DNA from: Anaerofustis stercorihominis
GTDB taxonomy: Bacteria; Bacillota; Clostridia; Eubacteriales; Anaerofustaceae
Assembly (NCBI GenBank): GCA_015058295.1
Contig: SVCP01000008.1
Span: 1 to 54,691, forward strand
Direction: 5' to 3'
DNA: 54,691 nt
In this document: positions 1 to 54,691 of the stretch, in pieces
Numbering within the stretch: the stretch's first letter is position 1
Layout: each line of letters starts with the position of its first letter
The notes under the pieces: generated by a model
Told to the model about the DNA's origin: nothing
The model's input: the letters and a program-made list of their open reading frames with translations, nothing else
Databases searched by the model: none
Program-made: the position numbers and the translations under genes

Positions 1-1
1 A

Positions 2-544
2 GAAGGCGGCCACGGTCATGGCAGAGGACGTTGCGGTCACGGCAGACACCACGGCGAAATGATGCCCATGGAAGGTATGGAAAAGAAATGCTGTAAATAC
101 GGCGATGATGAAGAAGCAAAGAAAAAATGCCATGAAGAAGGCGGTCACGGCCACGGTCATGGCAGAGGACGTTGCGGTCACGGCAGACACCACGGTGAAA
201 TGATGCCCATGGAAGGTATGGAAAAGAAATGCTGTAAACATGGCGATGATGAAGAAGCAAAGAAAAAATGCCACGAAGAAGGCGGTCACGGCCACGGTCA
301 TGGCAAAGGTCGTTGCAGAAGACACCACGGTGAAGAAATGACAGCAGAAAATACAGAAAAGAAATGCTGCAAATACGGCGATGACGAAGAAGCAAAGAAA
401 AAATGCCACGAAGAAGGCGGTCACGGCCATGGACATGGCAGAGGACGTTGCGGCCACGGCAGACACCACGGTGAAATGATGCCCATGGAAGGTATGGAAA
501 AGAAATGCTGTAAGCATAATGACGAAGTAAATGAAGAAGAATAA
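2..544 (+). CDS. Cys/His-rich tandem-repeat protein (5' end outside window)
   Basis: The frame is open from base 2, so the true start lies upstream. The visible part is built of near-identical repeats of about 47 residues beginning at 59, 200 and 335, with a truncated fourth from 476. Each repeat has MEKKCCK, an acidic DDEEAKKKCHEE stretch and a Gly-His run (GGHGHGHG) ending in RHHGE, giving three or four Cys and seven or eight His per unit. This composition resembles metal-chelating proteins, but I recognise no named family. No membrane segment is visible. It overlaps the next gene by 14 bases, so the two are probably translationally coupled, which suggests a role beside a ChrA-type transporter. 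Metal binding is inference from composition only. Confidence 0.75.
   Translation, partial: EGGHGHGRGRCGHGRHHGEMMPMEGMEKKCCKYGDDEEAKKKCHEEGGHGHGHGRGRCGHGRHHGEMMPMEGMEKKCCKHGDDEEAKKKCHEEGGHGHGHGKGRCRRHHGEEMTAENTEKKCCKYGDDEEAKKKCHEEGGHGHGHGRGRCGHGRHHGEMMPMEGMEKKCCKHNDEVNEEE
59..541 (+). repeat. In-frame tandem DNA repeat of about 141 bp
   Basis: Three nearly identical units start at 59, 200 and 335, followed by a partial unit at 476-541. The second unit is two codons shorter in the Gly-His segment. The third has a diverged start (MTAENT instead of MPMEGM). High DNA identity between units suggests recent expansion or gene conversion and predicts copy-number variation between strains. The array runs off the left edge, so the total number is unknown. 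Confidence 0.85.
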
Positions 545-1124
545 TATTTTAGCGGAGCTGTTTCTGGTATTTGCGAAAATAGGCGCATTTACCATCGGCG
601 GCGGATATGCGATGATTGCCCTCATAAAAGACAACTGCATCGAAAAGAAAAAATGGATCACTCACGAGGAGATGATGGACGTTACGGTAATTGCGGAATC
701 AACACCGGGCCCTATCGCCATCAACTGCGCTACATATGTAGGATACAAACAGGCAGGGCTTATCGGTGCAATAATATCCACTTTAGGATTTATTCTTCCG
801 TCGTTTGTTATCATTTACTGTATCTCAATGTTTCTGGACAACTTCCTTGAGATAGCGTTTATTGCCAACGCATTCAAAGGCATAAAGCTTGCTGTCGGTG
901 TACTTATACTGGATGCGGGAATCGAAATGGTAAAGAAGATGCAGAAAAAGCCCATACCGAAAACTATAATGGTATGTTCGCTTATATGTATGTTTCTTAT
1001 AAACTTATTCTCGCTGAAATTCTCCTCAACATCACTTATGCTCGTTGCGGCGGCGGTGAGTCTTACTATATTCCTTGTTCAGCAGAACAAACAGAAGGGG
1101 CAGAAAGGCGGTGAGCAGAAATGA
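531..1124 (+). CDS. Chromate transporter family protein, half-size subunit 1
   Basis: This 197-residue membrane protein belongs to the CHR (ChrA) family. It has the N-terminal signature GAFTIGGGYAM, the STPGPIAIN segment near residues 57-65 and about five hydrophobic helices. Full ChrA proteins have two such halves; here each half is a separate gene, a common arrangement in Bacillota, and the pair probably forms a heterodimer in the inner membrane. The start is fixed by alignment to the other three copies in this window. No strong Shine-Dalgarno is visible and the start lies inside the preceding gene, so coupling is likely. Chromate or sulfate-like anion transport is the family role; the real substrate is not shown. 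Confidence 0.88.
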   Translation: MKKNNILAELFLVFAKIGAFTIGGGYAMIALIKDNCIEKKKWITHEEMMDVTVIAESTPGPIAINCATYVGYKQAGLIGAIISTLGFILPSFVIIYCISMFLDNFLEIAFIANAFKGIKLAVGVLILDAGIEMVKKMQKKPIPKTIMVCSLICMFLINLFSLKFSSTSLMLVAAAVSLTIFLVQQNKQKGQKGGEQK

Positions 1125-1684
1125 TACTTCTCGAACTGTTCTTCGGTTTTCTTAAAATCGGATGCTTTGCATTCGGCGGTGCATACAGTGCGATACCTCT
1201 TATCAGGGATGTTGTCCTTTCATACGGCTGGCTCACAGACGAAGCTGTAACATACATGATCGCTGTCAGCGAAAGTACCCCCGGGCCAATCATGGTAAAC
1301 CTCGCCACATATGTGGGAAGTTCACAGGCAGGATTTTTCGGTGCTGTTATAGCAACTCTCGGAGTGGTACTTCCGTCGTTTGTTATTATTCTTCTTGTTG
1401 CGTCTGTAATGAAAGGTGCAATCAAAAACAAATACGTTCAGGCGATCCTCAGAGGGCTCAAACCCTGCATCATCGGTATAATCTGCGCAACGGGGCTGTT
1501 TATGATACTTAACAACACCCTTTCCCTCAAAGCAGGCTTTTCACCGGATATAAAAGCCATCGCAGTGACAGCCGTCCTTGCGGGAGCGTTCTTCGGCTCT
1601 CCAAAATTTATGAAAAAGAAAATATCTCCCATAACCCTTATCGTTATATCCGCAGTCCTCGGATGCGTGGTGTATGGGTTCTGA
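1121..1684 (+). CDS. Chromate transporter family protein, half-size subunit 2
   Basis: This 187-residue CHR-family membrane protein is the partner of the preceding gene. Its start codon overlaps the previous stop as ATGA (1121-1124). It carries CFAFGGAYSAIPLI, the STPGPIMVN motif and several hydrophobic helices. It differs from its partner in having Ala-Tyr where other copies have Gly-Tyr in the GGGY signature. A strong hairpin terminator follows directly, so the transcript of repeat protein plus two ChrA halves ends here. Confidence 0.9.
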   Translation: MILLELFFGFLKIGCFAFGGAYSAIPLIRDVVLSYGWLTDEAVTYMIAVSESTPGPIMVNLATYVGSSQAGFFGAVIATLGVVLPSFVIILLVASVMKGAIKNKYVQAILRGLKPCIIGIICATGLFMILNNTLSLKAGFSPDIKAIAVTAVLAGAFFGSPKFMKKKISPITLIVISAVLGCVVYGF

Positions 1685-1695
1685 GAAAATTAACA

Positions 1696-1731
1696 AAGCC
1701 CTTCACAAACTCCTGTGAAGGGCTTGAATTT
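1696..1731 (+). terminator. Rho-independent terminator after chrA pair
   Basis: An 11-bp perfect stem (1696-1706 with 1715-1725) closes an 8-base loop and is followed by a T-rich tail. It ends the transporter operon. Confidence 0.85.
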
Positions 1732-1862
1732 TGGCGTTCGTTGCTTAATTTATTATGTTGATGAGCTTTTGACAACTCAATCAAGGTTTAATCTTCCTTT
1801 AATGGACTTTGCTGTTCTGCGGATATATAATTAACCTGAAGATAAAATAAGGAGCGGTATAA

Positions 1863-1967
1863 ATGAAAAGAAACGGTCTGATTATTGTTGCGGTGATGGC
1901 GGTTCTGATATGTGCATATATATTTCTTTATATGATCCCGACAGGTAAATTGAAAAGATCTGTGTAA
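1863..1967 (+). CDS. Small single-pass membrane peptide, 34 aa
   Basis: A 34-residue ORF with a good ribosome binding site (AAGGAG ending about 7 bases upstream). The product starts MKRNGLIIV, has one hydrophobic helix of about 20 residues, and ends with a basic tail (KLKRSV). A terminator follows within 6 bases, which supports it being a self-contained gene. It belongs to no family I can name. Small membrane peptides of this form often modulate a membrane complex, but nothing here indicates which. Confidence 0.55.
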   Translation: MKRNGLIIVAVMAVLICAYIFLYMIPTGKLKRSV

Positions 1968-1972
1968 AAAAC

Positions 1973-2004
1973 AAGCCTCATCACCGGGAATGGTGATGAG
2001 GCTT
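1973..2004. terminator. Bidirectional terminator
   Basis: A 13-bp perfect stem (1973-1985 with 1992-2004) with a 6-base loop lies between the small ORF and the convergent operon ending at 2011. It can serve both strands. Confidence 0.85.
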
Positions 2005-2010
2005 TTGTAT

Positions 2011-2325
2011 CTAAAACATATTGTACAATCCGTACTTCACGAAGTAGTTGAATGCGACTTCAACGCCTGCCATACAGAATGCAAACAGCACAAGAGCGGC
2101 GATGATGATTATGGAAGAGAGGGAGAATGTGTATTCCGGGTGGAGTTTAATGGTAATGAGTGTCTCTGCCCCGAGGGCGATGAGAAGTACCGGCCACAGC
2201 CTGAACAGAAGGATTATCTGATCCTCGGAGACGAAATTTATGAACATAAACACGAATCCAGTGAGCATAAGGCTTATTCCCAGGGTGATGGTTCCGATTT
2301 TTTTCGGTCTTGCTGATTTATTCAT
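2011..2325 (-). CDS. Small membrane protein, LiaF/DUF5668-like transmembrane region
   Basis: This 104-residue protein has three hydrophobic helices: GTITLGISLMLTGFVF, LLFRLWPVLLIALGAETL and a third near residue 75. The pattern of a Gly-rich first helix followed by RLWPVLLIALGAE is typical of the LiaI/LiaF-type transmembrane domain. It is the last gene of the sigma-factor operon and overlaps the preceding gene by 8 bases. A role in envelope-stress sensing or in modulating the sigma/anti-sigma pair is plausible from context but not shown. Confidence 0.7.
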   Translation of the reverse strand: MNKSARPKKIGTITLGISLMLTGFVFMFINFVSEDQIILLFRLWPVLLIALGAETLITIKLHPEYTFSLSSIIIIAALVLFAFCMAGVEVAFNYFVKYGLYNMF

Positions 2326-2995
2326 CTTCGCTCACCTCGCAAAGTTCTTCTTTTGTTGTGACTGTGGAGAGTTCTTCTTTGATTCCTTCGGATTTTACGG
2401 ATATTTCTTCCGTAACAGTCTTTTCTTTTTTGTCTTCCGCAAATTTCTCGATTATCTCTTCGTCAAGCTTTGCTTTCTGCTTGTTTCCCCATACGAGACT
2501 TTTTCCCATGATGATGAGGATCACTGCGATGACGAATCTCGGTGCGTAGTTAAGAATGTCGTTTATTATCCAGCCGATGTAGCTGTGATCCATATCGTAT
2601 GCGAAACTTCCGAGTACCTGCAGGCCGTTGTATATAAGAAACATACTTCCCATAAATATGAGGGATTTTCCCCAGAAACGCTTGTTGATGTTTTCAAGAA
2701 GCGGTGAACGCAGGTTCGGGATAAAATCGAAGGTTATGTAGTCGTCTTCTATCGTACGGAAATCTTCATACTCACAACTGTTCAGATTAAGCGCATCGAA
2801 AAACGCATACAGCCACACAGGCGGAAGGAGGATAAGAATTCCCGGCATATAAAGTATCATAGCCGCACAGCATATTATCACTGCGTAAAGCGTAAGTGAC
2901 AATCCTCTTTTCATAAATCCCAGATACATCTGCCCTGCACCGGGAATGAGAGAAAAGAAGAATGTTATTATTTTATTTTTCTGTCTTGTCATCAT
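2318..2995 (-). CDS. Membrane protein with TM2-like N-terminus
   Basis: This 225-residue protein begins with a hydrophobic segment containing SLIPGAGQMYLGFMKRG, a motif seen in TM2-like and related small membrane proteins of Bacillota. Two or three further helices follow, then a hydrophilic Lys/Glu-rich tail from about residue 180 that ends in acidic repeats. It overlaps the anti-sigma gene by 23 bases and the next gene by 8, so all four genes form one tightly packed leftward operon. The molecular role is unknown. Confidence 0.7.
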   Translation of the reverse strand: MMTRQKNKIITFFFSLIPGAGQMYLGFMKRGLSLTLYAVIICCAAMILYMPGILILLPPVWLYAFFDALNLNSCEYEDFRTIEDDYITFDFIPNLRSPLLENINKRFWGKSLIFMGSMFLIYNGLQVLGSFAYDMDHSYIGWIINDILNYAPRFVIAVILIIMGKSLVWGNKQKAKLDEEIIEKFAEDKKEKTVTEEISVKSEGIKEELSTVTTKEELCEVSEDE

Positions 2996-3401
2996 TATTT
3001 ATTCCTTTCATATAGATATCAACAAATTTATCAAAGTCTTCCCTGATTTCCTCGTATTTTTCGGAGATAGTGTTCACATTTTCATCGTTTTTTCTGATGA
3101 TGTCTGCAGTTTCTTCGTTTATGGGAAGGGTGAAAAGCATAAACAGTGCCATACACACACCGAACGCAACTTTCAGGTTATACATGAATACTTTTATCCG
3201 CTGTTTCATCATGGCAATCTTTTCCATAATGTTTACGGTAACTGTCCTTGGCGGTGATACGGATATTTCCCGGGAAATCTCAAAGAACATCTCAGCGCAC
3301 TCATCGCAGATGATAATATGCTCAAGAAACTCTTCGCTCACAGGAGAAGAGGAGTGTACCATAGCTCTTATCTCATCATATGTATAATGTTTAATATCCA
3401 T
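2973..3401 (-). CDS. Anti-sigma factor with zinc-binding (ZAS) motif
   Basis: This 142-residue protein has an N-terminal zf-HC2-like region with the H-x3-C-x2-C pattern in EHIIICDECAEMFF (about residues 24-37). A single membrane helix follows near residues 75-92, then a charged, probably extracytoplasmic coiled segment. This is the layout of membrane anti-sigma factors that bind an ECF sigma factor through the zinc region. It overlaps the sigma gene by 11 bases, so production of the two is coupled. Confidence 0.8.
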   Translation of the reverse strand: MDIKHYTYDEIRAMVHSSSPVSEEFLEHIIICDECAEMFFEISREISVSPPRTVTVNIMEKIAMMKQRIKVFMYNLKVAFGVCMALFMLFTLPINEETADIIRKNDENVNTISEKYEEIREDFDKFVDIYMKGINNDDKTEK

Positions 3402-3891
3402 CGCCGTATTCCTTTCTTAAAAGTATTTTCAGTTTGTCCCTTGCCCTTCTTATGCGTGTCTGTGCAGTCTTTAATTTGATTCCCGTCCGTTTTGTGTATG
3501 AGGTGATATTTTCCCCTCTGAGATAATAGCACCGTGCAATATCCCTGTAAGGCTCATCAAGTTTTCCGATGCAGGAAGAGATCTTATCCATTATCTCTTC
3601 GTTCAGAAGCTCTTTCATCACACATTCGTCCTGCGCAACAAACATATCTTCTTGTATAGGGACTTTTGTATGCTTTGAATTTTTGCGTATATAGTCCCTG
3701 CTTTTGTTAAGGGCAGTACGGGCAAGATAGCTTTTTACGGAGTCTTCATTTATGTCATAACGGTGTCTGTATACAGACATGAATACTTCCTGCATTATAT
3801 CTTCGCTTTCGAAGTAGTCTTTTGTTACGGAGTAGCATATCTTAAAGACGTAGTTTGAGTATTGTTCGATTATTTTGTTAAAGTCCTTAAT
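3391..3891 (-). CDS. ECF-type RNA polymerase sigma factor with non-canonical start
   Basis: Region 2 reads FNKIIEQYSNYVFKICYSV then EDIMQEVFMSVYRH, and region 4 has the helix around TGIKLKTAQTRIRRARDKL. The first ATG in frame is at 3795, which would delete region 2.1. The homologous reading frame runs on upstream to about 3891 with no ATG, GTG or TTG. A strong Shine-Dalgarno (AAGGAGGGG) lies just before it, and an ATG at 3895 opens a different frame that stops after two codons. Either an ATT start at 3891 is used or two bases were lost near the start. The in-frame limit is a TAG at 3921-3919. The product autoregulates such operons in the family. Confidence 0.8.
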   Translation of the reverse strand: MKDFNKIIEQYSNYVFKICYSVTKDYFESEDIMQEVFMSVYRHRYDINEDSVKSYLARTALNKSRDYIRKNSKHTKVPIQEDMFVAQDECVMKELLNEEIMDKISSCIGKLDEPYRDIARCYYLRGENITSYTKRTGIKLKTAQTRIRRARDKLKILLRKEYGDGY

Positions 3892-3895
3892 ACAT

Positions 3896-4251
3896 ATCCC
3901 CTCCTTGTAAGCCTTACACTAACTAAGACGAAATAAAAAACGTAAAACCTTCAAAAAAAGTAAAATTTTTGCGTTGTTTTGCAAAGGAGCTTCAAAGCCT
4001 CCTGCATTTTGGCAGATATGCAAGAATTTACAACGCCATTGTTTATACGGGATGTTTCATCTGCAAGACAATCCCCCGGGCAGAGCTTTGCAGATACCCC
4101 CCTTTACACAAATGAGCCTTTTGTTTGATTTTTTCCACAAAAATGAATGTAATAATATAGCCTCCCTTGTGTAAAGGGAGGGAAAAGAACGGCGTAACCG
4201 TTCATGGAGGGATTGACACATATACACTCTTATCTTTATATTACGCAGATT
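3896..4251. other. Intergenic region with hairpin repeats
   Basis: These 356 bases hold no convincing gene. They contain the ribosome binding site and likely promoter of the sigma operon at the left end, then the hairpin-rich repeat described separately at 4100-4216. Short ORFs here lack ribosome binding sites. Confidence 0.6.
4100..4216. repeat. MITE-like palindromic repeat
   Basis: A hairpin with stem CCTCCCTT/AAGGGAGG (4161-4168, 4174-4181) and one with GAACGG/CCGTTC (4187-4192, 4198-4203) lead into GGAGGGATTG. A 12-base segment at 4100-4111 is the perfect inverse of 4167-4178. From memory, this string of motifs recurs as a dispersed intergenic repeat in gut Clostridia. That recollection was not checked. 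Confidence 0.5.
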
Positions 4252-4695
4252 CTATTTGTTTCGTAGCTCTGCGAAGAAATCCTTTATTATTTTGCTGCAT
4301 TCATTTTCGCATATTCCGCCGTATACATCGATGTTTTTTGCGTAAGAATGGCTGAACAGATTCACATATCCGTCGTATGCACCGAAATCATTATCGTATG
4401 CGCCGAACACCACACTTTTCAGTCCGCAGTTTATTATAGCTCCCGCACACATGGGGCAGGGCTCAAGCGTAACGTATAATGTACATTTTTTCAGATTCTC
4501 TTTACCGATCTTTGATACAGCCTCCTTTATGGCATTCATCTCCGCATGGGCTGTGGGATCGTTTTTTTCTTCGCATGTATTGTGGGATAAAGCTATTAGT
4601 TCGTCGCCGAGATATATGGCAGAGCCTACGGGGACTTCGTTTTTTTCTTTTGCTTTAAGGGCCTGATTTATTGCCGTGTGCATTTTTTTATGCAT
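4252..4695 (-). CDS. tadA: tRNA adenosine(34) deaminase
   Basis: This 147-residue enzyme converts A34 to inosine in the wobble position of tRNA-Arg(ACG). Zinc-site residues are visible: His50 in HAEMNAI with catalytic Glu52, and Cys80 and Cys83 in EPCPMCAGA. The chosen ATG at 4695 has AGAGG about 6 bases upstream and gives the usual family N-terminus; the open frame continues to 4788 but without homology. Length matches short bacterial TadA. It is transcribed away from the phosphohexomutase gene. Confidence 0.92.
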   Translation of the reverse strand: MHKKMHTAINQALKAKEKNEVPVGSAIYLGDELIALSHNTCEEKNDPTAHAEMNAIKEAVSKIGKENLKKCTLYVTLEPCPMCAGAIINCGLKSVVFGAYDNDFGAYDGYVNLFSHSYAKNIDVYGGICENECSKIIKDFFAELRNK

Positions 4696-4811
4696 ATTTA
4701 CCTCTTTGAGCATTAATTTTTCTGTCAAACAATTAAAAAAAGCTGAGTTTTCTGTTATAATTATACTATATTTAAATAAGATATCCACACAATTTATAAA
4801 AAGGAGTAATT

Positions 4812-6278
4812 ATGGATCTGTATAAACTTCAGAACGGCTCTGATATCAGAGGTGTTGCAATGGAAGGTATAGAAGGGGAGAATGTGAATTTCACTCTCGA
4901 AGCAGCGGAAAAAATCGCCGCAGGATTTGCCCTCTGGCTGAAAGAAGAAAAGGGGATAATCTCTCCCGTTGTATCTGTCGGTACTGACAGCAGAATAACT
5001 TCCCATGACATAGCAATGGCGGCGGTAACAGGCCTCAACGGAGCAGAGTGTTCCAGAGTATATTATTTCGGCCTTGCATCAACTCCCGCAATGTTCGTTT
5101 CAACCAAGGAAAGCACCCTCAACTGCGATGGGGCTATAATGATAAGTGCAAGTCATCTTCCGTTTAACCGCAACGGAATGAAGTTTTTCACTAAGCAGGG
5201 CGGAACGGACAAGAACGACATAAAGAAGATACTCAATTTTGCTGAAAACTTTACATCGAACACATATGTGGATAACTCATATGAACAAAAAGATTTTATC
5301 AGTGAATATTCCGCGATCCTCGTAGACTTTATTCGTGAAAAAACCGCTTGTTCAAGCCCTTTGGAAGGTCTGAAGGTGATTGTTGACGCAGGTGGCGGGG
5401 CCGGAGGATTCTTTGTTGATAAAGTGTTGAAAACTCTTGGTGCGGACACAACGGGCAGTGTTTTCACGGAGCCTGACGGATATTTCCGTGGTCATGTTCC
5501 CAATCCGGAAAATGAAAAAGTAATGGTAGACTTCTGTGAAGTTGTAAAGAAGGAAAAAGCAGATCTCGGTGTAATATTCGATACAGATGTTGACAGAAGT
5601 GCCATTGTTGACGGAGACGGCACACCTATATCCCGCAACAAACTCATTGCACTTATTTCCGATATACTTCTCAAGGAAAACCCGGGAGCAACTATCGTTA
5701 CAGACAGCGTAACAAGCAAATCCCTCACACCATACATCACAAACCGTGGCGGAGTACATCACAGATTTATGCGTGGATACAACAATGTTATCAAAGAAGG
5801 CAAACGTCTTTGCGCAGAAGGCATAAACTGCCCCATTGCCATCGAAACAAGCGGACACTGTGCCCTCAGAGAAAACGACTTCCTTGACGACGGAGCATAC
5901 CTTATCGTAAAACTCCTCATAAACTACTGCAATCTGCGTAAAGAAGGACTTACTTTCTCCGATATGCTGAAAGATTATGAAGACCCGAAGGAAGCTATGG
6001 AAATAAGACCGAAGCTTTTGGAAGAAGATTTCAAAGCACAGGGTGAAAGAATTATATCTGATTTCAGACAGAAAGCCATTGAAAATGCAGACTGGTCGCT
6101 GGAAGAACCGAACTACGAAGGTGTAAGGGTGAATGTTCCAAATGGCTGGATACTTATCCGCCTCAGCCTGCACGACCCGGTACTTCCCATCAACATTGAA
6201 ACGGAAAAAGAAGGTACTATCGACGGGATCCTCGCCGAACTGAAAGAATTCCTCGGTGGGTATGAGCTGGAATTTTAA
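4812..6278 (+). CDS. Phosphoglucomutase/phosphomannomutase family protein
   Basis: This 488-residue alpha-D-phosphohexomutase interconverts hexose 1- and 6-phosphates. The phosphoserine loop is MISASHLPFNRNGMKF (about residues 110-126), the Mg-binding loop is DTDVDRSA (about 257-264), and the sugar-binding loop is ETSGHCALREN (about 348-358). The usual four domains fit the length. The start has GGAG upstream. Whether glucose or mannose is preferred cannot be told from sequence. It is a single-gene transcript with a terminator 20 bases after the stop. Confidence 0.9.
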   Translation: MDLYKLQNGSDIRGVAMEGIEGENVNFTLEAAEKIAAGFALWLKEEKGIISPVVSVGTDSRITSHDIAMAAVTGLNGAECSRVYYFGLASTPAMFVSTKESTLNCDGAIMISASHLPFNRNGMKFFTKQGGTDKNDIKKILNFAENFTSNTYVDNSYEQKDFISEYSAILVDFIREKTACSSPLEGLKVIVDAGGGAGGFFVDKVLKTLGADTTGSVFTEPDGYFRGHVPNPENEKVMVDFCEVVKKEKADLGVIFDTDVDRSAIVDGDGTPISRNKLIALISDILLKENPGATIVTDSVTSKSLTPYITNRGGVHHRFMRGYNNVIKEGKRLCAEGINCPIAIETSGHCALRENDFLDDGAYLIVKLLINYCNLRKEGLTFSDMLKDYEDPKEAMEIRPKLLEEDFKAQGERIISDFRQKAIENADWSLEEPNYEGVRVNVPNGWILIRLSLHDPVLPINIETEKEGTIDGILAELKEFLGGYELEF

Positions 6279-6297
6279 GTATATTCATAAAACAAAC

Positions 6298-6330
6298 GGC
6301 AGACCATAACTGTATGGTCTGCCTTATTTA
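6298..6330 (+). terminator. Terminator after phosphohexomutase
   Basis: An 11-bp perfect stem (6298-6308 with 6313-6323) with a 4-base loop is followed by TTATTTATT. Confidence 0.85.
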
Positions 6331-6501
6331 TTCTCCGGGCGAATTTCTCAAAAGGGGATACTTCCCGGATGTACCGTTTTTTTATGCATACAAAGCAAAT
6401 TATCACCGTAATATATTAAATTTTCATTAAGCTACTTTTATATTTTATTTAGTTATGATAAACTGTTTACAGATTATTTTTACAGAACGAAAGGAGCATT
6501 T

Positions 6502-9453
6502 ATGCAAAGACCCCCTATAGATATGTTTGCTCATAAGAAAAAGACAGCAAAGACCGTAAAAAGGGAACCGAAACCCATAAATAAGTTTTTATGGATACTC
6601 CTTGCGGTAGTTGCAGTAGTCGGAATTCTTCTGGGTACCTGTTCAAACATTTATGTTGACATTATGTGGTATTCGGAAATGGGATACCTCAGTGTGTACT
6701 TCAAGGAACTCATAACAAAGATTATTATGAGTATTCCGCAGTTTATTGTACTCGCCGTGCTTCTGAGCATTTATTTCCGCACCCTTGCAAAAGCAAAAAA
6801 AGGTGATGACGACGAAAAGAAAGCACCTGAAGTAAAAGCAGAAGTAATCAACGAAGAAACTGCAGAAGAAAATTTTGCACAGGACGAAAAACCTGTCGAC
6901 GAAGTGAAAAAAGACGGCCCTGTAATCAAAAAAGGCAAATTCGTCTACACATGGCTTCCGCTTATTCTGGCAGGTATAATTGCCGCTGTCGTGTCGTTTG
7001 ACAGCACAGCCACATTATGGAACGAATGGCTTGAGTTTATGAATTCACAGCCGTTTAACGAATTTGACCCGATCTTCGGAAAAGATATTTCGTTTTATGT
7101 GTTCAGACTTCCGTTTCTGAGAGGTCTTGTGAATGAACTGTATCTTCTCCTTCTTATGATCTTCGGAGGAACATTCCTTTACAGCTTTGTCCTTCTTATT
7201 GACAAGAGCGAAGTGGAACGCTCTCTTGAAAACCTGAGTGTTGATCCTGACGAAGCAAAAGGCATCATCAAGAAGATCGCGGAAGCTATGAGAGTTCAGC
7301 TCAGTGTGTTTGTTGCACTCTTTATGATAGTTGCTGCGTTCGGAATGTATCTGTCAAGATTCGAGGTGCTGCAGAGCAGCGCAGGAATATTCTACGGTGC
7401 ATCGTATACTGATGTAAAGATACTCCTTCCGCTGAAAAATATAACCATAATACTTCTCGTTCTTTCTGCAGGATCGGTACTTCTGTTCGGATTCAAAAAG
7501 AAAATCAAGCCTGTATTTATCATGGCGGCGCTTCTCGCAGGTGTTACCCTTATCGGAAATATAGGCGCCTGGGCAGTGGAAGGATATGTGGTTGAACCGA
7601 ACCAGTACTCAAAAGAAGAAGAATATATCAATCACTCAATCAACTATACACAGAAGGCATTCGGTCTTGATGACGTTGAAACTGTGGAAATCACCCTTGA
7701 TGAAAAGATGACAGCATCGGACATTAAGGAAAATATGACTACCATTAACAATATCCCCATCAACGACTACCGCCCGACACTTGACACATACAACTCAATT
7801 CAGTCAATGCGTTCATACTATGTATTCAATGACGTGGATATCGACAGATATATGGTTGACGGAGAATATACGGAAGTATTCATTTCCGCAAGGGAACTTG
7901 ATACAGACCTTCTTGCGGACAGTGCGCAGAACTGGATCAACAAACACCTCAAATATACTCACGGTATGGGTGTTGCCGTATCAAGCGTAAACGCCGTAAA
8001 CTCCACAGGTCAGCCTGAACTTATCGCTCAGGATATTCCCACGGTTACTGAATTCGAAACACTTGATATCGACCAGGGAAGGATCTATTTCGGGGAATCA
8101 ACAGATGAGTATTCCGTCGTAAACACAAAGGCTATGGAATTTGACTACCCGTCAGGCAACTCCAACATCGAAAATGTATATGACGGAGAAGCAGGCATAA
8201 AGATGAACCTTCTCAACAGAATCGTGTTCTCCATCAAGTACGGTACAACAAAATTCCTCTTCTCTTCCGACATCACATCCGACAGTAAGATACTTCTCAA
8301 CAGAAATATCGAAAGCAGGGTAATGTCAATCGCTCCGTTCCTTTCATACGATGCGGATCCGTATATTGTGACAGTTGACGGAAAGCTTTACTGGATAATG
8401 GATGCTATGACAACCACAGACAAGTATCCGTATTCAACTCCGTACACAGAGTACGACTTCAATTATATCCGTAACTCCGTAAAGGTAGTTGTGGATGCAT
8501 ATGACGGTGATGTTACATTCTACATCATTGATAAAAACGATCCGATTGCAGCTGCATACGCTTCGATTTATCCGGCACTCTTCAAGCCTATCGAAGAAAT
8601 GCCTGCAGGACTTGTTGAGCATCTGAGATATTCGGAAACACTCTTCACCATTCAGGCAGATGTGTATCAGAACTACCATATGGAAGATACCGGCGTATTC
8701 TACAACAAGGAAGACGTATGGGAGATCGCAACACAGTTCTATGAAACAAGCAAAGATATTCAGGTAAATCCCACATATCTCATCATGAAGCGCCCCTACG
8801 AAGAAAAAGAAGAATTCATGCTTATGATACCGTATACTCCCAAGAGCAAGGACAATATGGTAGCGTGGATGGCAGGGCTTTGTGACGGTGAAAACTACGG
8901 CAAGCTTGTAGTATACCAGTATCCGAAGCAGACTCTTGTATACGGCCCGATGCAGATCGAACAGCGTATTGACCAGGATACTACTATATCTCCGCAGCTT
9001 ACTCTCCTCGGACAGCAGGGTTCGCAGGTTTTAAGAGGCAATATGCAGGCGATACTCATAGACAACGATATACTTTATGTGGAAGTTGTATATGTTCAGG
9101 CTGCAGGCGGTGAACAGGCACTTCCGGAAGTCAAGAAAGTTATCGTTTCATACGAAGATACTATCGTAATGGCTGATGATCTTATCTCAGGTATTGAAAT
9201 GATCTTCGGGGATCTTGACGGAGAGGACAAACCGCAGACACCTTCCGATAAGCCTTCAACGCCGGGATATGTTCCTTCCGGAGACGGACTTGAATCACAG
9301 GCGCTGGATCTGTTCAACAAAGCGGAACAGGCCATTGCAAGAGGCGACTGGGCGGCATACGGACAGTATCTCGACCAGCTGGGTGATGTTCTTAACAGAA
9401 TGAACACAGCTCCTTCACAGAATACAACTCCGTCTGTTGATTCTGCAGAATAA
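6502..9453 (+). CDS. UPF0182 family membrane protein
   Basis: This 983-residue protein has about seven membrane helices in the first 330 residues, broken by a Lys/Glu-rich cytoplasmic insert (about residues 95-145). A large extracytoplasmic domain follows, with the conserved family segments NYRPTL-like 'INDYRPTLDTYNSIQ', 'PFLSYDADPYIVTVDGKLYWIMD' region and 'IPYTPKSKDNMVAWMAG'. The C-terminal 90 residues form a Pro/Ser linker and a short helical segment. UPF0182 (COG1615) is widespread in Gram-positives and cyanobacteria with no agreed function. A good ribosome binding site (AAAGGAG) supports the start at 6502. It is monocistronic. Confidence 0.9.
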   Translation: MQRPPIDMFAHKKKTAKTVKREPKPINKFLWILLAVVAVVGILLGTCSNIYVDIMWYSEMGYLSVYFKELITKIIMSIPQFIVLAVLLSIYFRTLAKAKKGDDDEKKAPEVKAEVINEETAEENFAQDEKPVDEVKKDGPVIKKGKFVYTWLPLILAGIIAAVVSFDSTATLWNEWLEFMNSQPFNEFDPIFGKDISFYVFRLPFLRGLVNELYLLLLMIFGGTFLYSFVLLIDKSEVERSLENLSVDPDEAKGIIKKIAEAMRVQLSVFVALFMIVAAFGMYLSRFEVLQSSAGIFYGASYTDVKILLPLKNITIILLVLSAGSVLLFGFKKKIKPVFIMAALLAGVTLIGNIGAWAVEGYVVEPNQYSKEEEYINHSINYTQKAFGLDDVETVEITLDEKMTASDIKENMTTINNIPINDYRPTLDTYNSIQSMRSYYVFNDVDIDRYMVDGEYTEVFISARELDTDLLADSAQNWINKHLKYTHGMGVAVSSVNAVNSTGQPELIAQDIPTVTEFETLDIDQGRIYFGESTDEYSVVNTKAMEFDYPSGNSNIENVYDGEAGIKMNLLNRIVFSIKYGTTKFLFSSDITSDSKILLNRNIESRVMSIAPFLSYDADPYIVTVDGKLYWIMDAMTTTDKYPYSTPYTEYDFNYIRNSVKVVVDAYDGDVTFYIIDKNDPIAAAYASIYPALFKPIEEMPAGLVEHLRYSETLFTIQADVYQNYHMEDTGVFYNKEDVWEIATQFYETSKDIQVNPTYLIMKRPYEEKEEFMLMIPYTPKSKDNMVAWMAGLCDGENYGKLVVYQYPKQTLVYGPMQIEQRIDQDTTISPQLTLLGQQGSQVLRGNMQAILIDNDILYVEVVYVQAAGGEQALPEVKKVIVSYEDTIVMADDLISGIEMIFGDLDGEDKPQTPSDKPSTPGYVPSGDGLESQALDLFNKAEQAIARGDWAAYGQYLDQLGDVLNRMNTAPSQNTTPSVDSAE

Positions 9454-9460
9454 AAAATAT

Positions 9461-9490
9461 GCTCTCCATGTTTTATGGAGAGCTTTTTTC
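9461..9490 (+). terminator. Terminator after UPF0182 gene
   Basis: A 9-bp perfect stem (9461-9469 with 9475-9483) with a 5-base loop runs straight into six T residues. Confidence 0.88.
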
Positions 9491-9520
9491 TGTTTGTCGG
9501 AAAAGCTTTCATTAAAGAAT

Positions 9521-9544
9521 AACCCGTCAATTTTTTGACGGGTT
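9521..9544. terminator. Terminator for the convergent phosphoesterase gene
   Basis: A 10-bp perfect stem (9521-9530 with 9535-9544) and a 4-base loop lie 5 bases from the stop of the leftward gene ending at 9549. It is probably the leftward terminator and a rightward backup. Confidence 0.75.
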
Positions 9545-9548
9545 TTAT

Positions 9549-11012
9549 TTATTCTACAATAACGATCCTTCCTTCCACATCCGCATCTCTCATCTGTGAT
9601 GAGGACAGAAGTTCTTCGAAAATACCGTTGATGGACTGTGCCACGATTCTCGGGCGTTTGTTTCGGGAGACTTCTTCAATGGGGACTCCGAAAAATTCCG
9701 TGAAGCTGTTGTAGTGATATGTCTGTATACCGATTTTTATATTCATATCATCGGTAACGTCCTTGCCGTGAAGCTTCAGTTCTGTCAGTTCTTTTGATGT
9801 TTTGTTCCAGACGATCCTGACACCTCTGGAGAACTGATAGAACTCAGTATCTCCCGTATACATTTCTTCTCTGAGAAGATGTTTTACGATCCTTCTGAAC
9901 TGCTCTCCCGTCAATTCCACAAGCCACAGAGCATCATCATACGGAACGACTTCCTTGAAATCCGCATATGTGATGATTGGTCCGAGCTTTTCTTTTCTTA
10001 TGCTCCCGGATGCATACATTCCCACATCAAAGCTTGAATCTTCCTGCAACATATCCGCAAAGAGATTGCCCAGGGATGTTTCCTGTATCCTCGTGGGATG
10101 AGTAAGCTCTTTTTTAAGACGTGTGATTACGCGGTTATATTTCTTGTCCGTCTGTGATTTATATGCATTGAGCGCATCCTCAAGAGCCGTATCTCTCGGA
10201 GCAGTATCTTCATTGATGGGAACACACTGCCATTCGTAGCCAAGGATCTTTCTTCCGGACTCATCTATTGTAATATCGATTCTGCCTATCTGGTCAGTTC
10301 CGCATCCTGCGTGAACGATGGGAATGCCGTTTACTACTTCCGGCTTGTCCATAAATGTATGTGAGTGTCCTCCGATTATCAGATCAACGCCCCATTCGCT
10401 TTGTGACAGTATGCGTGCAAGTTCCTTGTCCTGTTCCAGACCGATATGAGTAAGGAGTACAGTAAAGTCCACATCTGTTGTTTTATAGTTATCGCATATT
10501 ACAGATACTTCCGCAGCAGCTTCCTTTACATCAACAAACGTTCCGATGAGCTCTTCACCTTTGAGAGTTGCGAGTACTTCCATAGTGATTATGCCGATGA
10601 ACATGATCTTCAGGCCTCCGGCTTCGATTATTTTATATGGTGCGAATATTCTCTGATTATTCAGCGTAATGAAGAAGTTTGCGTTTACGATAGGGAATTT
10701 TGCACATTTTTCGATGAACAGAAGGTGTGAAAGTCCGTAATCTATTTCGTGATTGCCGATTGTGGCGATGTCCGGAGCAAGAATATTCATCATTTCAATG
10801 GTGGATATTCCCTTGAATTCACTGTCGATTATTGACCCGCGGAACATATCTCCCGCAATTGCATATATGACATTTTCTTCTTCGCTTCTGACCCGGTTTA
10901 TGTATCCTGAAAGAAGGGAAAGCCCTCCTACGGAAACTTCACCGATTTCTTCCGCAAGAAAATCTCCGTGCATGTCGTTGGAATGTAAAATAGTAAGTTT
11001 TTTTGTTGTCAT
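9549..11012 (-). CDS. 5'-nucleotidase / UDP-sugar hydrolase family metallophosphoesterase
   Basis: This 487-residue two-domain protein has a calcineurin-type metallophosphoesterase domain: SNDMHGD (residues 10-16), AGDMFRG, GNHEIDYG and GGHSHTFMD. Its 5'-nucleotidase C-terminal domain has the LGNLFADM segment. These motifs supply the two-metal site and the substrate-binding domain of periplasmic UshA-like enzymes. There is no signal peptide, so the protein is predicted to be cytoplasmic, unlike classical UshA. Nucleotide dephosphorylation is the family role; the true substrate is unknown. The stop lies just inside a terminator. Confidence 0.88.
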   Translation of the reverse strand: MTTKKLTILHSNDMHGDFLAEEIGEVSVGGLSLLSGYINRVRSEEENVIYAIAGDMFRGSIIDSEFKGISTIEMMNILAPDIATIGNHEIDYGLSHLLFIEKCAKFPIVNANFFITLNNQRIFAPYKIIEAGGLKIMFIGIITMEVLATLKGEELIGTFVDVKEAAAEVSVICDNYKTTDVDFTVLLTHIGLEQDKELARILSQSEWGVDLIIGGHSHTFMDKPEVVNGIPIVHAGCGTDQIGRIDITIDESGRKILGYEWQCVPINEDTAPRDTALEDALNAYKSQTDKKYNRVITRLKKELTHPTRIQETSLGNLFADMLQEDSSFDVGMYASGSIRKEKLGPIITYADFKEVVPYDDALWLVELTGEQFRRIVKHLLREEMYTGDTEFYQFSRGVRIVWNKTSKELTELKLHGKDVTDDMNIKIGIQTYHYNSFTEFFGVPIEEVSRNKRPRIVAQSINGIFEELLSSSQMRDADVEGRIVIVE

Positions 11013-11132
11013 TTCGGTAATTCTCCATACTTTTTCTTATATCATACCATACGAAAGTATATTTTTCATTTACAGATACAAAAACTACCTGTTTTTAGAG
11101 TTTTTTCTGCAGAAAACATATATTGCTCCGTA

Positions 11133-12020
11133 TCAGTAACTTATACTTCTCAGAACCTTCTCAACAGCCCGCAGTCGCTTCTCTGCTTCAGGGTCAGGCT
11201 TCTGATTTATATTCCACATTTTATCGTGAGAGTTCTTTGCATCGTCATTCCACTCAATAAGCTTTTCCTGCCAGTCTGTGATGTTCTTCCATTTGTGGCG
11301 TGTGTAGTAATCATGGAATCTCTCCGTACTCACATAATACAGTTCATTATCATCTGCATATTTTTTGACTTCTTCAAGGGAAGGTGCTCTGAAAGACACA
11401 TGATCTGCCCCATGGGCAGGAGACAGTTCTCTTTCACTCGTTTCTGTCTCTGTATCTATATCTGTATATTCTCTTTCCTTTTGTTTATTTTCCTTTTCTT
11501 TTATTTCTTTTTCTTTACTTTCCTTTGTGGTATTATTCCGGGAATTATCTTCGTTATTTGCTGAATAATCGTTGTTATTCTCATAAGAGCCGGAAAAGTA
11601 CGGGCTGATGATGTAGGATGCGGTTTCTTCTTCAGTAAGTATCCAGCACTCATCAACCGTCACTGGATTTTTCTTTCCTCTTGTTTTTACGGCTTCCTGA
11701 TATATAGACTGGATGTATCGTGATGTGAGCACGTCATATTCTTCGAGTATATCCATATCGAAGAGGTCTTTTTCCGCGCAGGTGAGTATGATATCTTCCA
11801 CTTTATCAGCATCAACGCCTGTGTATCTTGCCACGGAATAAACAAGATCTTCCGAAAATTCTATGTAATACCAGTTTTTGAATATCCTGCAGAGTATATA
11901 CACATACACAGCCAGCGCATCACTTCCGAATTTCCCCGTAAGTACCGTAAGCTTTATATCATCATAAAAATCCACATCCATGGGAAAGTAATCAAGTCCT
12001 TTTTTCTGTGGTCTCGCCAT
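11133..12020 (-). CDS. DUF4373 (Lin1244/Lin1753-like) domain protein, orphan phage/plasmid-type
   Basis: This 295-residue protein opens with MARPQKKGLDYFPMDVDFYDD, the start of the DUF4373 / Lin1244-Lin1753 N-terminal domain found in phage and mobile-element replication proteins. The middle (about 150-200) is a low-complexity Lys/Glu/Asn linker, and the C-terminus has FHDYYTRHKWKNITDWQEK, resembling the DNA-binding tail of such proteins. No other phage gene is nearby, so it is either a relic or a domesticated gene. The start has a GGAGGA ribosome binding site. An inverted repeat lies 50-100 bases upstream. Confidence 0.75.
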   Translation of the reverse strand: MARPQKKGLDYFPMDVDFYDDIKLTVLTGKFGSDALAVYVYILCRIFKNWYYIEFSEDLVYSVARYTGVDADKVEDIILTCAEKDLFDMDILEEYDVLTSRYIQSIYQEAVKTRGKKNPVTVDECWILTEEETASYIISPYFSGSYENNNDYSANNEDNSRNNTTKESKEKEIKEKENKQKEREYTDIDTETETSERELSPAHGADHVSFRAPSLEEVKKYADDNELYYVSTERFHDYYTRHKWKNITDWQEKLIEWNDDAKNSHDKMWNINQKPDPEAEKRLRAVEKVLRSISY

Positions 12021-12069
12021 AATTTGTCCTCCTGCGATTGTTTGTGTCTATTGTATTTTATTTTCCTCC

Positions 12070-12118
12070 GACATAATACGACATCATTTATTATTCAGCT
12101 CATATGTCATATTATGTC
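12070..12118. promoter_or_regulatory. Candidate operator: inverted 15-mers
   Basis: A 15-base segment at 12070-12084 and its inverse at 12104-12118 match at 14 of 15 positions, separated by 19 bases. Each half itself contains two GACAT cores. It lies between the DUF4373 gene and the divergent pantothenate operon. The layout suits a dimeric repressor site, most likely for the DUF4373 gene. Confidence 0.5.
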
Positions 12119-12216
12119 ATTGTAATACCCGGAGGGATTTATGTTGTTGTTCTTGCTGTCTTGTGCTATTTACCGTAAAAACACGATATAAGGGTAAGAA
12201 AAATGTTCAAAATCTA

Positions 12217-12245
12217 TTGAAAAAAGAATTTTGCGGGAGTATAAT
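12217..12245 (+). promoter_or_regulatory. Sigma-A type promoter of pantothenate operon
   Basis: A TTGAAA -35 box (12217-12222), a 17-base spacer and a perfect TATAAT (12240-12245) lie 53 bases ahead of the transporter start. Confidence 0.8.
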
Positions 12246-12297
12246 GTGCACGAATAAGTCTTGTATCTCCTGCGGGAGAATGAGAACGGAGGAAATT

Positions 12298-12885
12298 ATG
12301 AAAAATTCAAAAACACTTTACTTAGTGGAAATGGCATTGCTTGTTTCCATCATCATTCTTATGGCATTTACGCCGATCGGTTATCTCAGAATGCCCGGCA
12401 TTGAAATCACATTTATTATGATCCCCGTGGTTATCGGTTCCGTCTTACTCGGAGAGAAGGCAGGAGCAGTTCTCGGTGGGGTATTCGGTATCACAAGCTT
12501 TATCCAGTGCTTCGGTATGAGCCAGTTCGGTGCGGCACTTCTTGCAATTAATCCATTTCTGACATTTATTCTCTGTATGGTTCCCAGAATTCTTATGGGA
12601 TATCTTTCAGGCCTTGTATATAAGCTTCTCAGAAACAACAAAAACAAACTTATCCCCTTCGGTGCGGCAGCACTCACAGGCCCTCTTACAAATACGCTTT
12701 TGTTTGTAGGCGGAGTTATCGTTATGTTCGGCAACACAGAATTTATCATGTCTCTCAGAGGCGGGCTTAATGTTATCGCATTCTTTGCGGCATTTGTAGG
12801 AATTAACGGTGTTATCGAAGCTGTTGTAAGTTTCGTTGTTTCAACAGGTATACTTACTGCCCTGAAGAAGTATATTGCAAACTAA
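12298..12885 (+). CDS. ECF transporter S component, probably pantothenate-specific
   Basis: This 195-residue membrane protein has about six hydrophobic helices. Its features typical of small ECF S components include GIEITFIMIPVVIGSVLLGEK, FGITSFIQCFG and a MVPRILMGYLSGLVY stretch. It binds a vitamin and couples to the shared ECF energising module, which is not encoded here. The next gene is a CoaX-like pantothenate kinase, so pantothenate is the likely ligand. The start at 12298 has GGAGG 5-6 bases upstream, although the frame is open earlier, to 12163. Confidence 0.85.
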   Translation: MKNSKTLYLVEMALLVSIIILMAFTPIGYLRMPGIEITFIMIPVVIGSVLLGEKAGAVLGGVFGITSFIQCFGMSQFGAALLAINPFLTFILCMVPRILMGYLSGLVYKLLRNNKNKLIPFGAAALTGPLTNTLLFVGGVIVMFGNTEFIMSLRGGLNVIAFFAAFVGINGVIEAVVSFVVSTGILTALKKYIAN

Positions 12886-12907
12886 AATATTTCAGGAGAA
12901 ACATTTA

Positions 12908-13675
12908 ATGCTTTTAGCAGTAAACGTAAGAAATTCGGTTATTGATTTCGGTGTGTTTGACAAAAGAAAAAACAAAGGCTTATTCTCCCTTACCACCGAA
13001 AAGACAATAACACCCGATGAGCTGTCAATGAAGATCTGTTGGCAGCTTGAATTTTCAGGTCTCAAAATTTCCGATATTACCGATGTTATCATCTCGAGTG
13101 TAGAGCCGGAGGTGAATGCGGTTCTGACAAAGACATTTGAAAGATTCGGTCTTGAGAGTATGTACATTGCTCCGGGAATAAAGACGGGGCTTAAACTTCG
13201 TTCGGATGATCCGAGAGAGATCGGCTCCGACCGAATCATCGATGCTGTTGCGGCGCATGATATTTATGGGTCCCCTGCGATTGTCATTTCATTCGGCACT
13301 GCGACGAGATTCGACTATGTGGCAAAAGACGGCATATTCTCTCACGCTATTACAGCGCCGGGAATACTTTCTTCTGCCCGTTCTTTATGGGAAAGTGCAT
13401 CGAAGCTTCCGAAGGTAGAGCTCAAAAAGCCGAAGAAGATACTTGCAAGCAATACTGTAAGCAGTATGCAGTCGGGGATAATGTACGGATTTATCGGACT
13501 TACGAAGCATATCGTCGAAGAAATGAAAAAAGAGATCGGAATTGAAGGAATAAAAGTTATCCTCAGCGGTCAGTACGCGCACTATCTTGCGGACGAGCTT
13601 GATTTTGTGGATGTTTATGATGAAATGCTTTCCATGAAAGGACTTGTTCTTATACATGAGAAAAACAAAAGATAA
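12908..13675 (+). CDS. coaX: Type III pantothenate kinase-like protein, divergent active site
   Basis: This 255-residue ASKHA-fold protein aligns along its length to CoaX, which phosphorylates pantothenate in coenzyme A synthesis. It has GSDRIIDAVAA (catalytic-type Asp108), FGTAT (129-133) and SMQSGIMYGFIG. Three usually conserved residues differ. The N-terminal DxGNT is NVRNS (Asn6 for Asp, Arg8 for Gly), Ser128 replaces Asp before FGTAT, and Arg134 follows. The start at 12908 has AGGAG upstream. It sits 22 bases after the S component. Activity is uncertain; a reduced or regulatory role is possible. Confidence 0.82.
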   Translation: MLLAVNVRNSVIDFGVFDKRKNKGLFSLTTEKTITPDELSMKICWQLEFSGLKISDITDVIISSVEPEVNAVLTKTFERFGLESMYIAPGIKTGLKLRSDDPREIGSDRIIDAVAAHDIYGSPAIVISFGTATRFDYVAKDGIFSHAITAPGILSSARSLWESASKLPKVELKKPKKILASNTVSSMQSGIMYGFIGLTKHIVEEMKKEIGIEGIKVILSGQYAHYLADELDFVDVYDEMLSMKGLVLIHEKNKR

Positions 13676-14627
13676 TATCTTCACAGAAAGACTGAAAATA
13701 AATAATACAGCTCTTGCTCCTCTTGCGGGATTTTCCGATGCATCGTTTCGTAGTCTGTCGCAGAATATGGGTGCGGGAATCACAGTGACTGAGATGGTAA
13801 GCGCAAAAGGTCTTGAGTATAACAACACCGCAACAAAGGAACTGCTTTATATCAACAAAGACGAAGTTTTCACAGGAATACAGCTTTTCGGAAGTGATCT
13901 GAGTGCTCTTGAAAAGGCAACAAAAATGATGAACGAAACAGACTTCCGGTTCATCGACATAAATATGGGATGCCCCGTAAGGAAAGTCGTAAAAAACGGA
14001 GACGGAAGCGCTCTTATGGGAAATATAAAACATCTTTATGATGTGGCAAAGACTGTGGTAGACAATTCCGACAAGCCTGTCAGCGCAAAGATACGCCTTG
14101 GGGTGGATGAAAACAGTATAAACTGTGTGGATGCCGCAAAAGCCCTTGAAGATGCGGGTATACAGCTTGTTACCATTCACGCAAGGACCGCAAAAATGAT
14201 GTATTCCGGCGTTGCCGACCGGGAAAAGATATCGGAAGTTGTGGATTCAGTAAATATTCCCGTTGTGGGAAACGGAGATGTGAATTCTGTGGAAGATTAT
14301 GTCAATATGCTTGAGATTACAGGCTGCGACGGTGTGGCAATCGGCAGAGGTGCTATAGGAAATCCGTTTATATTCCGACAGATCGCAGAATATAACAATA
14401 CAGGCTCATACAGTGAAGTGACTGTGAATGAGAAGATCTCCTGCATGCTCGATCATCTTGACAGAATGCTTGAGTTCAAACCTGAAAAGGTATGTTGCAG
14501 TGAATTCCGCAAGCACTTTGCATACTACACAAAGGGTATGAAGGGAGCGGCGAAACTCCGTAACGACATAAACAGTGTATATGATATTGACGGATTGAAA
14601 AACATAATATATTCTCTCGGAGAGTAA
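13656..14627 (+). CDS. dus: tRNA-dihydrouridine synthase
   Basis: This 323-residue flavoenzyme reduces uridine to dihydrouridine in tRNA D-loops. It has a TIM-barrel start APLAGFSDASF, catalytic Cys in NMGCPVRKVVKNGDGSALM, the FMN-phosphate region GNGDVNSVEDY and AIGRGAIGNPF. Length is typical. The ATG at 13656 overlaps the coaX stop by 20 bases, with AAAGGA about 13 bases upstream. An earlier TTG at 13644 is less well placed. It ends the operon that begins with the vitamin transporter. Confidence 0.92.
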   Translation: MRKTKDNIFTERLKINNTALAPLAGFSDASFRSLSQNMGAGITVTEMVSAKGLEYNNTATKELLYINKDEVFTGIQLFGSDLSALEKATKMMNETDFRFIDINMGCPVRKVVKNGDGSALMGNIKHLYDVAKTVVDNSDKPVSAKIRLGVDENSINCVDAAKALEDAGIQLVTIHARTAKMMYSGVADREKISEVVDSVNIPVVGNGDVNSVEDYVNMLEITGCDGVAIGRGAIGNPFIFRQIAEYNNTGSYSEVTVNEKISCMLDHLDRMLEFKPEKVCCSEFRKHFAYYTKGMKGAAKLRNDINSVYDIDGLKNIIYSLGE

Positions 14628-14638
14628 CGGGAAATATG

Positions 14639-14668
14639 CGATGCAGGTTATTACCTGCATCGTTTTTG
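14639..14668 (+). terminator. Terminator after dus
   Basis: A 10-bp perfect stem (14639-14648 with 14653-14662), 4-base loop and TTTTTGTTTTT tail. Confidence 0.88.
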
Positions 14669-14771
14669 TTTTTGTGGAAGTTATGTGCCGTACAGATTTA
14701 TAATCATTGATGATTTCTCAATAAAATGAGAAATACAGGGAAAAATCCTGTATCTAAACTTATAAAAACAG

Positions 14772-14800
14772 TTGTGGTGCAGTGAAATTTGATGTATAAT
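14772..14800 (+). promoter_or_regulatory. recO: Promoter overlapping the recO start region
   Basis: TTGTGG (14772-14777), a 17-base spacer and perfect TATAAT (14795-14800). The expected transcription start is at or beside the ATG at 14807. Confidence 0.5.
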
Positions 14801-14806
14801 GACATA

Positions 14807-15568
14807 ATGAGAAAATCGGAAAAAGTAAGAGCAATTGTAATCAGATCCAGAGCAAGCGGCGAGAAGGACAGGGTAATAAAGCTCCTTTGTGATGACGGAA
14901 GGTTTATAAATGCCGTTGCAAAAGGTGCGCAGAGCCTTAAAAGCAAGCACAGGGCGAGCTGTATGCTGTTTTGCCTGAGTGAATTTGTCCTCACATATAC
15001 GGGAGATTTTGCGTATGTAAGCTCCTCGGAAGTGATAAAGGGCTTTTTTACTCTGCAGCAGGATATAATGAAAATGAGTGCCGCATCGTACTTCTGCGAA
15101 GCTGTGAGCTTCTGTGAAAGTGGACAGAATGGTGAAAGTGATATTCTGTACAGGCTTCTCGGGCATTCCCTTACGGAAACTGAGAAGATGCCCGAAGAAG
15201 GGATACTTACGCTGTGCACATCGTTTGTACTTAAGTTATGTGCGAGTATGGGTATCGCACCGCATTTTGACGGTTGCAGCATATGTTCGCAGAAATATGA
15301 AAGTTATTATTTTTCACAGCGATACGGCGGAGTTGTATGCGGAGTATGCCCGGAAGGAAATATGTCGTATTATCCCGTACTGACAGCCATGGAAGCGAGA
15401 TATATGCAGTTTCTGACGTATATTGATCTGAGAAAGATTTCATCTCTTGAATTTACCGATGTATCAACGCAGAAGGACTTGTTCGTATGTGCTGACAGCT
15501 ATATGAACGAGTATTTTAACAGAAAGAATAACAGCTTCGATATGCTTATCGGCTTGTTTAATATTTAA
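14807..15568 (+). CDS. recO: DNA repair protein RecO
   Basis: This 253-residue protein has an N-terminal OB fold (VRAIVIRSRASGEKDRVIKLL) and a C-terminal helical domain with a zinc site made of C-x2-C pairs (CSICSQK and CGVCPEG). RecO helps load RecA at gaps with RecR and RecF. Alternative starts are TTG 14789 and ATG 14792; none has a clear Shine-Dalgarno. A perfect TATAAT covers the bases just before 14807, which suggests that the message may begin at this ATG. GlyRS follows after 9 bases, so the two are co-transcribed. Confidence 0.85.
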   Translation: MRKSEKVRAIVIRSRASGEKDRVIKLLCDDGRFINAVAKGAQSLKSKHRASCMLFCLSEFVLTYTGDFAYVSSSEVIKGFFTLQQDIMKMSAASYFCEAVSFCESGQNGESDILYRLLGHSLTETEKMPEEGILTLCTSFVLKLCASMGIAPHFDGCSICSQKYESYYFSQRYGGVVCGVCPEGNMSYYPVLTAMEARYMQFLTYIDLRKISSLEFTDVSTQKDLFVCADSYMNEYFNRKNNSFDMLIGLFNI

Positions 15569-15577
15569 GGAGGCGCT

Positions 15578-16966
15578 ATGTCCAAACAACTTAGCATGAA
15601 TGAAATTATCAGCATCACGAAAATGCGCGGAATCATTTTCCCCGGTTCCGAAATCTATGAAGGCCTTGCGAACAGCTGGGACTACGGCCCGATAGGCGTA
15701 ATGATGCTCAACAACGTCAAGAGCGCGTGGACCAAAAAATTCATCACAGAATCAAAGTACAACGTAGGTCTTGACTCATCTATTCTTCTTAACCCGCGTG
15801 TATGGGAAGCAAGCGGACATCTTTCAAACTTCAACGATCCGCTTATGGACTGTAAACAGTGTAAATCACGTTACAGAGCAGACAAACTCATCGAAGAAGA
15901 TCTGGAAAAGAAAGGTCTTGATGCAAACGCAGACGGCTGGTCAAACGAAAAGATGGAAAGCTATATCGCTGACAACGGCATCGCTTGCCCGAAATGCGGT
16001 AACAAAGACTTCACATCTATCCGTCAGTTCAACCTTATGTTCAAGACATTCCAGGGTGTAACTGAAGACAGCACAAATACTATCTATCTCAGACCTGAAA
16101 CAGCACAGGGTATCTTTATCAACTTCAAGAACGTTCAGAGAACAACAAGAAAGAAACTCCCGTTCGGTATTGGTCAGATCGGTAAAGCATTCCGTAACGA
16201 AATCACACCGGGTAACTTCATTTTCCGTACAAGAGAATTCGAACAGATGGAACTTGAATTCTTCTGTCACCCGGACGAAGAAATGAAGTGGTTCGATTAC
16301 TGGAGAAGCTACTGCATGGACTTCCTCCTTTCTCTCGGAATCAAGCAGGAAAACCTCCGTTATCGTGATCATGCTCCCGAACAGCTTTCACACTATTCAA
16401 ACGCAACAACAGACATCGAATATGCATTCCCGTTCGGCATCGGCGAACTCTGGGGCATTGCTGACAGAACAGACTATGACCTCAAACAACACGAGCAGTT
16501 CTCGGGAAAAGATATGAGATATATCGATCCGATTACAAACGAAAAATTCCACCCGTACTGCATCGAGCCGTCAGTAGGTGCAAACAGACTTCTCCTTGCT
16601 ATCCTCTGTGACGGATTCGAAAACGAAACACTTGCGGACGGAACAGACAGAAACGTATTCAGAGTACATCCGTACCTCGCTGCGTTCAAAGCCGCTGTAC
16701 TTCCGCTTTCAAAGAAACTCAACGAAAAAGCAGAAGAAATCTACGATATGCTTCTCGGGGAATTCCCGGTTGACTATGATGATGCAGGAAATATCGGAAA
16801 ACGTTACCGCAGACAGGATGAAATCGGTACACCGTTCTGCATTACAGTTGACTTCGATACAGAAGTTGATGGTTGCGTAACTATCCGTGAAAGAGATACT
16901 ATGGAACAGGTAAGAATCCCTGTTGCCGAAGTTGTTCCGTTCATCAGACAGAGAATTAAATTCTAA
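15578..16966 (+). CDS. glyS: Glycyl-tRNA synthetase, single-chain type
   Basis: This 462-residue class II synthetase attaches glycine to tRNA-Gly. It is the alpha2-type enzyme (GlyQS), not the tetrameric two-subunit form. Visible motifs are [15 protein letters not shown] near the N-terminus, RPETAQGIF, the class II motif 2 region [21 protein letters not shown] and motif 3 in [13 protein letters not shown]. Cys residues in CKQC and CPKCGNK mark the zinc insert. The start has a perfect AAGGAGG. Codon usage is strongly biased, as expected for a highly expressed gene. Confidence 0.96.
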
Positions 16967-16976
16967 ATTTCGTTTC

Positions 16977-17003
16977 AAGACCGCCACACGGCGGTCTTGT
17001 TTA
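16977..17003 (+). terminator. Terminator after glyS
   Basis: A 9-bp perfect stem (16977-16985 with 16990-16998) with loop ACAC is followed by TGTTT. Confidence 0.85.
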
Positions 17004-17032
17004 AAAAATAAACCGTCAAAGCAATGACGGTT
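17003..17032 (-). terminator. Leftward terminator of the barnase/barstar operon
   Basis: An 8-bp stem (17011-17018 with 17025-17032) is followed on the minus strand by a T-run (17004-17010). A further imperfect hairpin at about 17036-17055 may assist. Confidence 0.75.
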
Positions 17033-17070
17033 TGCGGCACCTGCTTCAGCAAGTGCTTTTTATTTTATTA

Positions 17071-17331
17071 TCACATCGTGAAAGCTATTCTCAGTCTCGG
17101 GTTTTCTTCTTCAGCTTCCCTGAACAGATGTATTATATTCTCAGTATCTTCTGCAGCATATGAAGAATTTACGAGAAGAATCAGTGTATCATCTGTTATT
17201 TCCGTAAGCATATCCCACAGTGCATCGAGATTTTTTCCGTAATATCCCGGAAATTCCATTGCTTGCATAATCTCTTCGTGTGCGGAATTTTTATCTGTGA
17301 ACTTTTTACAGTCTATGATCCTGAGTTTCAT
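17071..17331 (-). CDS. Barstar family ribonuclease inhibitor
   Basis: This 86-residue protein begins KLRIIDCKKF and has the barstar core FPGYYGKNLDALWDMLTEI (residues 28-46), whose Tyr, Asn and Asp residues contact barnase in the known complex. Length matches barstar (about 90). It follows the ribonuclease gene with an ATGA overlap (17328-17331), so inhibitor and enzyme are co-translated. The cytoplasmic inhibitor would protect the cell from any enzyme not exported. Confidence 0.92.
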   Translation of the reverse strand: MKLRIIDCKKFTDKNSAHEEIMQAMEFPGYYGKNLDALWDMLTEITDDTLILLVNSSYAAEDTENIIHLFREAEEENPRLRIAFTM

Positions 17332-17849
17332 TTTTTCACCTCAAACGTTCCTATGTGCCGGAAAGATTCGTAGTGATCATCGGTGTAATATATATTGCCG
17401 TCGGAGGAATAGACTATTCTTTCGGCACCACGGTAGCCGCCGCTGTAGTTCACATCACATTCATAATATTTTATTCCGCTTTTCTTCGGCAGAAGCCCTT
17501 CACGGTTTCCGAAGGTATCTCCGCCTATGACCATTCCGTCGGCAACTTCCCAGAGATTCCCTTTGTCGCTGTCCCATCCCAGGTCGTATGCCTCAGATTT
17601 TTTTATGTAATTACCGGGGAGCTTTCCGTATACGGAAAGATATTCCGCAACATCGTCTTTCGTATAATAATATCCGTCCGCATCTATTATATTGCTGTCG
17701 TTGTCAGAGCGTGTATCTGTTATACCGGTATTATCAGATGGCGGAATTGTGCCTTTGTCCGGTTTGTCTGCCGGTGCCGGCCAGAATAAATAAAGTAATA
17801 CAAGGATAAATGCAACTACAGTCGTCAGTATGCTTCTCTTTTTTTTCAT
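17328..17849 (-). CDS. Barnase-like secreted guanyl-preferring ribonuclease
   Basis: This 173-residue protein has an N-terminal signal or anchor helix (residues 6-22), a Pro/Ser/Asp linker to about 55 and a barnase domain. Catalytic residues are visible: Glu130 in YYECDVNY, Arg140 and Arg144 in YRGAERIVYSSDG, and His159 in DDHYESF, matching barnase Glu73, Arg83, Arg87 and His102. The barnase residue Arg59, which binds guanine and inhibitor, aligns with Ile. The start has AAAAGGAGG upstream. It cleaves RNA after G in the family; export and competitor killing or nutrient scavenging are inference. Confidence 0.92.
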   Translation of the reverse strand: MKKKRSILTTVVAFILVLLYLFWPAPADKPDKGTIPPSDNTGITDTRSDNDSNIIDADGYYYTKDDVAEYLSVYGKLPGNYIKKSEAYDLGWDSDKGNLWEVADGMVIGGDTFGNREGLLPKKSGIKYYECDVNYSGGYRGAERIVYSSDGNIYYTDDHYESFRHIGTFEVKK

Positions 17850-17920
17850 ATAAGGACCCTCCTTTTACATAATTTTAACACGAAAATGCCTTTGTGTAAA
17901 TGAATTTACATTCTGATTCG

Positions 17921-17949
17921 TTGACATGAGCATACTCTTTGTGTATAAT
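17921..17949 (+). promoter_or_regulatory. Consensus promoter of the CNNM/CorC pair
   Basis: Perfect TTGACA (17921-17926), 17-base spacer and perfect TATAAT (17944-17949), 55 bases before the start codon. Confidence 0.88.
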
Positions 17950-18004
17950 ATGTCTTAAATGCGCTTGCGCAAATTTAATAAACATTGGAGATGATAACTT
18001 TTTT

Positions 18005-19285
18005 ATGGACGGAGACAGTTGGATATTAATCCTTATTGCTTTGTTTTTCCTTGCAGGATGCTATTTTGCATCTGCGGAAAGTGCTTATGCAGGTCTTAAC
18101 AAGATCAGAATTAAAAACAGTGCCGAAAACGGCGATAAAAGGGCAAGACGTGCGCAATACATATCGAACCACTTTGACAAGATGCTTACGACGGTTTTGA
18201 TAGGTAATAATATTTCGCATGTTGGTTGTTCTGCCCTTGTTACTTTATATGTCACAAAGAATTTCGGGGCGAATTGGGTATCCCTTTCGACTATTATTAC
18301 CACCGTCGTGGTCTTCATGTTCTGCGAAATGATTCCGAAGAGTTTTGCAAAAAGCAACAGCGAGAAAGTTGCTCTTGCATATTCTTCTTCTTTGCGCTTT
18401 TTGATGAAGATCTTTACTCCGGTGGCGTTTTTGTTTACCGGAATCAGCAATATAGTGTATAAAATGGTAGGCTCGAATTCAGAACCGACTATTACGGAAG
18501 ATGAATTTTATGAGATCATCGACAACATCGAAGATGAAGGCATCTTTGAGCAGGACACACAGGAACTTGTGCAGTCGGCCCTGGAGTTTTCGGATATTGC
18601 GGCGCAGGAAGTTCTTACACCGAGAGTTGACATAATCGGAATTGATGTAAACAGTACCGATGAAGAGATAATGCAGACGATCAACGAGTACAAGTGCTCA
18701 CGTTTCCCGATATATGACGGAACTATAGACAATATCGTAGGTATACTTCATGTAAGAAAGTACCTAAAGCTCGGCCTTCTCGGAACGAAGCCAAAGCTCA
18801 CGGAAGTTATGAGCGAGCCGTATTTTGTACACAAGACCACAATGATAGACGATCTTCTTGAAGAAATGAGCAGAAAGAAGATTCATATGGCAATCATTAC
18901 GGATGAGTTCGGCGGAACAATGGGACTTATCACCATTGAAGACATTCTCGAAGAACTTGTCGGTGAGATCTGGGACGAAAGTGATGAAGTCATCGAAGAA
19001 TTCCAGAAGATCGGTGGCGGAAGGTATCGTATCAGCGGTGAAGTCAGCGTGGGAGATGCTTTCGAGATGATGGGTCTTGAGTTTGAAGATGAGGAATTCA
19101 GACACAGGAATATCTCAGGCTGGGCAATGTCACTTTTCCCGAGAATACCTGACGAAGGTGACAGTGTTGAATATGAAAACAATATAGTGGAAGTTGCGGA
19201 AGTAAATAACAACAGGATTATATCCATCGTATTTTCACCAAAGTACGATGAACCCACGGAAGAAAGCAGCGAGGTGAGTGAATAA
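18005..19285 (+). CDS. CNNM/CorC-family (HlyC-like) membrane protein with CBS pair, copy 1
   Basis: This 426-residue protein has a DUF21 transmembrane domain (FLAGCYFASAESAYAG start, four helices to about residue 150), a tandem CBS pair (about 190-320: VLTPRVDIIGIDVN, and DEFGGTMGLITIEDILEELVGEIWDE) and a C-terminal CorC/HlyC domain. Bacterial CNNM homologues are implicated in Mg2+ or Co2+ export and tolerance. The ATG at 18005 is the first in frame that gives the family N-terminus; GGAG lies 14 bases upstream, longer than usual. It overlaps its paralogue by one base. Confidence 0.88.
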   Translation: MDGDSWILILIALFFLAGCYFASAESAYAGLNKIRIKNSAENGDKRARRAQYISNHFDKMLTTVLIGNNISHVGCSALVTLYVTKNFGANWVSLSTIITTVVVFMFCEMIPKSFAKSNSEKVALAYSSSLRFLMKIFTPVAFLFTGISNIVYKMVGSNSEPTITEDEFYEIIDNIEDEGIFEQDTQELVQSALEFSDIAAQEVLTPRVDIIGIDVNSTDEEIMQTINEYKCSRFPIYDGTIDNIVGILHVRKYLKLGLLGTKPKLTEVMSEPYFVHKTTMIDDLLEEMSRKKIHMAIITDEFGGTMGLITIEDILEELVGEIWDESDEVIEEFQKIGGGRYRISGEVSVGDAFEMMGLEFEDEEFRHRNISGWAMSLFPRIPDEGDSVEYENNIVEVAEVNNNRIISIVFSPKYDEPTEESSEVSE

Positions 19286-20559
19286 TGAACGGATATGCAC
19301 CTTATTTACTGATAGTATTTTTCCTTATCTGCTCCGCGTTCTTCTCAGGTTCCGAAATCGCATATACATCTGTCAACAAAGGACGATTAAAAAAACATGC
19401 GGAAGAAGGAAATAAAAAGGCACAGGTTGCCTGCTATATTGCGGATAACTTTGACAAGGCTCTTTCTACTATCCTTATCGGAAACAACCTTGTAAACATC
19501 GCTTCTTCATCTGTATCGACGATGATTGCGATCGCTCTCGTAGGAGAAGAGCTCGGAACAACCCTTGCAACCATCGTTATGACAATTCTCCTTCTTATTT
19601 TCGGTGAAATAACACCGAAGATTGTTGCGAAAGAAACAAATGAAAAATTCTCTCTCGCTGTAGCAAGGCTTCTCAGACTACTTATGTTGATATTTGCTCC
19701 TGTAGTATGGGTGACGGTATCTGTAGTCAACGTAATTTCAAAAATCTGGACAAAAGATGTAAAAGAAGAAGCTGGAATGACGGAAGATGAGCTTCTCACT
19801 ATTATCGAGACCGTAGAAGATGAAGGTGTAATTGATGAAAACCAGTCAGAGCTTCTGCAGTCTGCCCTTGAATTTTCGGATATTGCGGTGTCGGAGATTG
19901 TTGTGCCCAGAGTTGATATGGTAGCCATAAATGCAGACAGCACAAAAGAGCAGGTCCTTTCAACTGCGATAGATGCACACTTCTCAAGAATGCCTGTCTA
20001 CAGAAAGAGTATCGACAACATCATCGGAGTACTTCCTGTAAACGCACTTCTCAAGCAGCTTACAAACGGCGAAGAGATGAATATAGAATCCGTACTCGTT
20101 GATGTCTGTTTCGTTCATAAGTCAATGAAGCTTCCTGCTGTACTTGATGAGTTAAAAAGAAAGAAAACTCATCTCGCCATTGTAACCGATGAATACGGCG
20201 GGACTATGGGACTTGTAACTATGGAAGACATTCTCGAACAGCTTGTGGGGGATATCTGGGACGAAAGTGATGAGATCATCGCAGAGATCGTTGAAGTATC
20301 CGAAAACACATATGATGTCAGCGGGGATATGAACGTATACGATTTTCTTGATCATCTTGAACTTGATGACAAGGATTTCGAGTCCGAATATACGACTGTC
20401 GGGGGCTGGGCTATTGAGATGCTCGAAGGAAACCCGTCGGAAAATGATTCCTTTGTGTACGAGAACATTACAGTGACAGTTAAACAGATGCAGGATATGC
20501 GTGTTACACAGCTTGAAGTTGTTGTTGTTCCCGTTGAGGATGACGAAGAAGAATTTTAG
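19285..20559 (+). CDS. CNNM/CorC-family membrane protein with CBS pair, copy 2
   Basis: This 424-residue protein is a close paralogue of the preceding gene, with the same order: DUF21 helices (SAFFSGSEIAYTSVNKGRL), CBS pair (VVPRVDMVAINAD, DEYGGTMGLVTMEDILEQLVG) and C-terminal domain. The start overlaps the stop of copy 1 as TAATG. Tandem retention with matching domain layout suggests a heterodimeric ion transporter or two substrates. The acidic C-terminus (EDDEEEF) is distinctive. Confidence 0.9.
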   Translation: MNGYAPYLLIVFFLICSAFFSGSEIAYTSVNKGRLKKHAEEGNKKAQVACYIADNFDKALSTILIGNNLVNIASSSVSTMIAIALVGEELGTTLATIVMTILLLIFGEITPKIVAKETNEKFSLAVARLLRLLMLIFAPVVWVTVSVVNVISKIWTKDVKEEAGMTEDELLTIIETVEDEGVIDENQSELLQSALEFSDIAVSEIVVPRVDMVAINADSTKEQVLSTAIDAHFSRMPVYRKSIDNIIGVLPVNALLKQLTNGEEMNIESVLVDVCFVHKSMKLPAVLDELKRKKTHLAIVTDEYGGTMGLVTMEDILEQLVGDIWDESDEIIAEIVEVSENTYDVSGDMNVYDFLDHLELDDKDFESEYTTVGGWAIEMLEGNPSENDSFVYENITVTVKQMQDMRVTQLEVVVVPVEDDEEEF

Positions 20560-20563
20560 AATT

Positions 20564-20589
20564 AAAAGCGACATTTTTATGTCGCTTTT
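20564..20589. terminator. Terminator after CNNM pair
   Basis: An 11-bp perfect stem (20564-20574 with 20579-20589) with a TTTT loop. The downstream T-run is short, and the ATPase start lies only 22 bases beyond, so read-through is possible. Confidence 0.7.
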
Positions 20590-20610
20590 GGTTTATGCAG
20601 GGGAATATAT

Positions 20611-21348
20611 ATGACATATTACATCGAAAAAGTAGTTCTTGAAGGACAGATCGACATAAACTCATACCTTAATGGCCTTGCGGCGGTGAAATACCTCAAA
20701 GAAAATGAGCTGGATCTTGCGGCAGATGTTGTTTTCTTTGTGGGAGAGAACGGAACAGGAAAATCAACACTCCTGGAAGCAATAGCCGTGTCTCTTGGTT
20801 TCAATCCGGAAGGAGGTACGAGAAATTTCTCCTTTTCAACGAAAGATACTCATTCATCTCTTTCTTCTCTCATCAGAACAGGAAAGAAAAAGAACCCACG
20901 TGATGGATTTTTTCTTCGTGCGGAGAGTTTTTATAACGTTGCGACAAATATTGACCGTATGGATGAAGAGCCGTCATTCGGACCACCGATTGTAGATTCA
21001 TACGGTGGAGTATCGCTTCACGAGCAATCTCACGGGGAGAGTTTTCTTGCTCTCGTTCAGAACCGTTTCGGAGGAAATGGTCTGTATCTTCTTGACGAGC
21101 CTGAAGCGGCACTTTCGCCTATGCGGCAGATAGCTCTTTTAGGAGAAATAAATAATCTCGTAAAAAGGAACTCACAGTTTGTTATTGCAACACACTCTCC
21201 TATACTTATGGCATATCCCGGAGCAAAAATTATTGAGTTCTCCGAAAAGGGACTTCGGGAAGTTTTTTATAAAGATACAGAGCATTATGTTATAACGAAA
21301 AGCTTTCTTGATGATCCGGGAAGATATTTCAGGTATTTATTTGATTGA
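20611..21348 (+). CDS. AAA/ABC-type ATPase
   Basis: This 245-residue protein has Walker A GENGTGKSTLLEAIA (residues 45-59), an ABC-like signature region SHGESFL (about 140), Walker B LYLLDEPEAALS (about 156-167) and the switch His in ATHSP. It has no membrane segments and no paired permease, so it is the COG3910-type predicted ATPase rather than an ABC transporter subunit. The role is unknown. A palindromic three-arm element begins 13 bases after its stop. Confidence 0.82.
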   Translation: MTYYIEKVVLEGQIDINSYLNGLAAVKYLKENELDLAADVVFFVGENGTGKSTLLEAIAVSLGFNPEGGTRNFSFSTKDTHSSLSSLIRTGKKKNPRDGFFLRAESFYNVATNIDRMDEEPSFGPPIVDSYGGVSLHEQSHGESFLALVQNRFGGNGLYLLDEPEAALSPMRQIALLGEINNLVKRNSQFVIATHSPILMAYPGAKIIEFSEKGLREVFYKDTEHYVITKSFLDDPGRYFRYLFD

Positions 21349-21361
21349 ATTTATATGTAAT

Positions 21362-21462
21362 GCGCCGCAGGCGCAACCAAAGCAAAGCATCAGCTTTGCT
21401 TTGGTTGCCGGCCCGGAAGCTTCGCTTCCGGGCCGCTGCCGGAGGCAGCGGGCCTGCGGCGC
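21362..21462. repeat. Three-arm palindromic element, copy A
   Basis: An 11-bp outer stem (21362-21372 with 21452-21462) encloses three hairpins. The first is 16 bp (21373-21388 with 21393-21408, loop ATCA), the second 12 bp (21409-21420 with 21424-21435, loop TTC), and the third 5-6 bp (21436-21440 with 21444-21448, loop GGA). All pairs are Watson-Crick. It is intergenic, between convergent genes, and shares the outer stem core CCGCAGGC with copies B and C. Confidence 0.85.
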
Positions 21463-21487
21463 CCCTACAGAAAATACATGGTTATAT

Positions 21488-22207
21488 TCATATACCTCTT
21501 GAGATTATCATTTCATTGAGTTTGTCGAGAGCATCTTTTACGGAACCTACTTCGTCAATAAGTCCGATATCAACTGCTTTTTTCCCTATAAGGATCGACC
21601 CTATATCATTCACAAGCTCGTCAGAGTTAAGCATATAATGCATAAAATATTCTTCGCTGATCTGTGAGTGATTTACCACGAATTTAACGATCCGTTCCTG
21701 CATTCTCCTGAAATAATCGAAACTCTGCGCTACTCCTATGACAAGACCGTTTGTTCTTATGGGGTGTATAGTCATAGTTGCTGTCGGTGCTATAAACGAA
21801 TAGTCCGTACATACAGCAAGTGGAACACCGATGGAGTGCCCGCCTCCAAGGACGAGAGATACACTCGGCTTCGATATTCCGGAAATAAGTTCGCAGATGG
21901 CAAGCCCAGCTTCCACATCGCCTCCCATGGTGTTCAGGATAAGAAGCACACCTTTTATGTTTTCATCCTGCTGTGCCTGTAAAATAAGCGGGATGAGATG
22001 TTCGTATTTGGTAGCCTTTCTTCCGGGACCAAGCTCCATATGTCCTTCGATTTCTCCGATAATTGATATGGGCATTATGCCGTCTTTATAAAGCTGTGCA
22101 GTTTGTCCGAGCTCAGATATACTGTCCAGATTACCCTGTATGTCAGGCTCCTTCGGTGTATTTTTTTCTTCATCACTTTTTGTCAGATCAGAAAATATCC
22201 TCCACAT
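21488..22207 (-). CDS. ClpP-like peptidase, TepA family
   Basis: This 239-residue protein has the ClpP/crotonase fold of translocation-enhancing protein TepA. Key segments are LNTMGGDVEAGLAI (residues 91-104, oxyanion side), the nucleophile Ser125 in GGGHSIGVPLA and His148 in MTIHPIR. The start at 22207 has GAGAGG 7 bases upstream; an upstream extension to 22267 lacks homology. There is no signal peptide. TepA-type proteins are linked to signal-peptide or membrane-protein turnover. It lies downstream of the non-coding RNA region. Confidence 0.85.
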   Translation of the reverse strand: MWRIFSDLTKSDEEKNTPKEPDIQGNLDSISELGQTAQLYKDGIMPISIIGEIEGHMELGPGRKATKYEHLIPLILQAQQDENIKGVLLILNTMGGDVEAGLAICELISGISKPSVSLVLGGGHSIGVPLAVCTDYSFIAPTATMTIHPIRTNGLVIGVAQSFDYFRRMQERIVKFVVNHSQISEEYFMHYMLNSDELVNDIGSILIGKKAVDIGLIDEVGSVKDALDKLNEMIISRGI

Positions 22208-22278
22208 AAATAAACCTCTCATAAAGTTTTTCTTATTGTTTGGATATATGCTCAAATTATTCCGCAATTTATCATTAA

Positions 22279-22950
22279 ACTAAAAAAACACCTTTCGGTG
22301 CTTTTTAGAATAAGGAGGTTGAAAAGAATGTTCCGTTTAAGAGAGTTCTTTGTACCACACTCCATCCGGCTCATGAAGCATGGCACAAAACATTCTCAAA
22401 AGAAAACCTTCTTTGCCTATGCGGCAAAATAAAAGGAGAAATGTATAATAAACGACTTTCGTCGGTTATTATCGAGGCTCAGAGTTGAGCCTGCCAAAAG
22501 TAAAAACCGTTTAACATTAATGGGAGAGCATAAAGCCCTGCCCGGTTATCAGCACTTGAATGTGCATTGGGAGGATACCGGCTGTGCGGTAGGTTATATA
22601 TTATTATTGGACAGATAATCCATTTTATATACTGTATCAGTATTTGTCGGTTATGAGGTGATTTCGGAAGATGCTGTTTGCTTTTATTATCTTCCGAAAT
22701 ACCCTCGGGAGGTGACCAGTCTCCACGTAACCCCAGGACGTTATTTAATAACATGCCTTATAACAATTAGGATTTATATTAAGCCTTTCGGCCTGATATC
22801 GTTTTGCGAGAGTTTCTCTCGGGGGACTTTCATTTTTGAAAGTCCCCTTCGGGCTGACCGGGCCCGGAACTCTTCAGGGTGTTACTTAATTTTCATGTCT
22901 TAAGTAATAATAGGGAGGATTTATGTTTATATAAAGCACTTATCATGCTG
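22279..22950 (-). ncRNA. Candidate large structured non-coding RNA
   Basis: About 670 bases, leftward, ending in a terminator at 22282-22306. Strong local helices include an 11-bp hairpin (about 22662-22698), an 11-bp stem closing at 22823-22846, CGAGAG/CTCTCG (22807-22820), an 8-bp stem at 22882-22906, AGGCTCA/TGAGCCT (22475-22492) and GUCG/CGAC with UUAUUA extension (22445-22472). The stretch 22352-22386 folds as a 14-bp stem only as minus-strand RNA, because its G-U pairs would be A-C on the other strand. An outer helix joins about 22389-22396 to 22325-22332. The 5' end is uncertain. The size recalls ROOL/OLE-class RNAs, but I cannot match a consensus. Confidence 0.6.
22282..22306 (-). terminator. 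Leftward terminator of the large RNA
   Basis: On the minus strand, CACC-GAAA-GGTG (22289-22300) extended by A-T pairs is followed by seven T residues (22282-22288). Confidence 0.8.
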
Positions 22951-22960
22951 AATATCGTAT

Positions 22961-22992
22961 TAAAAAAGCCCCTGAACTTCCGCTCAGGGGCT
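22961..22992 (-). terminator. Leftward terminator between the two RNAs
   Basis: A 9-bp perfect stem (22967-22975 with 22984-22992) is followed on the minus strand by six T residues (22961-22966). Confidence 0.85.
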
Positions 22993-23013
22993 GGTTATAC
23001 CAATTTTGAGTTT

Positions 23014-23038
23014 AAAAAAAGACGATACCTGTATCATC
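23014..23038 (-). terminator. Terminator of the small RNA
   Basis: On the minus strand, GATGAT and ATCGTC pair with one U-G wobble (23021-23038), followed by seven T residues (23014-23020). The wobble fits only this orientation. Confidence 0.7.
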
Positions 23039-23176
23039 ATCCACTCATATCCAAACTTCCCCCGAAGCGAACGACATCTGATGAGCTAAAGTTTCCGACT
23101 CAGCCGAAGCCTTACGGTAGCGAGAGAGCTGTTGCGGATGTTAACCGCATTCCTTTTACTCATTGTTTGATTGTGC
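23014..23176 (-). ncRNA. Candidate small structured RNA, about 160 nt
   Basis: A perfect TTGACA/TATAAT promoter just upstream predicts a start near 23176. The RNA has a TGCGG/CCGCA hairpin near its 5' end (about 23130-23147), an ACCG...UCGG helix with a UUCG loop (about 23094-23118), and two interleaved pairings (AAACUU with AAGUUU, CUCAU with AUGAG) that could form a pseudoknot at about 23043-23092. It ends at a hairpin followed by seven T residues, with a second terminator 20 bases on. No ORF of note lies inside. I cannot match it to 6S, SRP, tmRNA or a known riboswitch. Confidence 0.6.
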
Positions 23177-23180
23177 TTAT

Positions 23181-23209
23181 ATTATATCAGCGCATGGTAT
23201 ATTTGTCAA
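23181..23209 (-). promoter_or_regulatory. Consensus promoter of the RNA region
   Basis: On the minus strand: perfect TTGACA (23209-23204), 17-base spacer and perfect TATAAT (23186-23181). Confidence 0.9.
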
Positions 23210-23289
23210 TACTTTTTTTCAGAAAATTTAATCCTTTCGTAAGTGAATGATCCCCGCGTGATCTGCGGGGATCGTAAAAATAGCTTTTT

Positions 23290-25212
23290 TTAAGCAGTTT
23301 CTTTTGTCTTTTTAAGTTTGATATACTGATAAGCGAATACAACACCTACGCATACACAGCCGATAACGTCTGTAAGATTGCCCGGCCATACGAGCATAAG
23401 GCCACCGACACCGATGATGATCCTTTCGAGCCAGCCTGCAGGAGCAAGACCGTAGCCTTCCATTGCAACAGCAACGCCTGTTGTTCCGATAATTGATGTG
23501 ATGACGATCTGAACAACTTCAAGGAATGTTGTATCAATGAACAGCATTGCCGGATTCATTGCAAAGATGTACGGGATAATGAACGCTGTGATCGCAAGTC
23601 TTGTTGCCGTAGCACCTGTTTTCAGCGGATTCGATTTTGCGATAGCCGCACCTGCATATGCTGCGAGGGCTACAGGCGGTGTTATGTCTGCAACAATACC
23701 GAAGTAGAATACGAACATATGTGCCGCAAGTGTGGGAATTCCCATTTTTACGAGGATAGGAGCTGTTACAGTTGCCATGATGACGTATGTGGCTGTTGTC
23801 GGAATGCCCATGCCGATAACGATGCAGGCGATCATTGTGAAGAAGAGAGCCAGGAAGATGCTGTTTTCAGCAACGCCCATAAGAATTCCTACAAGTGTCT
23901 GTCCGAGGCCTGTGAGTGTAACGATACCAACAACAACACCTGAAATCGCACACGCAACAGCAACACTGAGAGTGTTTTTTGTTCCTCCTGCAAGAGCGTC
24001 AATGAGTTTTGACGGTGTGAGTCGAGTATCCTTGTTAAACATACTTACGATGATTGATGTAAGTATAGCAAAGCAGGCTGCATAAGCCGGAGTGTAACCG
24101 ATGTTCATAAGAACTACGAGTACAACAATTGGAAGGAGCAGATATCCCTTTGTGATTATAAGCTTGAAGAAATTCGGAAGAGTGTCTTTCGGAAGACCTT
24201 TAAGACCGAGCTTTTTCGCCTCAAAGTGGATCATAAGGAATATACCCGTAAAGTACAGTATAGCCGGAAGAATGGCTATTGTAACGATGGTTGAATACGG
24301 AGTGTTTGTGATTTCCGCCATAAGGAATGCTGCCGCACCCATGATCGGAGGCATGATCTGTCCGCCTGTTGATGCTGCCGCTTCAACTGCTGCTGCGAAT
24401 TCCGGTTTATAGCCGATATCTTTCATGATGGGGATAGTGATACTTCCGCTTCCTACTGTATTTGCAACGGAAGAACCGGAATACATGCCTTCGAATGCGC
24501 TTGTGATTACGGCAACCTTCGCCGGACCGCCTGTTGCGCTTCCTGCAATGGAGTTTGCAAGATCAATAAAGAACATACCGATGTTTGTCTGTTCAAGGAA
24601 TGATCCGAGGCTGATAAACAGGGCGATAAATGTAGCGCATACTCCGAGGGGAGTACCGATGATCCCGTTTGTTGTGTAGTAAAGCTGGTGAATTACTCTG
24701 TGAAGAGAATAACCCTGTGTGAACGCATATCCTACAAAGAGTCCCGCAACGATAAGAATCGGAATACCCGATACTCGTCTGCATGCTTCCACGAGAATTA
24801 CGATACCGATAATTGCGACGATCTTGTCTGTATTATTGATCATAATAGCTCTGTTTACGATAGCTTCGAAGTTTATTGCAAAATAGAAGTATGCGGCTGC
24901 GCCGACTACGGCAAGAATAATGTCGTATATTGGGATATAATTTACTCTTTTATTAGATTTTTTTGTCACCGGATAAAGAAGGAATACAATAAAGATAATG
25001 CATCCGAGGAAGATGCTTCGTCTTACCTGTTCCGGCGGAGTGATAAAGAGCGTCATTGCAAAGATGAGAAGAGCGAATCCTACGAGAAGACCTGTGATGC
25101 AATGTTTGTACATTCCCGTAAAATGACGGGTGTTACTGTCACGGTCGAACTCGCTCATGAGCTCTTCAATGTTGATTTCTTCATGAGTATTTTCTGTTGT
25201 TAAATTCGACAT
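23290..25212 (-). CDS. TRAP transporter permease, fused 4TM/12TM (TAXI type)
   Basis: This 640-residue integral membrane protein joins the small DctQ-like and large DctM-like TRAP subunits in one chain, with about 16 or more helices. Features include PVTKKSNKRVNYIPIYD, SGSSVANTVGSGSITIPIMK, GGQIMPPIMGAAAFLMAE and GMGIPTTATYVIMA. TRAP systems import organic acids by using Na+ gradients and a binding protein. Two genes upstream in the same leftward operon encode a DUF1850 protein and a TAXI binding protein, a known TAXI-TRAP cluster. The substrate is not shown; glutamate or dicarboxylates are common in the family. Confidence 0.93.
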   Translation of the reverse strand: MSNLTTENTHEEINIEELMSEFDRDSNTRHFTGMYKHCITGLLVGFALLIFAMTLFITPPEQVRRSIFLGCIIFIVFLLYPVTKKSNKRVNYIPIYDIILAVVGAAAYFYFAINFEAIVNRAIMINNTDKIVAIIGIVILVEACRRVSGIPILIVAGLFVGYAFTQGYSLHRVIHQLYYTTNGIIGTPLGVCATFIALFISLGSFLEQTNIGMFFIDLANSIAGSATGGPAKVAVITSAFEGMYSGSSVANTVGSGSITIPIMKDIGYKPEFAAAVEAAASTGGQIMPPIMGAAAFLMAEITNTPYSTIVTIAILPAILYFTGIFLMIHFEAKKLGLKGLPKDTLPNFFKLIITKGYLLLPIVVLVVLMNIGYTPAYAACFAILTSIIVSMFNKDTRLTPSKLIDALAGGTKNTLSVAVACAISGVVVGIVTLTGLGQTLVGILMGVAENSIFLALFFTMIACIVIGMGIPTTATYVIMATVTAPILVKMGIPTLAAHMFVFYFGIVADITPPVALAAYAGAAIAKSNPLKTGATATRLAITAFIIPYIFAMNPAMLFIDTTFLEVVQIVITSIIGTTGVAVAMEGYGLAPAGWLERIIIGVGGLMLVWPGNLTDVIGCVCVGVVFAYQYIKLKKTKETA

Positions 25213-25221
25213 ATTGCCTCC

Positions 25222-25704
25222 TTATTGCCATGGGAAAAGGTTTTTTACTTCAAACGTTACGTTTGCATTTTTTCCGCACAGCTGTGTGAGATTGATGGTT
25301 TCTTTTTCATTTATTTTAAGGATATGATCATATACAGTGCCCACTATATAATGAACATTCTCAAGTTTGAGATCGTAGCCTGTGATGATCATGTTTCCCT
25401 CATTGTCGTATGTCAGTACCTGTTCGCCTTCAAGTTCCGTGGGAACTCCCGCACCGAATCCACGGTAGCGTGTGGCAGAGAGGATTATAGTTTCATCTTC
25501 AATTGTGTAAATATCCGCAACAGGTGTTTTGTTTACGGAATGGATAAATTCTATTTCAAATGTGACGACTTCATCTGTTCCGAACTTCTGATATATTTTC
25601 CCGGTATCAGTATCGCTCAGAACGAGATAACTGCTCCTGCTTAACAATAATGCAGCCACAAAGATGAGCATTGTGGCTGCAAGAATTATCTTGTTTTTTT
25701 TCAT
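25222..25704 (-). CDS. DUF1850 domain protein of the TAXI-TRAP cluster
   Basis: This 160-residue protein has an N-terminal membrane anchor (residues 5-25) and the DUF1850 pattern: FIHSVNKTPVADIYTI, then RYRGFGAGVPTELEG, then a C-terminal beta-rich region ending in FPWQ. It is outside the membrane by prediction. DUF1850 proteins sit regularly between TAXI binding proteins and fused TRAP permeases. Spacing is 9 bases to the permease and 25 to the binding protein gene. The function is unknown, probably accessory to transport. Confidence 0.88.
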   Translation of the reverse strand: MKKNKIILAATMLIFVAALLLSRSSYLVLSDTDTGKIYQKFGTDEVVTFEIEFIHSVNKTPVADIYTIEDETIILSATRYRGFGAGVPTELEGEQVLTYDNEGNMIITGYDLKLENVHYIVGTVYDHILKINEKETINLTQLCGKNANVTFEVKNLFPWQ

Positions 25705-25729
25705 TTTTACCGTATGTCAAAGTAAAAAC

Positions 25730-26689
25730 TTATTTTGCTCCGATTTCTTTGAAGTATTTTTCAGCGCCCGGGTGGAATGCTACGTCGATACCTTCTACAG
25801 CGTATTTTGTATCGATTTCTTTACCTTTAGCGTGAGCAACGATGATTTCATCTTTTGCTTCAAAGAGAGTCTTTGTGATGTTGTAAACTGCATCTTCGCT
25901 GAGGTCGTTGCTTGCAACGATTGTAGCTTTTACTGCAACTGTCATAGCTGCCGGAATTCCGTCGTATGTGTCAGCCGGGATTTCGTACTGTGTGTAGTAC
26001 GGATATTTGTCCATGAGGATCTTAGCATGAGCATCATCTATAGAAAGAACAGCGATTTCGTTTGTTGTTGCAAGGTCCATGATAGCTGTTGTCGGTGCGC
26101 CTGCTGTGCAGAAGAAAGCATCGATCTGGCCGTTTTTGAGAGCTTCAGCACTGTCTGCGAATGAGAGGTTCTGTTTAGCGATGTCATCGAATGTGATGTC
26201 ATAAGCTTCGAGGATCTGTTTAGCGTTGAATTCAACACCGCTTCCTGCGTCGCCTACAGAAACTTTTTTACCTTTGAGGTCAGCTACTGATGTGATGCCT
26301 GCTTTCGGGTTTGCAACGATCTGGCATACTTCAGCATAGATAGCTGCTACTGCAGAGAATTTTGTGAGTTTGCCTTCTGTTGCGAAAAGGTCAACACCGT
26401 TTGCAGCGTAGCTCATTACGTCGTTCTGTACGATAGCAAGGTCAACTTCGCCTGTTTCGATAAGCTGAAGGTTAGCTTTTGAAGCACCTGTAGCTTCTAC
26501 AGTAACTTCGATACCTGTCTTGTCTTTGAGGATCGGTGCGATACCTGAGCAGAATGCGTAGTATGTACCTGATGATCCGCCTGATGCGAATTTTACTGCT
26601 GTTACTTTGTCATCTCCGCCTCCGCAAGCTGCGAAAGAGAACATGAGAAGTACCACGAGAATGATTGAAATGGTTTTTTTGAGTTTCAT
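25730..26689 (-). CDS. TAXI family TRAP solute-binding lipoprotein
   Basis: This 319-residue protein starts KLKKTISIILVVLLM and has a lipobox ending in SFAAC, so it is a lipoprotein on the outer face of the membrane. The mature part has the TAXI-family features FASGGSSGTYYAFCSGIAPIL, LKGKKVSVGDAGSG and FFCTAGAPTTAIMDL. It binds the substrate and hands it to the fused permease. The start at 26689 has AGGAGG 5-7 bases upstream; the open frame above it lacks homology. It heads the operon. Confidence 0.93.
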   Translation of the reverse strand: MKLKKTISIILVVLLMFSFAACGGGDDKVTAVKFASGGSSGTYYAFCSGIAPILKDKTGIEVTVEATGASKANLQLIETGEVDLAIVQNDVMSYAANGVDLFATEGKLTKFSAVAAIYAEVCQIVANPKAGITSVADLKGKKVSVGDAGSGVEFNAKQILEAYDITFDDIAKQNLSFADSAEALKNGQIDAFFCTAGAPTTAIMDLATTNEIAVLSIDDAHAKILMDKYPYYTQYEIPADTYDGIPAAMTVAVKATIVASNDLSEDAVYNITKTLFEAKDEIIVAHAKGKEIDTKYAVEGIDVAFHPGAEKYFKEIGAK

Positions 26690-26935
26690 TTTTTCCCTCC
26701 TGTTTTGTCTTATGAAAATTTTGAGTTTTAAAAATTCATAATTTTTCATTATGATACACCAAAGCACGGGAATTTGCAAGCAAAAATGAACATTTTTACT
26801 TTAAAAAACTCAATTTTGTGAAAAGTTTTGACATAGATGTAACGAAAATGAAAATATCCGCAGGATATTTCATCTTTTTCGGATATATGTGTGAATATTT
26901 TATGTCTTTTATTTATGTTAATTACTCACATTGTG

Positions 26936-26964
26936 TTACAATATCTCTTCATCCGTGTTATAAT
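26936..26964 (+). promoter_or_regulatory. Promoter of second chrA locus
   Basis: TTACAA (26936-26941), 17-base spacer and perfect TATAAT (26959-26964), 27 bases before the start codon. Confidence 0.75.
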
Positions 26965-26991
26965 CATAAAGATATTATCCGGAGGTTTTTT

Positions 26992-27570
26992 ATGTCACTC
27001 AAAGACAATATATATGTACAGTTATTTACGACATTTTTCCGCATAGGTGCATTTACCTTTGGCGGAGGGTATGCAATGATCCCCATTATTCAGAAAGAAG
27101 CTGTGGAAAACCGCGGCTGGATAAAGGACGAGGATATAATTGATCTTCTTGCCATCGCAGAAAGTACTCCCGGAGTTCTCGCAGTAAACAGTGCCACATT
27201 CGTCGGATATAACGTGGGTGGTTTCTGGGGAAGTGCCGCAGCTACACTCGGGGTTGTTTTGCCGTCATTTCTTATAATACTTGCTCTGAGCGGAGTATAT
27301 ATCGCATTCAGACAGAATGTGTGGGTGGATTATGCATTCAGAGGTATAAAGGCCGGGGTATGTGTACTTCTTATCAAGTCGTTCACAAAACTTTTCAAAG
27401 CGCTGGACAGAAAGGCGTTTCATATGGCTCTTCTGGTGTGTGCGATACTCGCTTCCGCACTTGCGGGAATAAAGGCAGTATATATAATAATCACCGGCGG
27501 AATCCTCGGATATGTCTACAGGACATTTTTCTGCCCGGAAGGCAAAGAGTATGCAAAGGAGGACAAATAA
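26992..27570 (+). CDS. Chromate transporter family protein, half-size (locus 2, subunit 1)
   Basis: This 192-residue CHR-family membrane protein has GAFTFGGGYAMIPII (residues 18-32), AESTPGVLAVNSATFVG and about five helices. In the second motif the usual STPGP is STPGV. The start at 26992 has GGAGG 8 bases upstream. The stop is immediately followed by the ATG of its partner, so the pair is co-translated. This is the second ChrA pair in the window. It lacks the Cys/His repeat gene seen at the first. Confidence 0.92.
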   Translation: MSLKDNIYVQLFTTFFRIGAFTFGGGYAMIPIIQKEAVENRGWIKDEDIIDLLAIAESTPGVLAVNSATFVGYNVGGFWGSAAATLGVVLPSFLIILALSGVYIAFRQNVWVDYAFRGIKAGVCVLLIKSFTKLFKALDRKAFHMALLVCAILASALAGIKAVYIIITGGILGYVYRTFFCPEGKEYAKEDK

Positions 27571-28128
27571 ATGAACGTTTATCTTGATCTCTTCCTTACA
27601 TTCTTCAAAATAGGGCTTTTCACCATCGGCGGCGGATATGCAATGATCCCCATGATGCAGGATGAGGTCACAACCAAAGGCTGGGCAAGCATTGAGACAG
27701 TCATTGACTTCATCGCAGTGAGCGAATCCACTCCCGGACCTTTTGCCGTAAATATGGCCACATTCATCGGCGCGGAAACAGGCGGATTCTTCGGGGCGGT
27801 CTGCTCCACTCTCGGGGTAGTGCTGCCTTCGTTCATAATCATACTCATCATCGCAAAGTTCTTCGCCACATTCGCTCAGGACAGAAGGGTAAAGGCGGTT
27901 CTGTACGGAATCCGTCCTGTTGTGGTGGGGCTTATCGGTGTTGCGGCGTTTTCCATTGCGGAAGCCGCGTTCCTCACGGCAGAAGGACTGAACTTTGTAT
28001 CTCTGGGAATCTTTACCGTGGCATTTGCTTTCTACAAGAAATTCCCGAAGATTCATCCTGTGTTCATTGTATTTTTGAGTATGGCGCTGGGAATGCTCTT
28101 TTATGGCATAGTGCCGATGATATTCTGA
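27571..28128 (+). CDS. Chromate transporter family protein, half-size (locus 2, subunit 2)
   Basis: This 185-residue CHR-family protein has FTIGGGYAMIPMM, SESTPGPFAVNMATFIG and a run of hydrophobic helices to the C-terminus. It starts on the base after the previous stop, and its ribosome binding site (AAAGGAGG) lies within the end of the partner gene. Together the two halves make one ChrA-like unit in the membrane. The substrate is unproven; the family includes proteins that confer chromate resistance and others of unknown role. Confidence 0.92.
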   Translation: MNVYLDLFLTFFKIGLFTIGGGYAMIPMMQDEVTTKGWASIETVIDFIAVSESTPGPFAVNMATFIGAETGGFFGAVCSTLGVVLPSFIIILIIAKFFATFAQDRRVKAVLYGIRPVVVGLIGVAAFSIAEAAFLTAEGLNFVSLGIFTVAFAFYKKFPKIHPVFIVFLSMALGMLFYGIVPMIF

Positions 28129-28157
28129 ATTTAAATAACAAGCAAAGGGGAGGGGTT

Positions 28158-28535
28158 ATGAAAGAAGGCTCTTTCTTTAAGAAAAAAGATATTATTGCCA
28201 TAATCATTCTGCTTCTGGTTGCGGGTGCATTTTATATTTTCGGAAACTCAGATACGCAGACCGGCATCGCTGAAATAACTGTCGACGGTGTTCTTACAGA
28301 GACAGTAAATCTTCTGACGACGGATAACGGGATATACGAACTCGACGGGGTGAATGTCAGCTATGAGGTCCGGGACGGAAAGATAGCTTTTCATGAGTCC
28401 GACTGTTTTGATAAAGTATGTGTGAATGCCGGCTTTATTTCCATGGGCGGGCAGACAGCGGTTTGTCTTCCGAATAAAGTAGTAATAAGTATTCCTGCCG
28501 GTGAAGATAGCAGTATTGATATAATGTTGAGGTAA
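28158..28535 (+). CDS. NusG domain II-containing protein
   Basis: This 125-residue protein has one N-terminal membrane helix (residues 11-28) and a NusG-II-type extracytoplasmic domain with HESDCFDKVCVNAGFIS and QTAVCLPNKVVISI. The Cys-x4-Cys pattern and the CLPN segment are typical of this small family, which is often encoded beside ApbE and Rnf genes. It is not a transcription factor despite the domain name. ApbE starts 2 bases after its stop. A role in flavinylation-linked membrane redox is inference from context. Confidence 0.85.
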   Translation: MKEGSFFKKKDIIAIIILLLVAGAFYIFGNSDTQTGIAEITVDGVLTETVNLLTTDNGIYELDGVNVSYEVRDGKIAFHESDCFDKVCVNAGFISMGGQTAVCLPNKVVISIPAGEDSSIDIMLR

Positions 28536-28537
28536 AT

Positions 28538-29590
28538 ATGAAAAAGATAAAACGGATACTATGTTTATTGCTCGTAATATTCACAGTCTTATCATTATGT
28601 TCGTGTTCGTCGGAAAAAATGTATAACGCAAACTATACGGGAGTATTCGATACATTTGTTCAGATATGCACATATTCTCAGAGCAGGAAAGAATTTGATG
28701 CTCTGGCAGGTGAAGTTGTTGAGATACTGACTCAGTACCACAGGCTGTATGACATATACAATGATTACGACGGTATAAACAACATTAAGACCATAAACGA
28801 TAACGCGGGTGTTGCTCCTGTAAAAGTAGACAAAAAAATAATAGATCTTCTTAAATTCTGTAAGGATGCTTATTATCTTACGGACGGGAATGTAAACGTG
28901 GCTATGGGAAGTGTGCTTTCTCTGTGGCACGATGCAAGACAAAGCATGCAGACGACGGCATATCCGGAGATTCCCGATATGGATGATCTTAGGGCGGCAA
29001 GCCTCCATACGGATATTGAGTGTATTGTAATAGATGAAGACAATAATACAGTATATATAACAGATCCTCAAACAAGTCTTGACGTTGGTGCAGTAGCAAA
29101 AGGATATGCTACTGAAAGGGCATATGAATATATCATAAATAAAGGTTTTGACAGCGGTTTTTTAAGCGTTGGCGGAAACGTGAAAGTTCTCGGTGCGCGC
29201 GATGACGGAAAAAGCACAGGCTGGAATGTCGGAATACAGAATCCGGACACACAGTATGCGGATTCGCCTCTTGCGGTTGTCTGCGCGGACAAAGGTGCAC
29301 TTGCTACAAGCGGAGATTATCAGAGATATTTCGTGGTTGACGGAGTAAAATATCATCATATTATAGATAAAGACACTCTTATGCCTTCTGTCGGAATGAG
29401 AGGCGTCAGTATCTGGTGTGACGACAGTGGTATGGCAGATGTTCTTTCCACATATTTCTTTACCATAAGCTACGAAGATGCTCTCGGATTTATTGAAAAA
29501 CATCCCGGGCTTGAAATAAAGGCATATTGGATATTCGAAGACGGAAGCATACAATACACAGCGGATCTTGCAGCATATTTACAGGAGTGA
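28538..29590 (+). CDS. apbE: FAD:protein FMN transferase lipoprotein
   Basis: This 350-residue protein has a lipoprotein signal (lipobox SLCSC) and the ApbE fold. It includes FDTFVQICTY, a Mg-FAD region with NVNVAMGSVLSLW, SLDVGAVAKGYATERAYEYI and the FLSVGGNVKVLG strand. It transfers FMN from FAD to Thr in target proteins of extracytoplasmic redox systems. No Rnf or Nqr subunit is in the window, so the target lies elsewhere. It follows the NusG-II protein and precedes dxr by 5 bases, forming one operon. Confidence 0.92.
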   Translation: MKKIKRILCLLLVIFTVLSLCSCSSEKMYNANYTGVFDTFVQICTYSQSRKEFDALAGEVVEILTQYHRLYDIYNDYDGINNIKTINDNAGVAPVKVDKKIIDLLKFCKDAYYLTDGNVNVAMGSVLSLWHDARQSMQTTAYPEIPDMDDLRAASLHTDIECIVIDEDNNTVYITDPQTSLDVGAVAKGYATERAYEYIINKGFDSGFLSVGGNVKVLGARDDGKSTGWNVGIQNPDTQYADSPLAVVCADKGALATSGDYQRYFVVDGVKYHHIIDKDTLMPSVGMRGVSIWCDDSGMADVLSTYFFTISYEDALGFIEKHPGLEIKAYWIFEDGSIQYTADLAAYLQE

Positions 29591-29595
29591 TCATT

Positions 29596-30741
29596 ATGAA
29601 AAAACATATATCTGTACTCGGTTCCACAGGTTCTGTGGGAAGGCAGACCCTTGATGTAATAAGAAACAACAAAGAAATGAAGGCTGTTGCCCTCACAGCA
29701 AACTCAAATATTACGCTTCTTGAAGAACAGGCGAGAGAGTTTATGCCGGAAGTTGTCTCGGTAATGGACGAAGATGCGGCAAAAGAACTCAGGATAAAGC
29801 TTTCAGATACGAATATAAAAGTTCTCTGCGGAATGAGCGGACTTGTGGAAGCCTCCACAATGGATAAAGCGGATTGTGTACTTACGGCGGTGGTTGGTAA
29901 TGTGGGCATGCTTCCTACATTTGAAGCCATAAAAGCAGGAAAGGATATTGCGCTTGCAAACAAGGAAACTCTTGTTTCCGCAGGAAGTCTGATCACGGAA
30001 GAAATAAAGAAAAACGGAGTAAAACTCCTGCCTGTTGACAGTGAGCACAGTGCGATTTTTCAGTGCATAAACGGTACTGACAACGCAATAAAAAGAATTC
30101 TCCTCACAGCTTCAGGAGGTTCTTTCAGGGGAAGAAAGAGGGAGGAACTCAAAAATGTAAAACCTGCCGATGCTCTGAAACACCCTACATGGAGTATGGG
30201 AAGAAAAATAACCATAGATTCCGCAACACTCATGAACAAGGGACTTGAAGTAATCGAAGCAAAATGGCTTTTCGGGGTGGACGTTTCACAGATAGAAGTA
30301 CTCGTTCATCCTCAGAGCATAGTTCATTCGGCAGTTGAGTTTGCGGACAACTCCGTTATTGCGCAGCTGTCTGTTCCTGATATGCGGCTTGCCATACAAT
30401 ATGCATTGACGGCTCCCGAGAGGATTCCCTGCAGTATTGCTCCACTTGATTTTTCGGCGGGCATGAACCTGACTTTCGGGCATCCCGACACGGAAACATT
30501 CGAATGTCTTTCACTGGCTTATAAGGCTGTTGAACTTGGCGGAACGCTTCCTACTGTGATGAATGCTGCCAATGAGATCGCCGTTGAAAGATTCCTCAGT
30601 GAAGATATCGGATTTTTGCAGATAGCGGAGGTTGTCGGAGAGTGTATGAATGCTCACAGTATTGAGGAAGTTTCTTCAATAGAACAGCTTATGGAAATTG
30701 ATCTCTGGGCAAGGGATTATGCGAAAAAAATAAAACTATAG
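29596..30741 (+). CDS. dxr: 1-deoxy-D-xylulose 5-phosphate reductoisomerase
   Basis: This 381-residue enzyme makes 2-C-methyl-D-erythritol 4-phosphate in the MEP isoprenoid pathway. It has the NADPH-binding GSTGSVGRQTLDV at residues 7-19, ALANKETLVSAG, the metal and substrate site PVDSEHSAIFQ, HPTWSMGRKITIDSATLMNK and the conserved NAANEIAVERFL near the C-terminus. Length is standard. The start at 29596 has AGGAG upstream; the upstream open frame overlaps apbE and has no homology. Usual neighbours of the pathway (rseP, cdsA, uppS) are absent here. Confidence 0.96.
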   Translation: MKKHISVLGSTGSVGRQTLDVIRNNKEMKAVALTANSNITLLEEQAREFMPEVVSVMDEDAAKELRIKLSDTNIKVLCGMSGLVEASTMDKADCVLTAVVGNVGMLPTFEAIKAGKDIALANKETLVSAGSLITEEIKKNGVKLLPVDSEHSAIFQCINGTDNAIKRILLTASGGSFRGRKREELKNVKPADALKHPTWSMGRKITIDSATLMNKGLEVIEAKWLFGVDVSQIEVLVHPQSIVHSAVEFADNSVIAQLSVPDMRLAIQYALTAPERIPCSIAPLDFSAGMNLTFGHPDTETFECLSLAYKAVELGGTLPTVMNAANEIAVERFLSEDIGFLQIAEVVGECMNAHSIEEVSSIEQLMEIDLWARDYAKKIKL

Positions 30742-30749
30742 AATTATAT

Positions 30750-30772
30750 GCCGTGTAAAAGCGGCTTTTTTT
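30750..30772 (+). terminator. dxr: Short terminator after dxr
   Basis: A 4-bp GCCG/CGGC stem (30750-30753 with 30762-30765) followed by seven T residues. It is weak alone, and it sits directly before three-arm element B. Confidence 0.55.
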
Positions 30773-30774
30773 AT

Positions 30775-30885
30775 GCCCCGCCGCAGGCGGAAGCAGCAGC
30801 GCTGCTTCCTGCTCAAAGGCGGAGCCTTTGAGTGCGAAAAAGCAAAGTTCAATGAACTTTGCTTTTTCGCTGCCTGCGGCGGGGC
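30775..30885. repeat. Three-arm palindromic element, copy B
   Basis: A 14-bp perfect outer stem (30775-30788 with 30872-30885) encloses three hairpins. Arm 1 is 9 bp (30789-30797 with 30801-30809), arm 2 is 9 bp (30812-30820 with 30824-30832, loop GGA), and arm 3 is 17 bp (30834-30850 with 30854-30870). It begins 34 bases after the dxr stop. The outer stem and arm 2 are identical to copy C. Confidence 0.9.
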
Positions 30886-30990
30886 GGACTATATAAAACT
30901 TACACGATATAAGGATTTCATAAGTATTTATCATAATTTAATAAAAAATATTTTTGCTGTGGTAAAATATTTATGAGGAGAGTATGTTTT

Positions 30991-32424
30991 ATGAATGGAA
31001 AAAGTAAACTGCATGAACATATGATATGTATGATTTCCGTAATCGGTATAGTCGTCGTGGCAACAATTCTTTCTTCGGGACTGTCAAAACTTGGTGTGGA
31101 AGATGATAATCTTATTATGCTTTATCTTATCGCCGTGCTTCTGAGTACCGTCGTGAGTAAAGGATATATTGCTTACGGATTAATAACAGCAGTTCTGGGA
31201 TTATTGTCTTTTAACTATTTCTTTACATATCCGTTATTTACTATGATGGTGTATGATGTGCAGGATCTCATCATGCTGGGATTTTTCTTCATCACAGCTC
31301 TTATAGGTGGTGTCATGACATCAAAATACAAGCATCAGAGCACAATCGCCAAACAGAATGAACTTACTGCGCAACTGATGTATGAGATAACGGAGAGTTT
31401 TGTAAACCTTACGGGTGTTGACGACATAGTTGATAATGCCATGAATTTTATTACGGACCACACGGGATATTATTGTGAAGTAACGCTCGGAGACAAGGTT
31501 TATTCGCCTGAATGGACAGAATACCGTCCGTCGGTCAAATGTTATGTCCTTCCCATAAACGGAAGAACGACCAGGCTCGGTCTTATAAAGCTTTACACAG
31601 ACGAAAGGTCTGTCATGGAAGATGATGACAAACTGATAAGTGCCGTTGTATATCAGATGGGACTTGTTCTGGACAGGGAATCAATCTATACGGAAAGAGA
31701 AAAAATAAAGCTCGAAATGGAATCGGAGCATCTGAAGAGTACTCTTCTTCGGAGTATTTCCCATGATCTGAGGACACCGCTTACAGGAATTCTCGGTGCG
31801 GGAACGCTTATCGTTGAAAATTTTTATGAACTTGAAGATGATGAGATAATCCGGCTTGCAGGTGACATAATGGAGCAATCGGAATGGCTAATAATGACTG
31901 TGCAGAATATCCTCAATATGACGAGGGTGAATGATAAATCGTTTGCTTTGCGCCGTGAACTGGAGACAGTCGATGATCTGATGAGTCAGGCGGTGATGAG
32001 AATATCCCGTGTTTATCCTTCTCAGGCAAAGGAAATGCTGAAAGTGAAGTTTCCGGGGGATCTGCTGTTTGTGAATGTTGATGCGCAGATGTTCGAGCAG
32101 GTACTTATAAATCTTCTTGACAATGCATTTAAACATTCGGTTAGTTGTTCCTATATATTATTTACAGCATACAAAGATGGGAAAAATATTGTTTTTGAAG
32201 TCAGTGATGACGGTGAAGGTATTGATGAGAGTATTATAGACACATTGTTTGACGGATTTGTTACATTGCAGAGCAAGACATCAGACAAGGGCAGAGGAGT
32301 CGGCCTCGGTTTGTCAATATGCCGTGCTATTGTCAACGCTCACGATGGAGTTATAACTGCCGGCAACAAACCCGAAGGCGGAGCACTTTTCAGAGTAGTA
32401 TTGCCATGTGAGGAGGAATCATAA
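30991..32424 (+). CDS. KdpD-like sensor histidine kinase lacking the KdpD sensor domain
   Basis: This 477-residue kinase has a DUF4118-type four-helix membrane domain (to about residue 105), a GAF-like linker (about 130-230), HisKA with phospho-acceptor His258 in SISHDLRTPLTGI, and HATPase with DNAFKHS and GVGLGLSICRAIV. The DUF4118 plus kinase core is the C-terminal half of KdpD. The N-terminal KdpD ATP-binding and Usp domains are missing. No kdpFABC genes are nearby. The start at 30991 has GAGGAG 9 bases upstream. It overlaps the regulator gene by one base. Confidence 0.88.
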   Translation: MNGKSKLHEHMICMISVIGIVVVATILSSGLSKLGVEDDNLIMLYLIAVLLSTVVSKGYIAYGLITAVLGLLSFNYFFTYPLFTMMVYDVQDLIMLGFFFITALIGGVMTSKYKHQSTIAKQNELTAQLMYEITESFVNLTGVDDIVDNAMNFITDHTGYYCEVTLGDKVYSPEWTEYRPSVKCYVLPINGRTTRLGLIKLYTDERSVMEDDDKLISAVVYQMGLVLDRESIYTEREKIKLEMESEHLKSTLLRSISHDLRTPLTGILGAGTLIVENFYELEDDEIIRLAGDIMEQSEWLIMTVQNILNMTRVNDKSFALRRELETVDDLMSQAVMRISRVYPSQAKEMLKVKFPGDLLFVNVDAQMFEQVLINLLDNAFKHSVSCSYILFTAYKDGKNIVFEVSDDGEGIDESIIDTLFDGFVTLQSKTSDKGRGVGLGLSICRAIVNAHDGVITAGNKPEGGALFRVVLPCEEES

Positions 32425-33134
32425 TGAAAGACAATATACATATTTTGCTTATCGAAGATGACAACAAAATTTCAAATTTTATGTCCCTGGCACTAAGAGC
32501 AAAGGATTACAAGGTCAGCATTGCGGAAAGCGGAAAGAAAGGAATACTTGAATTCTGTACAGGCAATCCGGATATAATTGTTCTTGATCTGGGACTTCCC
32601 GATATGGACGGAAATGAAATTATCGAAGAAATAAGAAAGATATCTGAAATCCCTATTCTTGTTGTTTCTGCCCGTGAAATGGAAAGTGATAAGATACTTG
32701 CACTTGACAGCGGTGCCAATGATTATGTAACAAAGCCATTTGCTATGGGCGAGTTTCTCGCAAGGATCAGGGTTATGGAAAGATTTGTCGGAGTTGAAAC
32801 GAAAAATTCTGCAGACAGCACCCCTGTAAGCATTTATGAATTCGGAGAGTTGACAGTAGATACTGACAGACAGAGAATATTTCTCCGCGGGGAGGAAATT
32901 CATCTGACTCCGCTTGAATATAAGCTTCTCGTTTTTCTTGTGGAAAATTGCGGAAAGGTGGTCACATATTCTCAGATAAACAAGCAGGTATGGGGATATG
33001 AACACATGGGAGATGTCAAGACCATAAGGGTGTGTCTTGCAAATCTTCGCAGAAAAATAGAGAAGGATCCGTCTAATCCGGAATATATTTTCACAAAGAT
33101 AGGTGTCGGGTATCGTTTTGCTGATATGGAATAG
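32424..33134 (+). CDS. KdpE-like OmpR/PhoB-family response regulator
   Basis: This 236-residue regulator has a receiver domain with the acidic pair at residues 11-13, phospho-acceptor Asp55 in VLDLGLPDMDG, Lys104 in VTKPF, and a C-terminal winged helix (ELTVDTDRQRIFLRGEEIHLTPLEYKLL, ending GVGYRFADME). It pairs with the kinase by a TAATG overlap. KdpE-like regulators control potassium uptake in the classic system, but the target here is unknown because no kdp operon is in view. A three-arm element starts 18 bases after the stop. Confidence 0.92.
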   Translation: MKDNIHILLIEDDNKISNFMSLALRAKDYKVSIAESGKKGILEFCTGNPDIIVLDLGLPDMDGNEIIEEIRKISEIPILVVSAREMESDKILALDSGANDYVTKPFAMGEFLARIRVMERFVGVETKNSADSTPVSIYEFGELTVDTDRQRIFLRGEEIHLTPLEYKLLVFLVENCGKVVTYSQINKQVWGYEHMGDVKTIRVCLANLRRKIEKDPSNPEYIFTKIGVGYRFADME

Positions 33135-33151
33135 AGTTGTTTATAGCCAGT

Positions 33152-33259
33152 GCCCCGCCGCAGGCGGAAGCCGCCCTTGCGGCTTCCTGCTCAAAGGCGG
33201 AGCCTTTGAGTGCATGAGCCGAAGTCGGAGACTTCGGCTCATGCTGCCTGCGGCGGGGC
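33152..33259. repeat. Three-arm palindromic element, copy C
   Basis: A 14-bp perfect outer stem (33152-33165 with 33246-33259) identical to copy B encloses three hairpins. Arm 1 is 9 bp (33166-33174 with 33179-33187), arm 2 is 9 bp and identical to B (33190-33198 with 33202-33210), and arm 3 is 15 bp (33212-33226 with 33230-33244, loop GGA). Arm 3 shares no sequence with arm 3 of B beyond the closing GC. Confidence 0.9.
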
Positions 33260-33298
33260 TTACAAAAACAAATCGAATTTATCAGCCGGTGAACTTTT

Positions 33299-33328
33299 TT
33301 GTATTCTCCTCTGATTTTGTGTTAGAAT
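33299..33328 (+). promoter_or_regulatory. Promoter of M18 aminopeptidase gene
   Basis: TTGTAT (33299-33304), 18-base spacer and TAGAAT (33323-33328), 31 bases before the start codon. Confidence 0.6.
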
Positions 33329-33359
33329 ATAAAAAACGACATTTATTTTGGAGGAAAAT

Positions 33360-34634
33360 ATGCTCGGAATATTGAAAAACTATCTTGATAATGCCCTCTC
33401 ACCGTACCATACGACGGAATATGTGAAAAATATACTGAAAAATGCAGGTTTTGAAGAACTGAAACTCGATGAATGCTGGAATATAACTCCGGGTGGAAAA
33501 TATTATACGGACTGCTACTCATCCAGTTTGTATGCATTTACAGTTGGAGAAGATTATAAAAACGGAATGCTCCGTATTGCTGCGGCTCATACGGATTTTC
33601 CCTGCTTCAGAATAAAACCGAACCCAATTATGAAAAGTGCAGGTGCTGTGAAGCTTAATATAGAACCTTACGGTGGTGCTATATACTCAACATGGCTTGA
33701 CCGTCCTCTCGGTATTGCCGGTATCGTCTGCGTTAAAGGAGAAAAACCTTTTGAGGTGAAGGAAATCCTCTTTGATTTCGGAAAACCTGTGATGATAATT
33801 CCCAACCTTGCCATTCACCTGAACAGAAATGTAAACAGCGGTGTGGAAATCAATGCATTTAACGATATGATGCCGGTCTGTGCTCTCGACGGAAAAGAAA
33901 TAGACGAAAATTATCTTACGGAAAAGATCGCATGTAAACTCGGAGTGGATAAATCAGACCTCGTAAGTTATGACCTTTGTGCATACAATGCCGAGAGGGC
34001 TACAGTTGCGGGAATTGATGATGAGTTTGTTATTGCAAAGGCGCTGGATAACGTAACATCCGTCATTGCCTGCGTGGAAGGCATTGTGAATTCGGAACGA
34101 AAAGCCGGCATAAACCTTATTGCCCTTTATGACCACGAGGAGATCGGCAGCAAGACAAAGCAAGGTGCGGACGGCGCCCTGAATATGTTCATTACGGAAA
34201 AAATCGCTTCGTCTCTGGGAATGAACCGTGAAGAATATCTGAATATGCTTATGGGAGGAATGCTTCTTTCCTGCGATGTTGCCCATGGCGTACACCCGAA
34301 CAAAGCCTCTCTGACGGATCCTACTGTCAACGCAAAATTAGGCGGAGGCGTGGTCATCAAGATGAACTACAACCAGAAATATCCCACAGACCCGAAGAGT
34401 GTCGGGATCATCGCATCTCTGTGCGAAAAAAACGGCATAGAGTATCAGATGTTTATGAACCGTGCGGACAAGACAGGTGGAAGTACAATCGGTGCTCTGG
34501 CAAGCTCTGCAATGGCTATGAGAGCGGTAGATATCGGAGTTGCGATACTTGCTATGCACTCATCTATGGAAACTATGGCCGGAAAGGACCAGAAGAGTAT
34601 CACAGATCTCGTTACGGCATATTTTAATGAGTGA
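33360..34634 (+). CDS. apeB: M18 family aspartyl aminopeptidase
   Basis: This 424-residue cytoplasmic metallopeptidase removes N-terminal acidic residues in the family. Metal ligands and catalytic residues are visible in AAHTDFPCFRIKP (about residues 76-88), LYDHEEIGSKTKQGA (about 257-271) and CDVAHGVHPN (about 303-312). The ATG at 33360 has TTTGGAGG 5-6 bases upstream; a TTG at 33348 in the same frame overlaps the ribosome binding site. Length fits the M18 family. A LURP-like gene follows after 8 bases. Confidence 0.92.
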   Translation: MLGILKNYLDNALSPYHTTEYVKNILKNAGFEELKLDECWNITPGGKYYTDCYSSSLYAFTVGEDYKNGMLRIAAAHTDFPCFRIKPNPIMKSAGAVKLNIEPYGGAIYSTWLDRPLGIAGIVCVKGEKPFEVKEILFDFGKPVMIIPNLAIHLNRNVNSGVEINAFNDMMPVCALDGKEIDENYLTEKIACKLGVDKSDLVSYDLCAYNAERATVAGIDDEFVIAKALDNVTSVIACVEGIVNSERKAGINLIALYDHEEIGSKTKQGADGALNMFITEKIASSLGMNREEYLNMLMGGMLLSCDVAHGVHPNKASLTDPTVNAKLGGGVVIKMNYNQKYPTDPKSVGIIASLCEKNGIEYQMFMNRADKTGGSTIGALASSAMAMRAVDIGVAILAMHSSMETMAGKDQKSITDLVTAYFNE

Positions 34635-34642
34635 GGTGATTT

Positions 34643-35128
34643 ATGAAGCTTTATATTAAACAGAAAGTTTCTTTCTGGGATGAGTTTTTCGTAAAGGATG
34701 AAAACGGAACTGACAGATATCGTGTTGATGGAGAAATTTTCACTCTCGGAAAACGACTGCATGTATATGATATGGCAAGGGGCAATGAAGAGATAATGTA
34801 TCTTGCGCAGAAGCCCTTTGCATTTTTGCCGAAAGTGGACATTTGCGACAGGGAAGACGGAGATGTACTGTTTACGGTAAACAGGGAATTTACGCTGTTC
34901 GTCCCGTCGTTTTATGCAGAAGGTCTTGACTGGTATGTGCAGGGAGATTTCGGTGCTCATAACTATGAGATCACATGCGGTGACAAGCTTGTTGCAACGG
35001 TCGAAAAAGAATGGTTCACCTGGGGTGACAGCTATGCCATTGAAATATACGATGTTTCCGATGAACTGTACTGTCTTGGAATTCTCCTTGCTGTAGATAT
35101 AATCAATGCTGCACAGGCATCAAGCTGA
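34643..35128 (+). CDS. LURP-one-related / DUF567 family protein
   Basis: This 161-residue soluble protein has the Tubby C-terminal-like fold pattern of LURP-one-related proteins: MKLYIKQKVSFWDEFFVKDENG at the start, then repeats of short strands such as YLAQKPFAFLPKVDIC and FTWGDSYAIEIYD, and a final hydrophobic helix. Bacterial members (YxjI-like) have no settled function. It is probably co-transcribed with the aminopeptidase, with GAGGTG before the start, and is followed by a terminator. Confidence 0.82.
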   Translation: MKLYIKQKVSFWDEFFVKDENGTDRYRVDGEIFTLGKRLHVYDMARGNEEIMYLAQKPFAFLPKVDICDREDGDVLFTVNREFTLFVPSFYAEGLDWYVQGDFGAHNYEITCGDKLVATVEKEWFTWGDSYAIEIYDVSDELYCLGILLAVDIINAAQASS

Positions 35129-35133
35129 TACAT

Positions 35134-35170
35134 ACAGCATCCGGATTATGTTATGTCGGGTGCTGTTTTT
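35134..35170 (+). terminator. Terminator after LURP-like gene
   Basis: A 10-bp stem with one T-G pair (35134-35143 with 35157-35166) and a TTTTTG tail. Confidence 0.75.
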
Positions 35171-35171
35171 G

Positions 35172-35200
35172 TTGTATTTTGACCTTTTTTGTTGTATAAT
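35172..35200 (+). promoter_or_regulatory. Promoter of DUF4230 gene
   Basis: TTGTAT (35172-35177), 17-base spacer and perfect TATAAT (35195-35200), 42 bases before the start codon. Confidence 0.65.
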
Positions 35201-35242
35201 TATCATATAAATTAATCTTTGAACAAAAAGGAAATTAAAATA

Positions 35243-35962
35243 ATGAGCGAACATAAAGAAAAAAAGCGACCCGGAGCAATATCGTCTGCTTTCAGGACGA
35301 TGATTCTTGTAATTGTTGTAGGACTGTTGTGTTTCGGTTCCTATGTGATGGGGCAGAAAGACATTCCCGAACTTGATCAGCCTATTGGAGGCGGCGTTGT
35401 GAGCGAAAGCGAAACGAAGCAGCTCAGTTTTGAAAATATCGGAGAACTCGTTACCCAGGAAGCTATCTGTACGGAAGTGAATATCACGGATTCTTCAAGG
35501 GAGCTTTTCGGCATAAAGATTCCGTTCACCCAGACGAAATACATATACAGCTATGATGTTGTTATAAAGGCGGGTTTTGACTTTTCGCAGATAGAGTATA
35601 TTGTTACGGATAATGTCATTGAAGTAATTATGCCGGAGCCGAAAGTAATGAGCAACGAGCTGAAAACGGAAACTTTCAAGATGTATTATGAAAAAGAAAG
35701 CGCATTCAAACGTATCAGCCTCGAAGAAAACAACGAAGCGCTCAACAAACTCCGTCAGAATGCGGAAAAGTCTGCTGTAGAAAACGGCATTTTCGACAAT
35801 GCAAAAACAAACGCCGAAATCATCCTGCGAGGATTCTTTGCCCAGGCATATGATCCCGAGGAATATACTGTCACATTTACATACGGTACTCCTTCATCAG
35901 ATGCGGATGCCGACACAGATATACAAAGCAGTGAACAGAACAACAATACGGAGGTACAATAA
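35243..35962 (+). CDS. DUF4230 domain-containing membrane-anchored protein
   Basis: This 239-residue protein has an N-terminal cytoplasmic basic stretch, one membrane helix (about residues 20-38) and a DUF4230 domain outside, with YIYSYDVVIKAGFDFSQIEY, EVIMPEPKVMSNEL and a long helix ending in AEIILRGFFAQAY. The C-terminus is Asp/Ser/Asn-rich. DUF4230 proteins are widespread in Clostridia and lack a known function. The start at 35243 has AAGGAA 10 bases upstream. It overlaps a 26-residue membrane peptide gene as TAATG. Confidence 0.82.
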   Translation: MSEHKEKKRPGAISSAFRTMILVIVVGLLCFGSYVMGQKDIPELDQPIGGGVVSESETKQLSFENIGELVTQEAICTEVNITDSSRELFGIKIPFTQTKYIYSYDVVIKAGFDFSQIEYIVTDNVIEVIMPEPKVMSNELKTETFKMYYEKESAFKRISLEENNEALNKLRQNAEKSAVENGIFDNAKTNAEIILRGFFAQAYDPEEYTVTFTYGTPSSDADADTDIQSSEQNNNTEVQ

Positions 35963-36042
35963 TGAGAAAACTGCTTAAACTGATTGCTGTGCTGTTTGCA
36001 CTTATATTCGTGTTTTACTTTATTCTGTTTCTGACAGCGTAG
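35962..36042 (+). CDS. Small membrane peptide, 26 aa
   Basis: A 26-residue ORF that begins on the last base of the DUF4230 stop (TAATG) with GGAGG 7 bases upstream. The product, starting MRKLLKLIAV, is nearly all hydrophobic with two basic residues before the helix. A terminator follows 10 bases after the stop. Tight coupling to DUF4230 suggests that it works with that protein in the membrane. No family is recognised. Confidence 0.6.
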   Translation: MRKLLKLIAVLFALIFVFYFILFLTA

Positions 36043-36051
36043 CGAATATTC

Positions 36052-36080
36052 AGCATTGCCCCGGGGTAATGCTTTTTTAT
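36052..36080 (+). terminator. Terminator after small membrane peptide
   Basis: A 9-bp stem with one G-T pair (36052-36060 with 36065-36073), loop CCGG, followed by TTTTT. Confidence 0.82.
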
Positions 36081-36128
36081 TTCAGTGAATAAGCTATCTG
36101 TGTAAAAATTAATGCTTCATTTAATTGC

Positions 36129-36156
36129 TTGACGTAATATTTGATTGTGATATAAA
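36129..36156 (+). promoter_or_regulatory. Promoter of lipoprotein gene
   Basis: TTGACG (36129-36134), 16-base spacer and TATAAA (36151-36156). It leaves a leader of about 75 bases. Confidence 0.6.
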
Positions 36157-36238
36157 ATATAGGTGAAAAACAGATCTGTGTCTATGGTTTACGGGGGGAT
36201 ATTGTAATAACACAAAGAATTATTTTCAGGAGGATTAT

Positions 36239-36889
36239 ATGAGAAAATATATATCATTGATCTTATGTATATTGTTGATGATTTGCCTATGTTCCTGTCG
36301 GGAAGATGCGATACTGACATATCCGTCGGAAACAGAGTATTTTCCTTTGGTTGATATCGATCTTGGTATATCAAAGCAGGAAGTTAGAAATGCCCTGAAA
36401 GGAAGGAGAGTGCAATCTTTCGAGGAAATGGGATATGATGCACTTGCTGTTTATGAAACGCACAGAAAATACGGCGGTAGTCTCATTGAAAAATATTATT
36501 TCAATAAAGACGATGAACTCGTATGTATGCTTGCAAATATTGATTTGATGGCACCTGCCGGATATTATCGTAATGATGATAAAATGGAAGAGTTCGTATC
36601 CGTTGCTGTTGAAAACGCAAAAGAAGTGTTTGAAAGGCTTATCAGCGAAACAGGGCTTACCTTTAATAAAAACGCAGATGACATCACTGTACACACTTTT
36701 GATGAGAGTTTTCGTACTGAATATATTGATTCTGAAAAGGAAGTCTTTGTAAAAATAAATATGGGATTCGTTCCTGTTGACAGTATGGACAAGACAGCCG
36801 GAATGAGCGGGAGTTTCAGGTATTGCTTTATTGATTATCTTATAAAGCCTGCCGGTGTTACCACAGAATTTGATATTGCATATCAATAA
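36239..36889 (+). CDS. Hypothetical lipoprotein
   Basis: This 216-residue protein has a lipoprotein signal with lipobox CLCSC (Cys at residue 19), then a mixed alpha/beta domain without a motif I recognise. The segment VDIDLGISKQEVRNALKG (about 40-57) resembles the short repeat of SmpA/BLIP-like folds, but the match is too weak to name. A strong AGGAGG precedes the start. It is a single gene between its own promoter and a terminator. Confidence 0.75.
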   Translation: MRKYISLILCILLMICLCSCREDAILTYPSETEYFPLVDIDLGISKQEVRNALKGRRVQSFEEMGYDALAVYETHRKYGGSLIEKYYFNKDDELVCMLANIDLMAPAGYYRNDDKMEEFVSVAVENAKEVFERLISETGLTFNKNADDITVHTFDESFRTEYIDSEKEVFVKINMGFVPVDSMDKTAGMSGSFRYCFIDYLIKPAGVTTEFDIAYQ

Positions 36890-36892
36890 TAT

Positions 36893-36918
36893 AAAACCGA
36901 CGGATATCCGTCGGTTTT
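36893..36918. terminator. Bidirectional terminator
   Basis: An 11-bp perfect stem (36893-36903 with 36908-36918) with loop ATAT and A/T flanks on both sides lies between convergent genes. Confidence 0.88.
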
Positions 36919-36932
36919 GTTGTATTGTCTTA

Positions 36933-37604
36933 TTATTTGACTACAGCCTCAACCCTGTATATAGGCATACCCTGCGATGCGAATTTCTTTTCGTATTCCG
37001 TTACGATGTTTCCTTCGAAGTCTGAGTTATGCAGGTCGAGGGAAATATTTCTGATCAGATAATCGCATTTTGAGTATTCTTCGAGAGAGAATTCAAAGAA
37101 ATGCATATTGTCCGTTTTCTGATGTATCTCTCCTCCGGGCACCATCAGTTTTTTATACATCTCAAGGTACCGCCAGTATGTGAGGCGCTTATTCTTCTGA
37201 GATTTCTTTGGAAACGGAGTAGAAAAATTAAGGTAAATTCTCTCAATGCTTCCCGGTTTTAAGTATCTGAGGAGATATTCCGCTCCGGAGAGAATAAATT
37301 TTACATTTCTGATGTCGTCTTCCGCAATCTTCTTTACAGCATCCACGATAACACTGGGCTGTAACTCCACAGCAATATAATTTATGTCGGGATTTCGACT
37401 TGCCAGCTCAAGGATAAACTGTCCTTTTCCGCAACCGATCTCAAGATGCGTCGGATTGTCGTTTCCGAAAAGTTCTTTTGTTGTCTTTGATTCGTCGGTC
37501 TCAGGCTCATCATAAGGATTTACTGTCGTGTTGTTGATCTTAATCAGGTATTCCTGTGAAAATTCAAGCCTTTGATCCAGGTTTTTCTTTCTTCTGAGTC
37601 TCAT
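36933..37604 (-). CDS. trmB: tRNA (guanine46-N7)-methyltransferase
   Basis: This 223-residue enzyme methylates G46 of tRNA with S-adenosylmethionine. It starts with the family N-terminus MRLRRKK, has the SAM loop HLEIGCGKGQFI (residues 53-64), and the IYLNFS segment followed by PFPKKSQKNKRLT. The usual LNFSDPWPK is LNFSTPFPK here, so the conserved Asp is Thr129 and the Trp is Phe. The C-terminal KTDN and TEYEKKF are kept. The gene overlaps the end of the lipid kinase gene by 41 bases. Confidence 0.9.
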   Translation of the reverse strand: MRLRRKKNLDQRLEFSQEYLIKINNTTVNPYDEPETDESKTTKELFGNDNPTHLEIGCGKGQFILELASRNPDINYIAVELQPSVIVDAVKKIAEDDIRNVKFILSGAEYLLRYLKPGSIERIYLNFSTPFPKKSQKNKRLTYWRYLEMYKKLMVPGGEIHQKTDNMHFFEFSLEEYSKCDYLIRNISLDLHNSDFEGNIVTEYEKKFASQGMPIYRVEAVVK

Positions 37605-38481
37605 ATTTATGTCCTGTAAGTAGTTTTATCTTTCCCGGAAGGAGGGTGATCTTCGTCGGGAGAATATTTGTTATCTTTCCGTCAAGTTCCATTTTTGATT
37701 CGGGAGAGATTTTTATTTCAGCTTCCGTGCATTTATATGTGCTGACATATTTGTGATGTCTCAGCAGATTTCCCCTGAGGAAGCTTATGAGTAAAAACGG
37801 CAGTTTTATTCTCGGCACTCTTTTTATGAGCACGATGTCCATAACTCCGTCAAATGGTGATGAGTCGGGAGATACGGGCATTCCTCCGCCTATAAAGATT
37901 CCGTTTGCGGCGGCTGCGATAAACGACGGTGCCGAATACTCAATTCCATCTATTGTGACTGTAATATCGTATCTGTGATACAGTAAAAGAGTCTTTATGA
38001 GAGATATATAATATCCCAGCCTGTTATGGAATATCTTTCTGAAGAATGTTTCCCCTTCAAGGACTTCCACATCAAATCCACAGCCTGCAACATTCAGGCA
38101 GTATTCTCCGCCGACATTCATCAGGTCTGTGGGAGTGGTTACGCCCGAAAGGATAATTTCAAGTGCTGAAAGCGTGTCCGTCGGGATGGATGCAGCTTTT
38201 GCAAAGTCGTTTCCCGTACCTGCGGGGACTATTCCGAGAGGAACCGAAAAATCCATGCCGTTTATGATTTCATGAATTGTTCCGTCTCCTCCGACAGCAA
38301 TGACAGCCTCGCAGTCGGTGTGCATAGACAGCTTTTTCGCAAGGTATGTTGCGTGCTGTTCGTACTGCGTATGTACAATGGTGTATGGTATCTGCCGTTT
38401 GTTGAGTTCTCCTTTTATAACTTTTTCAGCTTTTTTCGCTTTGTTTTTGCCGGATGCGGGGTTTATGATGAAATATAGCAT
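37564..38481 (-). CDS. Diacylglycerol kinase / YegS-BmrU family lipid kinase
   Basis: This 305-residue DAGK-catalytic-domain protein has INPASGKNKA near the N-terminus, the nucleotide loop VGGDGTIHEIINGM (about residues 62-75), PAGTGNDFAKA (about 86-96) and the C-terminal strand region ending LLTGHKYE. It phosphorylates diacylglycerol or a related lipid at the membrane. The ATG at 38481 has GGAGG 5 bases upstream. Its last 41 bases overlap trmB in another frame, and both starts are well supported. Confidence 0.9.
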   Translation of the reverse strand: MLYFIINPASGKNKAKKAEKVIKGELNKRQIPYTIVHTQYEQHATYLAKKLSMHTDCEAVIAVGGDGTIHEIINGMDFSVPLGIVPAGTGNDFAKAASIPTDTLSALEIILSGVTTPTDLMNVGGEYCLNVAGCGFDVEVLEGETFFRKIFHNRLGYYISLIKTLLLYHRYDITVTIDGIEYSAPSFIAAAANGIFIGGGMPVSPDSSPFDGVMDIVLIKRVPRIKLPFLLISFLRGNLLRHHKYVSTYKCTEAEIKISPESKMELDGKITNILPTKITLLPGKIKLLTGHKYETQKKEKPGSKA

Positions 38482-38660
38482 ATACACCTCCGAAACTTGT
38501 TATATTATAGCGAAGAAACAGGGTAAAATCAAGTGTATACATGAAGGCGTGTTGTCTGTAAATCCGTGAAAAACACATGAATTGCAAAAAAGAGTCGCAA
38601 GTATACGATATTTGTGGTAATATATATGTTAGTCTATGTATCGGAAAGCGGTGAATAAAA

Positions 38661-39872
38661 ATGAGGATAGAAAGAAAAATCAATAAGCATTTTTTGTTGA
38701 TAACAATATTGAGCATGATTATCCTGATAGTCGGTAATGCGTATGCGTCTGATGCAGTTTCGGTTGCAGATGAAAATGAACCGTCTGTATACGAGCTTCA
38801 ATCTGTGGAACTGAATGCTTATGCGACAGGAAACGTCCTTTTTTCGGATGTTCTGATGAAGATGACAGACTTTATTCCTGACGGAATAAATAACGCAGAA
38901 ACAGAAATATGTTATACATTCGGGTATACAGATGACAACGGAGAAAATGTACTTATCGAATATGCAGTGGAAAAAGGTGAAGTATTTGTTTTTGATGAAA
39001 AAATAGAACATATACTTGAAGATAAGCTTATTAATGTATCCGTATCTGTATCTGCAGGTGACAATGAAGGTGAAGATACGGAAGATATGATCTTCACAGG
39101 AACTGCCGGAATAAATGTGTTCTACCCGTATGTGGAATGTGTGAATGTAAAGGTTGCTGAAGGAGAGACCGTGGTGGCTATAGACGGTCTTCAGAGCAAA
39201 ACATGGCATCATAGCGGAGTAAAGGTTGCGAGAGATACAGAATTTATAGTAGACGAGCCTGTTTACAAATGTGAATATAATGAGATCATAGATGTACTCT
39301 CTGAAACTAATCAAAAGTGCTACCAGATCCGCATATTTATCGGTGAAGAAGAGTTCACATCTTCTTCCACTGTCGTAAATTTAAGTGATGAACAGTGCAT
39401 CGGCTATGATTTTCATACGGGAACAGCAAGGTTTGATCTGCACATTTACAAATATATTTCGGGATGTGATCCGGAGGCTCTCAAAGGAATGAGCTTTGTT
39501 TATGAGATAGAAAGCGACGAAGGTGAGATTTTTTATGAAGTTCTGAACTTCCTCGGAGATTCAGACGTGGAAAAAACGTCCATCATAGGGATAAAGCCGG
39601 GAAGATATACCGTAAGGGAGCTCACAGACTGGTCATATGCTTTTTCAAAAGATCCTTCCGACAGGGCGACAGGTTTCATAGTCCAATATCCCGGTATAGG
39701 TGGCAGTATGCTCGACGGAAACGTCGCTATCGGTATGGGCGAGGGTGAAGGGCAATCATGCGCAGTAACATTTTACAGTAAAATAAAGGACAAAGAATTG
39801 TATGAATCCACAGACTACGTATATTATATATGCAATGAGGATGCGATGCAGAAAAATAACGCAGCCGGATGA
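38661..39872 (+). CDS. Secreted protein with prealbumin-like (Cna-B/SpaA-type) domain
   Basis: This 403-residue protein has a signal peptide (residues 8-29, ending NAYA). Two beta-rich modules follow. The second (about 270-375: RFDLHIYKY to FYSKIKDK) contains IKPGRYTVRELTDWSY, the typical end of a Cna-B/SpaA-type domain in Gram-positive surface proteins. No LPXTG sorting motif or C-terminal anchor is seen, so it is probably released or held by another partner. No sortase is nearby. The start has GGTGA upstream. The exact role is unknown. Confidence 0.7.
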   Translation: MRIERKINKHFLLITILSMIILIVGNAYASDAVSVADENEPSVYELQSVELNAYATGNVLFSDVLMKMTDFIPDGINNAETEICYTFGYTDDNGENVLIEYAVEKGEVFVFDEKIEHILEDKLINVSVSVSAGDNEGEDTEDMIFTGTAGINVFYPYVECVNVKVAEGETVVAIDGLQSKTWHHSGVKVARDTEFIVDEPVYKCEYNEIIDVLSETNQKCYQIRIFIGEEEFTSSSTVVNLSDEQCIGYDFHTGTARFDLHIYKYISGCDPEALKGMSFVYEIESDEGEIFYEVLNFLGDSDVEKTSIIGIKPGRYTVRELTDWSYAFSKDPSDRATGFIVQYPGIGGSMLDGNVAIGMGEGEGQSCAVTFYSKIKDKELYESTDYVYYICNEDAMQKNNAAG

Positions 39873-40045
39873 TTATACTGCAAATTTCTGCATTTATGTA
39901 TCCGGGGTGCTGAAACACATGAGTAAGTTGAAATATAAACATATTAAAGCTACTTTTTAATATATTTGTGTATATTCTTTATTTTACTCTGTGATATGTG
40001 TTATAATTGGAAAGAATACAGTTTTTAAGGTCGTTTGGAGGAAGT

Positions 40046-40984
40046 ATGGATAATCAGACAATGATCCAGGTATATTATAAAATGCTCACGACACGCTTTT
40101 TCGAAAAACAGGCAGCAATGCTTTCGGAAATGAATATCGTAACTGCTCCTATGTATTTATGTTGCGGTTCGGAAGGTGTTGTTAGCGCTGTGGCAGCTCT
40201 TTCGGAGGATGATGCCATATTTGCGGGTCACAGAAATACATCTGTCCTTATAGGGTGCGAATGTGAGATCGAAGATATGTTCACAGAACTTCTCGGAGGT
40301 ACTGACGGATATCTCGGCGGAAAGAGCGGACTGTCGTCATATTGTGACAGCGGAGTAAATTTCTTCGGTTCAACGAGACTTCCCGCAAGTCAGTTCTCGG
40401 TAGCTGTCGGTGCTGCAATGGCGAAAAAGCTTCAGGGTGAAAACAGTGTGGTTGTATGTTTTGCAGGTGACGGAGCCTGCTGTGACGGAACATTCTACGA
40501 AGCTCTGAATATGGCAGGTGTGTATGAACTTCCTATCATCTTCTTCATTGAGAACAATGGTTACGCAGGAAAGATGCAGACAAAAGGGGTTATCGACTGC
40601 GAAGATATTGCAATCAGGGCAAACGGCTTTAATGTAAAGGCGATAATGCTCAAGGGTAACGATCCTGTCGGAATATATAATGCTGTAAAGACCGTGAGAG
40701 ACTACACCATTAAAAACGGCCCTGTCATTATCGAAGCAAAGACAAATGTAAGGTATGCTTCCGTATATGGTGAAGATACATCATATATGAAGCAGGAAGA
40801 TATAAACAATGCACTCATTGATGATCCGATAAATGCATTTTCGGAATATATCCTTGAAAAAGGTCTTCTCAACAAATCTGAGCTTACAGCCATAAAGGAA
40901 AAAGCAAAGGCAGAAGTTGAAAGTGCTCTGGACAGAGTTCTCGGTTCAATGGGCATCGAAATTTCAGATTCGGAGGTAGTGTGA
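40046..40984 (+). CDS. E1alpha-like thiamine-diphosphate protein with altered active site
   Basis: This 312-residue protein aligns along its length with pyruvate/acetoin dehydrogenase E1alpha. The thiamine-diphosphate and Mg loop is kept: GDGACCDGTFYEALN from residue 141 and IENNGYA with Asn170-Asn171. The active-site loop that reads RYHGHSMSDP in human E1alpha is NVRYASVYGED here (about 234-244), so its two His are missing. The GKGGSMH segment is GGKSGLSSY, and the YRAHG region is FAGHRN. GGAGG precedes the start. It heads a three-gene operon with ATG overlap to the next gene. True dehydrogenase activity is doubtful. Confidence 0.85.
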   Translation: MDNQTMIQVYYKMLTTRFFEKQAAMLSEMNIVTAPMYLCCGSEGVVSAVAALSEDDAIFAGHRNTSVLIGCECEIEDMFTELLGGTDGYLGGKSGLSSYCDSGVNFFGSTRLPASQFSVAVGAAMAKKLQGENSVVVCFAGDGACCDGTFYEALNMAGVYELPIIFFIENNGYAGKMQTKGVIDCEDIAIRANGFNVKAIMLKGNDPVGIYNAVKTVRDYTIKNGPVIIEAKTNVRYASVYGEDTSYMKQEDINNALIDDPINAFSEYILEKGLLNKSELTAIKEKAKAEVESALDRVLGSMGIEISDSEVV

Positions 40985-41946
40985 TGCAGGTAGAATATAT
41001 TTCAGCATTGCAGGATGCAATAAAAGACATCATGCTCAGTGACAGTTCAGCTATCCTTATGGGTATGAATATGAGTGCAGGCGGAAACTGGGGTGAAAGT
41101 TATTTTCTGTCGGATCATATTTCACGCAAGAGAATAATTGACACACCATACAGTATCAGTTCCGTTCTCGGTGCGGCTCTCGGGCTTGCGATGAGCGGAG
41201 CAAAGCCGATTGTGAGCGTAAAAGGCGAATATATGCTCAAGGCGGCAGATACTCTGGCCAACAAGATCGCAATCAACAACTATCTCACAAACGGACAGTA
41301 TTCAAGCGATATGCTTATTATTTCAGAACTTGACATCTCTGCGCAGAAAGGTGCAGAAGCTGTATTCGCATATGAGAGTATATTTGCACAGATAAGAGGA
41401 CTCGATGTTGTATGTGTTTCATGTGCAGGTGATGTGAAAAGGGTTATCAAGGCTGCTTACGAAAATGAAAGGCCGACACTCGTGTTTATCTGTACGCAGA
41501 AGCTGAAGGATTCAGCTGAACAAAACGACGATACTTATACAATAGGGAACGCAAAGGTTATAAGAGAAGGAAATGATGTAACAGTCATAACTTATGGACA
41601 GGCTGTGAGCAAGGTTGTCGATGCAGCGGAAGAAGCTTATCAGAAGGGCGTGTCTGCGGAAGTTATAGACCTGATGACACTTTCCGATGTAGATATTAAA
41701 ACAATAGAAAAGTCCGTAATGAAAACAGGCAGGGTTATCGTTGTGCAGGACGCACCGAAGAGTTTCGGTATCTGTGCGGAAGTGATTTCCCGTATAGTGG
41801 AAAGCGAAGCATTCTTTTATCTGGAAGAAAATGTACTTCGCATATGTGCAAAAGATGCAGTCGTTCCGTATTCGGGCGAATTATTCGAGGCATTTGTTCC
41901 CGGAAAAGATGAAATACTTAATGGAATAATCGATTTAGCAGAATAA
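40984..41946 (+). CDS. E1beta-like protein lacking catalytic Glu and His
   Basis: This 320-residue protein aligns with E1beta/transketolase-type subunits: RIIDTPYS (residues 50-57), LGAALGLAMSGAKP, the C-terminal domain with VTVITYGQAVSKVV, EVIDLMTLSDVDIKTIEKSVMKT and ICAKDAVVPYSG. The usual DTPISE is DTPYSI, so Ile58 replaces the Glu that activates thiamine diphosphate. The QHSQ segment with a substrate-contacting His aligns with GAEA (123-126). The start overlaps the E1alpha-like stop. Both E1 subunits are therefore degenerate at the shared active site while keeping overall fold. Confidence 0.85.
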   Translation: MQVEYISALQDAIKDIMLSDSSAILMGMNMSAGGNWGESYFLSDHISRKRIIDTPYSISSVLGAALGLAMSGAKPIVSVKGEYMLKAADTLANKIAINNYLTNGQYSSDMLIISELDISAQKGAEAVFAYESIFAQIRGLDVVCVSCAGDVKRVIKAAYENERPTLVFICTQKLKDSAEQNDDTYTIGNAKVIREGNDVTVITYGQAVSKVVDAAEEAYQKGVSAEVIDLMTLSDVDIKTIEKSVMKTGRVIVVQDAPKSFGICAEVISRIVESEAFFYLEENVLRICAKDAVVPYSGELFEAFVPGKDEILNGIIDLAE

Positions 41947-41955
41947 GGTGGAGAA

Positions 41956-43449
41956 ATGGAAAAGAGTAAGAAAATAAGAATGTCCCCGGCAGCAAGAAAG
42001 CTTGCGAAGCAGATGGGTATAAACGTAGGAGAGCTTCAGGCAGACGGAATCATCCGTTCGAAGGATATTTTATCGGCACAGGCGCAGAATGAAGCGTATA
42101 ATAATGAAATTCTGCAGGATTATAACGATGCTGTTGCTAAAACATCAGAAGATCTTACACAGAGATACTCCGATATTCTCGTTCTTGAAAGAAAGAACAG
42201 AAGTGCCGCTGCATGGCAGGATCTGAAAGAGTCTCAGGATGCCCTTCTTTGTGCATATCTTGACGAATGTAAAGAAAAAGCCGCATGCAAAAAAGCACTC
42301 GACCGTCGTTGCTGTGCAAAGAACAAGTGGCAGGAAGCTGCTCAGGAACAGACATACGCACTCAATGCTTTCCTCGCAGGAAAAGCAAGAGAGTCACGCA
42401 GAACACAGGCGACGCTGGACTGGAAAGCTGCAAAAGAAGCACAGACAGACTTTGCGAACGAATTCCTCAGCGGAAAAGCCGCAGAAAAACGCAGACAGAA
42501 TGCATATGATGCATGGAAATGTTCAAAGACGACTCAGACGGAAAAAACGAACGAGTTTCTTGCAGCATATAATGCTCAGAAACGCAAAGACGATGCTTAT
42601 GCATACTGGAAGAAAGCAAAAGCAGAACAGACAAAAGCAACGAATGCTTTCATTGACAATTATTACGAAGCATCTGCGGCTGTAAACAGAGAAAATCGCA
42701 TGAAAGCAGCGTATAATTCATGGCTCGCAATGAAGGCAGCTCAGACAGAATGTACGGAAGCTTTCCTGCAGGCTGTGGAAGACGAAAAGGCAAGACTCAG
42801 AGCACAGGAAAGAAAAGCTGCGGCAAAGGCATCATGGGAAGCATTAAAAGAAGACAGCGATGCAAAACTCGAAGAATTCATGCAGCAGTATGAAGAAGCT
42901 CAGTATGAAAAGGCATATACGGAATATGTCGCTTCTCTCGACGAATTCAATCAGGTATCTGTCGGTAAACTCGAATTTGATACGGATGTGATCGAAGATG
43001 CTGTTGAAGACAGCGAAATGCCATTCAACGATGCTCTCACAAGATATGTTGCGTCTGCTGTTGCAAAAGCCCTCGTTGATCTTGAGTGTCCGATTTATGA
43101 AAACGGCATAATGAATATAATCTCTCTCACAGGAGCAAAACCCATCAAGACTGTGACAAACGCACACGAAGGCGACTTTATGGATCTCGTATACGAAGAT
43201 GCGGTATACTTCTCCAAAGACATCAAGGTACGTATCTGGGATATCTCCGTATGCGGACTCGAAAGCTTCTTTGCAAGTCAGGGTGGTATCAATGTATACA
43301 TCAATATTGATGATGATGAAGTTGATCTTGATGTTGCTATTGATACATCTGTAATGATGGACCTTGAAGCTCTTATTTTCCTTATGAGAATGAAAGAATA
43401 CCTCTCAGGAAATGAAGAAGATGACGAAGAAGAGGAAGATGAAGAATAG
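41956..43449 (+). CDS. E2-like scaffold: PSBD + seven helical repeats + catalytically dead acyltransferase-like core
   Basis: This 497-residue protein begins with a peripheral subunit-binding domain (MSPAARKLAKQMGINVGEL to about residue 40). Residues 80-320 hold seven helical repeats marked by Trp at 87, 125, 156, 187, 218, 256 and 294, with a K-x2-Q-T...FL core. Residues 355-485 align to the E2 acyltransferase core: FNDALTRYVASAVAKAL, then WDISVCGLESFF for TFTISNLGMFG. The catalytic DHRVVDG becomes DTSVMMD (463-469), so His is Thr and Asp is Met. No lipoyl domain exists. The tail is acidic. It lies 9 bases after the E1beta-like gene. A structural or regulatory complex is my inference. Confidence 0.8.
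   Translation: MEKSKKIRMSPAARKLAKQMGINVGELQADGIIRSKDILSAQAQNEAYNNEILQDYNDAVAKTSEDLTQRYSDILVLERKNRSAAAWQDLKESQDALLCAYLDECKEKAACKKALDRRCCAKNKWQEAAQEQTYALNAFLAGKARESRRTQATLDWKAAKEAQTDFANEFLSGKAAEKRRQNAYDAWKCSKTTQTEKTNEFLAAYNAQKRKDDAYAYWKKAKAEQTKATNAFIDNYYEASAAVNRENRMKAAYNSWLAMKAAQTECTEAFLQAVEDEKARLRAQERKAAAKASWEALKEDSDAKLEEFMQQYEEAQYEKAYTEYVASLDEFNQVSVGKLEFDTDVIEDAVEDSEMPFNDALTRYVASAVAKALVDLECPIYENGIMNIISLTGAKPIKTVTNAHEGDFMDLVYEDAVYFSKDIKVRIWDISVCGLESFFASQGGINVYINIDDDEVDLDVAIDTSVMMDLEALIFLMRMKEYLSGNEEDDEEEEDEE
42214..42915 (+). repeat. Coding tandem repeats, 31/38-residue period
   Basis: Inside the E2-like gene, conserved Trp codons mark seven units with spacings of 38, 31, 31, 31, 38 and 38 residues. 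The two periods differ by seven residues, one heptad. The protein-level consensus is W..AK.AQT..TN.FL with charged residues between. DNA identity between units is low, so the array is old. Confidence 0.75.
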
Positions 43450-43460
43450 TTGACAGTACT

Positions 43461-43488
43461 AAAAAAGCCCGGTTTTCCGGGCTTTTTT
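43461..43488. terminator. Bidirectional terminator after the E1/E2-like operon
   Basis: A 12-bp perfect stem (43461-43472 with 43477-43488) with a TTTT loop and A/T runs on both sides. Confidence 0.9.
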
Positions 43489-43502
43489 TTATGTTATGTT
43501 TT

Positions 43503-43754
43503 TTATCCTTTCAGTCCTCTTGATTGTCTGTCCATATCCTCAACGACGATGTCGAAAATTTCTCCGAGTGTACGGCAGTATTCGAGTATCTTCCAGGGTT
43601 CGTTTGTGTGAAAGTGAATCTTGATAAGAGTATCGCCTCCTACCGCGAGCAGACTGTCACCGACAAAATTATTTGTGATGTATTCTGCGATGGCATCTTC
43701 ATCGAGGTTTACTCCTTCAATGAGGAGCTGTGTGTCGTAGCGGAATTCAAGCAT
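43503..43754 (-). CDS. Stand-alone domain like the middle/C-terminal part of FakA (DAK-type)
   Basis: This 83-residue protein resembles one segment of the fatty-acid kinase subunit FakA/YloV: FRYDTQLLIEGVNL, then VGDSLLAVGGDTLIKIHFHTNEPWKILEYC, then EDMDRQ, matching the GDSLVVVGDD...KVHVHTNDP pattern of that family. The DAK2 kinase domain and the rest of FakA are absent. It overlaps the preceding DUF1835-like gene by 8 bases and has AAGGAG before its start. A free copy of this domain could compete with or regulate FakA. That is speculative. Confidence 0.72.
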   Translation of the reverse strand: MLEFRYDTQLLIEGVNLDEDAIAEYITNNFVGDSLLAVGGDTLIKIHFHTNEPWKILEYCRTLGEIFDIVVEDMDRQSRGLKG

Positions 43755-44508
43755 TGTCTGTTTCTCCTTTTCTCATAACAAATTCGGAATATTTTCCGGA
43801 ATTTAAACTGTGGATTGAAAGTATGTCTTCATCTTTGAGCTGTAATATTCTGTTATATATGAATCTTTCGTTAAGCCCGCTGACCTTTCTTGTTACAGAG
43901 CCGATTATTTGTGTTATCGGTGTAAACTCATCTGTTACAGAGTCCATAATAAATCCGTCGAAGAAATTTTCCGGAACACTAACCATTCTTTCGTTAATCA
44001 GCGTCCGAAGTTGTGAATTTTCATTTTTGACTCTTTCGAATTCAGATGCGAAGTAATTTCGCATATTCATTGACATAACAACAGACTGCGCTCTTTTTGC
44101 TCTCAGCATTTCAACAGGTGCTTCATCGGTAGAATTGATTTTAAGAACGATTCCGTTCAGGTCGAATGTATTCGATATCTGTACACAGCTCACGGGGCAT
44201 TCAGAGTCTTTGAGCACATAGCAAAGATACATAAGAGACATCATTTCCGAAGGGTTCGCAGGGCAGAACCATATTCTTACGTGATGACCGTCTTTCTTCG
44301 CTTTTTTCAGTTCTTCTATAGCAGGTAAATTTCTGATCATATCTCCGGTAAAGTCGAATCCATTGAGTTCACTGTCCAGAGATGATATGTTTCCGACATC
44401 GAGGTCAAGTATAAGGCATAAAACAGTATCATCGAGAAAGTAATCACTGTTTTGATTGTCACAGTAAACCTGATCTGCGGCGTATAAGCCGAATAATATT
44501 TCTGTCAT
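43747..44508 (-). CDS. DUF1835/DUF3658-like protein
   Basis: This 253-residue protein has an N-terminal segment LFGLYAADQVYC and an internal RIWFCPANPSEMMSLMYLCYVL that fit DUF1835. The C-terminal part (TPITQIIGSVTRKVSGLNERFIYNRILQL) fits the winged-helix-like DUF3658. The DUF1835 catalytic or ligand residues are not established. AAGGA precedes the start. It forms a two-gene leftward unit with the FakA-like domain. Function unknown; the family call is moderate. Confidence 0.6.
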   Translation of the reverse strand: MTEILFGLYAADQVYCDNQNSDYFLDDTVLCLILDLDVGNISSLDSELNGFDFTGDMIRNLPAIEELKKAKKDGHHVRIWFCPANPSEMMSLMYLCYVLKDSECPVSCVQISNTFDLNGIVLKINSTDEAPVEMLRAKRAQSVVMSMNMRNYFASEFERVKNENSQLRTLINERMVSVPENFFDGFIMDSVTDEFTPITQIIGSVTRKVSGLNERFIYNRILQLKDEDILSIHSLNSGKYSEFVMRKGETDNA

Positions 44509-44596
44509 TTTACAGTCCTTTTATTTTGAGATGCATCCATTTTACCACAAAATTATTTTATTTCAAAGTTTTTACTGCTGTATATTTTAAAGATGG

Positions 44597-44625
44597 TTGA
44601 TTGAAAAGCAAAAATAGTGTATATT
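44597..44625 (+). promoter_or_regulatory. Promoter of U32 gene
   Basis: TTGATT (44597-44602), 17-base spacer and TATATT (44620-44625), 20 bases before the start codon. Confidence 0.65.
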
Positions 44626-44645
44626 ATTTCTGAGGTGAAATAAAA

Positions 44646-45881
44646 ATGAAAATTATGGCGCCGGCAGGCGATCTTGAAAAATTAAAATATGCGGTGGATT
44701 TCGGCGCAGATGTTGTATACCTCGGCGGGCAGCAGTTTGGTATGCGTGCAAATGCGGGAAATTTCACTATGGATGAAATAAGAGAAGGTGTTAAATACGC
44801 ACACGAAAGAGGAGCACAGGTAAATGTCACCGTAAACATTATGGCGAGAAGCCGTGAGATCGGGGATATTGTGGAATATGCAAAAGAGCTGTGGGATATC
44901 GGAGTCGATGCGCTTATAGTTGCGGATCTGGGTGTATTCTATGAAATCAAAAAGGCAATTCCCGATGCGTTCATTTCCGTAAGCACACAGACAAGCACGA
45001 CGAACTCATCCACAATAGAGCTTCTTCATAAAATGGGAGCAGGAAGAGCTGTTCTTGCAAGGGAGCTTTCTTATGAAGAATTAAAAGAAATCTGCGAAAA
45101 CAAGCCCGAAGGCATGGAGATAGAAGTATTTGCTCATGGTGCAATGTGCATTTCATACTCGGGAAGATGCCTTCTTTCCAATTATCTCACAGGCAGGGAT
45201 TCCAACAGGGGAGAATGTGCACAGCCCTGCCGCTGGCAGTATTCACTTATGGAGTCTACCCGTCCGGGAGAATATTTCCCCATTGAAGAAAATGAAAGGG
45301 GAACATTTATCTTTAACTCAAAAGATCTTTGCCTTGTGGAACATATTCCGGATCTTATGAAGATAGGTGTTGACAGCATAAAGATCGAAGGCAGAATGAA
45401 GAGTATCTTCTATGTGGCTACTGTCACAGCAGTATATAAAGAGGCTATAAAAAGAGCGGAATCATATCTCAGCGGTGAAAGTGAAAGGTATGTCTGGGAA
45501 GATCTTTACGAAGAACTTACGAAAGTATCACACAGGGATTATACAAAAGCATTCTATTACGGAAAGACCGATGAAACCTCACAGAATTACGGCACAAGCA
45601 GCTATGTGAGAAATTATGACTTTATGGCTCAGGTGCTTGAAGATACAGACGAAAACGGTATAACAAAAATTTCTCAGAGAAATAAATTTACCGTCGGGGA
45701 AGAGATGGAAGTTCTCACTCCGGGAAAAGTGTATGACAAGGTAATTCTCAGAGAGCTTTTCGATGAAAAAATGCAGGAAAGAGAAGATGCGCCTCATCCG
45801 AAAGAAACTCTTTATGCAAAATTCGAAGGAGCGGCACTCAAAAAAGGTGCTCTTATAAGAAAAAATGTGAAAAAGCAGTAA
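44646..45881 (+). CDS. Peptidase U32 family protein (TrhP/YegQ-like)
   Basis: This 411-residue protein begins MAPAGDLEKLKYAVDFGADVVYLGG and carries the U32 signature EVFAHGAMCISYSGRC (about residues 160-175) plus the Cys pair in GECAQPCRW. These four Cys match the iron-sulfur site of U32 proteins. Members such as YegQ/TrhP act in hydroxylation of U34 in tRNA, so a modification role is more likely than proteolysis. It is a monocistronic gene with its own promoter. Confidence 0.88.
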   Translation: MKIMAPAGDLEKLKYAVDFGADVVYLGGQQFGMRANAGNFTMDEIREGVKYAHERGAQVNVTVNIMARSREIGDIVEYAKELWDIGVDALIVADLGVFYEIKKAIPDAFISVSTQTSTTNSSTIELLHKMGAGRAVLARELSYEELKEICENKPEGMEIEVFAHGAMCISYSGRCLLSNYLTGRDSNRGECAQPCRWQYSLMESTRPGEYFPIEENERGTFIFNSKDLCLVEHIPDLMKIGVDSIKIEGRMKSIFYVATVTAVYKEAIKRAESYLSGESERYVWEDLYEELTKVSHRDYTKAFYYGKTDETSQNYGTSSYVRNYDFMAQVLEDTDENGITKISQRNKFTVGEEMEVLTPGKVYDKVILRELFDEKMQEREDAPHPKETLYAKFEGAALKKGALIRKNVKKQ

Positions 45882-45977
45882 AAAGCTTTAAAAATATTGT
45901 GTAATATGTTAAAATAAGGGTGTATAATACAATACATCTGTAATGAAAAATAAAATATAAATCAGGAGTAGACAATA

Positions 45978-46550
45978 ATGGCTAAACAGTTCCCAATTGC
46001 TAATTCAAACAGACATATCCACCTTTCAGCAGCTGATATCGAAACACTTTTCGGCGCTGGTTATGAACTTACACACATGAAAGATCTCTCTCAGCCGGGT
46101 CAGTTCGCTTGCACAGAAGTTCTCGATATCAAAGGTCCCAAAGGTGTAGTTTCTAAAGTAAGAGTACTCGGTCCTGCAAGAAAACAGAGCCAGGTAGAAG
46201 TTCTCGTAGCTGACACATTCAAACTTGGTGTTCCGGCAGTAATCAGAGATTCAGGTAAACTCGAAGGTACACCGGGCTGCACACTCGTTGGCCCGTGCGG
46301 AGAAGTTGAACTTACAGAAGGCGTTATCGTAGCTGCAAGACACATCCACATGCACACAACAGATGCTGAAAAATTCGGTCTCAAAGACGGCGACATCGTA
46401 AACGTTGAAGTACCGGGCGACAGAGGAGTTATCTTCAAGAACGTACTCGTTCGTGCAAGTGATTCTTACGCTCTCGAAATGCACATTGACACAGAAGAAG
46501 GCAATGGCGCAGGCGTTAAAAACGGTATGATCGTTTCTATCGTAGAATAA
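45978..46550 (+). CDS. pduL: Phosphate propanoyltransferase, PduL family
   Basis: This 190-residue enzyme moves acyl groups between coenzyme A and phosphate. Both zinc-binding barrels are visible: SNRHIHLS at residues 9-16 and AARHIHMH at about 119-126, with CGEVEL and GDRGVIF strands. There is no N-terminal encapsulation peptide and no microcompartment genes are nearby, so it is probably the housekeeping phosphotransacetylase making acetyl phosphate. Strong codon bias and an AGGAG site point to high expression. Confidence 0.94.
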   Translation: MAKQFPIANSNRHIHLSAADIETLFGAGYELTHMKDLSQPGQFACTEVLDIKGPKGVVSKVRVLGPARKQSQVEVLVADTFKLGVPAVIRDSGKLEGTPGCTLVGPCGEVELTEGVIVAARHIHMHTTDAEKFGLKDGDIVNVEVPGDRGVIFKNVLVRASDSYALEMHIDTEEGNGAGVKNGMIVSIVE

Positions 46551-46565
46551 TTACATAACTTCACG

Positions 46566-46589
46566 GGACCGCATCTGCGGTCCTTTTTT
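46566..46589 (+). terminator. Terminator after pduL
   Basis: A 7-bp perfect stem (46566-46572 with 46577-46583), loop ATCT and a run of six T. Confidence 0.88.
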
Positions 46590-46622
46590 ATTGGCAGTTG
46601 ATTTGTAGAGAGGAATATAATT

Positions 46623-47144
46623 GTGAAATTAAAACTTGTAAAACCTGAAGAAAAATATATTGACGAAATTGCACTGTTCAGAAAAGAATTTATCGATAAC
46701 GCAAGCTCTATGGACGGGACATCTTCACTGAAAAGAATGGAAAATATAAATGACTGGCTTGAGGAAGTGAGAATGTTTGCGGATGAAAGCACAGTGCCGG
46801 AAGGTATGGTACCGAGCAGTCAGTTTCTTGCGTTGGATGAAGAAGGCACTCTTGTAGGTGCCATACAGATAAGGCACAGATTTAATGATTTCCTTGAAAA
46901 ATACGGCGGACATATAGGATACTGCGTGCGCCCGTCAGAAAGAAGAAAGGGCTATGCAAAGAAGATGCTTGAGATGATTCTTCCTTATTGCAGGGAGCTC
47001 GGTATGGAAAAAGTACTTATAACCTGCCTTGAAGAAAATGAAGCAAGTGCAAAGACAATAATTGCAAACGGCGGGGTGTATGAATATACGGTGCATGAAC
47101 CGAATGCAGATGTGAAACTTAAAAGATATTGGATAAAGCTCTGA
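46623..47144 (+). CDS. GNAT family N-acetyltransferase
   Basis: This 173-residue protein has a GNAT fold with the acetyl-CoA loop RPSERRKGYAKKML (about residues 102-115), preceded by FLEKYGGHIGYCV and followed by VLITCLEENEASAKTIIANGG. Substrate is unknown; the family ranges from antibiotics to ribosomal proteins. GAGAGG lies about 10 bases upstream. The following sigma gene starts 77 bases later. Confidence 0.88.
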   Translation: MKLKLVKPEEKYIDEIALFRKEFIDNASSMDGTSSLKRMENINDWLEEVRMFADESTVPEGMVPSSQFLALDEEGTLVGAIQIRHRFNDFLEKYGGHIGYCVRPSERRKGYAKKMLEMILPYCRELGMEKVLITCLEENEASAKTIIANGGVYEYTVHEPNADVKLKRYWIKL

Positions 47145-47221
47145 GTTCTGTCTGCATTTTTTATGAAAAAGCGTTACCTGAAATAAAAAAATGCGTCTTA
47201 ATTTATGAAAGGAGGATATGT

Positions 47222-47782
47222 ATGGAAGACAACAGTATCATTCAGCTGTATCTGGACAGAAATGAATCTGCAATAACCGAAACAGACAGAAAATACAAAG
47301 AATACCTGTTCAGAATATCCTATAACATACTCTCTCATTCAGAGGACAGCCTTGAGTGCGTAAATGATACATATTTCAGGGCATGGAACAGTATTCCTCC
47401 GCAGATACCTCATAAATTATCCGCATTTCTCGGGAAGATAACCAGAAACCTTTCTCTTGACCGTTACAGAAAAGTGAACGCATCAAGAAGAATTCCCGAC
47501 AATATAACCGTATCGCTTGATGAACTGAGCGAATGTATTCCCGATGCAAGCGATACATCAAAAGTTGTCGATGATATGCACCTTACACAGATACTCAATG
47601 ATTTTCTTTTGGGACTGAAAAAGCGGGACAGAGTGGTCTTTGTGAAAAAGTACTGGTATCTTTGTTCCGTAAAAGATATTGCAGTGGAAATGAAAATCAG
47701 CGAAGCTTCCGTAAAAATGAGCCTTCTCAGATCGAGAAATGCTCTCAGAAATACACTTTCAAAGGAGGGCATATGTTTATGA
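47222..47782 (+). CDS. ECF-type RNA polymerase sigma factor
   Basis: This 186-residue sigma factor has region 2 (YLFRISYNILSHSEDSLECVNDTYFRAWNS, with the LGKITRNLSLDRYRK helix) and region 4 (LCSVKDIAVEMKISEASVKMSLLRSRNALR). The start at 47222 has AAAGGAGG 5-7 bases upstream; the open frame above lacks homology. It overlaps the next gene by 10 bases. The next product has a membrane helix, so this is a sigma/anti-sigma type pair. Confidence 0.88.
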   Translation: MEDNSIIQLYLDRNESAITETDRKYKEYLFRISYNILSHSEDSLECVNDTYFRAWNSIPPQIPHKLSAFLGKITRNLSLDRYRKVNASRRIPDNITVSLDELSECIPDASDTSKVVDDMHLTQILNDFLLGLKKRDRVVFVKKYWYLCSVKDIAVEMKISEASVKMSLLRSRNALRNTLSKEGICL

Positions 47783-48933
47783 AAAGCAGAAGACTTCTTG
47801 ATATTCTGGGAAATATTGACGACAAATATATTGAAGAAGCCCGGGAGTATAAACCTTCTTCGAAATCATGGAAAAAGCACCTCACGCAGGCAGCTTTGTT
47901 TATATTTGCGGTGATGCTTATTCCTCTCACCACCATCCGCGGCTGCGGAAGCTCGGGTATGGACGGTATGGGAAGTGAAAAAGATAATTACGACGGACAA
48001 TTAAGCAGTATTTATTATGATATACTTCCGTCTGCAGGAGGCATCAGATGTGTAAGAGTTGCAGACGGCAAAAATCCTGTCGGAGATGATCTTAAGGATA
48101 AAGCCCGTATCACAGAACTTCCCGTATACAAAAATCTCGCATATGTAAGTGCGGCAGGGGGAAGTTCGTACTTTTCGGAAGAAGAACTCACGGAGATTGC
48201 AGGTGAAACAGCGGATATTCTCGGTGTTGATGTAGGTGATGTGTCTGTGGAAACGGATAATGACGGGGCAAAAGTACTTTCTGTCAGTGCACACAATAAA
48301 TATTTCGAGATCACCGTTTATGGCAACAGGGATATAGATGTGATGTTTGAGCATCCCGATGATTCGTATACAGATGGTGGCAGTATTTATGATAAGACAG
48401 CATATTACTGCGAAAAGTACAGTGAACTTCTGGGATATGATGAGTATAAGATCAATATTGATGTATCATATACATATACGGGAGAAGAATATACGCTCTG
48501 CAGAGCATACAAAGCAGATGATGAACCTTCTGTGGAGCTTATAGGCGAATACTTTAACTCCGCAAGGTTTTTGTATGATGAAAACGGCGCACTTTACGGC
48601 ATATATATGGAAAATGTTCTTTCATCCGGCGAAAATATGGCAACCCTCCCGCTTGTCGGGTATGAAGAAGCAAAGGAAATGCTTACCCGCGGAGAGTATG
48701 TTTCTGATTTTTATGAAGGTGATCTTTGCGGAGAAAGCCTGACGGAAGATGATATTATTTGTTACGACATCGTATATTCCGATGGAGAGATCTGCAGATA
48801 CTTTATTCCGTATTATGCGTTTTATCTGCGAACGGAAGAAAGCTGTGCATATGGAAGAGATGATATTGTGTGCTGCGGTGTATATTATGTTCCGGCAATA
48901 AACTCTGAAGATCTTATGAGTGTTATCCGGTAA
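47773..48933 (+). CDS. Membrane-anchored partner of the ECF sigma factor
   Basis: This 386-residue protein has a short cytoplasmic N-terminus with ILGNIDDKYIEEAREY (about residues 10-25), one membrane helix (about 38-54) and a large extracytoplasmic domain of unknown type, rich in Tyr, Asp and Gly. The N-terminal segment with D(D)xYIxEA is typical of sigma-binding partners in Clostridia. It has AAAGGAGGG before ATG 47773 and overlaps the sigma gene. It probably holds the sigma factor at the membrane. No zinc motif is present. Confidence 0.75.
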   Translation: MFMKSRRLLDILGNIDDKYIEEAREYKPSSKSWKKHLTQAALFIFAVMLIPLTTIRGCGSSGMDGMGSEKDNYDGQLSSIYYDILPSAGGIRCVRVADGKNPVGDDLKDKARITELPVYKNLAYVSAAGGSSYFSEEELTEIAGETADILGVDVGDVSVETDNDGAKVLSVSAHNKYFEITVYGNRDIDVMFEHPDDSYTDGGSIYDKTAYYCEKYSELLGYDEYKINIDVSYTYTGEEYTLCRAYKADDEPSVELIGEYFNSARFLYDENGALYGIYMENVLSSGENMATLPLVGYEEAKEMLTRGEYVSDFYEGDLCGESLTEDDIICYDIVYSDGEICRYFIPYYAFYLRTEESCAYGRDDIVCCGVYYVPAINSEDLMSVIR

Positions 48934-49014
48934 ATATAAGTTCTACTGCAGGTAGATTGCACTTTTGATTTATGTGCTGTAAACTTGAAGTGAAGATATG
49001 AAAGGAGACCGGTT

Positions 49015-49593
49015 ATGGACTCAACAAAAACAGGAAACCTTATAAGTCGCCTCAGAAAAGAAAAATGCCTCACTCAAAAGCAGCTTGGAGAAATACTCAA
49101 TGTGACCGACAAGACTGTATCAAAATGGGAGAGAGGGCAGTCCCTTCCGGGAGTTGATATTCTGACACCGCTTGCGAAAGCTCTGGGAACGACAACAGAT
49201 ATCCTCCTCTCAGGAGAAATGAATGAGTCCGTAAGTATGAGCGGTATGAGAAGGCTTAAATTTTATGTGTGCCCTGACTGCGGCAATATTTTTACTTCAA
49301 TGAATGAAGGTGACATTTATTGTCACGCAAAAAAGCTTGAACCTCTGAAAGCTAAGAATGCGCAAGGAGACGATATTCTCGGTATTGAGAAAATTGACGG
49401 AGAGTATCTGATAACATCATCTCACGAAATGGTGAAAGAACACTATATTTCTTTCGTTGCACTTGTGTCATACGACAGTATCATTCTTACAAAATGCTAT
49501 CCCGAATGGCATATGAATGTGCGCTTTCCCATAAAAAGAGGACAACTGTATCATTACTGCACAGAACACGGACTGTTCGTGCAGAAGATATAA
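49015..49593 (+). CDS. HTH (XRE) regulator fused to a desulfoferrodoxin-like domain
   Basis: This 192-residue protein has an XRE helix-turn-helix (residues 8-62, LTQKQLGEILNVTDKTVSKWERG). It continues into a desulfoferrodoxin-like part: FYVCPDCGNIF (Cys86, Cys89), YCHAKKLEPL (Cys103, His104), then SHEMVKEHYISF (His137, His143) and YCTEHGLF (Cys182, His185). The latter match the HPM-x4-HYI and CNLHG motifs that bind the iron of superoxide reductase. One of the usual four His is not evident. It suggests an iron-based redox or superoxide sensor. AAAGGAG precedes the start. Confidence 0.82.
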   Translation: MDSTKTGNLISRLRKEKCLTQKQLGEILNVTDKTVSKWERGQSLPGVDILTPLAKALGTTTDILLSGEMNESVSMSGMRRLKFYVCPDCGNIFTSMNEGDIYCHAKKLEPLKAKNAQGDDILGIEKIDGEYLITSSHEMVKEHYISFVALVSYDSIILTKCYPEWHMNVRFPIKRGQLYHYCTEHGLFVQKI

Positions 49594-49600
49594 AAACAAA

Positions 49601-49629
49601 ACTCCCGCATCCGATAAACGAGCGGGAGT
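49601..49629. terminator. Bidirectional terminator
   Basis: An 8-bp perfect stem (49601-49608 with 49622-49629) with a 13-base loop between convergent genes and T-rich tails on both sides. Confidence 0.75.
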
Positions 49630-49642
49630 CATTTATTTTTAA

Positions 49643-49882
49643 TCAGTCCAGTCCGAAGAAAAATTCGTCGTAAGAGCAACCGTAAATCTTTTTCAATGCG
49701 ACTATAACGCTTGCCCGTATGTTGAGTTCTCCGGCTTCATATTTTGCATATGTGCTTCTTCCGATGTCGCATCCTCTGCGCTGAAGCTCTGCACAAAGTT
49801 TTTCTTGGGATAATCCGGCAGAGTTTCTCAGTCTTCTGAGATTATCTCCCATATTCAGATCACGTCTTATTTTCTGCTCCAT
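49643..49882 (-). CDS. Small XRE-family helix-turn-helix regulator
   Basis: This 79-residue protein is a single DNA-binding domain: LRRLRNSAGLSQEKLCAELQRRGCDIGRSTYAKYEAGE, then a C-terminal helix KIYGCSYDEFFFGLD. It has no ligand domain. The start at 49882 has GAGAGG 6 bases upstream. It is divergent from the SLOG gene, and two short palindromes lie between them, so it probably controls itself and that neighbour. Confidence 0.85.
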   Translation of the reverse strand: MEQKIRRDLNMGDNLRRLRNSAGLSQEKLCAELQRRGCDIGRSTYAKYEAGELNIRASVIVALKKIYGCSYDEFFFGLD

Positions 49883-49918
49883 AAGCGACCTCTCAATCAG
49901 TTTGTTGACCGGTACAGG

Positions 49919-49947
49919 TTGCAACTACGGATATTGTATGTTATAAT
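49919..49947 (+). promoter_or_regulatory. Promoter with possible operators between XRE and SLOG genes
   Basis: TTGCAA (49919-49924), 17-base spacer and perfect TATAAT (49942-49947). An imperfect palindrome overlaps the -35 (about 49904-49923), and TGTCC/GGACA half-sites lie just downstream (about 49960-49978). Confidence 0.65.
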
Positions 49948-49993
49948 AAAGCAAAATATTGTCCGTCATACTGGACAGAATTGGAAGGTGTAT

Positions 49994-50428
49994 ATGGCAA
50001 GTTGTACTTTTTTCGGACACAGGGACACTCCGGAAGATATTTCGCAAAGGCTGGAGGAAGTTCTTACAGAACTGATTCTTGATTATGGAGTGAATAAATT
50101 TTATGTCGGCAATCAGGGAAATTTTGACAGAACAGTTAAGGGCACTCTGCAAAAATTAAAGGAGAAATACCGCTTCATAGACTACTCGGTGGTTCTTGCT
50201 TACAAGCCAAGATCGCCAGAAAAGTCAGGGAGTGAAAATGACTGTGATACTGTATATCCGGATTTTCTGAGAAGGGTTCCATACAGAGCCGCAATAATAA
50301 AAAGAAACGAATGGATGATAAAAAAATCTGATTATGTAGTGACATATGTTGAAAAAAATACCGGCGGAGCCGCGAGGTTCAAAGAGCTTGCGGAGAAAAA
50401 AGGGAAAAAGGTTATTAACATAATATAG
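49994..50428 (+). CDS. SLOG-superfamily (YpsA/DUF1273-like) protein
   Basis: This 144-residue protein begins with CTFFGHRDTPEDI, has FYVGNQGNFDRTV, a DYSVVLAYKPRSP strand, RNEWMIKKSDYVVTYVEKNTGGA and ends GKKVINII. This is the Rossmann-like SLOG pattern, in which related proteins bind nucleotides or their derivatives. The start at 49994 has GGAAGG upstream. The function is not settled. Control by the divergent XRE regulator is likely. Confidence 0.8.
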   Translation: MASCTFFGHRDTPEDISQRLEEVLTELILDYGVNKFYVGNQGNFDRTVKGTLQKLKEKYRFIDYSVVLAYKPRSPEKSGSENDCDTVYPDFLRRVPYRAAIIKRNEWMIKKSDYVVTYVEKNTGGAARFKELAEKKGKKVINII

Positions 50429-50441
50429 ATATGCATACAAT

Positions 50442-50469
50442 AAAAGACAAGGTGTATACCTTGTCTTTT
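50442..50469. terminator. Bidirectional terminator
   Basis: A 12-bp perfect stem (50442-50453 with 50458-50469), loop GTAT and T-run, between convergent genes. Confidence 0.88.
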
Positions 50470-51117
50470 TTATTCGCATTTATAATTTTTCAGCAATGCC
50501 GCAAAGGGATTGTATGTATCATGCGCCGGTGCATCGTCTTTTTTGTAGTTCGGATTAAGGGTAAGTGTTTCTTCTGTCTGCATTTTTGCAAATATCTTTG
50601 CGGTATTTCTTGCATCAACGAGAGCATCATGTGCACCGTCCTCAAAGACGATATCTGCAATATTCATAGCTTCCGTAAGGTTATATACCTTATCCGCATC
50701 TGTCCTTCTGGAGAATGTCCTCTGGCAGTCGGTCCATGTTTCGAAATATTTGTCCAGACCCGGGATAGTGAGATTTTTCATGGCCAGCTCTTTTTTTATC
50801 TGCTCTTCATCATTGTCGCTCCAGCATACTATTACAGCATCCTCCGGAAGCCATTCAACGAACATATTCAGGGCTTTTTCGCAATTTGGAGCATCCTTTA
50901 TTTCATCGGGAGAGATTCCGGTGAGATTTTCAATAAACGGATCTATAGAGCCGAATTCTGTTGATACATATGTCATAAAAGTGTCCGTTATCTCGTATTC
51001 TCCGTTGAGAAGTACAGCTCCTATCTGAATAAGCTCATCTTCATATTCAAGTTCTCTTGTTTTTTCGTCCTGCGGGACTCTGCACATTTCTAAATCCAGT
51101 ATTGCATAATAACTCAT
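50470..51117 (-). CDS. DEDDh 3'-5' exonuclease
   Basis: This 215-residue protein is of the RNase T / DNA polymerase III epsilon type: YAILDLEMCR (acidic ExoI), ENLTGISPDEI and CWSDNDEEQI (ExoII), and DGAHDALVDARNTAKIF with the His-x4-Asp of ExoIII. It cleaves nucleic acid 3' ends by using two metals. The start at 51117 has AAGGAG 6 bases upstream; the open frame to 51366 crosses the ppdK terminator and is not coding. The substrate is unknown. Confidence 0.88.
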   Translation of the reverse strand: MSYYAILDLEMCRVPQDEKTRELEYEDELIQIGAVLLNGEYEITDTFMTYVSTEFGSIDPFIENLTGISPDEIKDAPNCEKALNMFVEWLPEDAVIVCWSDNDEEQIKKELAMKNLTIPGLDKYFETWTDCQRTFSRRTDADKVYNLTEAMNIADIVFEDGAHDALVDARNTAKIFAKMQTEETLTLNPNYKKDDAPAHDTYNPFAALLKNYKCE

Positions 51118-51170
51118 AATATTCTCCTTGTCGATAATTGTATTATACAGCATAAAATGACACAGAGCAA

Positions 51171-51199
51171 TAAAAAAATCCCCTGCTTCAGCAGGGGAT
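51171..51199 (-). terminator. ppdK: Leftward terminator of ppdK
   Basis: A 9-bp perfect stem (51178-51186 with 51191-51199), loop TTCA, and on the minus strand seven T residues (51171-51177). Confidence 0.9.
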
Positions 51200-51209
51200 A
51201 ATATTATGG

Positions 51210-53843
51210 TTAAAACAACATATCTTCGTGTTTGATTGTAGCCTGCGCTGCTGCGAGCCTTGCTACAGGTACACGGTACGGTGAGCATGAAACATAGTTG
51301 AGTCCGCATGTATCGAAGAATTCGATAGAAGCCGGGTCTCCGCCGTGTTCGCCGCAAACACCGCATTTGAGTTCGGGTTTTACTGATCTGCCGTCTTTTA
51401 CAGACATCTGAACGAGTTTACCAACACCCTTCTGGTCGATAGACTGGAACGGGTCGTGTTCGAGGAGGTTATGGTCGAGATATTCGCCGATGAATTTACC
51501 TGCATCATCACGGGAGAAGCCCATTGTCATCTGTGTGAGGTCGTTTGTTCCGAATGAGAAGAAGTCAGCGATTTCTGCAACTTCGTCACTGAGAAGAGCT
51601 GCTCTCGGGATTTCGATCATTGTACCAAGTTTGTATTCAACATCAGCTTCGTTTTCAGCGATGAGTTTATCAGCGCATTCACGTACGATGTTCATAACAT
51701 ATTCGAGTTCCGGTTTTCCGCCTGCAAGCGGGATCATGATTTCAACCTGCGGATCGAAGCCGTCTTTTTTAGCGTCGATAGCTGCGAGGATGATAGCTGT
51801 TGTCTGCATTCTTGCAATTTCCGGATATGTTACTGAGAGACGGCATCCACGGTGACCGAGCATCGGGTTTACTTCGTGGAGGTCTGCGATTCTGAGTTTA
51901 AGTTTATCTACAGAAATTTCAAGTTCTTCAGCGATCTGAATGATGTCTTTTTCTTCCTGCGGGAGGAATTCGTGAAGAGGCGGATCGAGAAGACGAACTG
52001 TCATCGGTCTGCCTTCGAGGATCTTGAACATTTCGTAGAAGTCGCCTTTCTGCATCGGCATGATCTTATCAAGAGCTTCTACTCTCTGTTCTACTGTATC
52101 AGCGCAGATCATCTTTCTTACCTGAAGAATTCTTTCTGAATCGAAGAACATATGCTCTGTTCTGCAAAGGCCGATACCTTCTGCTCCGAAGTAAAGAGCT
52201 GTCTTTGCATCTGCCGGAGAATCAGCGTTTGTACGGATACCCATTCTTCTGTATTCATCAGCCCATGCCATAAGTGTTCCGAAGTCGCCGCCTACGTTTG
52301 CGGGGATTGTCGGGATCGTTCCGATATATACATTACCTGTTGTACCGTCGATAGAGATGATGTCTCCTTCAGCAACTTTTGTTTCGCCGATGAGGAAGTA
52401 TTTTTCTTCTTCGAATACTTTAACTGCTTCGCATCCTGCTACACAGCATTTACCCATACCTCTTGCAACAACGGCAGCGTGTGATGTCATACCGCCTCTT
52501 GCTGTAAGGATACCGTTTGCGTAGTGCATACCTTCGATATCTTCCGGTGAAGTTTCTTTTCTTACGAGGATTACTTCTTCGCCTGCCTGTGCTCTTGCGG
52601 AAGCTTCTTCTGCTGTGAAGTATACTTTACCTACAGCAGCACCCGGAGATGCCGGAAGACCTGTTGCTGCAACTGTTGCGTTTTTAAGAACTTCCGCATC
52701 AAACTGCGGAGAGAGAAGCTGTGTGATTGAAGATGCATCAACTCTTGTGAGTGCCGTTTTCTTGTCGATTTTACCTTCGTTTACGAGATCAACAGCAACC
52801 TTCAGTGAAGCGGCAGCAGTACGTTTGCCGTTTCTTGTCTGAAGCATGTAGAGTTTGCCTTCTTCGATTGTGAATTCGATGTCCTGCATATCCTTATAGT
52901 GATTTTCGAGGATATCAGCGATCTTGATGAACTGATCATATACTTCCGGCATATCTTCTTTGAGTTTTTCGATAGGAGCCGGTGTACGGATACCTGCAAC
53001 TACGTCTTCACCCTGTGCGTTGATGAGGTATTCGCCGAATACAGCTTTTTCACCTGTTGCCGGGTTACGTGTGAATGCAACGCCTGTACCTGATGTATCA
53101 CCCATGTTGCCGTATACCATTGACTGGATGTTTACGGCTGTACCGAGTGTGTGTGAAATATTGTTGAGCTTACGATATGTAATAGCTCTCTGGTTGTTCC
53201 AGCTCTTGAAGATAGCTTCAACAGCGATCATAAGCTGAACCTTCGGATCATCCGGGAATTCGTATCCCATTTCCTGAAGGAAGATTTCTTTATATTTTGC
53301 AACAAGACCAACAAGGTCATCAACTGTGAGTTCTGTGTCTACTTTGTAGCCGTTCTTTTCTTTGATAGCTTCGAGTTCGTTATCAAAAAGTGCTCTTTCG
53401 ATGCCGAGAGCAACGTCTGAGAACATCATAATGAATCTTCTGTAGCTGTCATAAGCGAAACGACGATTGTTTGTTTTCTTTGCAATAGCTTCAACTGTTG
53501 TGGGGTTGAGACCGAGGTTGAGGATAGTGTCCATCATACCCGGCATAGAGATCATTGCGCCTGAACGGACGGAAACCAGGAGAGGATTGTGTTCTCCGCC
53601 GAGAGTTTTGCCTGTTTTAACTTCAAGCTTTTCGAGATATTCAAAGATCTGTTCTCTGATTTCATCTGAAATCTGTTCATGGCATGTGTAATAATCAATA
53701 CATGCTTCAGTTGTTACTGTAATGCCCTGAGGAACCGGCAAATTAATATTTGTCATTTCTGCAAGGTTTGCACCTTTACCGCCTAAAAGTGCTCTTTGGT
53801 TTGCATTGCCTTCTTCGAAAGCATAAACCCACTTTTTAACCAT
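51210..53843 (-). CDS. ppdK: Pyruvate, phosphate dikinase
   Basis: This 877-residue enzyme interconverts pyruvate, ATP and phosphate with phosphoenolpyruvate, AMP and pyrophosphate. The nucleotide domain starts VYAFEEGNANQRALLGGKGANLAEM. The phospho-carrier His is in GGMTSHAAVVARGMGKCC (about residues 450-467), and the PEP domain has GLCRTEHMFF and catalytic Cys in KCGVCGEHGGDP near the C-terminus. The start at 53843 has GGAGG 6-7 bases upstream. Strong codon bias fits a highly expressed glycolytic enzyme of anaerobes. Monocistronic. Confidence 0.97.
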   Translation of the reverse strand: MVKKWVYAFEEGNANQRALLGGKGANLAEMTNINLPVPQGITVTTEACIDYYTCHEQISDEIREQIFEYLEKLEVKTGKTLGGEHNPLLVSVRSGAMISMPGMMDTILNLGLNPTTVEAIAKKTNNRRFAYDSYRRFIMMFSDVALGIERALFDNELEAIKEKNGYKVDTELTVDDLVGLVAKYKEIFLQEMGYEFPDDPKVQLMIAVEAIFKSWNNQRAITYRKLNNISHTLGTAVNIQSMVYGNMGDTSGTGVAFTRNPATGEKAVFGEYLINAQGEDVVAGIRTPAPIEKLKEDMPEVYDQFIKIADILENHYKDMQDIEFTIEEGKLYMLQTRNGKRTAAASLKVAVDLVNEGKIDKKTALTRVDASSITQLLSPQFDAEVLKNATVAATGLPASPGAAVGKVYFTAEEASARAQAGEEVILVRKETSPEDIEGMHYANGILTARGGMTSHAAVVARGMGKCCVAGCEAVKVFEEEKYFLIGETKVAEGDIISIDGTTGNVYIGTIPTIPANVGGDFGTLMAWADEYRRMGIRTNADSPADAKTALYFGAEGIGLCRTEHMFFDSERILQVRKMICADTVEQRVEALDKIMPMQKGDFYEMFKILEGRPMTVRLLDPPLHEFLPQEEKDIIQIAEELEISVDKLKLRIADLHEVNPMLGHRGCRLSVTYPEIARMQTTAIILAAIDAKKDGFDPQVEIMIPLAGGKPELEYVMNIVRECADKLIAENEADVEYKLGTMIEIPRAALLSDEVAEIADFFSFGTNDLTQMTMGFSRDDAGKFIGEYLDHNLLEHDPFQSIDQKGVGKLVQMSVKDGRSVKPELKCGVCGEHGGDPASIEFFDTCGLNYVSCSPYRVPVARLAAAQATIKHEDMLF

Positions 53844-54157
53844 AATTAACCTCCGATGATATTCCATTAGGAAAATATATCTAAATCATTATATATCATA
53901 TTTGCCCGTTGTGCAATGCGTAATTTCAATTATTGAATACTTATTATGGCTTATTTTGCCCCAATCTGTTGAATTTTAATGCGAAATATAAGTTTTATGG
54001 CAAAATTCACAAAAACATTGGTATAAAGCACAGGTTTATGTCAATAATACTCCTGCATATATAACCGGAAAAAAATAATTACAAAAAATGAAAAAGACTA
54101 TTGACAAACACTGCTCTCTCCCTTATAATATCATCGTTGACGAAAATTGTGAAATGT
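53844..54157. other. Intergenic region upstream of ppdK and the tRNA operon
   Basis: These 314 A/T-rich bases separate divergent units. They contain the leftward ribosome binding site and presumably the ppdK promoter, and a consensus rightward promoter for the tRNAs. I see no gene or repeat. Confidence 0.6.
54101..54129 (+). promoter_or_regulatory. Consensus promoter of tRNA operon
   Basis: Perfect TTGACA (54101-54106), 17-base spacer and perfect TATAAT (54124-54129), 28 bases before the first tRNA. Confidence 0.92.
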
Positions 54158-54231
54158 GCGGGTGTAGCTCAGTGGTAGAGCCCCAGCCTTCCAAGCTGGT
54201 TGCGAGGGTTCGATTCCCTTCACCCGCTCCA
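54158..54231 (+). tRNA. tRNA-Gly(TCC)
   Basis: Acceptor GCGGGTG pairs with CACCCGC, the anticodon loop CTTCCAA gives TCC, the T loop is TTCGATT, and CCA is encoded. Confidence 0.97.
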
Positions 54232-54241
54232 GCGAAAATTT

Positions 54242-54318
54242 GCGCCAGTAGCTCAGTAGGATAGAGCAACGGCCTTCTAAGCCGTGTGTCTGGGGTTCGA
54301 ATCCCTACTGGCGCGCCA
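54242..54318 (+). tRNA. tRNA-Arg(TCT)
   Basis: Acceptor GCGCCAG pairs with CTGGCGC, the anticodon loop CTTCTAA gives TCT, the T loop is TTCGAAT, and CCA is encoded. Confidence 0.97.
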
Positions 54319-54334
54319 CTTAACAATTTAATAT

Positions 54335-54412
54335 GGTGGAATTGGCTTAGTTGGTTAAAGCGTCGGATTGTGGTTCCGAAGATCATGGGTTCGAATCCCA
54401 TATTCCACCCCA
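54335..54412 (+). tRNA. tRNA-His(GTG)
   Basis: The anticodon loop TTGTGGT gives GTG. The extra G at -1 (54335) pairs with C73 (54409), the identity mark of tRNA-His, and CCA is encoded at 54410-54412. Confidence 0.97.
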
Positions 54413-54430
54413 TTTATTTAAAATGAACGT

Positions 54431-54505
54431 AGGGGTATCGCCAAACGGTAAGGCAACGGACTCTGACTCCGTCATCTGTAGGTTCGAATCCTGCTACCCC
54501 TGCCA
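54431..54505 (+). tRNA. tRNA-Gln(CTG)
   Basis: Acceptor AGGGGTA pairs with TACCCCT, the anticodon loop CTCTGAC gives CTG, G73 and encoded CCA. Confidence 0.96.
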
Positions 54506-54535
54506 TTTTTTATTTTCAAATTTTTTTTTATATAT

Positions 54536-54611
54536 AGGGGTATAGCCAAGTCGGTAAGGCAACGGACTTTGACTCCGTCATTCGTAGGTTCGAGTCCTGC
54601 TACTCCTGCCA
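54536..54611 (+). tRNA. tRNA-Gln(TTG)
   Basis: Acceptor AGGGGTA pairs with TACTCCT (one G-T pair), the anticodon loop CTTTGAC gives TTG, and CCA is encoded. It is a near copy of the preceding tRNA and probably arose by duplication. Confidence 0.96.
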
Positions 54612-54622
54612 TCTGACAGATG

Positions 54623-54650
54623 CGATAAACATAGTGTTTATCGTTTTTTT
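54623..54650 (+). terminator. Terminator of the tRNA operon
   Basis: A 9-bp perfect stem (54623-54631 with 54635-54643), loop TAG, followed by seven T or more. Confidence 0.9.
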
Positions 54651-54691
54651 TATATATCTGTAAATCACTGCAGGACTCGAACCTTGAGAAG

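Follow-up and report, generated by a model that had tools for sequence, protein, structure and literature searches.

What is encoded between the genes for a TRAP transporter and a ClpP-like protease on this contig of the gut bacterium Anaerofustis stercorihominis, and what could the product do? In the window, by which we mean the whole 54,691-nucleotide stretch of DNA that was analyzed, a sequence-only reading had placed on the minus strand, at 22279-22950, a candidate for a large, structured non-coding RNA. This located the RNA body correctly but missed a predicted riboswitch and a promoter at 22960-23209.

Architecture of the transcription unit

The minus strand carries a single transcription unit composed of a promoter, a predicted cobalamin riboswitch, two terminators (T1 and T2), an RNA body of ~680 nt and a final terminator (Table 1). 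The unit is co-oriented with its TRAP transporter and ClpP-like neighbors. Its promoter, TTGACA...TATAAT, is retained in the homologue described below. In both species, GC-rich, REP-like nested palindromes (AAGCAAAGCATCAGCTTTGCTT, GCTTCGCTTCCGGGCCGCTGCCGGAGGCAGC) lie between genes at the distal end of the ClpP-like gene (window 21360-21470; L041 of the sister genome, 5600-5720).

Table 1 Features of the RNA unit and its flanking genes, in the order of minus-strand transcription
Feature	Position	Strand	Evidence and remarks
Flanking gene, TRAP transporter permease DctM (context)	23290..25212	-	Pfam DctM 2e-89
Sigma-70-type promoter, TTGACA-17-TATAAT, TG before -10	23181..23209	-	Consensus matches 12/12
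Predicted cobalamin riboswitch aptamer	23042..23176	-	Rfam AdoCbl RF01482, full-length, 31 bits, E 0.002; gathering 50
Terminator T1, GATGATA-CAGG-TATCGTC, T7	23013..23041	-	Read directly; hairpin and T-run kept in homologue
Terminator T2, 11 bp, T6	22962..22992	-	Homologue: 8-bp hairpin of other sequence and T7 at equivalent place
Structured non-coding RNA body, ~680 nt	22282..22961	-	z -8.0; homologue z -11.7; control stretches far weaker
Repeated module, first copy, partial (hairpin, then AUAAAUCCU...GACAUG...UUAAGUAAC)	22882..22955	-	Direct reading; partial direct repeats
Repeated module, second copy (ACGAUAUCAGGCCGAAAGGCUUAAUAUAAAUCCU...)	22738..22803	-	Homologue: two such copies, 90% identity
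Hairpin with conserved 9-nt loop RYUGGUCAC	22708..22724	-	Stem GGAG/CUCC
12-bp hairpin with conserved loop GCAAACAGC	22661..22700	-	p 0.99; homologue 0.94; one compensatory pair
Hairpin H1, flanking the targeting segment	22445..22472	-	Stems identical across species, tetraloops differ
Candidate targeting segment UACAUUUCUCCUUUUAUU, core UUUCUCCUUUU at 22441-22431	22428..22445	-	Conserved, mostly unpaired, complementary to MtaA/URO-D RBSs
Hairpin H2, UUUGCC-GCAUA-GGCAAA	22412..22428	-	Identical in both species
Long helix, 8 + 16 bp	22325..22396	-	Interspecies changes use G-U pairs, fixing strand
Anti-SD-like AACCUCCUU near 3' end	22312..22320	-	Identical in homologue; AUC 0.39 for methyltransferase genes
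Intrinsic terminator of the RNA	22282..22306	-	Fold; homologue terminator of other sequence and like form
Flanking gene, ClpP/TepA-like protease (context, outside unit)	21488..22267	-	Pfam CLP_protease 7e-19

The head of the unit appears to be a weak-scoring but conserved cobalamin riboswitch, for which cobalamin binding is predicted. The scores in both species fall under Rfam gathering (31 vs 50 in the window; 28 vs 31.5 in the homologue, RF00174 Cobalamin, E 3e-4). The riboswitch core CAGCTCTCTCGCTACCGTAA is almost unchanged between species, its position is also kept, and one helix shows a two-sided change from C-G to U-A. T1 and T2 stand between the riboswitch and the RNA body, and T1 is likely the expression platform. 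In the full-length fold, a 3' helix arm of the riboswitch (GAUGUCGUU, 23078-23070) is complementary to AACGAUAUC of the module at 22803-22795 (p 0.93), and cross-talk between the riboswitch and the RNA body through this predicted pairing is possible. The other cobalamin riboswitches of the genome precede cobT and surface proteins, which gives the picture of a B12 scavenger.

The RNA body contains no conserved open reading frame. Its chance ORFs (81-123 aa) have no Pfam match, and two small plus-strand ORFs with good Shine-Dalgarno (SD) sequences, considered as genes, were rejected on finding them broken in the homologue by a start codon change (ATG to ATA) and a one-base deletion. The minus strand folds at -216.8 kcal/mol, compared with -150.6 kcal/mol for shuffles (z -8.0), whereas the plus strand reaches only z -4.3; the homologue folds at z -11.7. 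In a single-method run, the RNA and its homologue were more stable than shuffles by 64 and 58 kcal/mol, respectively, against a mean advantage of 9.7 (sd 8.7, best 32) for 46 control stretches of the window. In the 3' domain, 41/41 pairs are retained across both species; five of them changed on one side, and the strand is fixed as minus because these changes stay paired, via G-U, in the minus RNA alone. The helices at 22388-22350 and 22543-22522 are predicted to form (p 0.96-1.00). The sequence-only reading was therefore sound in describing a large structured RNA with no good ORF, in choosing its strand from G-U pairs, in proposing these two helices and in drawing a leftward terminator near 22282-22306, which is real.

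Its hint of kinship with ROOL or OLE was not supported, as no Rfam family reached threshold within the RNA body. In a gathering search of the window that included OLE, ROOL, GOLLD, RNase P and tmRNA, tRNAs alone reached gathering; weak matches in the RNA body at loose E-values (RNAI, U7, tmRNA and similar) look like chance. An ornate RNA of the OLE/ROOL/GOLLD kind, with a structural or ribonucleoprotein role and merely expressed at low B12, would share the size, fold energy and heavy structure seen here, as well as the lack of an ORF. We consider this quite improbable: unlike those RNAs, the one described here has no Rfam match, is headed by a riboswitch and was found in a single genus, and the match to ribosome-binding sites (RBSs) reported below would go unexplained.

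Several elements of the body are conserved in form. The module ACGAUAUCAGGYCGAAAG..AUAUAAAUCCU..GACAUG occurs in one full and one partial copy in the window and in two full copies and one partial in the homologue. The RYUGGUCAC hairpin has the stems GGCG/CGCC and GGAA/UUCC in the homologue, which are compensatory changes relative to GGAG/CUCC. Two-sided changes between species were also found in the hairpins at 22492-22475 (A-U to C-G) and 22847-22822 (two pairs). These changes were read from two folds set side by side and, with n=2 sequences, count as support and not as a statistical test; covariation is thin because the RNA is present in two genomes only.

Such conserved apical loops atop changing stems, the repeated modules and a size much larger than an antisense segment requires would all suit a riboswitch-controlled decoy or scaffold for a protein, bound through the modules and the loops UGGUCAC and GCAAACAGC, with the RBS match incidental. 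The Rli55/EutX RNAs of Listeria and Enterococcus work in this way, sequestering EutV through ANTAR elements (PMC8079631). However, the known type of partner is missing. A search of both genomes for an ANTAR regulator (EutV) gave 13.2 bits at best against a cut-off of 27.3, a level of noise also seen in control genomes, and the RNA therefore falls outside the Rli55/EutX type. A decoy or scaffold would also leave the genus-specific RBS motif of the methyltransferases unexplained, and we regard it as distinctly unlikely.

The homologue and the distribution of the RNA

The sole homologue found lies on contig JAFXKY010000041.1 of a same-genus genome (G001), the sheep-rectum MAG Eubacteriaceae bacterium RGIG6509. 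Its unit is complete: every element is present, from the promoter and the riboswitch through T1 and T2 to the RNA and its closing terminator. Toward the 3' end of the RNA, about 175 nt are 87% identical between the two species, and the remainder has diverged with its hairpins retained. A covariance-model search of 67 genomes of the order and 391 of the class found the RNA in this genome only. A module-pattern search of 84,980 species returned the same genome plus two unrelated chance matches in Bacteroidota; viral contigs and plasmids did not contain the RNA, and DNA-similarity searches likewise gave G001 only. Very diverged relatives could be missed by these searches because they used one domain or one module.

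In the homologue, the TRAP transporter and ClpP-like genes flank the cassette as in the window, and the cassette is inverted relative to both. As it is inverted but intact between unchanged neighbors, it is an independent RNA gene and not a leader. Riboswitches normally precede genes, and the ClpP-like gene does lie downstream on the same strand in the window, so that a leader of this gene, or a decayed coding gene behind the riboswitch, might be imagined. Against this stand the terminator between the RNA and the ClpP-like gene, the opposite orientation of that gene in the homologue, a fold far above controls and the lack of coding conservation, and we find this explanation scarcely credible. 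The unit and its structure, strand, conservation and independence are shown computationally, and the structure and the locus are well supported.

In G001, a gene for a 193-aa orphan protein (L041 3095-3676, minus) lies directly downstream of the RNA. This protein has no Pfam family, and 12 other genomes of the bacterial family contain no relative of it; it was rejected as a partner of the RNA, being absent from the window genome and from the rest of the family.

A conserved segment and the RBS motif of a methyltransferase family

Two C/U-rich segments identical in both species were tried as antisense patterns, having been chosen as conserved and C-rich before any targets were known, and one of the two gave a signal. 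The 3' segment UUUUCAACCUCCUUAU gave nothing. With UACAUUUCUCCUUUUAUU, matches fell on RBSs belonging to several URO-D-type methyltransferases and to a QueG-like protein. The segment containing UUUCUCCUUUU is identical in both species and mostly unpaired, and lies between two conserved hairpins. The sequence-only reading had pointed instead to an anti-SD-like AACCTCCTT at the 3' end, which both species indeed carry unchanged; the upstream AAGAAGGTT proposed to pair with it, however, reads AAAACGGTT in the homologue, so that this pairing is not kept. The anti-SD hint was useful, although the telling segment proved to be the internal UUUCUCCUUUU (22441-22431) and not the 3'-end AACCTCCTT.

Gene calling covered 1.06 Mb of the window's genome and, in G001, 0.36 Mb chosen around URO-D genes. 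It gave 1387 ORFs, from which an HMM grown from the antisense matches collected 46 family members. Of these 46 genes, 37 have AAGGAGA in their RBS, versus 104/1341 others (p 9e-31), and this bias holds within each genome separately (16/19 and 21/27). In an unbiased count, the most enriched 8-mer was AAGGAGAA, carried by 33/46 family genes versus 54/870 of the remaining genes that have a good SD (p 1e-26). It is the exact complement of UUCUCCUU and is also complementary to the UUUCUCCUUUU segment. Conversely, GGAGG is avoided in family RBSs (4/46 vs 391/1341). When 112 windows of 18 nt along the RNA were scanned, CAUUUCUCCUUUUAUUUU best separated family genes from others (AUC 0.78, p 5e-10); the 3' AACCUCCUU segment, the 5' UCCUCC segment and the 16S anti-SD showed no methyltransferase preference. 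The predicted duplexes between the segment and the RBSs range from -16 to -19 kcal/mol, several extending to the start codon. Pairing alone is not selective, because 54 other SD-bearing genes of the sample also carry AAGGAGAA.

Same-strand neighbors of family genes carry the motif at background level (8/66), and none of four other paralogue groups with at least six members has a comparable bias (best p 0.02). That best value belongs to MFS/GPH-type transporter genes (L201 461-3715, L239 6354-9475), some of them beside methyltransferases, which have an AAGGAGA RBS in 3/6 cases and are possible further targets. The family proteins are distant from each other (median identity 26%), AAGGAGA occurs in 12/15 clusters at 45% identity, and the sequence flanking the motif is not conserved; copying of the genes therefore does not account for the motif. 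In five relatives without a detected copy of the RNA, AAGGAGAA is found in 2/35 family genes and GGAGG is preferred (18/35); for AAGGAGAA, the difference from the genus has p 8e-10. The 35 control genes are top PF01208 matches, with more distant subfamilies among them; when only the 20 closest homologues are counted, AAGGAGAA occurs in 1/20. By computation, then, the shared RBS motif that matches the conserved segment is specific to the genus.

It is possible, though fairly unlikely, that the AAGGAGAA RBSs arose from another cause in the genus, such as translation tuning or another regulator, and that UUUCUCCUUUU in the RNA is a coincidence. RBSs are purine-rich anyway, and UUCUCCUU appears in 1-2% of RNA shuffles, the UUUCUCCUUUU 11-mer being found in 0.05-0.2%. 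A coincidence would nonetheless have to account for a segment that is conserved, accessible and the best among all windows scanned, and for the matching genus-only distribution of motif and RNA.

The two genomes have 25 and 28 PF01208 matches. For the family proteins, the best-scoring models are those of methylcobamide:CoM methyltransferases, with scores below cut-off, and scores to HemE are low. Most contain an HxCG motif (His 44/46, Cys 36/46 at aligned columns), which we take to be the zinc site of MtaA-type enzymes. The UroD superfamily includes many corrinoid methyltransferases (PMC10418091). A corrinoid-binding protein was found neither in the sampled genome regions nor near the methyltransferases, and for this reason the B12 dependence of the enzymes is drawn from homology only. 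One tandem array (L210 3308-9712, G000:C61) holds five URO-D/MtaA-type methyltransferase genes, all with an AAGGAGA RBS. An even larger methyltransferase expansion is present in a relative of the same family (G005) in which the RNA was not found: its genome of 2.7 Mb has 50 PF01208 matches.

Proposed function and known systems

The RNA may silence methyltransferase genes at low B12, because it appears to be B12-switched and carries the complement of an RBS that most of these genes share. Our preferred reading, which we hold to be somewhat probable, is that of a B12-riboswitch-controlled RNA that acts in trans to block methyltransferase translation when B12 is low. When cobalamin is plentiful, the riboswitch would let transcription end at T1/T2. 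When it is scarce, RNA polymerase would read through and produce the ~680-nt folded RNA after the riboswitch. This RNA would show UUUCUCCUUUU between its two conserved hairpins and pair with the AAGGAGAA RBSs of many mRNAs for MtaA/URO-D-type (corrinoid) methyltransferases. Such pairing would block translation, saving effort on enzymes unable to work without their cofactor. We infer this trans mechanism, as we do the B12 response, the expression of the RNA, its pairing in the cell and the repression.

To our knowledge, riboswitches control almost wholly the adjacent gene, and in the few cases where one drives a regulatory RNA, the target is a single antisense neighbor or a single protein. For a broader reading the case seems to us evenly balanced: a cofactor-sensing riboswitch would drive a large trans-acting RNA over a dispersed regulon of ~25 paralogous corrinoid-type methyltransferase genes per genome, whose RBSs have converged on the complement of the RNA in this genus. 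Such a B12-sparing RNA would be the vitamin counterpart of RyhB and other iron-sparing RNAs. If true, riboswitch control would reach a dispersed regulon, a whole gene family, and this would account for the way in which anaerobes that encode dozens of corrinoid-type methyltransferases keep from producing them without cofactor. The reading also yields direct and simple predictions.

Parts of this scheme have counterparts in Listeria. In AspocR, a B12 riboswitch stops the transcription of a long non-coding RNA prematurely in the presence of B12, and the full-length RNA, made without B12, represses the regulator of B12-requiring genes, apparently at translation (PMC8079631). The B12-riboswitch control logic proposed here is similar. 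However, AspocR is antisense to the adjacent pocR, whereas the plus strand of 22280-23200 contains no credible gene, which sets our RNA apart from an antisense to an adjacent regulator, and its predicted targets are a dispersed gene family. Rli55/EutX likewise have a B12 riboswitch followed by a long RNA and follow the logic of "no enzyme without cofactor" (PMC8079631); the same order of B12 riboswitch and non-coding RNA was found here, with sub-threshold riboswitch scores. The LhrC family sRNAs pair through exposed C/U-rich motifs with the SD regions of several mRNAs (PMC8079631), as we propose for this RNA, in which an accessible C/U-rich segment is complementary to the target RBSs. They differ from it in having no head riboswitch, in their motif (UCCC) and in their unrelated sequence. 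Finally, SreA, a SAM riboswitch that acts in trans, is a riboswitch-linked RNA that base-pairs with another mRNA (PMC8079631), as proposed here; in SreA, the terminated riboswitch itself pairs with prfA, whereas here it would be the read-through RNA that pairs.

Follow-up and report, generated by a model that had tools for sequence, protein, structure and literature searches.

The analysed stretch of DNA, hereafter referred to as the window, is a 54,691-nucleotide contig (SVCP01000008.1; assembly GCA_015058295.1) of the gut bacterium Anaerofustis stercorihominis. It contains a KdpD-like sensor kinase gene and an OmpR-type response regulator gene, flanked on either side by a short intergenic palindrome (hereafter referred to as elements B and C). 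Each of these elements consists of a 14-bp closing stem (GCCCCGCCGCAGGC / GCCTGCGGCGGGGC) around three hairpins (arms 1 to 3). A third element (element A), with the same architecture, lies upstream in the window. B starts 34 bp after the stop of the dxr gene, C starts 18 bp after a response-regulator gene and A starts 14 bp after an AAA ATPase gene. The features identified were as follows:

21362..21462 (+), element A, same three-arm architecture, with closing stem GCGCCGCAGGC / GCCTGCGGCGC
30775..30788 (+), element B, closing stem, 5' side (GCCCCGCCGCAGGC), 100% complementary to 30872-30885
30789..30809 (+), element B, arm 1, GGAAGCAGC-AGC-GCTGCTTCC
30812..30832 (+), element B, arm 2, of the semi-conserved type, CTCAAAGGC-GGA-GCCTTTGAG, identical in C
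30834..30870 (+), element B, arm 3, 17 bp with perfect pairing (30834-30850 with 30854-30870) and an AAT loop
30872..30885 (+), element B, closing stem, 3' side
30973..33134 (+), KdpD-like sensor kinase (DUF4118, HisKA, HATPase_c) and OmpR-type response regulator
33152..33165 (+), element C, closing stem, 5' side
33166..33187 (+), element C, arm 1, GGAAGCCGC-CCTT-GCGGCTTCC, with one compensated pair and a new loop relative to B
33190..33210 (+), element C, arm 2, identical to B
33212..33244 (+), element C, arm 3, 15 bp with perfect pairing (33212-33226 with 33230-33244) and a GGA loop (a C-GNA-G triloop)
33246..33259 (+), element C, closing stem, 3' side

Comparison of elements B and C

The initial annotation reported that B and C are almost identical outside arm 3, whereas arm 3 is unrelated in sequence but free of mismatches in both copies, and this observation was confirmed. 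The two arm 3 sequences were no more alike than shuffles (P = 0.30). Arm 3 is, however, not quite the only difference, as one A-T pair of arm 1 in B is a C-G pair in C and the loop of this arm also differs (AGC in B, CCTT in C). No unpaired difference separates the two copies outside the loops and arm 3, and they share no sequence beyond the closing stem, so the copied unit is the closed cloverleaf. This structure is not due to chance: folded as single-stranded DNA, B and C had z-scores of -11.5 and -13.3 against dinucleotide shuffles, with values of about -11 to -15 on either strand.

We investigated whether arm 3 of C, or of B, might have been received from another copy, as the initial annotation had proposed modular exchange of arms, or their replacement by a templated palindrome-forming process such as foldback synthesis, to account for a change that point mutation with compensation cannot easily produce. 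Whole-genome searches with both arm 3 sequences found only the arms themselves and, for B arm 3, hits with one mismatch were no more frequent than for the reversed control pattern. B arm 3 does resemble arm 1 of element A (AAAGCAAAG, P = 0.01). Across the genome, the outer arms share more contiguous identity than shuffles, but only 12 pairs share 7 or more contiguous bases, against about 1.8 expected. Some pairs of elements have one arm in common but not the others (L007/L027, L025/L047 and L036/L044, where L numbers denote loci, and the elements on contigs C22 and C58 of the sister species described below). Nevertheless, most outer arms are unique, and shared arms often share only their outer or only their inner part, which fits segmental rewriting better than the movement of whole cassettes. 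These data constitute weak evidence for occasional exchange and do not explain B and C, and the exchange of interchangeable cassettes by recombination is therefore considered unlikely. A search for donor sequences elsewhere yielded a single 16-nt exact match, too little to build on, between a long arm (GGCAGGAGATAAAATC, L022 arm 1) and DNA on another contig (C23; L129:19678-19693), outside any element, which may reflect chance or capture.

A family of three-hairpin palindromes in two species

A structure-only scan, using no sequence motif, identified 28 chains of three or more adjacent hairpins in 752 kb of this genome, against none in three Markov-simulated copies of the same DNA. Of these 28 chains, 24 have the CCGCAGG/CCTGCGG closing stem, and at least two of the others are weak AT-rich chains. 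Pattern searches gave about 26 copies in the whole genome. The copies are intergenic and lie just downstream of genes, and several follow an intrinsic terminator in the same orientation. The closing stem (10-14 bp) and the core of arm 2 (AAAGGC or AGAAGC next to the loop) are semi-conserved, whereas arms 1 and 3 are almost all different. The conserved flank TTTTGTATATGTG was considered as a possible part of the element, but was found not to be specific. Another repeat family (L008, L010, L013, L018, L019 and L022) shares the CGCCGCAGGCGG word (AAAGCCCGCCGCAGGCGGCAGCGCGACGCGCAGCGTCGCAAGAAAAGGGTGGGCGGGTGGG), and its G-rich tail resembles the outer stems of the sister-species elements.

The only other genome of this genus returned (hereafter referred to as G001, the sister species) contains more than 20 elements of the same architecture, with other closing stems (CGCGCCGC/GCGGCGCG, CCGT/ACGG), and two three-arm units often stand in tandem within an outer C-rich/G-rich stem. 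A genome of another genus (G007) has a few similar elements. In a wider search of 120 relatives with a model of the element, matches at E ≤ 1e-4 were found only in this genus, and G007 had two matches at E < 1e-3 under laxer filters. A search of 84,980 species contigs gave only the sister species as a true case, the other five hits not being three-arm elements, and no element was found in viral contigs. Element A and the element at L044 each have an element at the matching place in G001, but with different stems and arms, suggesting either independent insertion or complete turnover. In particular, element A and a G001 element (L190:18633-18697) both lie just downstream of the same Clp-protease-like gene, yet share neither closing stem nor arms. 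The possibility that palindromic reads or near-identical repeats generated the perfect arms, or the inversion described below, during assembly cannot be dismissed outright, because both genomes are draft assemblies (91 and 80 contigs) and elements occur at some contig ends. It is, however, very unlikely, as the architecture is found in two species and in a third genome of another genus, each with different arms, and the unique arms of each copy would guide assembly.

We then considered whether the elements correspond to known mobile or repeated DNA. Like prokaryotic MITEs (PMC10969869), they are short (about 110 bp), non-coding and multicopy, with terminal inverted repeats of 10-14 bp, but no target duplication of 3 bp or more was found in 24 copies, no parent transposon was identified in a non-exhaustive search, and the internal sequence is not conserved. 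Like REP/REPIN elements with RAYT transposases (PMC3116915, PMC3733652), they are intergenic hairpin repeats in a bacterium carrying a RAYT-like gene. However, REPs are conserved in sequence and tagged with GTAG or CGTC, whereas the outer arms of these elements are nearly all different and a tag or its complement lay within 8 nt in only 4 of 24 copies, at no fixed position. The RAYT-like gene (L149:4449-5366 and L150:8515-8827; weak Y1_Tnp match) is conserved in both species, but its HUH motif is replaced (YCILPDRANFLI; HVH is absent) and no element lies within about 4 kb of it in G001; it possibly encodes a repurposed protein. No dedicated transposase was found, as only this degenerate gene and IS200-like fragments were detected, the strong Y1 matches in this genome being limited to fragments at the ends of contigs C62 and C32. 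A T-rich flank, on the left side only, was observed in many copies, and two pairs of closely related copies lie 1.4 and 2.4 kb apart. Two near-identical three-arm elements 1.4 kb apart (L051:2221-3755) flank a serine recombinase gene (PF00239) and an unknown 145-aa gene. Together with the lack of target duplication and the presence of the RAYT-like gene, the T-rich flank and the two pairs of closely related copies leave room for a mobile single-stranded DNA element of the IS200/IS605 or RAYT type, the arms of which would be re-formed at each insertion, but this explanation remains doubtful, given the loss of the HUH motif and the absence of tags. Mitochondrial GC clusters and double-hairpin elements (PMC4478555) are also short GC-rich palindromic units spreading within a genome, with fast sequence change and the merging and shuffling of hairpins, but the elements described here are located on a bacterial chromosome and have a fixed number of three arms within a closing stem and perfect pairing of hypervariable arms. 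REPINs, bacterial MITEs and mitochondrial GC clusters were the nearest relatives in kind in the open-access literature searched (subscription papers excluded), in which we found nothing describing three-arm elements with variable paired arms.

Pairing, loops and gene order

The arms are almost purely Watson-Crick (1,761 of 1,778 pairs). The elements parsed in this genome, together with three elements of G001 and G007, contain 870 Watson-Crick, five G-T, one A-C and six other pairs, and the 100 parsed arms of G001 contain 891 Watson-Crick, one G-T, no A-C and four other pairs. Detection favours Watson-Crick arms, although the elements were first found by their closing stem. An Infernal alignment of 41 distinct rows (both strands of 21 loci) had 478 cells changed on both sides and about four changed on one side (about 100 to 1), whereas slid controls gave 71-116 two-sided cells. 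This alignment is fitted to the model, so its absolute counts lean towards the structure, but the near absence of one-sided G-U changes does not depend on this fitting. Some mismatches nevertheless persist: a local pair of copies on contig C82, which also share no sequence beyond the closing stem, have a T-T mismatch in common and carry two recent unpaired changes, so correction is neither instant nor complete.

Extreme covariation of this kind, and the position of the elements downstream of genes and terminators, might indicate an RNA element (a terminator, 3' end stabiliser or small RNA) with arms covarying by ordinary compensatory mutation under selection. We therefore compared the arms, refolded as RNA, with 99 intrinsic terminators of the same genome folded in the same way. 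G-U pairs accounted for 97 of 988 pairs (9.8%) in the terminators, with a loop mode of 4 nt, but for only 8 of 1,632 pairs (0.5%) in the arms, with a loop mode of 3 nt (Fisher P = 3e-33). The arms therefore do not behave like RNA helices under selection. Both strands fold equally well, the loops are DNA-type triloops in both orientations rather than typical RNA tetraloops, and upstream terminators would keep several elements largely untranscribed. No Rfam family reached its threshold (best match 23.7 bits, threshold 42); elsewhere in the window, a cobalamin riboswitch match on the minus strand (23067-23195) was also below threshold (22.8 bits, threshold 31.5). A function as RNA is thus considered unlikely.

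INTERMEDIATES. In G001, four copies of one unit are identical in the stems of arms 1 and 3, and each differs from the arm 2 consensus GCCGGAGGC by exactly one paired substitution at a different position, one of them a transversion pair, with no unpaired cell. Gradual paired substitution between the two arm 3 sequences had been named beforehand as evidence that would refute the initial interpretation. Such steps exist in the family, so this refuting condition is fulfilled at the level of the family, but they do not bridge B arm 3 and C arm 3, for which no intermediate was found. In these four copies, the loops appear as reverse complements of each other in every arm (GAA/TTC, TCC/GGA, TCT/AGA and GGAT/ATCC), and the C82 pair has TGC and GCA loops. 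Random loops never gave so many reverse-complement pairs in 20,000 trials, but loops drawn from the observed pool did so in 5% (P = 0.05), suggesting that convergence on stable loops explains part, but probably not all, of this pattern. Of the 3-nt loops, 60 of 79 in G001 and 23 of 55 in this genome are GNA or its complement TNC, usually closed by C-G, against 12.5% for random triloops, and 21 of 67 and 8 of 48 in other hairpins of the same two genomes. The mini-hairpin d(GCGAAGC) has been described as extraordinarily stable (cited in PMC6582339).

The kinase-regulator pair lying between B and C is inverted in G001 (contig C30), where no element is present, such that the elements lie at both breakpoints in this genome only. 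In the reverse case, a block of G001 (C15:43239-47340) is inverted relative to this genome and is bounded, in G001 only, by two similar six-arm elements in direct orientation (L156; C15:43013-43156 and 47450-47550). Of 86 comparable gene junctions, 8 of 12 rearranged ones had an element at the breakpoint in one genome, against 5 of 74 collinear ones; with operon-like junctions removed, these values were 8 of 13 and 5 of 37 (P = 0.0017). These junctions are not independent, the eight deriving from about four or five rearrangements, and both assemblies are drafts, so this association is a strong lead rather than proof.

Template switching as a possible origin of the variable arms

Overall, the interpretation in the initial annotation was partly supported: independent drift plus compensation at all sites is a poor account of a change in arm 3 without change in the rest of the element, and a templated palindrome-forming process fits the family-wide data, but modular exchange was not supported. 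The analysis itself establishes the recurrence of the cloverleaf, with its closing stem and three hairpins with tight loops, mostly of 3 nt, in about 26 copies in this genome and more than 20 elements of the sister species, and the coexistence of outer arms nearly all different in sequence with an almost complete lack of mismatches and G-U pairs. The remainder of our interpretation is inferred. In the explanation that we favour (probability of about 0.6), the arms are rewritten at the DNA level by template switching, with a polymerase copying one half of a hairpin jumping to the other half, or to the sister strand, and copying back. In one event, this would make the halves exact complements, turn substitutions or indels into paired changes, and potentially invert the loop. 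Short events would give single paired changes, whereas long or repeated events would give a wholly new arm, as between B and C; the sharp contrast between arm 3 and the unchanged rest of these two copies argues for few events. Selection or mechanism may also favour single-stranded folding stability, because many triloops are of the very stable C-GNA-G type. In this view, mobility is likewise inferred: elements would be copied within the genome exactly up to the closing stem, by a route and an enzyme as yet unidentified, and they seem to promote local inversions because any two copies can pair as inverted repeats.

Template switching between the halves of an inverted repeat has been described as making the arms identical and inverting the spacer (PMC8604942), and has been proposed as the source of perfect stems, multi-base compensatory changes and loop inversions in RNA genes (PMC8794818). 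It would explain the pure Watson-Crick pairing, the paired changes without intermediates, the transversion pairs and the loop flips observed here, and the GAA/TTC loop swaps are the same as those reported in yeast. However, the mechanism is inferred from copies within one genome per species, and paired changes could also result from strong selection plus compensation. In the systems described previously, the process is seen in scattered single hairpins, whereas here a dispersed three-arm family keeps only its fold while nearly all outer-arm sequence turns over. A more speculative possibility, considered unlikely on present evidence but not excluded, is that these elements constitute a class of bacterial mobile DNA in which the inherited unit is a single-strand fold, three hairpins in a closing stem, rather than a sequence. 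Their arms would be re-templated from themselves during replication or transposition, and the elements would act as general inversion points, because any two copies can pair in either orientation.

Compensatory evolution of helices is normally read as selection on RNA. The family described here provides a dense natural data set in which arms covary almost perfectly with almost no G-U pairs, so covariation alone does not prove RNA function. It makes the maintenance of palindromes by template switching testable in one genome, with loop inversion as an internal marker, and the link to inversions of a kinase-regulator pair and of a second block suggests that such palindromes shape local gene order.

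Follow-up and report, generated by a model that had tools for sequence, protein, structure and literature searches.

Why would a bacterium keep a set of PDH-like genes whose active sites have been lost? The stretch analysed here (the window, 54,691 nucleotides of an Anaerofustis stercorihominis genome of 1.83 Mb) raises this question with three genes on its forward strand. A first-pass annotation, made from the sequence alone, had described them as overlapping or nearly touching E1α-, E1β- and E2-like genes that have kept the fold and assembly of a dehydrogenase complex and lost its chemistry.

An operon with PDH architecture and degraded active sites

The frames and Pfam domains bear out the gene assignments. 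Pseudo-E1α (40046..40984, + strand; 312 aa), a homologue of PDH/BCKDH E1α, is followed by pseudo-E1β (40984..41946, + strand; 320 aa from the ATG at 40984, or 321 from a GTG at 40981), whose ATG overlaps the TGA of pseudo-E1α as TGATG, and by pseudo-E2 (41956..43449, + strand; 497 aa). A purine-rich ribosome site precedes each of the three frames, and a GC-rich hairpin followed by a T run (43465..43490, + strand), as read from the sequence, is the likely operon terminator. Upstream of the operon lies a gene for a predicted secreted protein of 403 aa (38661–39872) that had no match in Pfam or NCBIfam. Homology of the operon proteins in the Pfam scan was far above chance level (E1_dh, 4.9e-53; Transketolase_C, 4.8e-35; Transket_pyr, 2.4e-10), and the closest solved structures were human BCKDH E1α for the α-chain and bacterial PDH E1β for the β-chain. 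The operon thus shares with the PDH/BCKDH E1 heterotetramer (PF00676, PF02779, PF02780) full-length homology in both subunits, the gene order α–β–E2 and the ThDP–Mg motif on α; it differs in lacking the β-chain Glu and His, the α-chain His motifs, a lipoyl domain and an E3 gene.

These residues were checked by alignment to solved E1 sequences and to intact E1 genes of the same family, and each substitution in the first-pass annotation was recovered. In E1β, TPxxES reads TPYSIS, which places Ile58 at the position of the catalytic Glu, and AAAQHSQ reads AQKGAEAVF, with loss of the active-site His. In E1α, GSMH has become GLSS and GHSKSD has become RYASVYGED, with the His of both motifs gone, whereas GDGA and ENN of the ThDP–Mg motif are retained; pseudo-E1 may therefore still bind ThDP, to judge from this motif. 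Pseudo-E2 carries DTSVMMD at the DHRxxDG position, where relatives show the canonical motif. A lipoyl domain, also reported missing at first pass, was not found within the operon by the Pfam scan, in which a peripheral subunit-binding domain (PSBD) was the sole E2-type domain. On these alignments, the PDH chemistry of the window operon has very probably been lost.

Pseudo-E2 combines a PSBD with a reduced E2-type fold

The PSBD (E3_binding, pseudo-E2 residues 7–38; 41974..42069, + strand) is a borderline match in the window protein (5.1e-05; 23.8 bits against a cut-off of 23.7), and exceeds the cut-off in all seven relatives scanned, with 25–51 bits. It is followed by a linker (42193..42885, + strand) built from repeats of 31 or 38 residues with one Trp each, by the region of the reduced catalytic domain (42943..43410, + strand) and by an acidic tail. 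Linker repeats characterize the window's genus, at 31–38 residues in the window and 34 in the sister species (G010), again with one Trp each; the linker is acidic in most genera. When the C-terminal 156 residues were modelled together with nine relatives, a fold was predicted with a pLDDT of 88.8, and its best PDB matches in Foldseek were E2 cores (E = 3.9e-06; TM of about 0.6–0.7 by query length). Among the matches was human E3BP (6h60), a catalytically inactive E2 relative. At 156 residues, the modelled domain falls short of an E2 core (about 230), and we confidently assign it, from the model, as a shortened E2 catalytic-domain fold, in agreement with the E2-like C terminus proposed at first pass. 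A model of the entire pseudo-E2, built from two sequences, predicted a helix in the linker and was set aside as too poor (pLDDT 46.6).

In g5 and g6, pseudo-E2 is followed by a gene (L049 5360–5854 and L013 8285–8797) whose small product has a membrane stretch at its N terminus and no confident family match.

The operon is an ancient and maintained paralogue

To place the operon in its family, we compared 13 genomes from eight genera, Anaerofustis included; like the other genomes used in this study, these are mostly draft or metagenome assemblies. Pseudo-E1 was present in 13/13 genomes, and pseudo-E2 adjoined it wherever the contig extended far enough; in one assembly (G009) the genes were scattered over short contigs. 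The frames were intact in all eight genera, and a long acidic E1α tail occurred in Anaerofustis and G005. In a tree of concatenated E1 sequences, 11 pseudo pairs formed one clade and eight intact pairs of the family another, both with an SH-aLRT of 100, although long branches leave the wider placement of the two clades unsure. For the close pair G002/G003, dN/dS was 0.05 (E1α) and 0.012 (E1β); the remaining pairs gave 0.06–0.15 at a dS that was high or close to saturation. Two dS values were not computable. The pseudo-operon is under purifying selection and maintained, and it is an ancient paralogue within its family. Its presence in every family genome searched, the selection on it and its own clade show that it is not one decayed gene set. 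The three genes stay together across the eight genera, and their conserved frames, the purifying selection, the PSBD and the modelled E2 fold uphold the first-pass view that the genes for fold and assembly were kept while the chemistry was lost.

The window's genome also holds an apparently complete PDH. On another contig (C57), the genes for E1α, E1β, E2 (motif DHAIIDG) and a lipoyl-E3 (disulphide motif CLNRGC) all look intact. The statement that there is no E3 gene thus holds for the operon and fails for the genome, and the operon encodes an additional assembly that is chemically dead. Elsewhere in the family, the E2 and E3 genes corresponding to the C57 set appear degraded in G011, and G004 and G008 have the intact E1 pair alone. 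A DXR-II-like gene and asd flank the pair in G006 and G007, where neither E2 nor E3 accompanies it. A search for the E2 domain gave no hit for G004 or G005; the matches in G006–G009 were weak and short.

DXS is mostly missing from the order

The neighbours of the pseudo-operon vary between genera; in G011 and G012, for example, it is followed by pth and mfd. In five of the eight genera ispD lies directly upstream; the other three, the window's genus among them, lack this adjacency, and no MEP gene adjoins the window copy. We extended the search to 67 genomes of the order, judging DXS absence by a single profile. DXS was found in 22/67 genomes and was missing from 45; among genomes at least 90% complete it was found in 15/48. 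None of the 13 family genomes gave a full-length match to the DXS profile, the only matches being partial ones to E1 and to split transketolases; the latter, considered as a hidden DXS, were rejected by their profile scores. IspD was present in 65/67 order genomes and IspG in 13/13 family genomes. DXR-I occurred in 43/67 and a DXR-II-like gene in 30/67, and 63/67 have one or both; the four genomes with neither are 70–87% complete. With IspD nearly universal, and DXR-I and DXR-II-like genes together likewise, these genomes seem to need DXP, yet 45 of them lack the enzyme that usually makes it. The window contig itself carries DXR-I (DXP reductoisomerase, a separate gene at 29596..30741, + strand; TIGR00243, 491.5 bits against a cut-off of 315.7), although its genome lacks DXS by the profile search. 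The only IspD-family protein of that genome (L224 6422–7132) scored highest against ribitol-5-phosphate cytidylyltransferase, at 290.8 bits, and fell narrowly short of the ispD cut-off.

Membership of the DXR-II-like group is no proof of DXR activity, since in Acetobacterium-type genomes (L214, L215 and L216) such a gene sits in sugar-alcohol PTS clusters with a full E1–E2–E3 set. The clusters might encode a catabolic route that cleaves DXP to acetyl-CoA.

Across the order, E1α lies within 1 kb of ispD in 47/67 genomes; the E1 genes that come after ispD in many of them are intact in some cases and decaying in others. As a marker of DXS loss this linkage failed: an ispD-adjacent E1 was found in 21/22 genomes with DXS and in 26/45 without. 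Because it does not track DXS loss, the adjacency may be merely an old gene order. In one contig of Eubacterium callanderi/limosum type (L100, G042), phytoene-synthase-like and desaturase-like genes are located between ispD and the PDH operon.

Intact E1 pairs are candidate DXP synthases

Several DXS-less genomes carry an E1 pair between ispD and ispF. In G060 (f4) and in G062, G063 and G066 (f5), the order is ispD, E1α, E1β, one small gene and ispF; in G059 (f4), ispF follows the pair directly. None of the five has E2 or E3 beside this pair, and all catalytic residues are kept in the pairs checked (G060, G062, G063 and G066). The E2 domain had no match anywhere in G060 or G062 and only weak, short matches in G063 and G066; G059 has a genuine E2 and a second E1 on another contig. 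PDH E1 forms 1-deoxyxylulose in vitro, and aceE mutants can substitute for DXS in E. coli (PMC3424233). A 2023 survey listed 181 species that lack only Dxs, 172 of them without a known substitute (PMC10663253). In view of this chemistry and of the Dxs-lacking species in the survey, an intact E1 without E2 that lies between ispD and ispF where DXS is missing is a good candidate for a DXP synthase, and the ispD–ispF E1 genes offer a concrete candidate for the missing-Dxs problem. No natural E1-type DXP synthase was reported in the literature searched (subscription papers and preprints lay outside the search).

Not every genome can rely on intact E1 for DXP: in g14 and g20, which have no DXS, the sole E1 found has a lost or shifted Glu. 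The intact E1 of the window's genome is part of a full PDH, which counts against a DXP-synthase role there.

A scaffold or regulatory partner as the favoured role

What, then, might the dead assembly do? Pseudo-E1α and pseudo-E1β probably assemble into the usual heterotetramer, in which the ThDP–Mg site is half kept. The PSBD would dock this heterotetramer onto pseudo-E2, and the reduced catalytic domain of pseudo-E2 would make the core. That this assembly has been kept for a structural or regulatory use is, in our judgement, probable. With DXS mostly missing in the order, isoprenoid biosynthesis is the process pointed to, and the likeliest role would be to act at the start of the MEP isoprenoid pathway as a non-catalytic scaffold or regulatory partner; that the use concerns this pathway is, taken by itself, a tentative proposal. 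In the same cells, the second, intact E1 pair is the candidate for DXP synthesis wherever DXS is lacking. We favour this combined reading, of a non-catalytic PDH-like partner, related to the ispD-linked E1, at the MEP entry alongside an intact E1 as candidate DXP maker, while rating it at a little under an even chance. A possible, if doubtful, history is that an E1 heterotetramer without E2 or E3 replaced DXS as first MEP enzyme in this order, and that in some lineages the ispD-linked copy later became a dead MEP scaffold together with E2 and, in relatives, E3. For the metabolite-sensing or storage assembly suggested at first pass, we found no evidence.

Three other explanations seem improbable to a similar degree. 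The pseudo-complex could still have enzyme activity as a ThDP carboligase able to do without the canonical Glu, and perhaps be DXP synthase itself, an idea we consider unlikely. Glyoxylate carboligase, a ThDP enzyme of a different family, sets a precedent with Val at the Glu position (PMC3534367); the window likewise has a hydrophobic Ile there, most members retain GDG..NN and a conserved E1α Arg, and the DXS-less g14 and g20 have only E1 without Glu in place. The remaining site in the operon E1 is degraded in comparison, however. Depending on the genus, the residue at the Glu position is Ile, Ser, Lys, Asp/Arg-like or an unchanged Glu, unlike what one preserved mechanism would leave; the E1β His is lost in all pseudo members; and the ThDP motif has lost its second Asn in G008 and its second Gly in G007. 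As for DXS itself, the operon E1 belongs to the same ThDP superfamily and has MEP context in relatives, but its α and β chains are separate, of E1 type, and gave no full-length DXS match.

Pseudo-E2 might instead act like the E3BP (protein X) of fungal and mammalian PDH, adding pseudo-E1 to the genuine PDH core of the same cell. Eukaryotic E3BP similarly joins a PSBD to an inactive E2 fold, reduced in fungi (PMC10156792), and both the Foldseek match to human E3BP and the genuine E2 in the window's genome fit this proposal. It has little probability in our estimate; the pseudo-operon, and pseudo-E2 with it, also occurs in genomes in which a genuine E2 was not found (G004 and G005, with only the weak matches in G006–G009). 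The operon further differs from E3BP in being bacterial, in having both E1 subunits dead as well and in its Trp-repeat or acidic linker.

The varying neighbours, and a window copy without an adjoining MEP gene, would suit a scaffold or regulator of a process other than isoprenoid synthesis, such as the steps encoded by pth or mfd; we hold this to be improbable too, given that ispD is the only neighbour common to most genera. Least likely of all, with little weight, is that the operon is a decaying and now functionless relic of an ispD-linked PDH: the residue loss is progressive and differs from genus to genus, and the ispD linkage is old, but we set the decayed-gene reading aside on frames open in eight genera and dN/dS far under 1, and repeat or acidic linkers have evolved.

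A dead E1 and E2, with E3 in relatives, kept across many genera would constitute a multi-subunit pseudoenzyme. Within the literature searched, again excluding subscription papers and preprints, there was no report of a dead bacterial PDH complex; inactive PDH parts appeared only as single subunits, such as E3BP.

Losses in family f3

In family f3, the ispD-linked operon extends into E2 and E3 genes. E2 has lost DHRxxDG and, where readable, the lipoyl Lys, and E3 the redox disulphide, in g14, g16 and g18–g21. From the residue losses in the window's family (f1) and f3, the chemistry was lost and the proteins were kept in at least two lineages. E1 is intact in g16 and in G058 (g21), and degraded to a varying degree in g14 and g18–g20; the E2 and E3 losses of this family thus reach further than those of E1.
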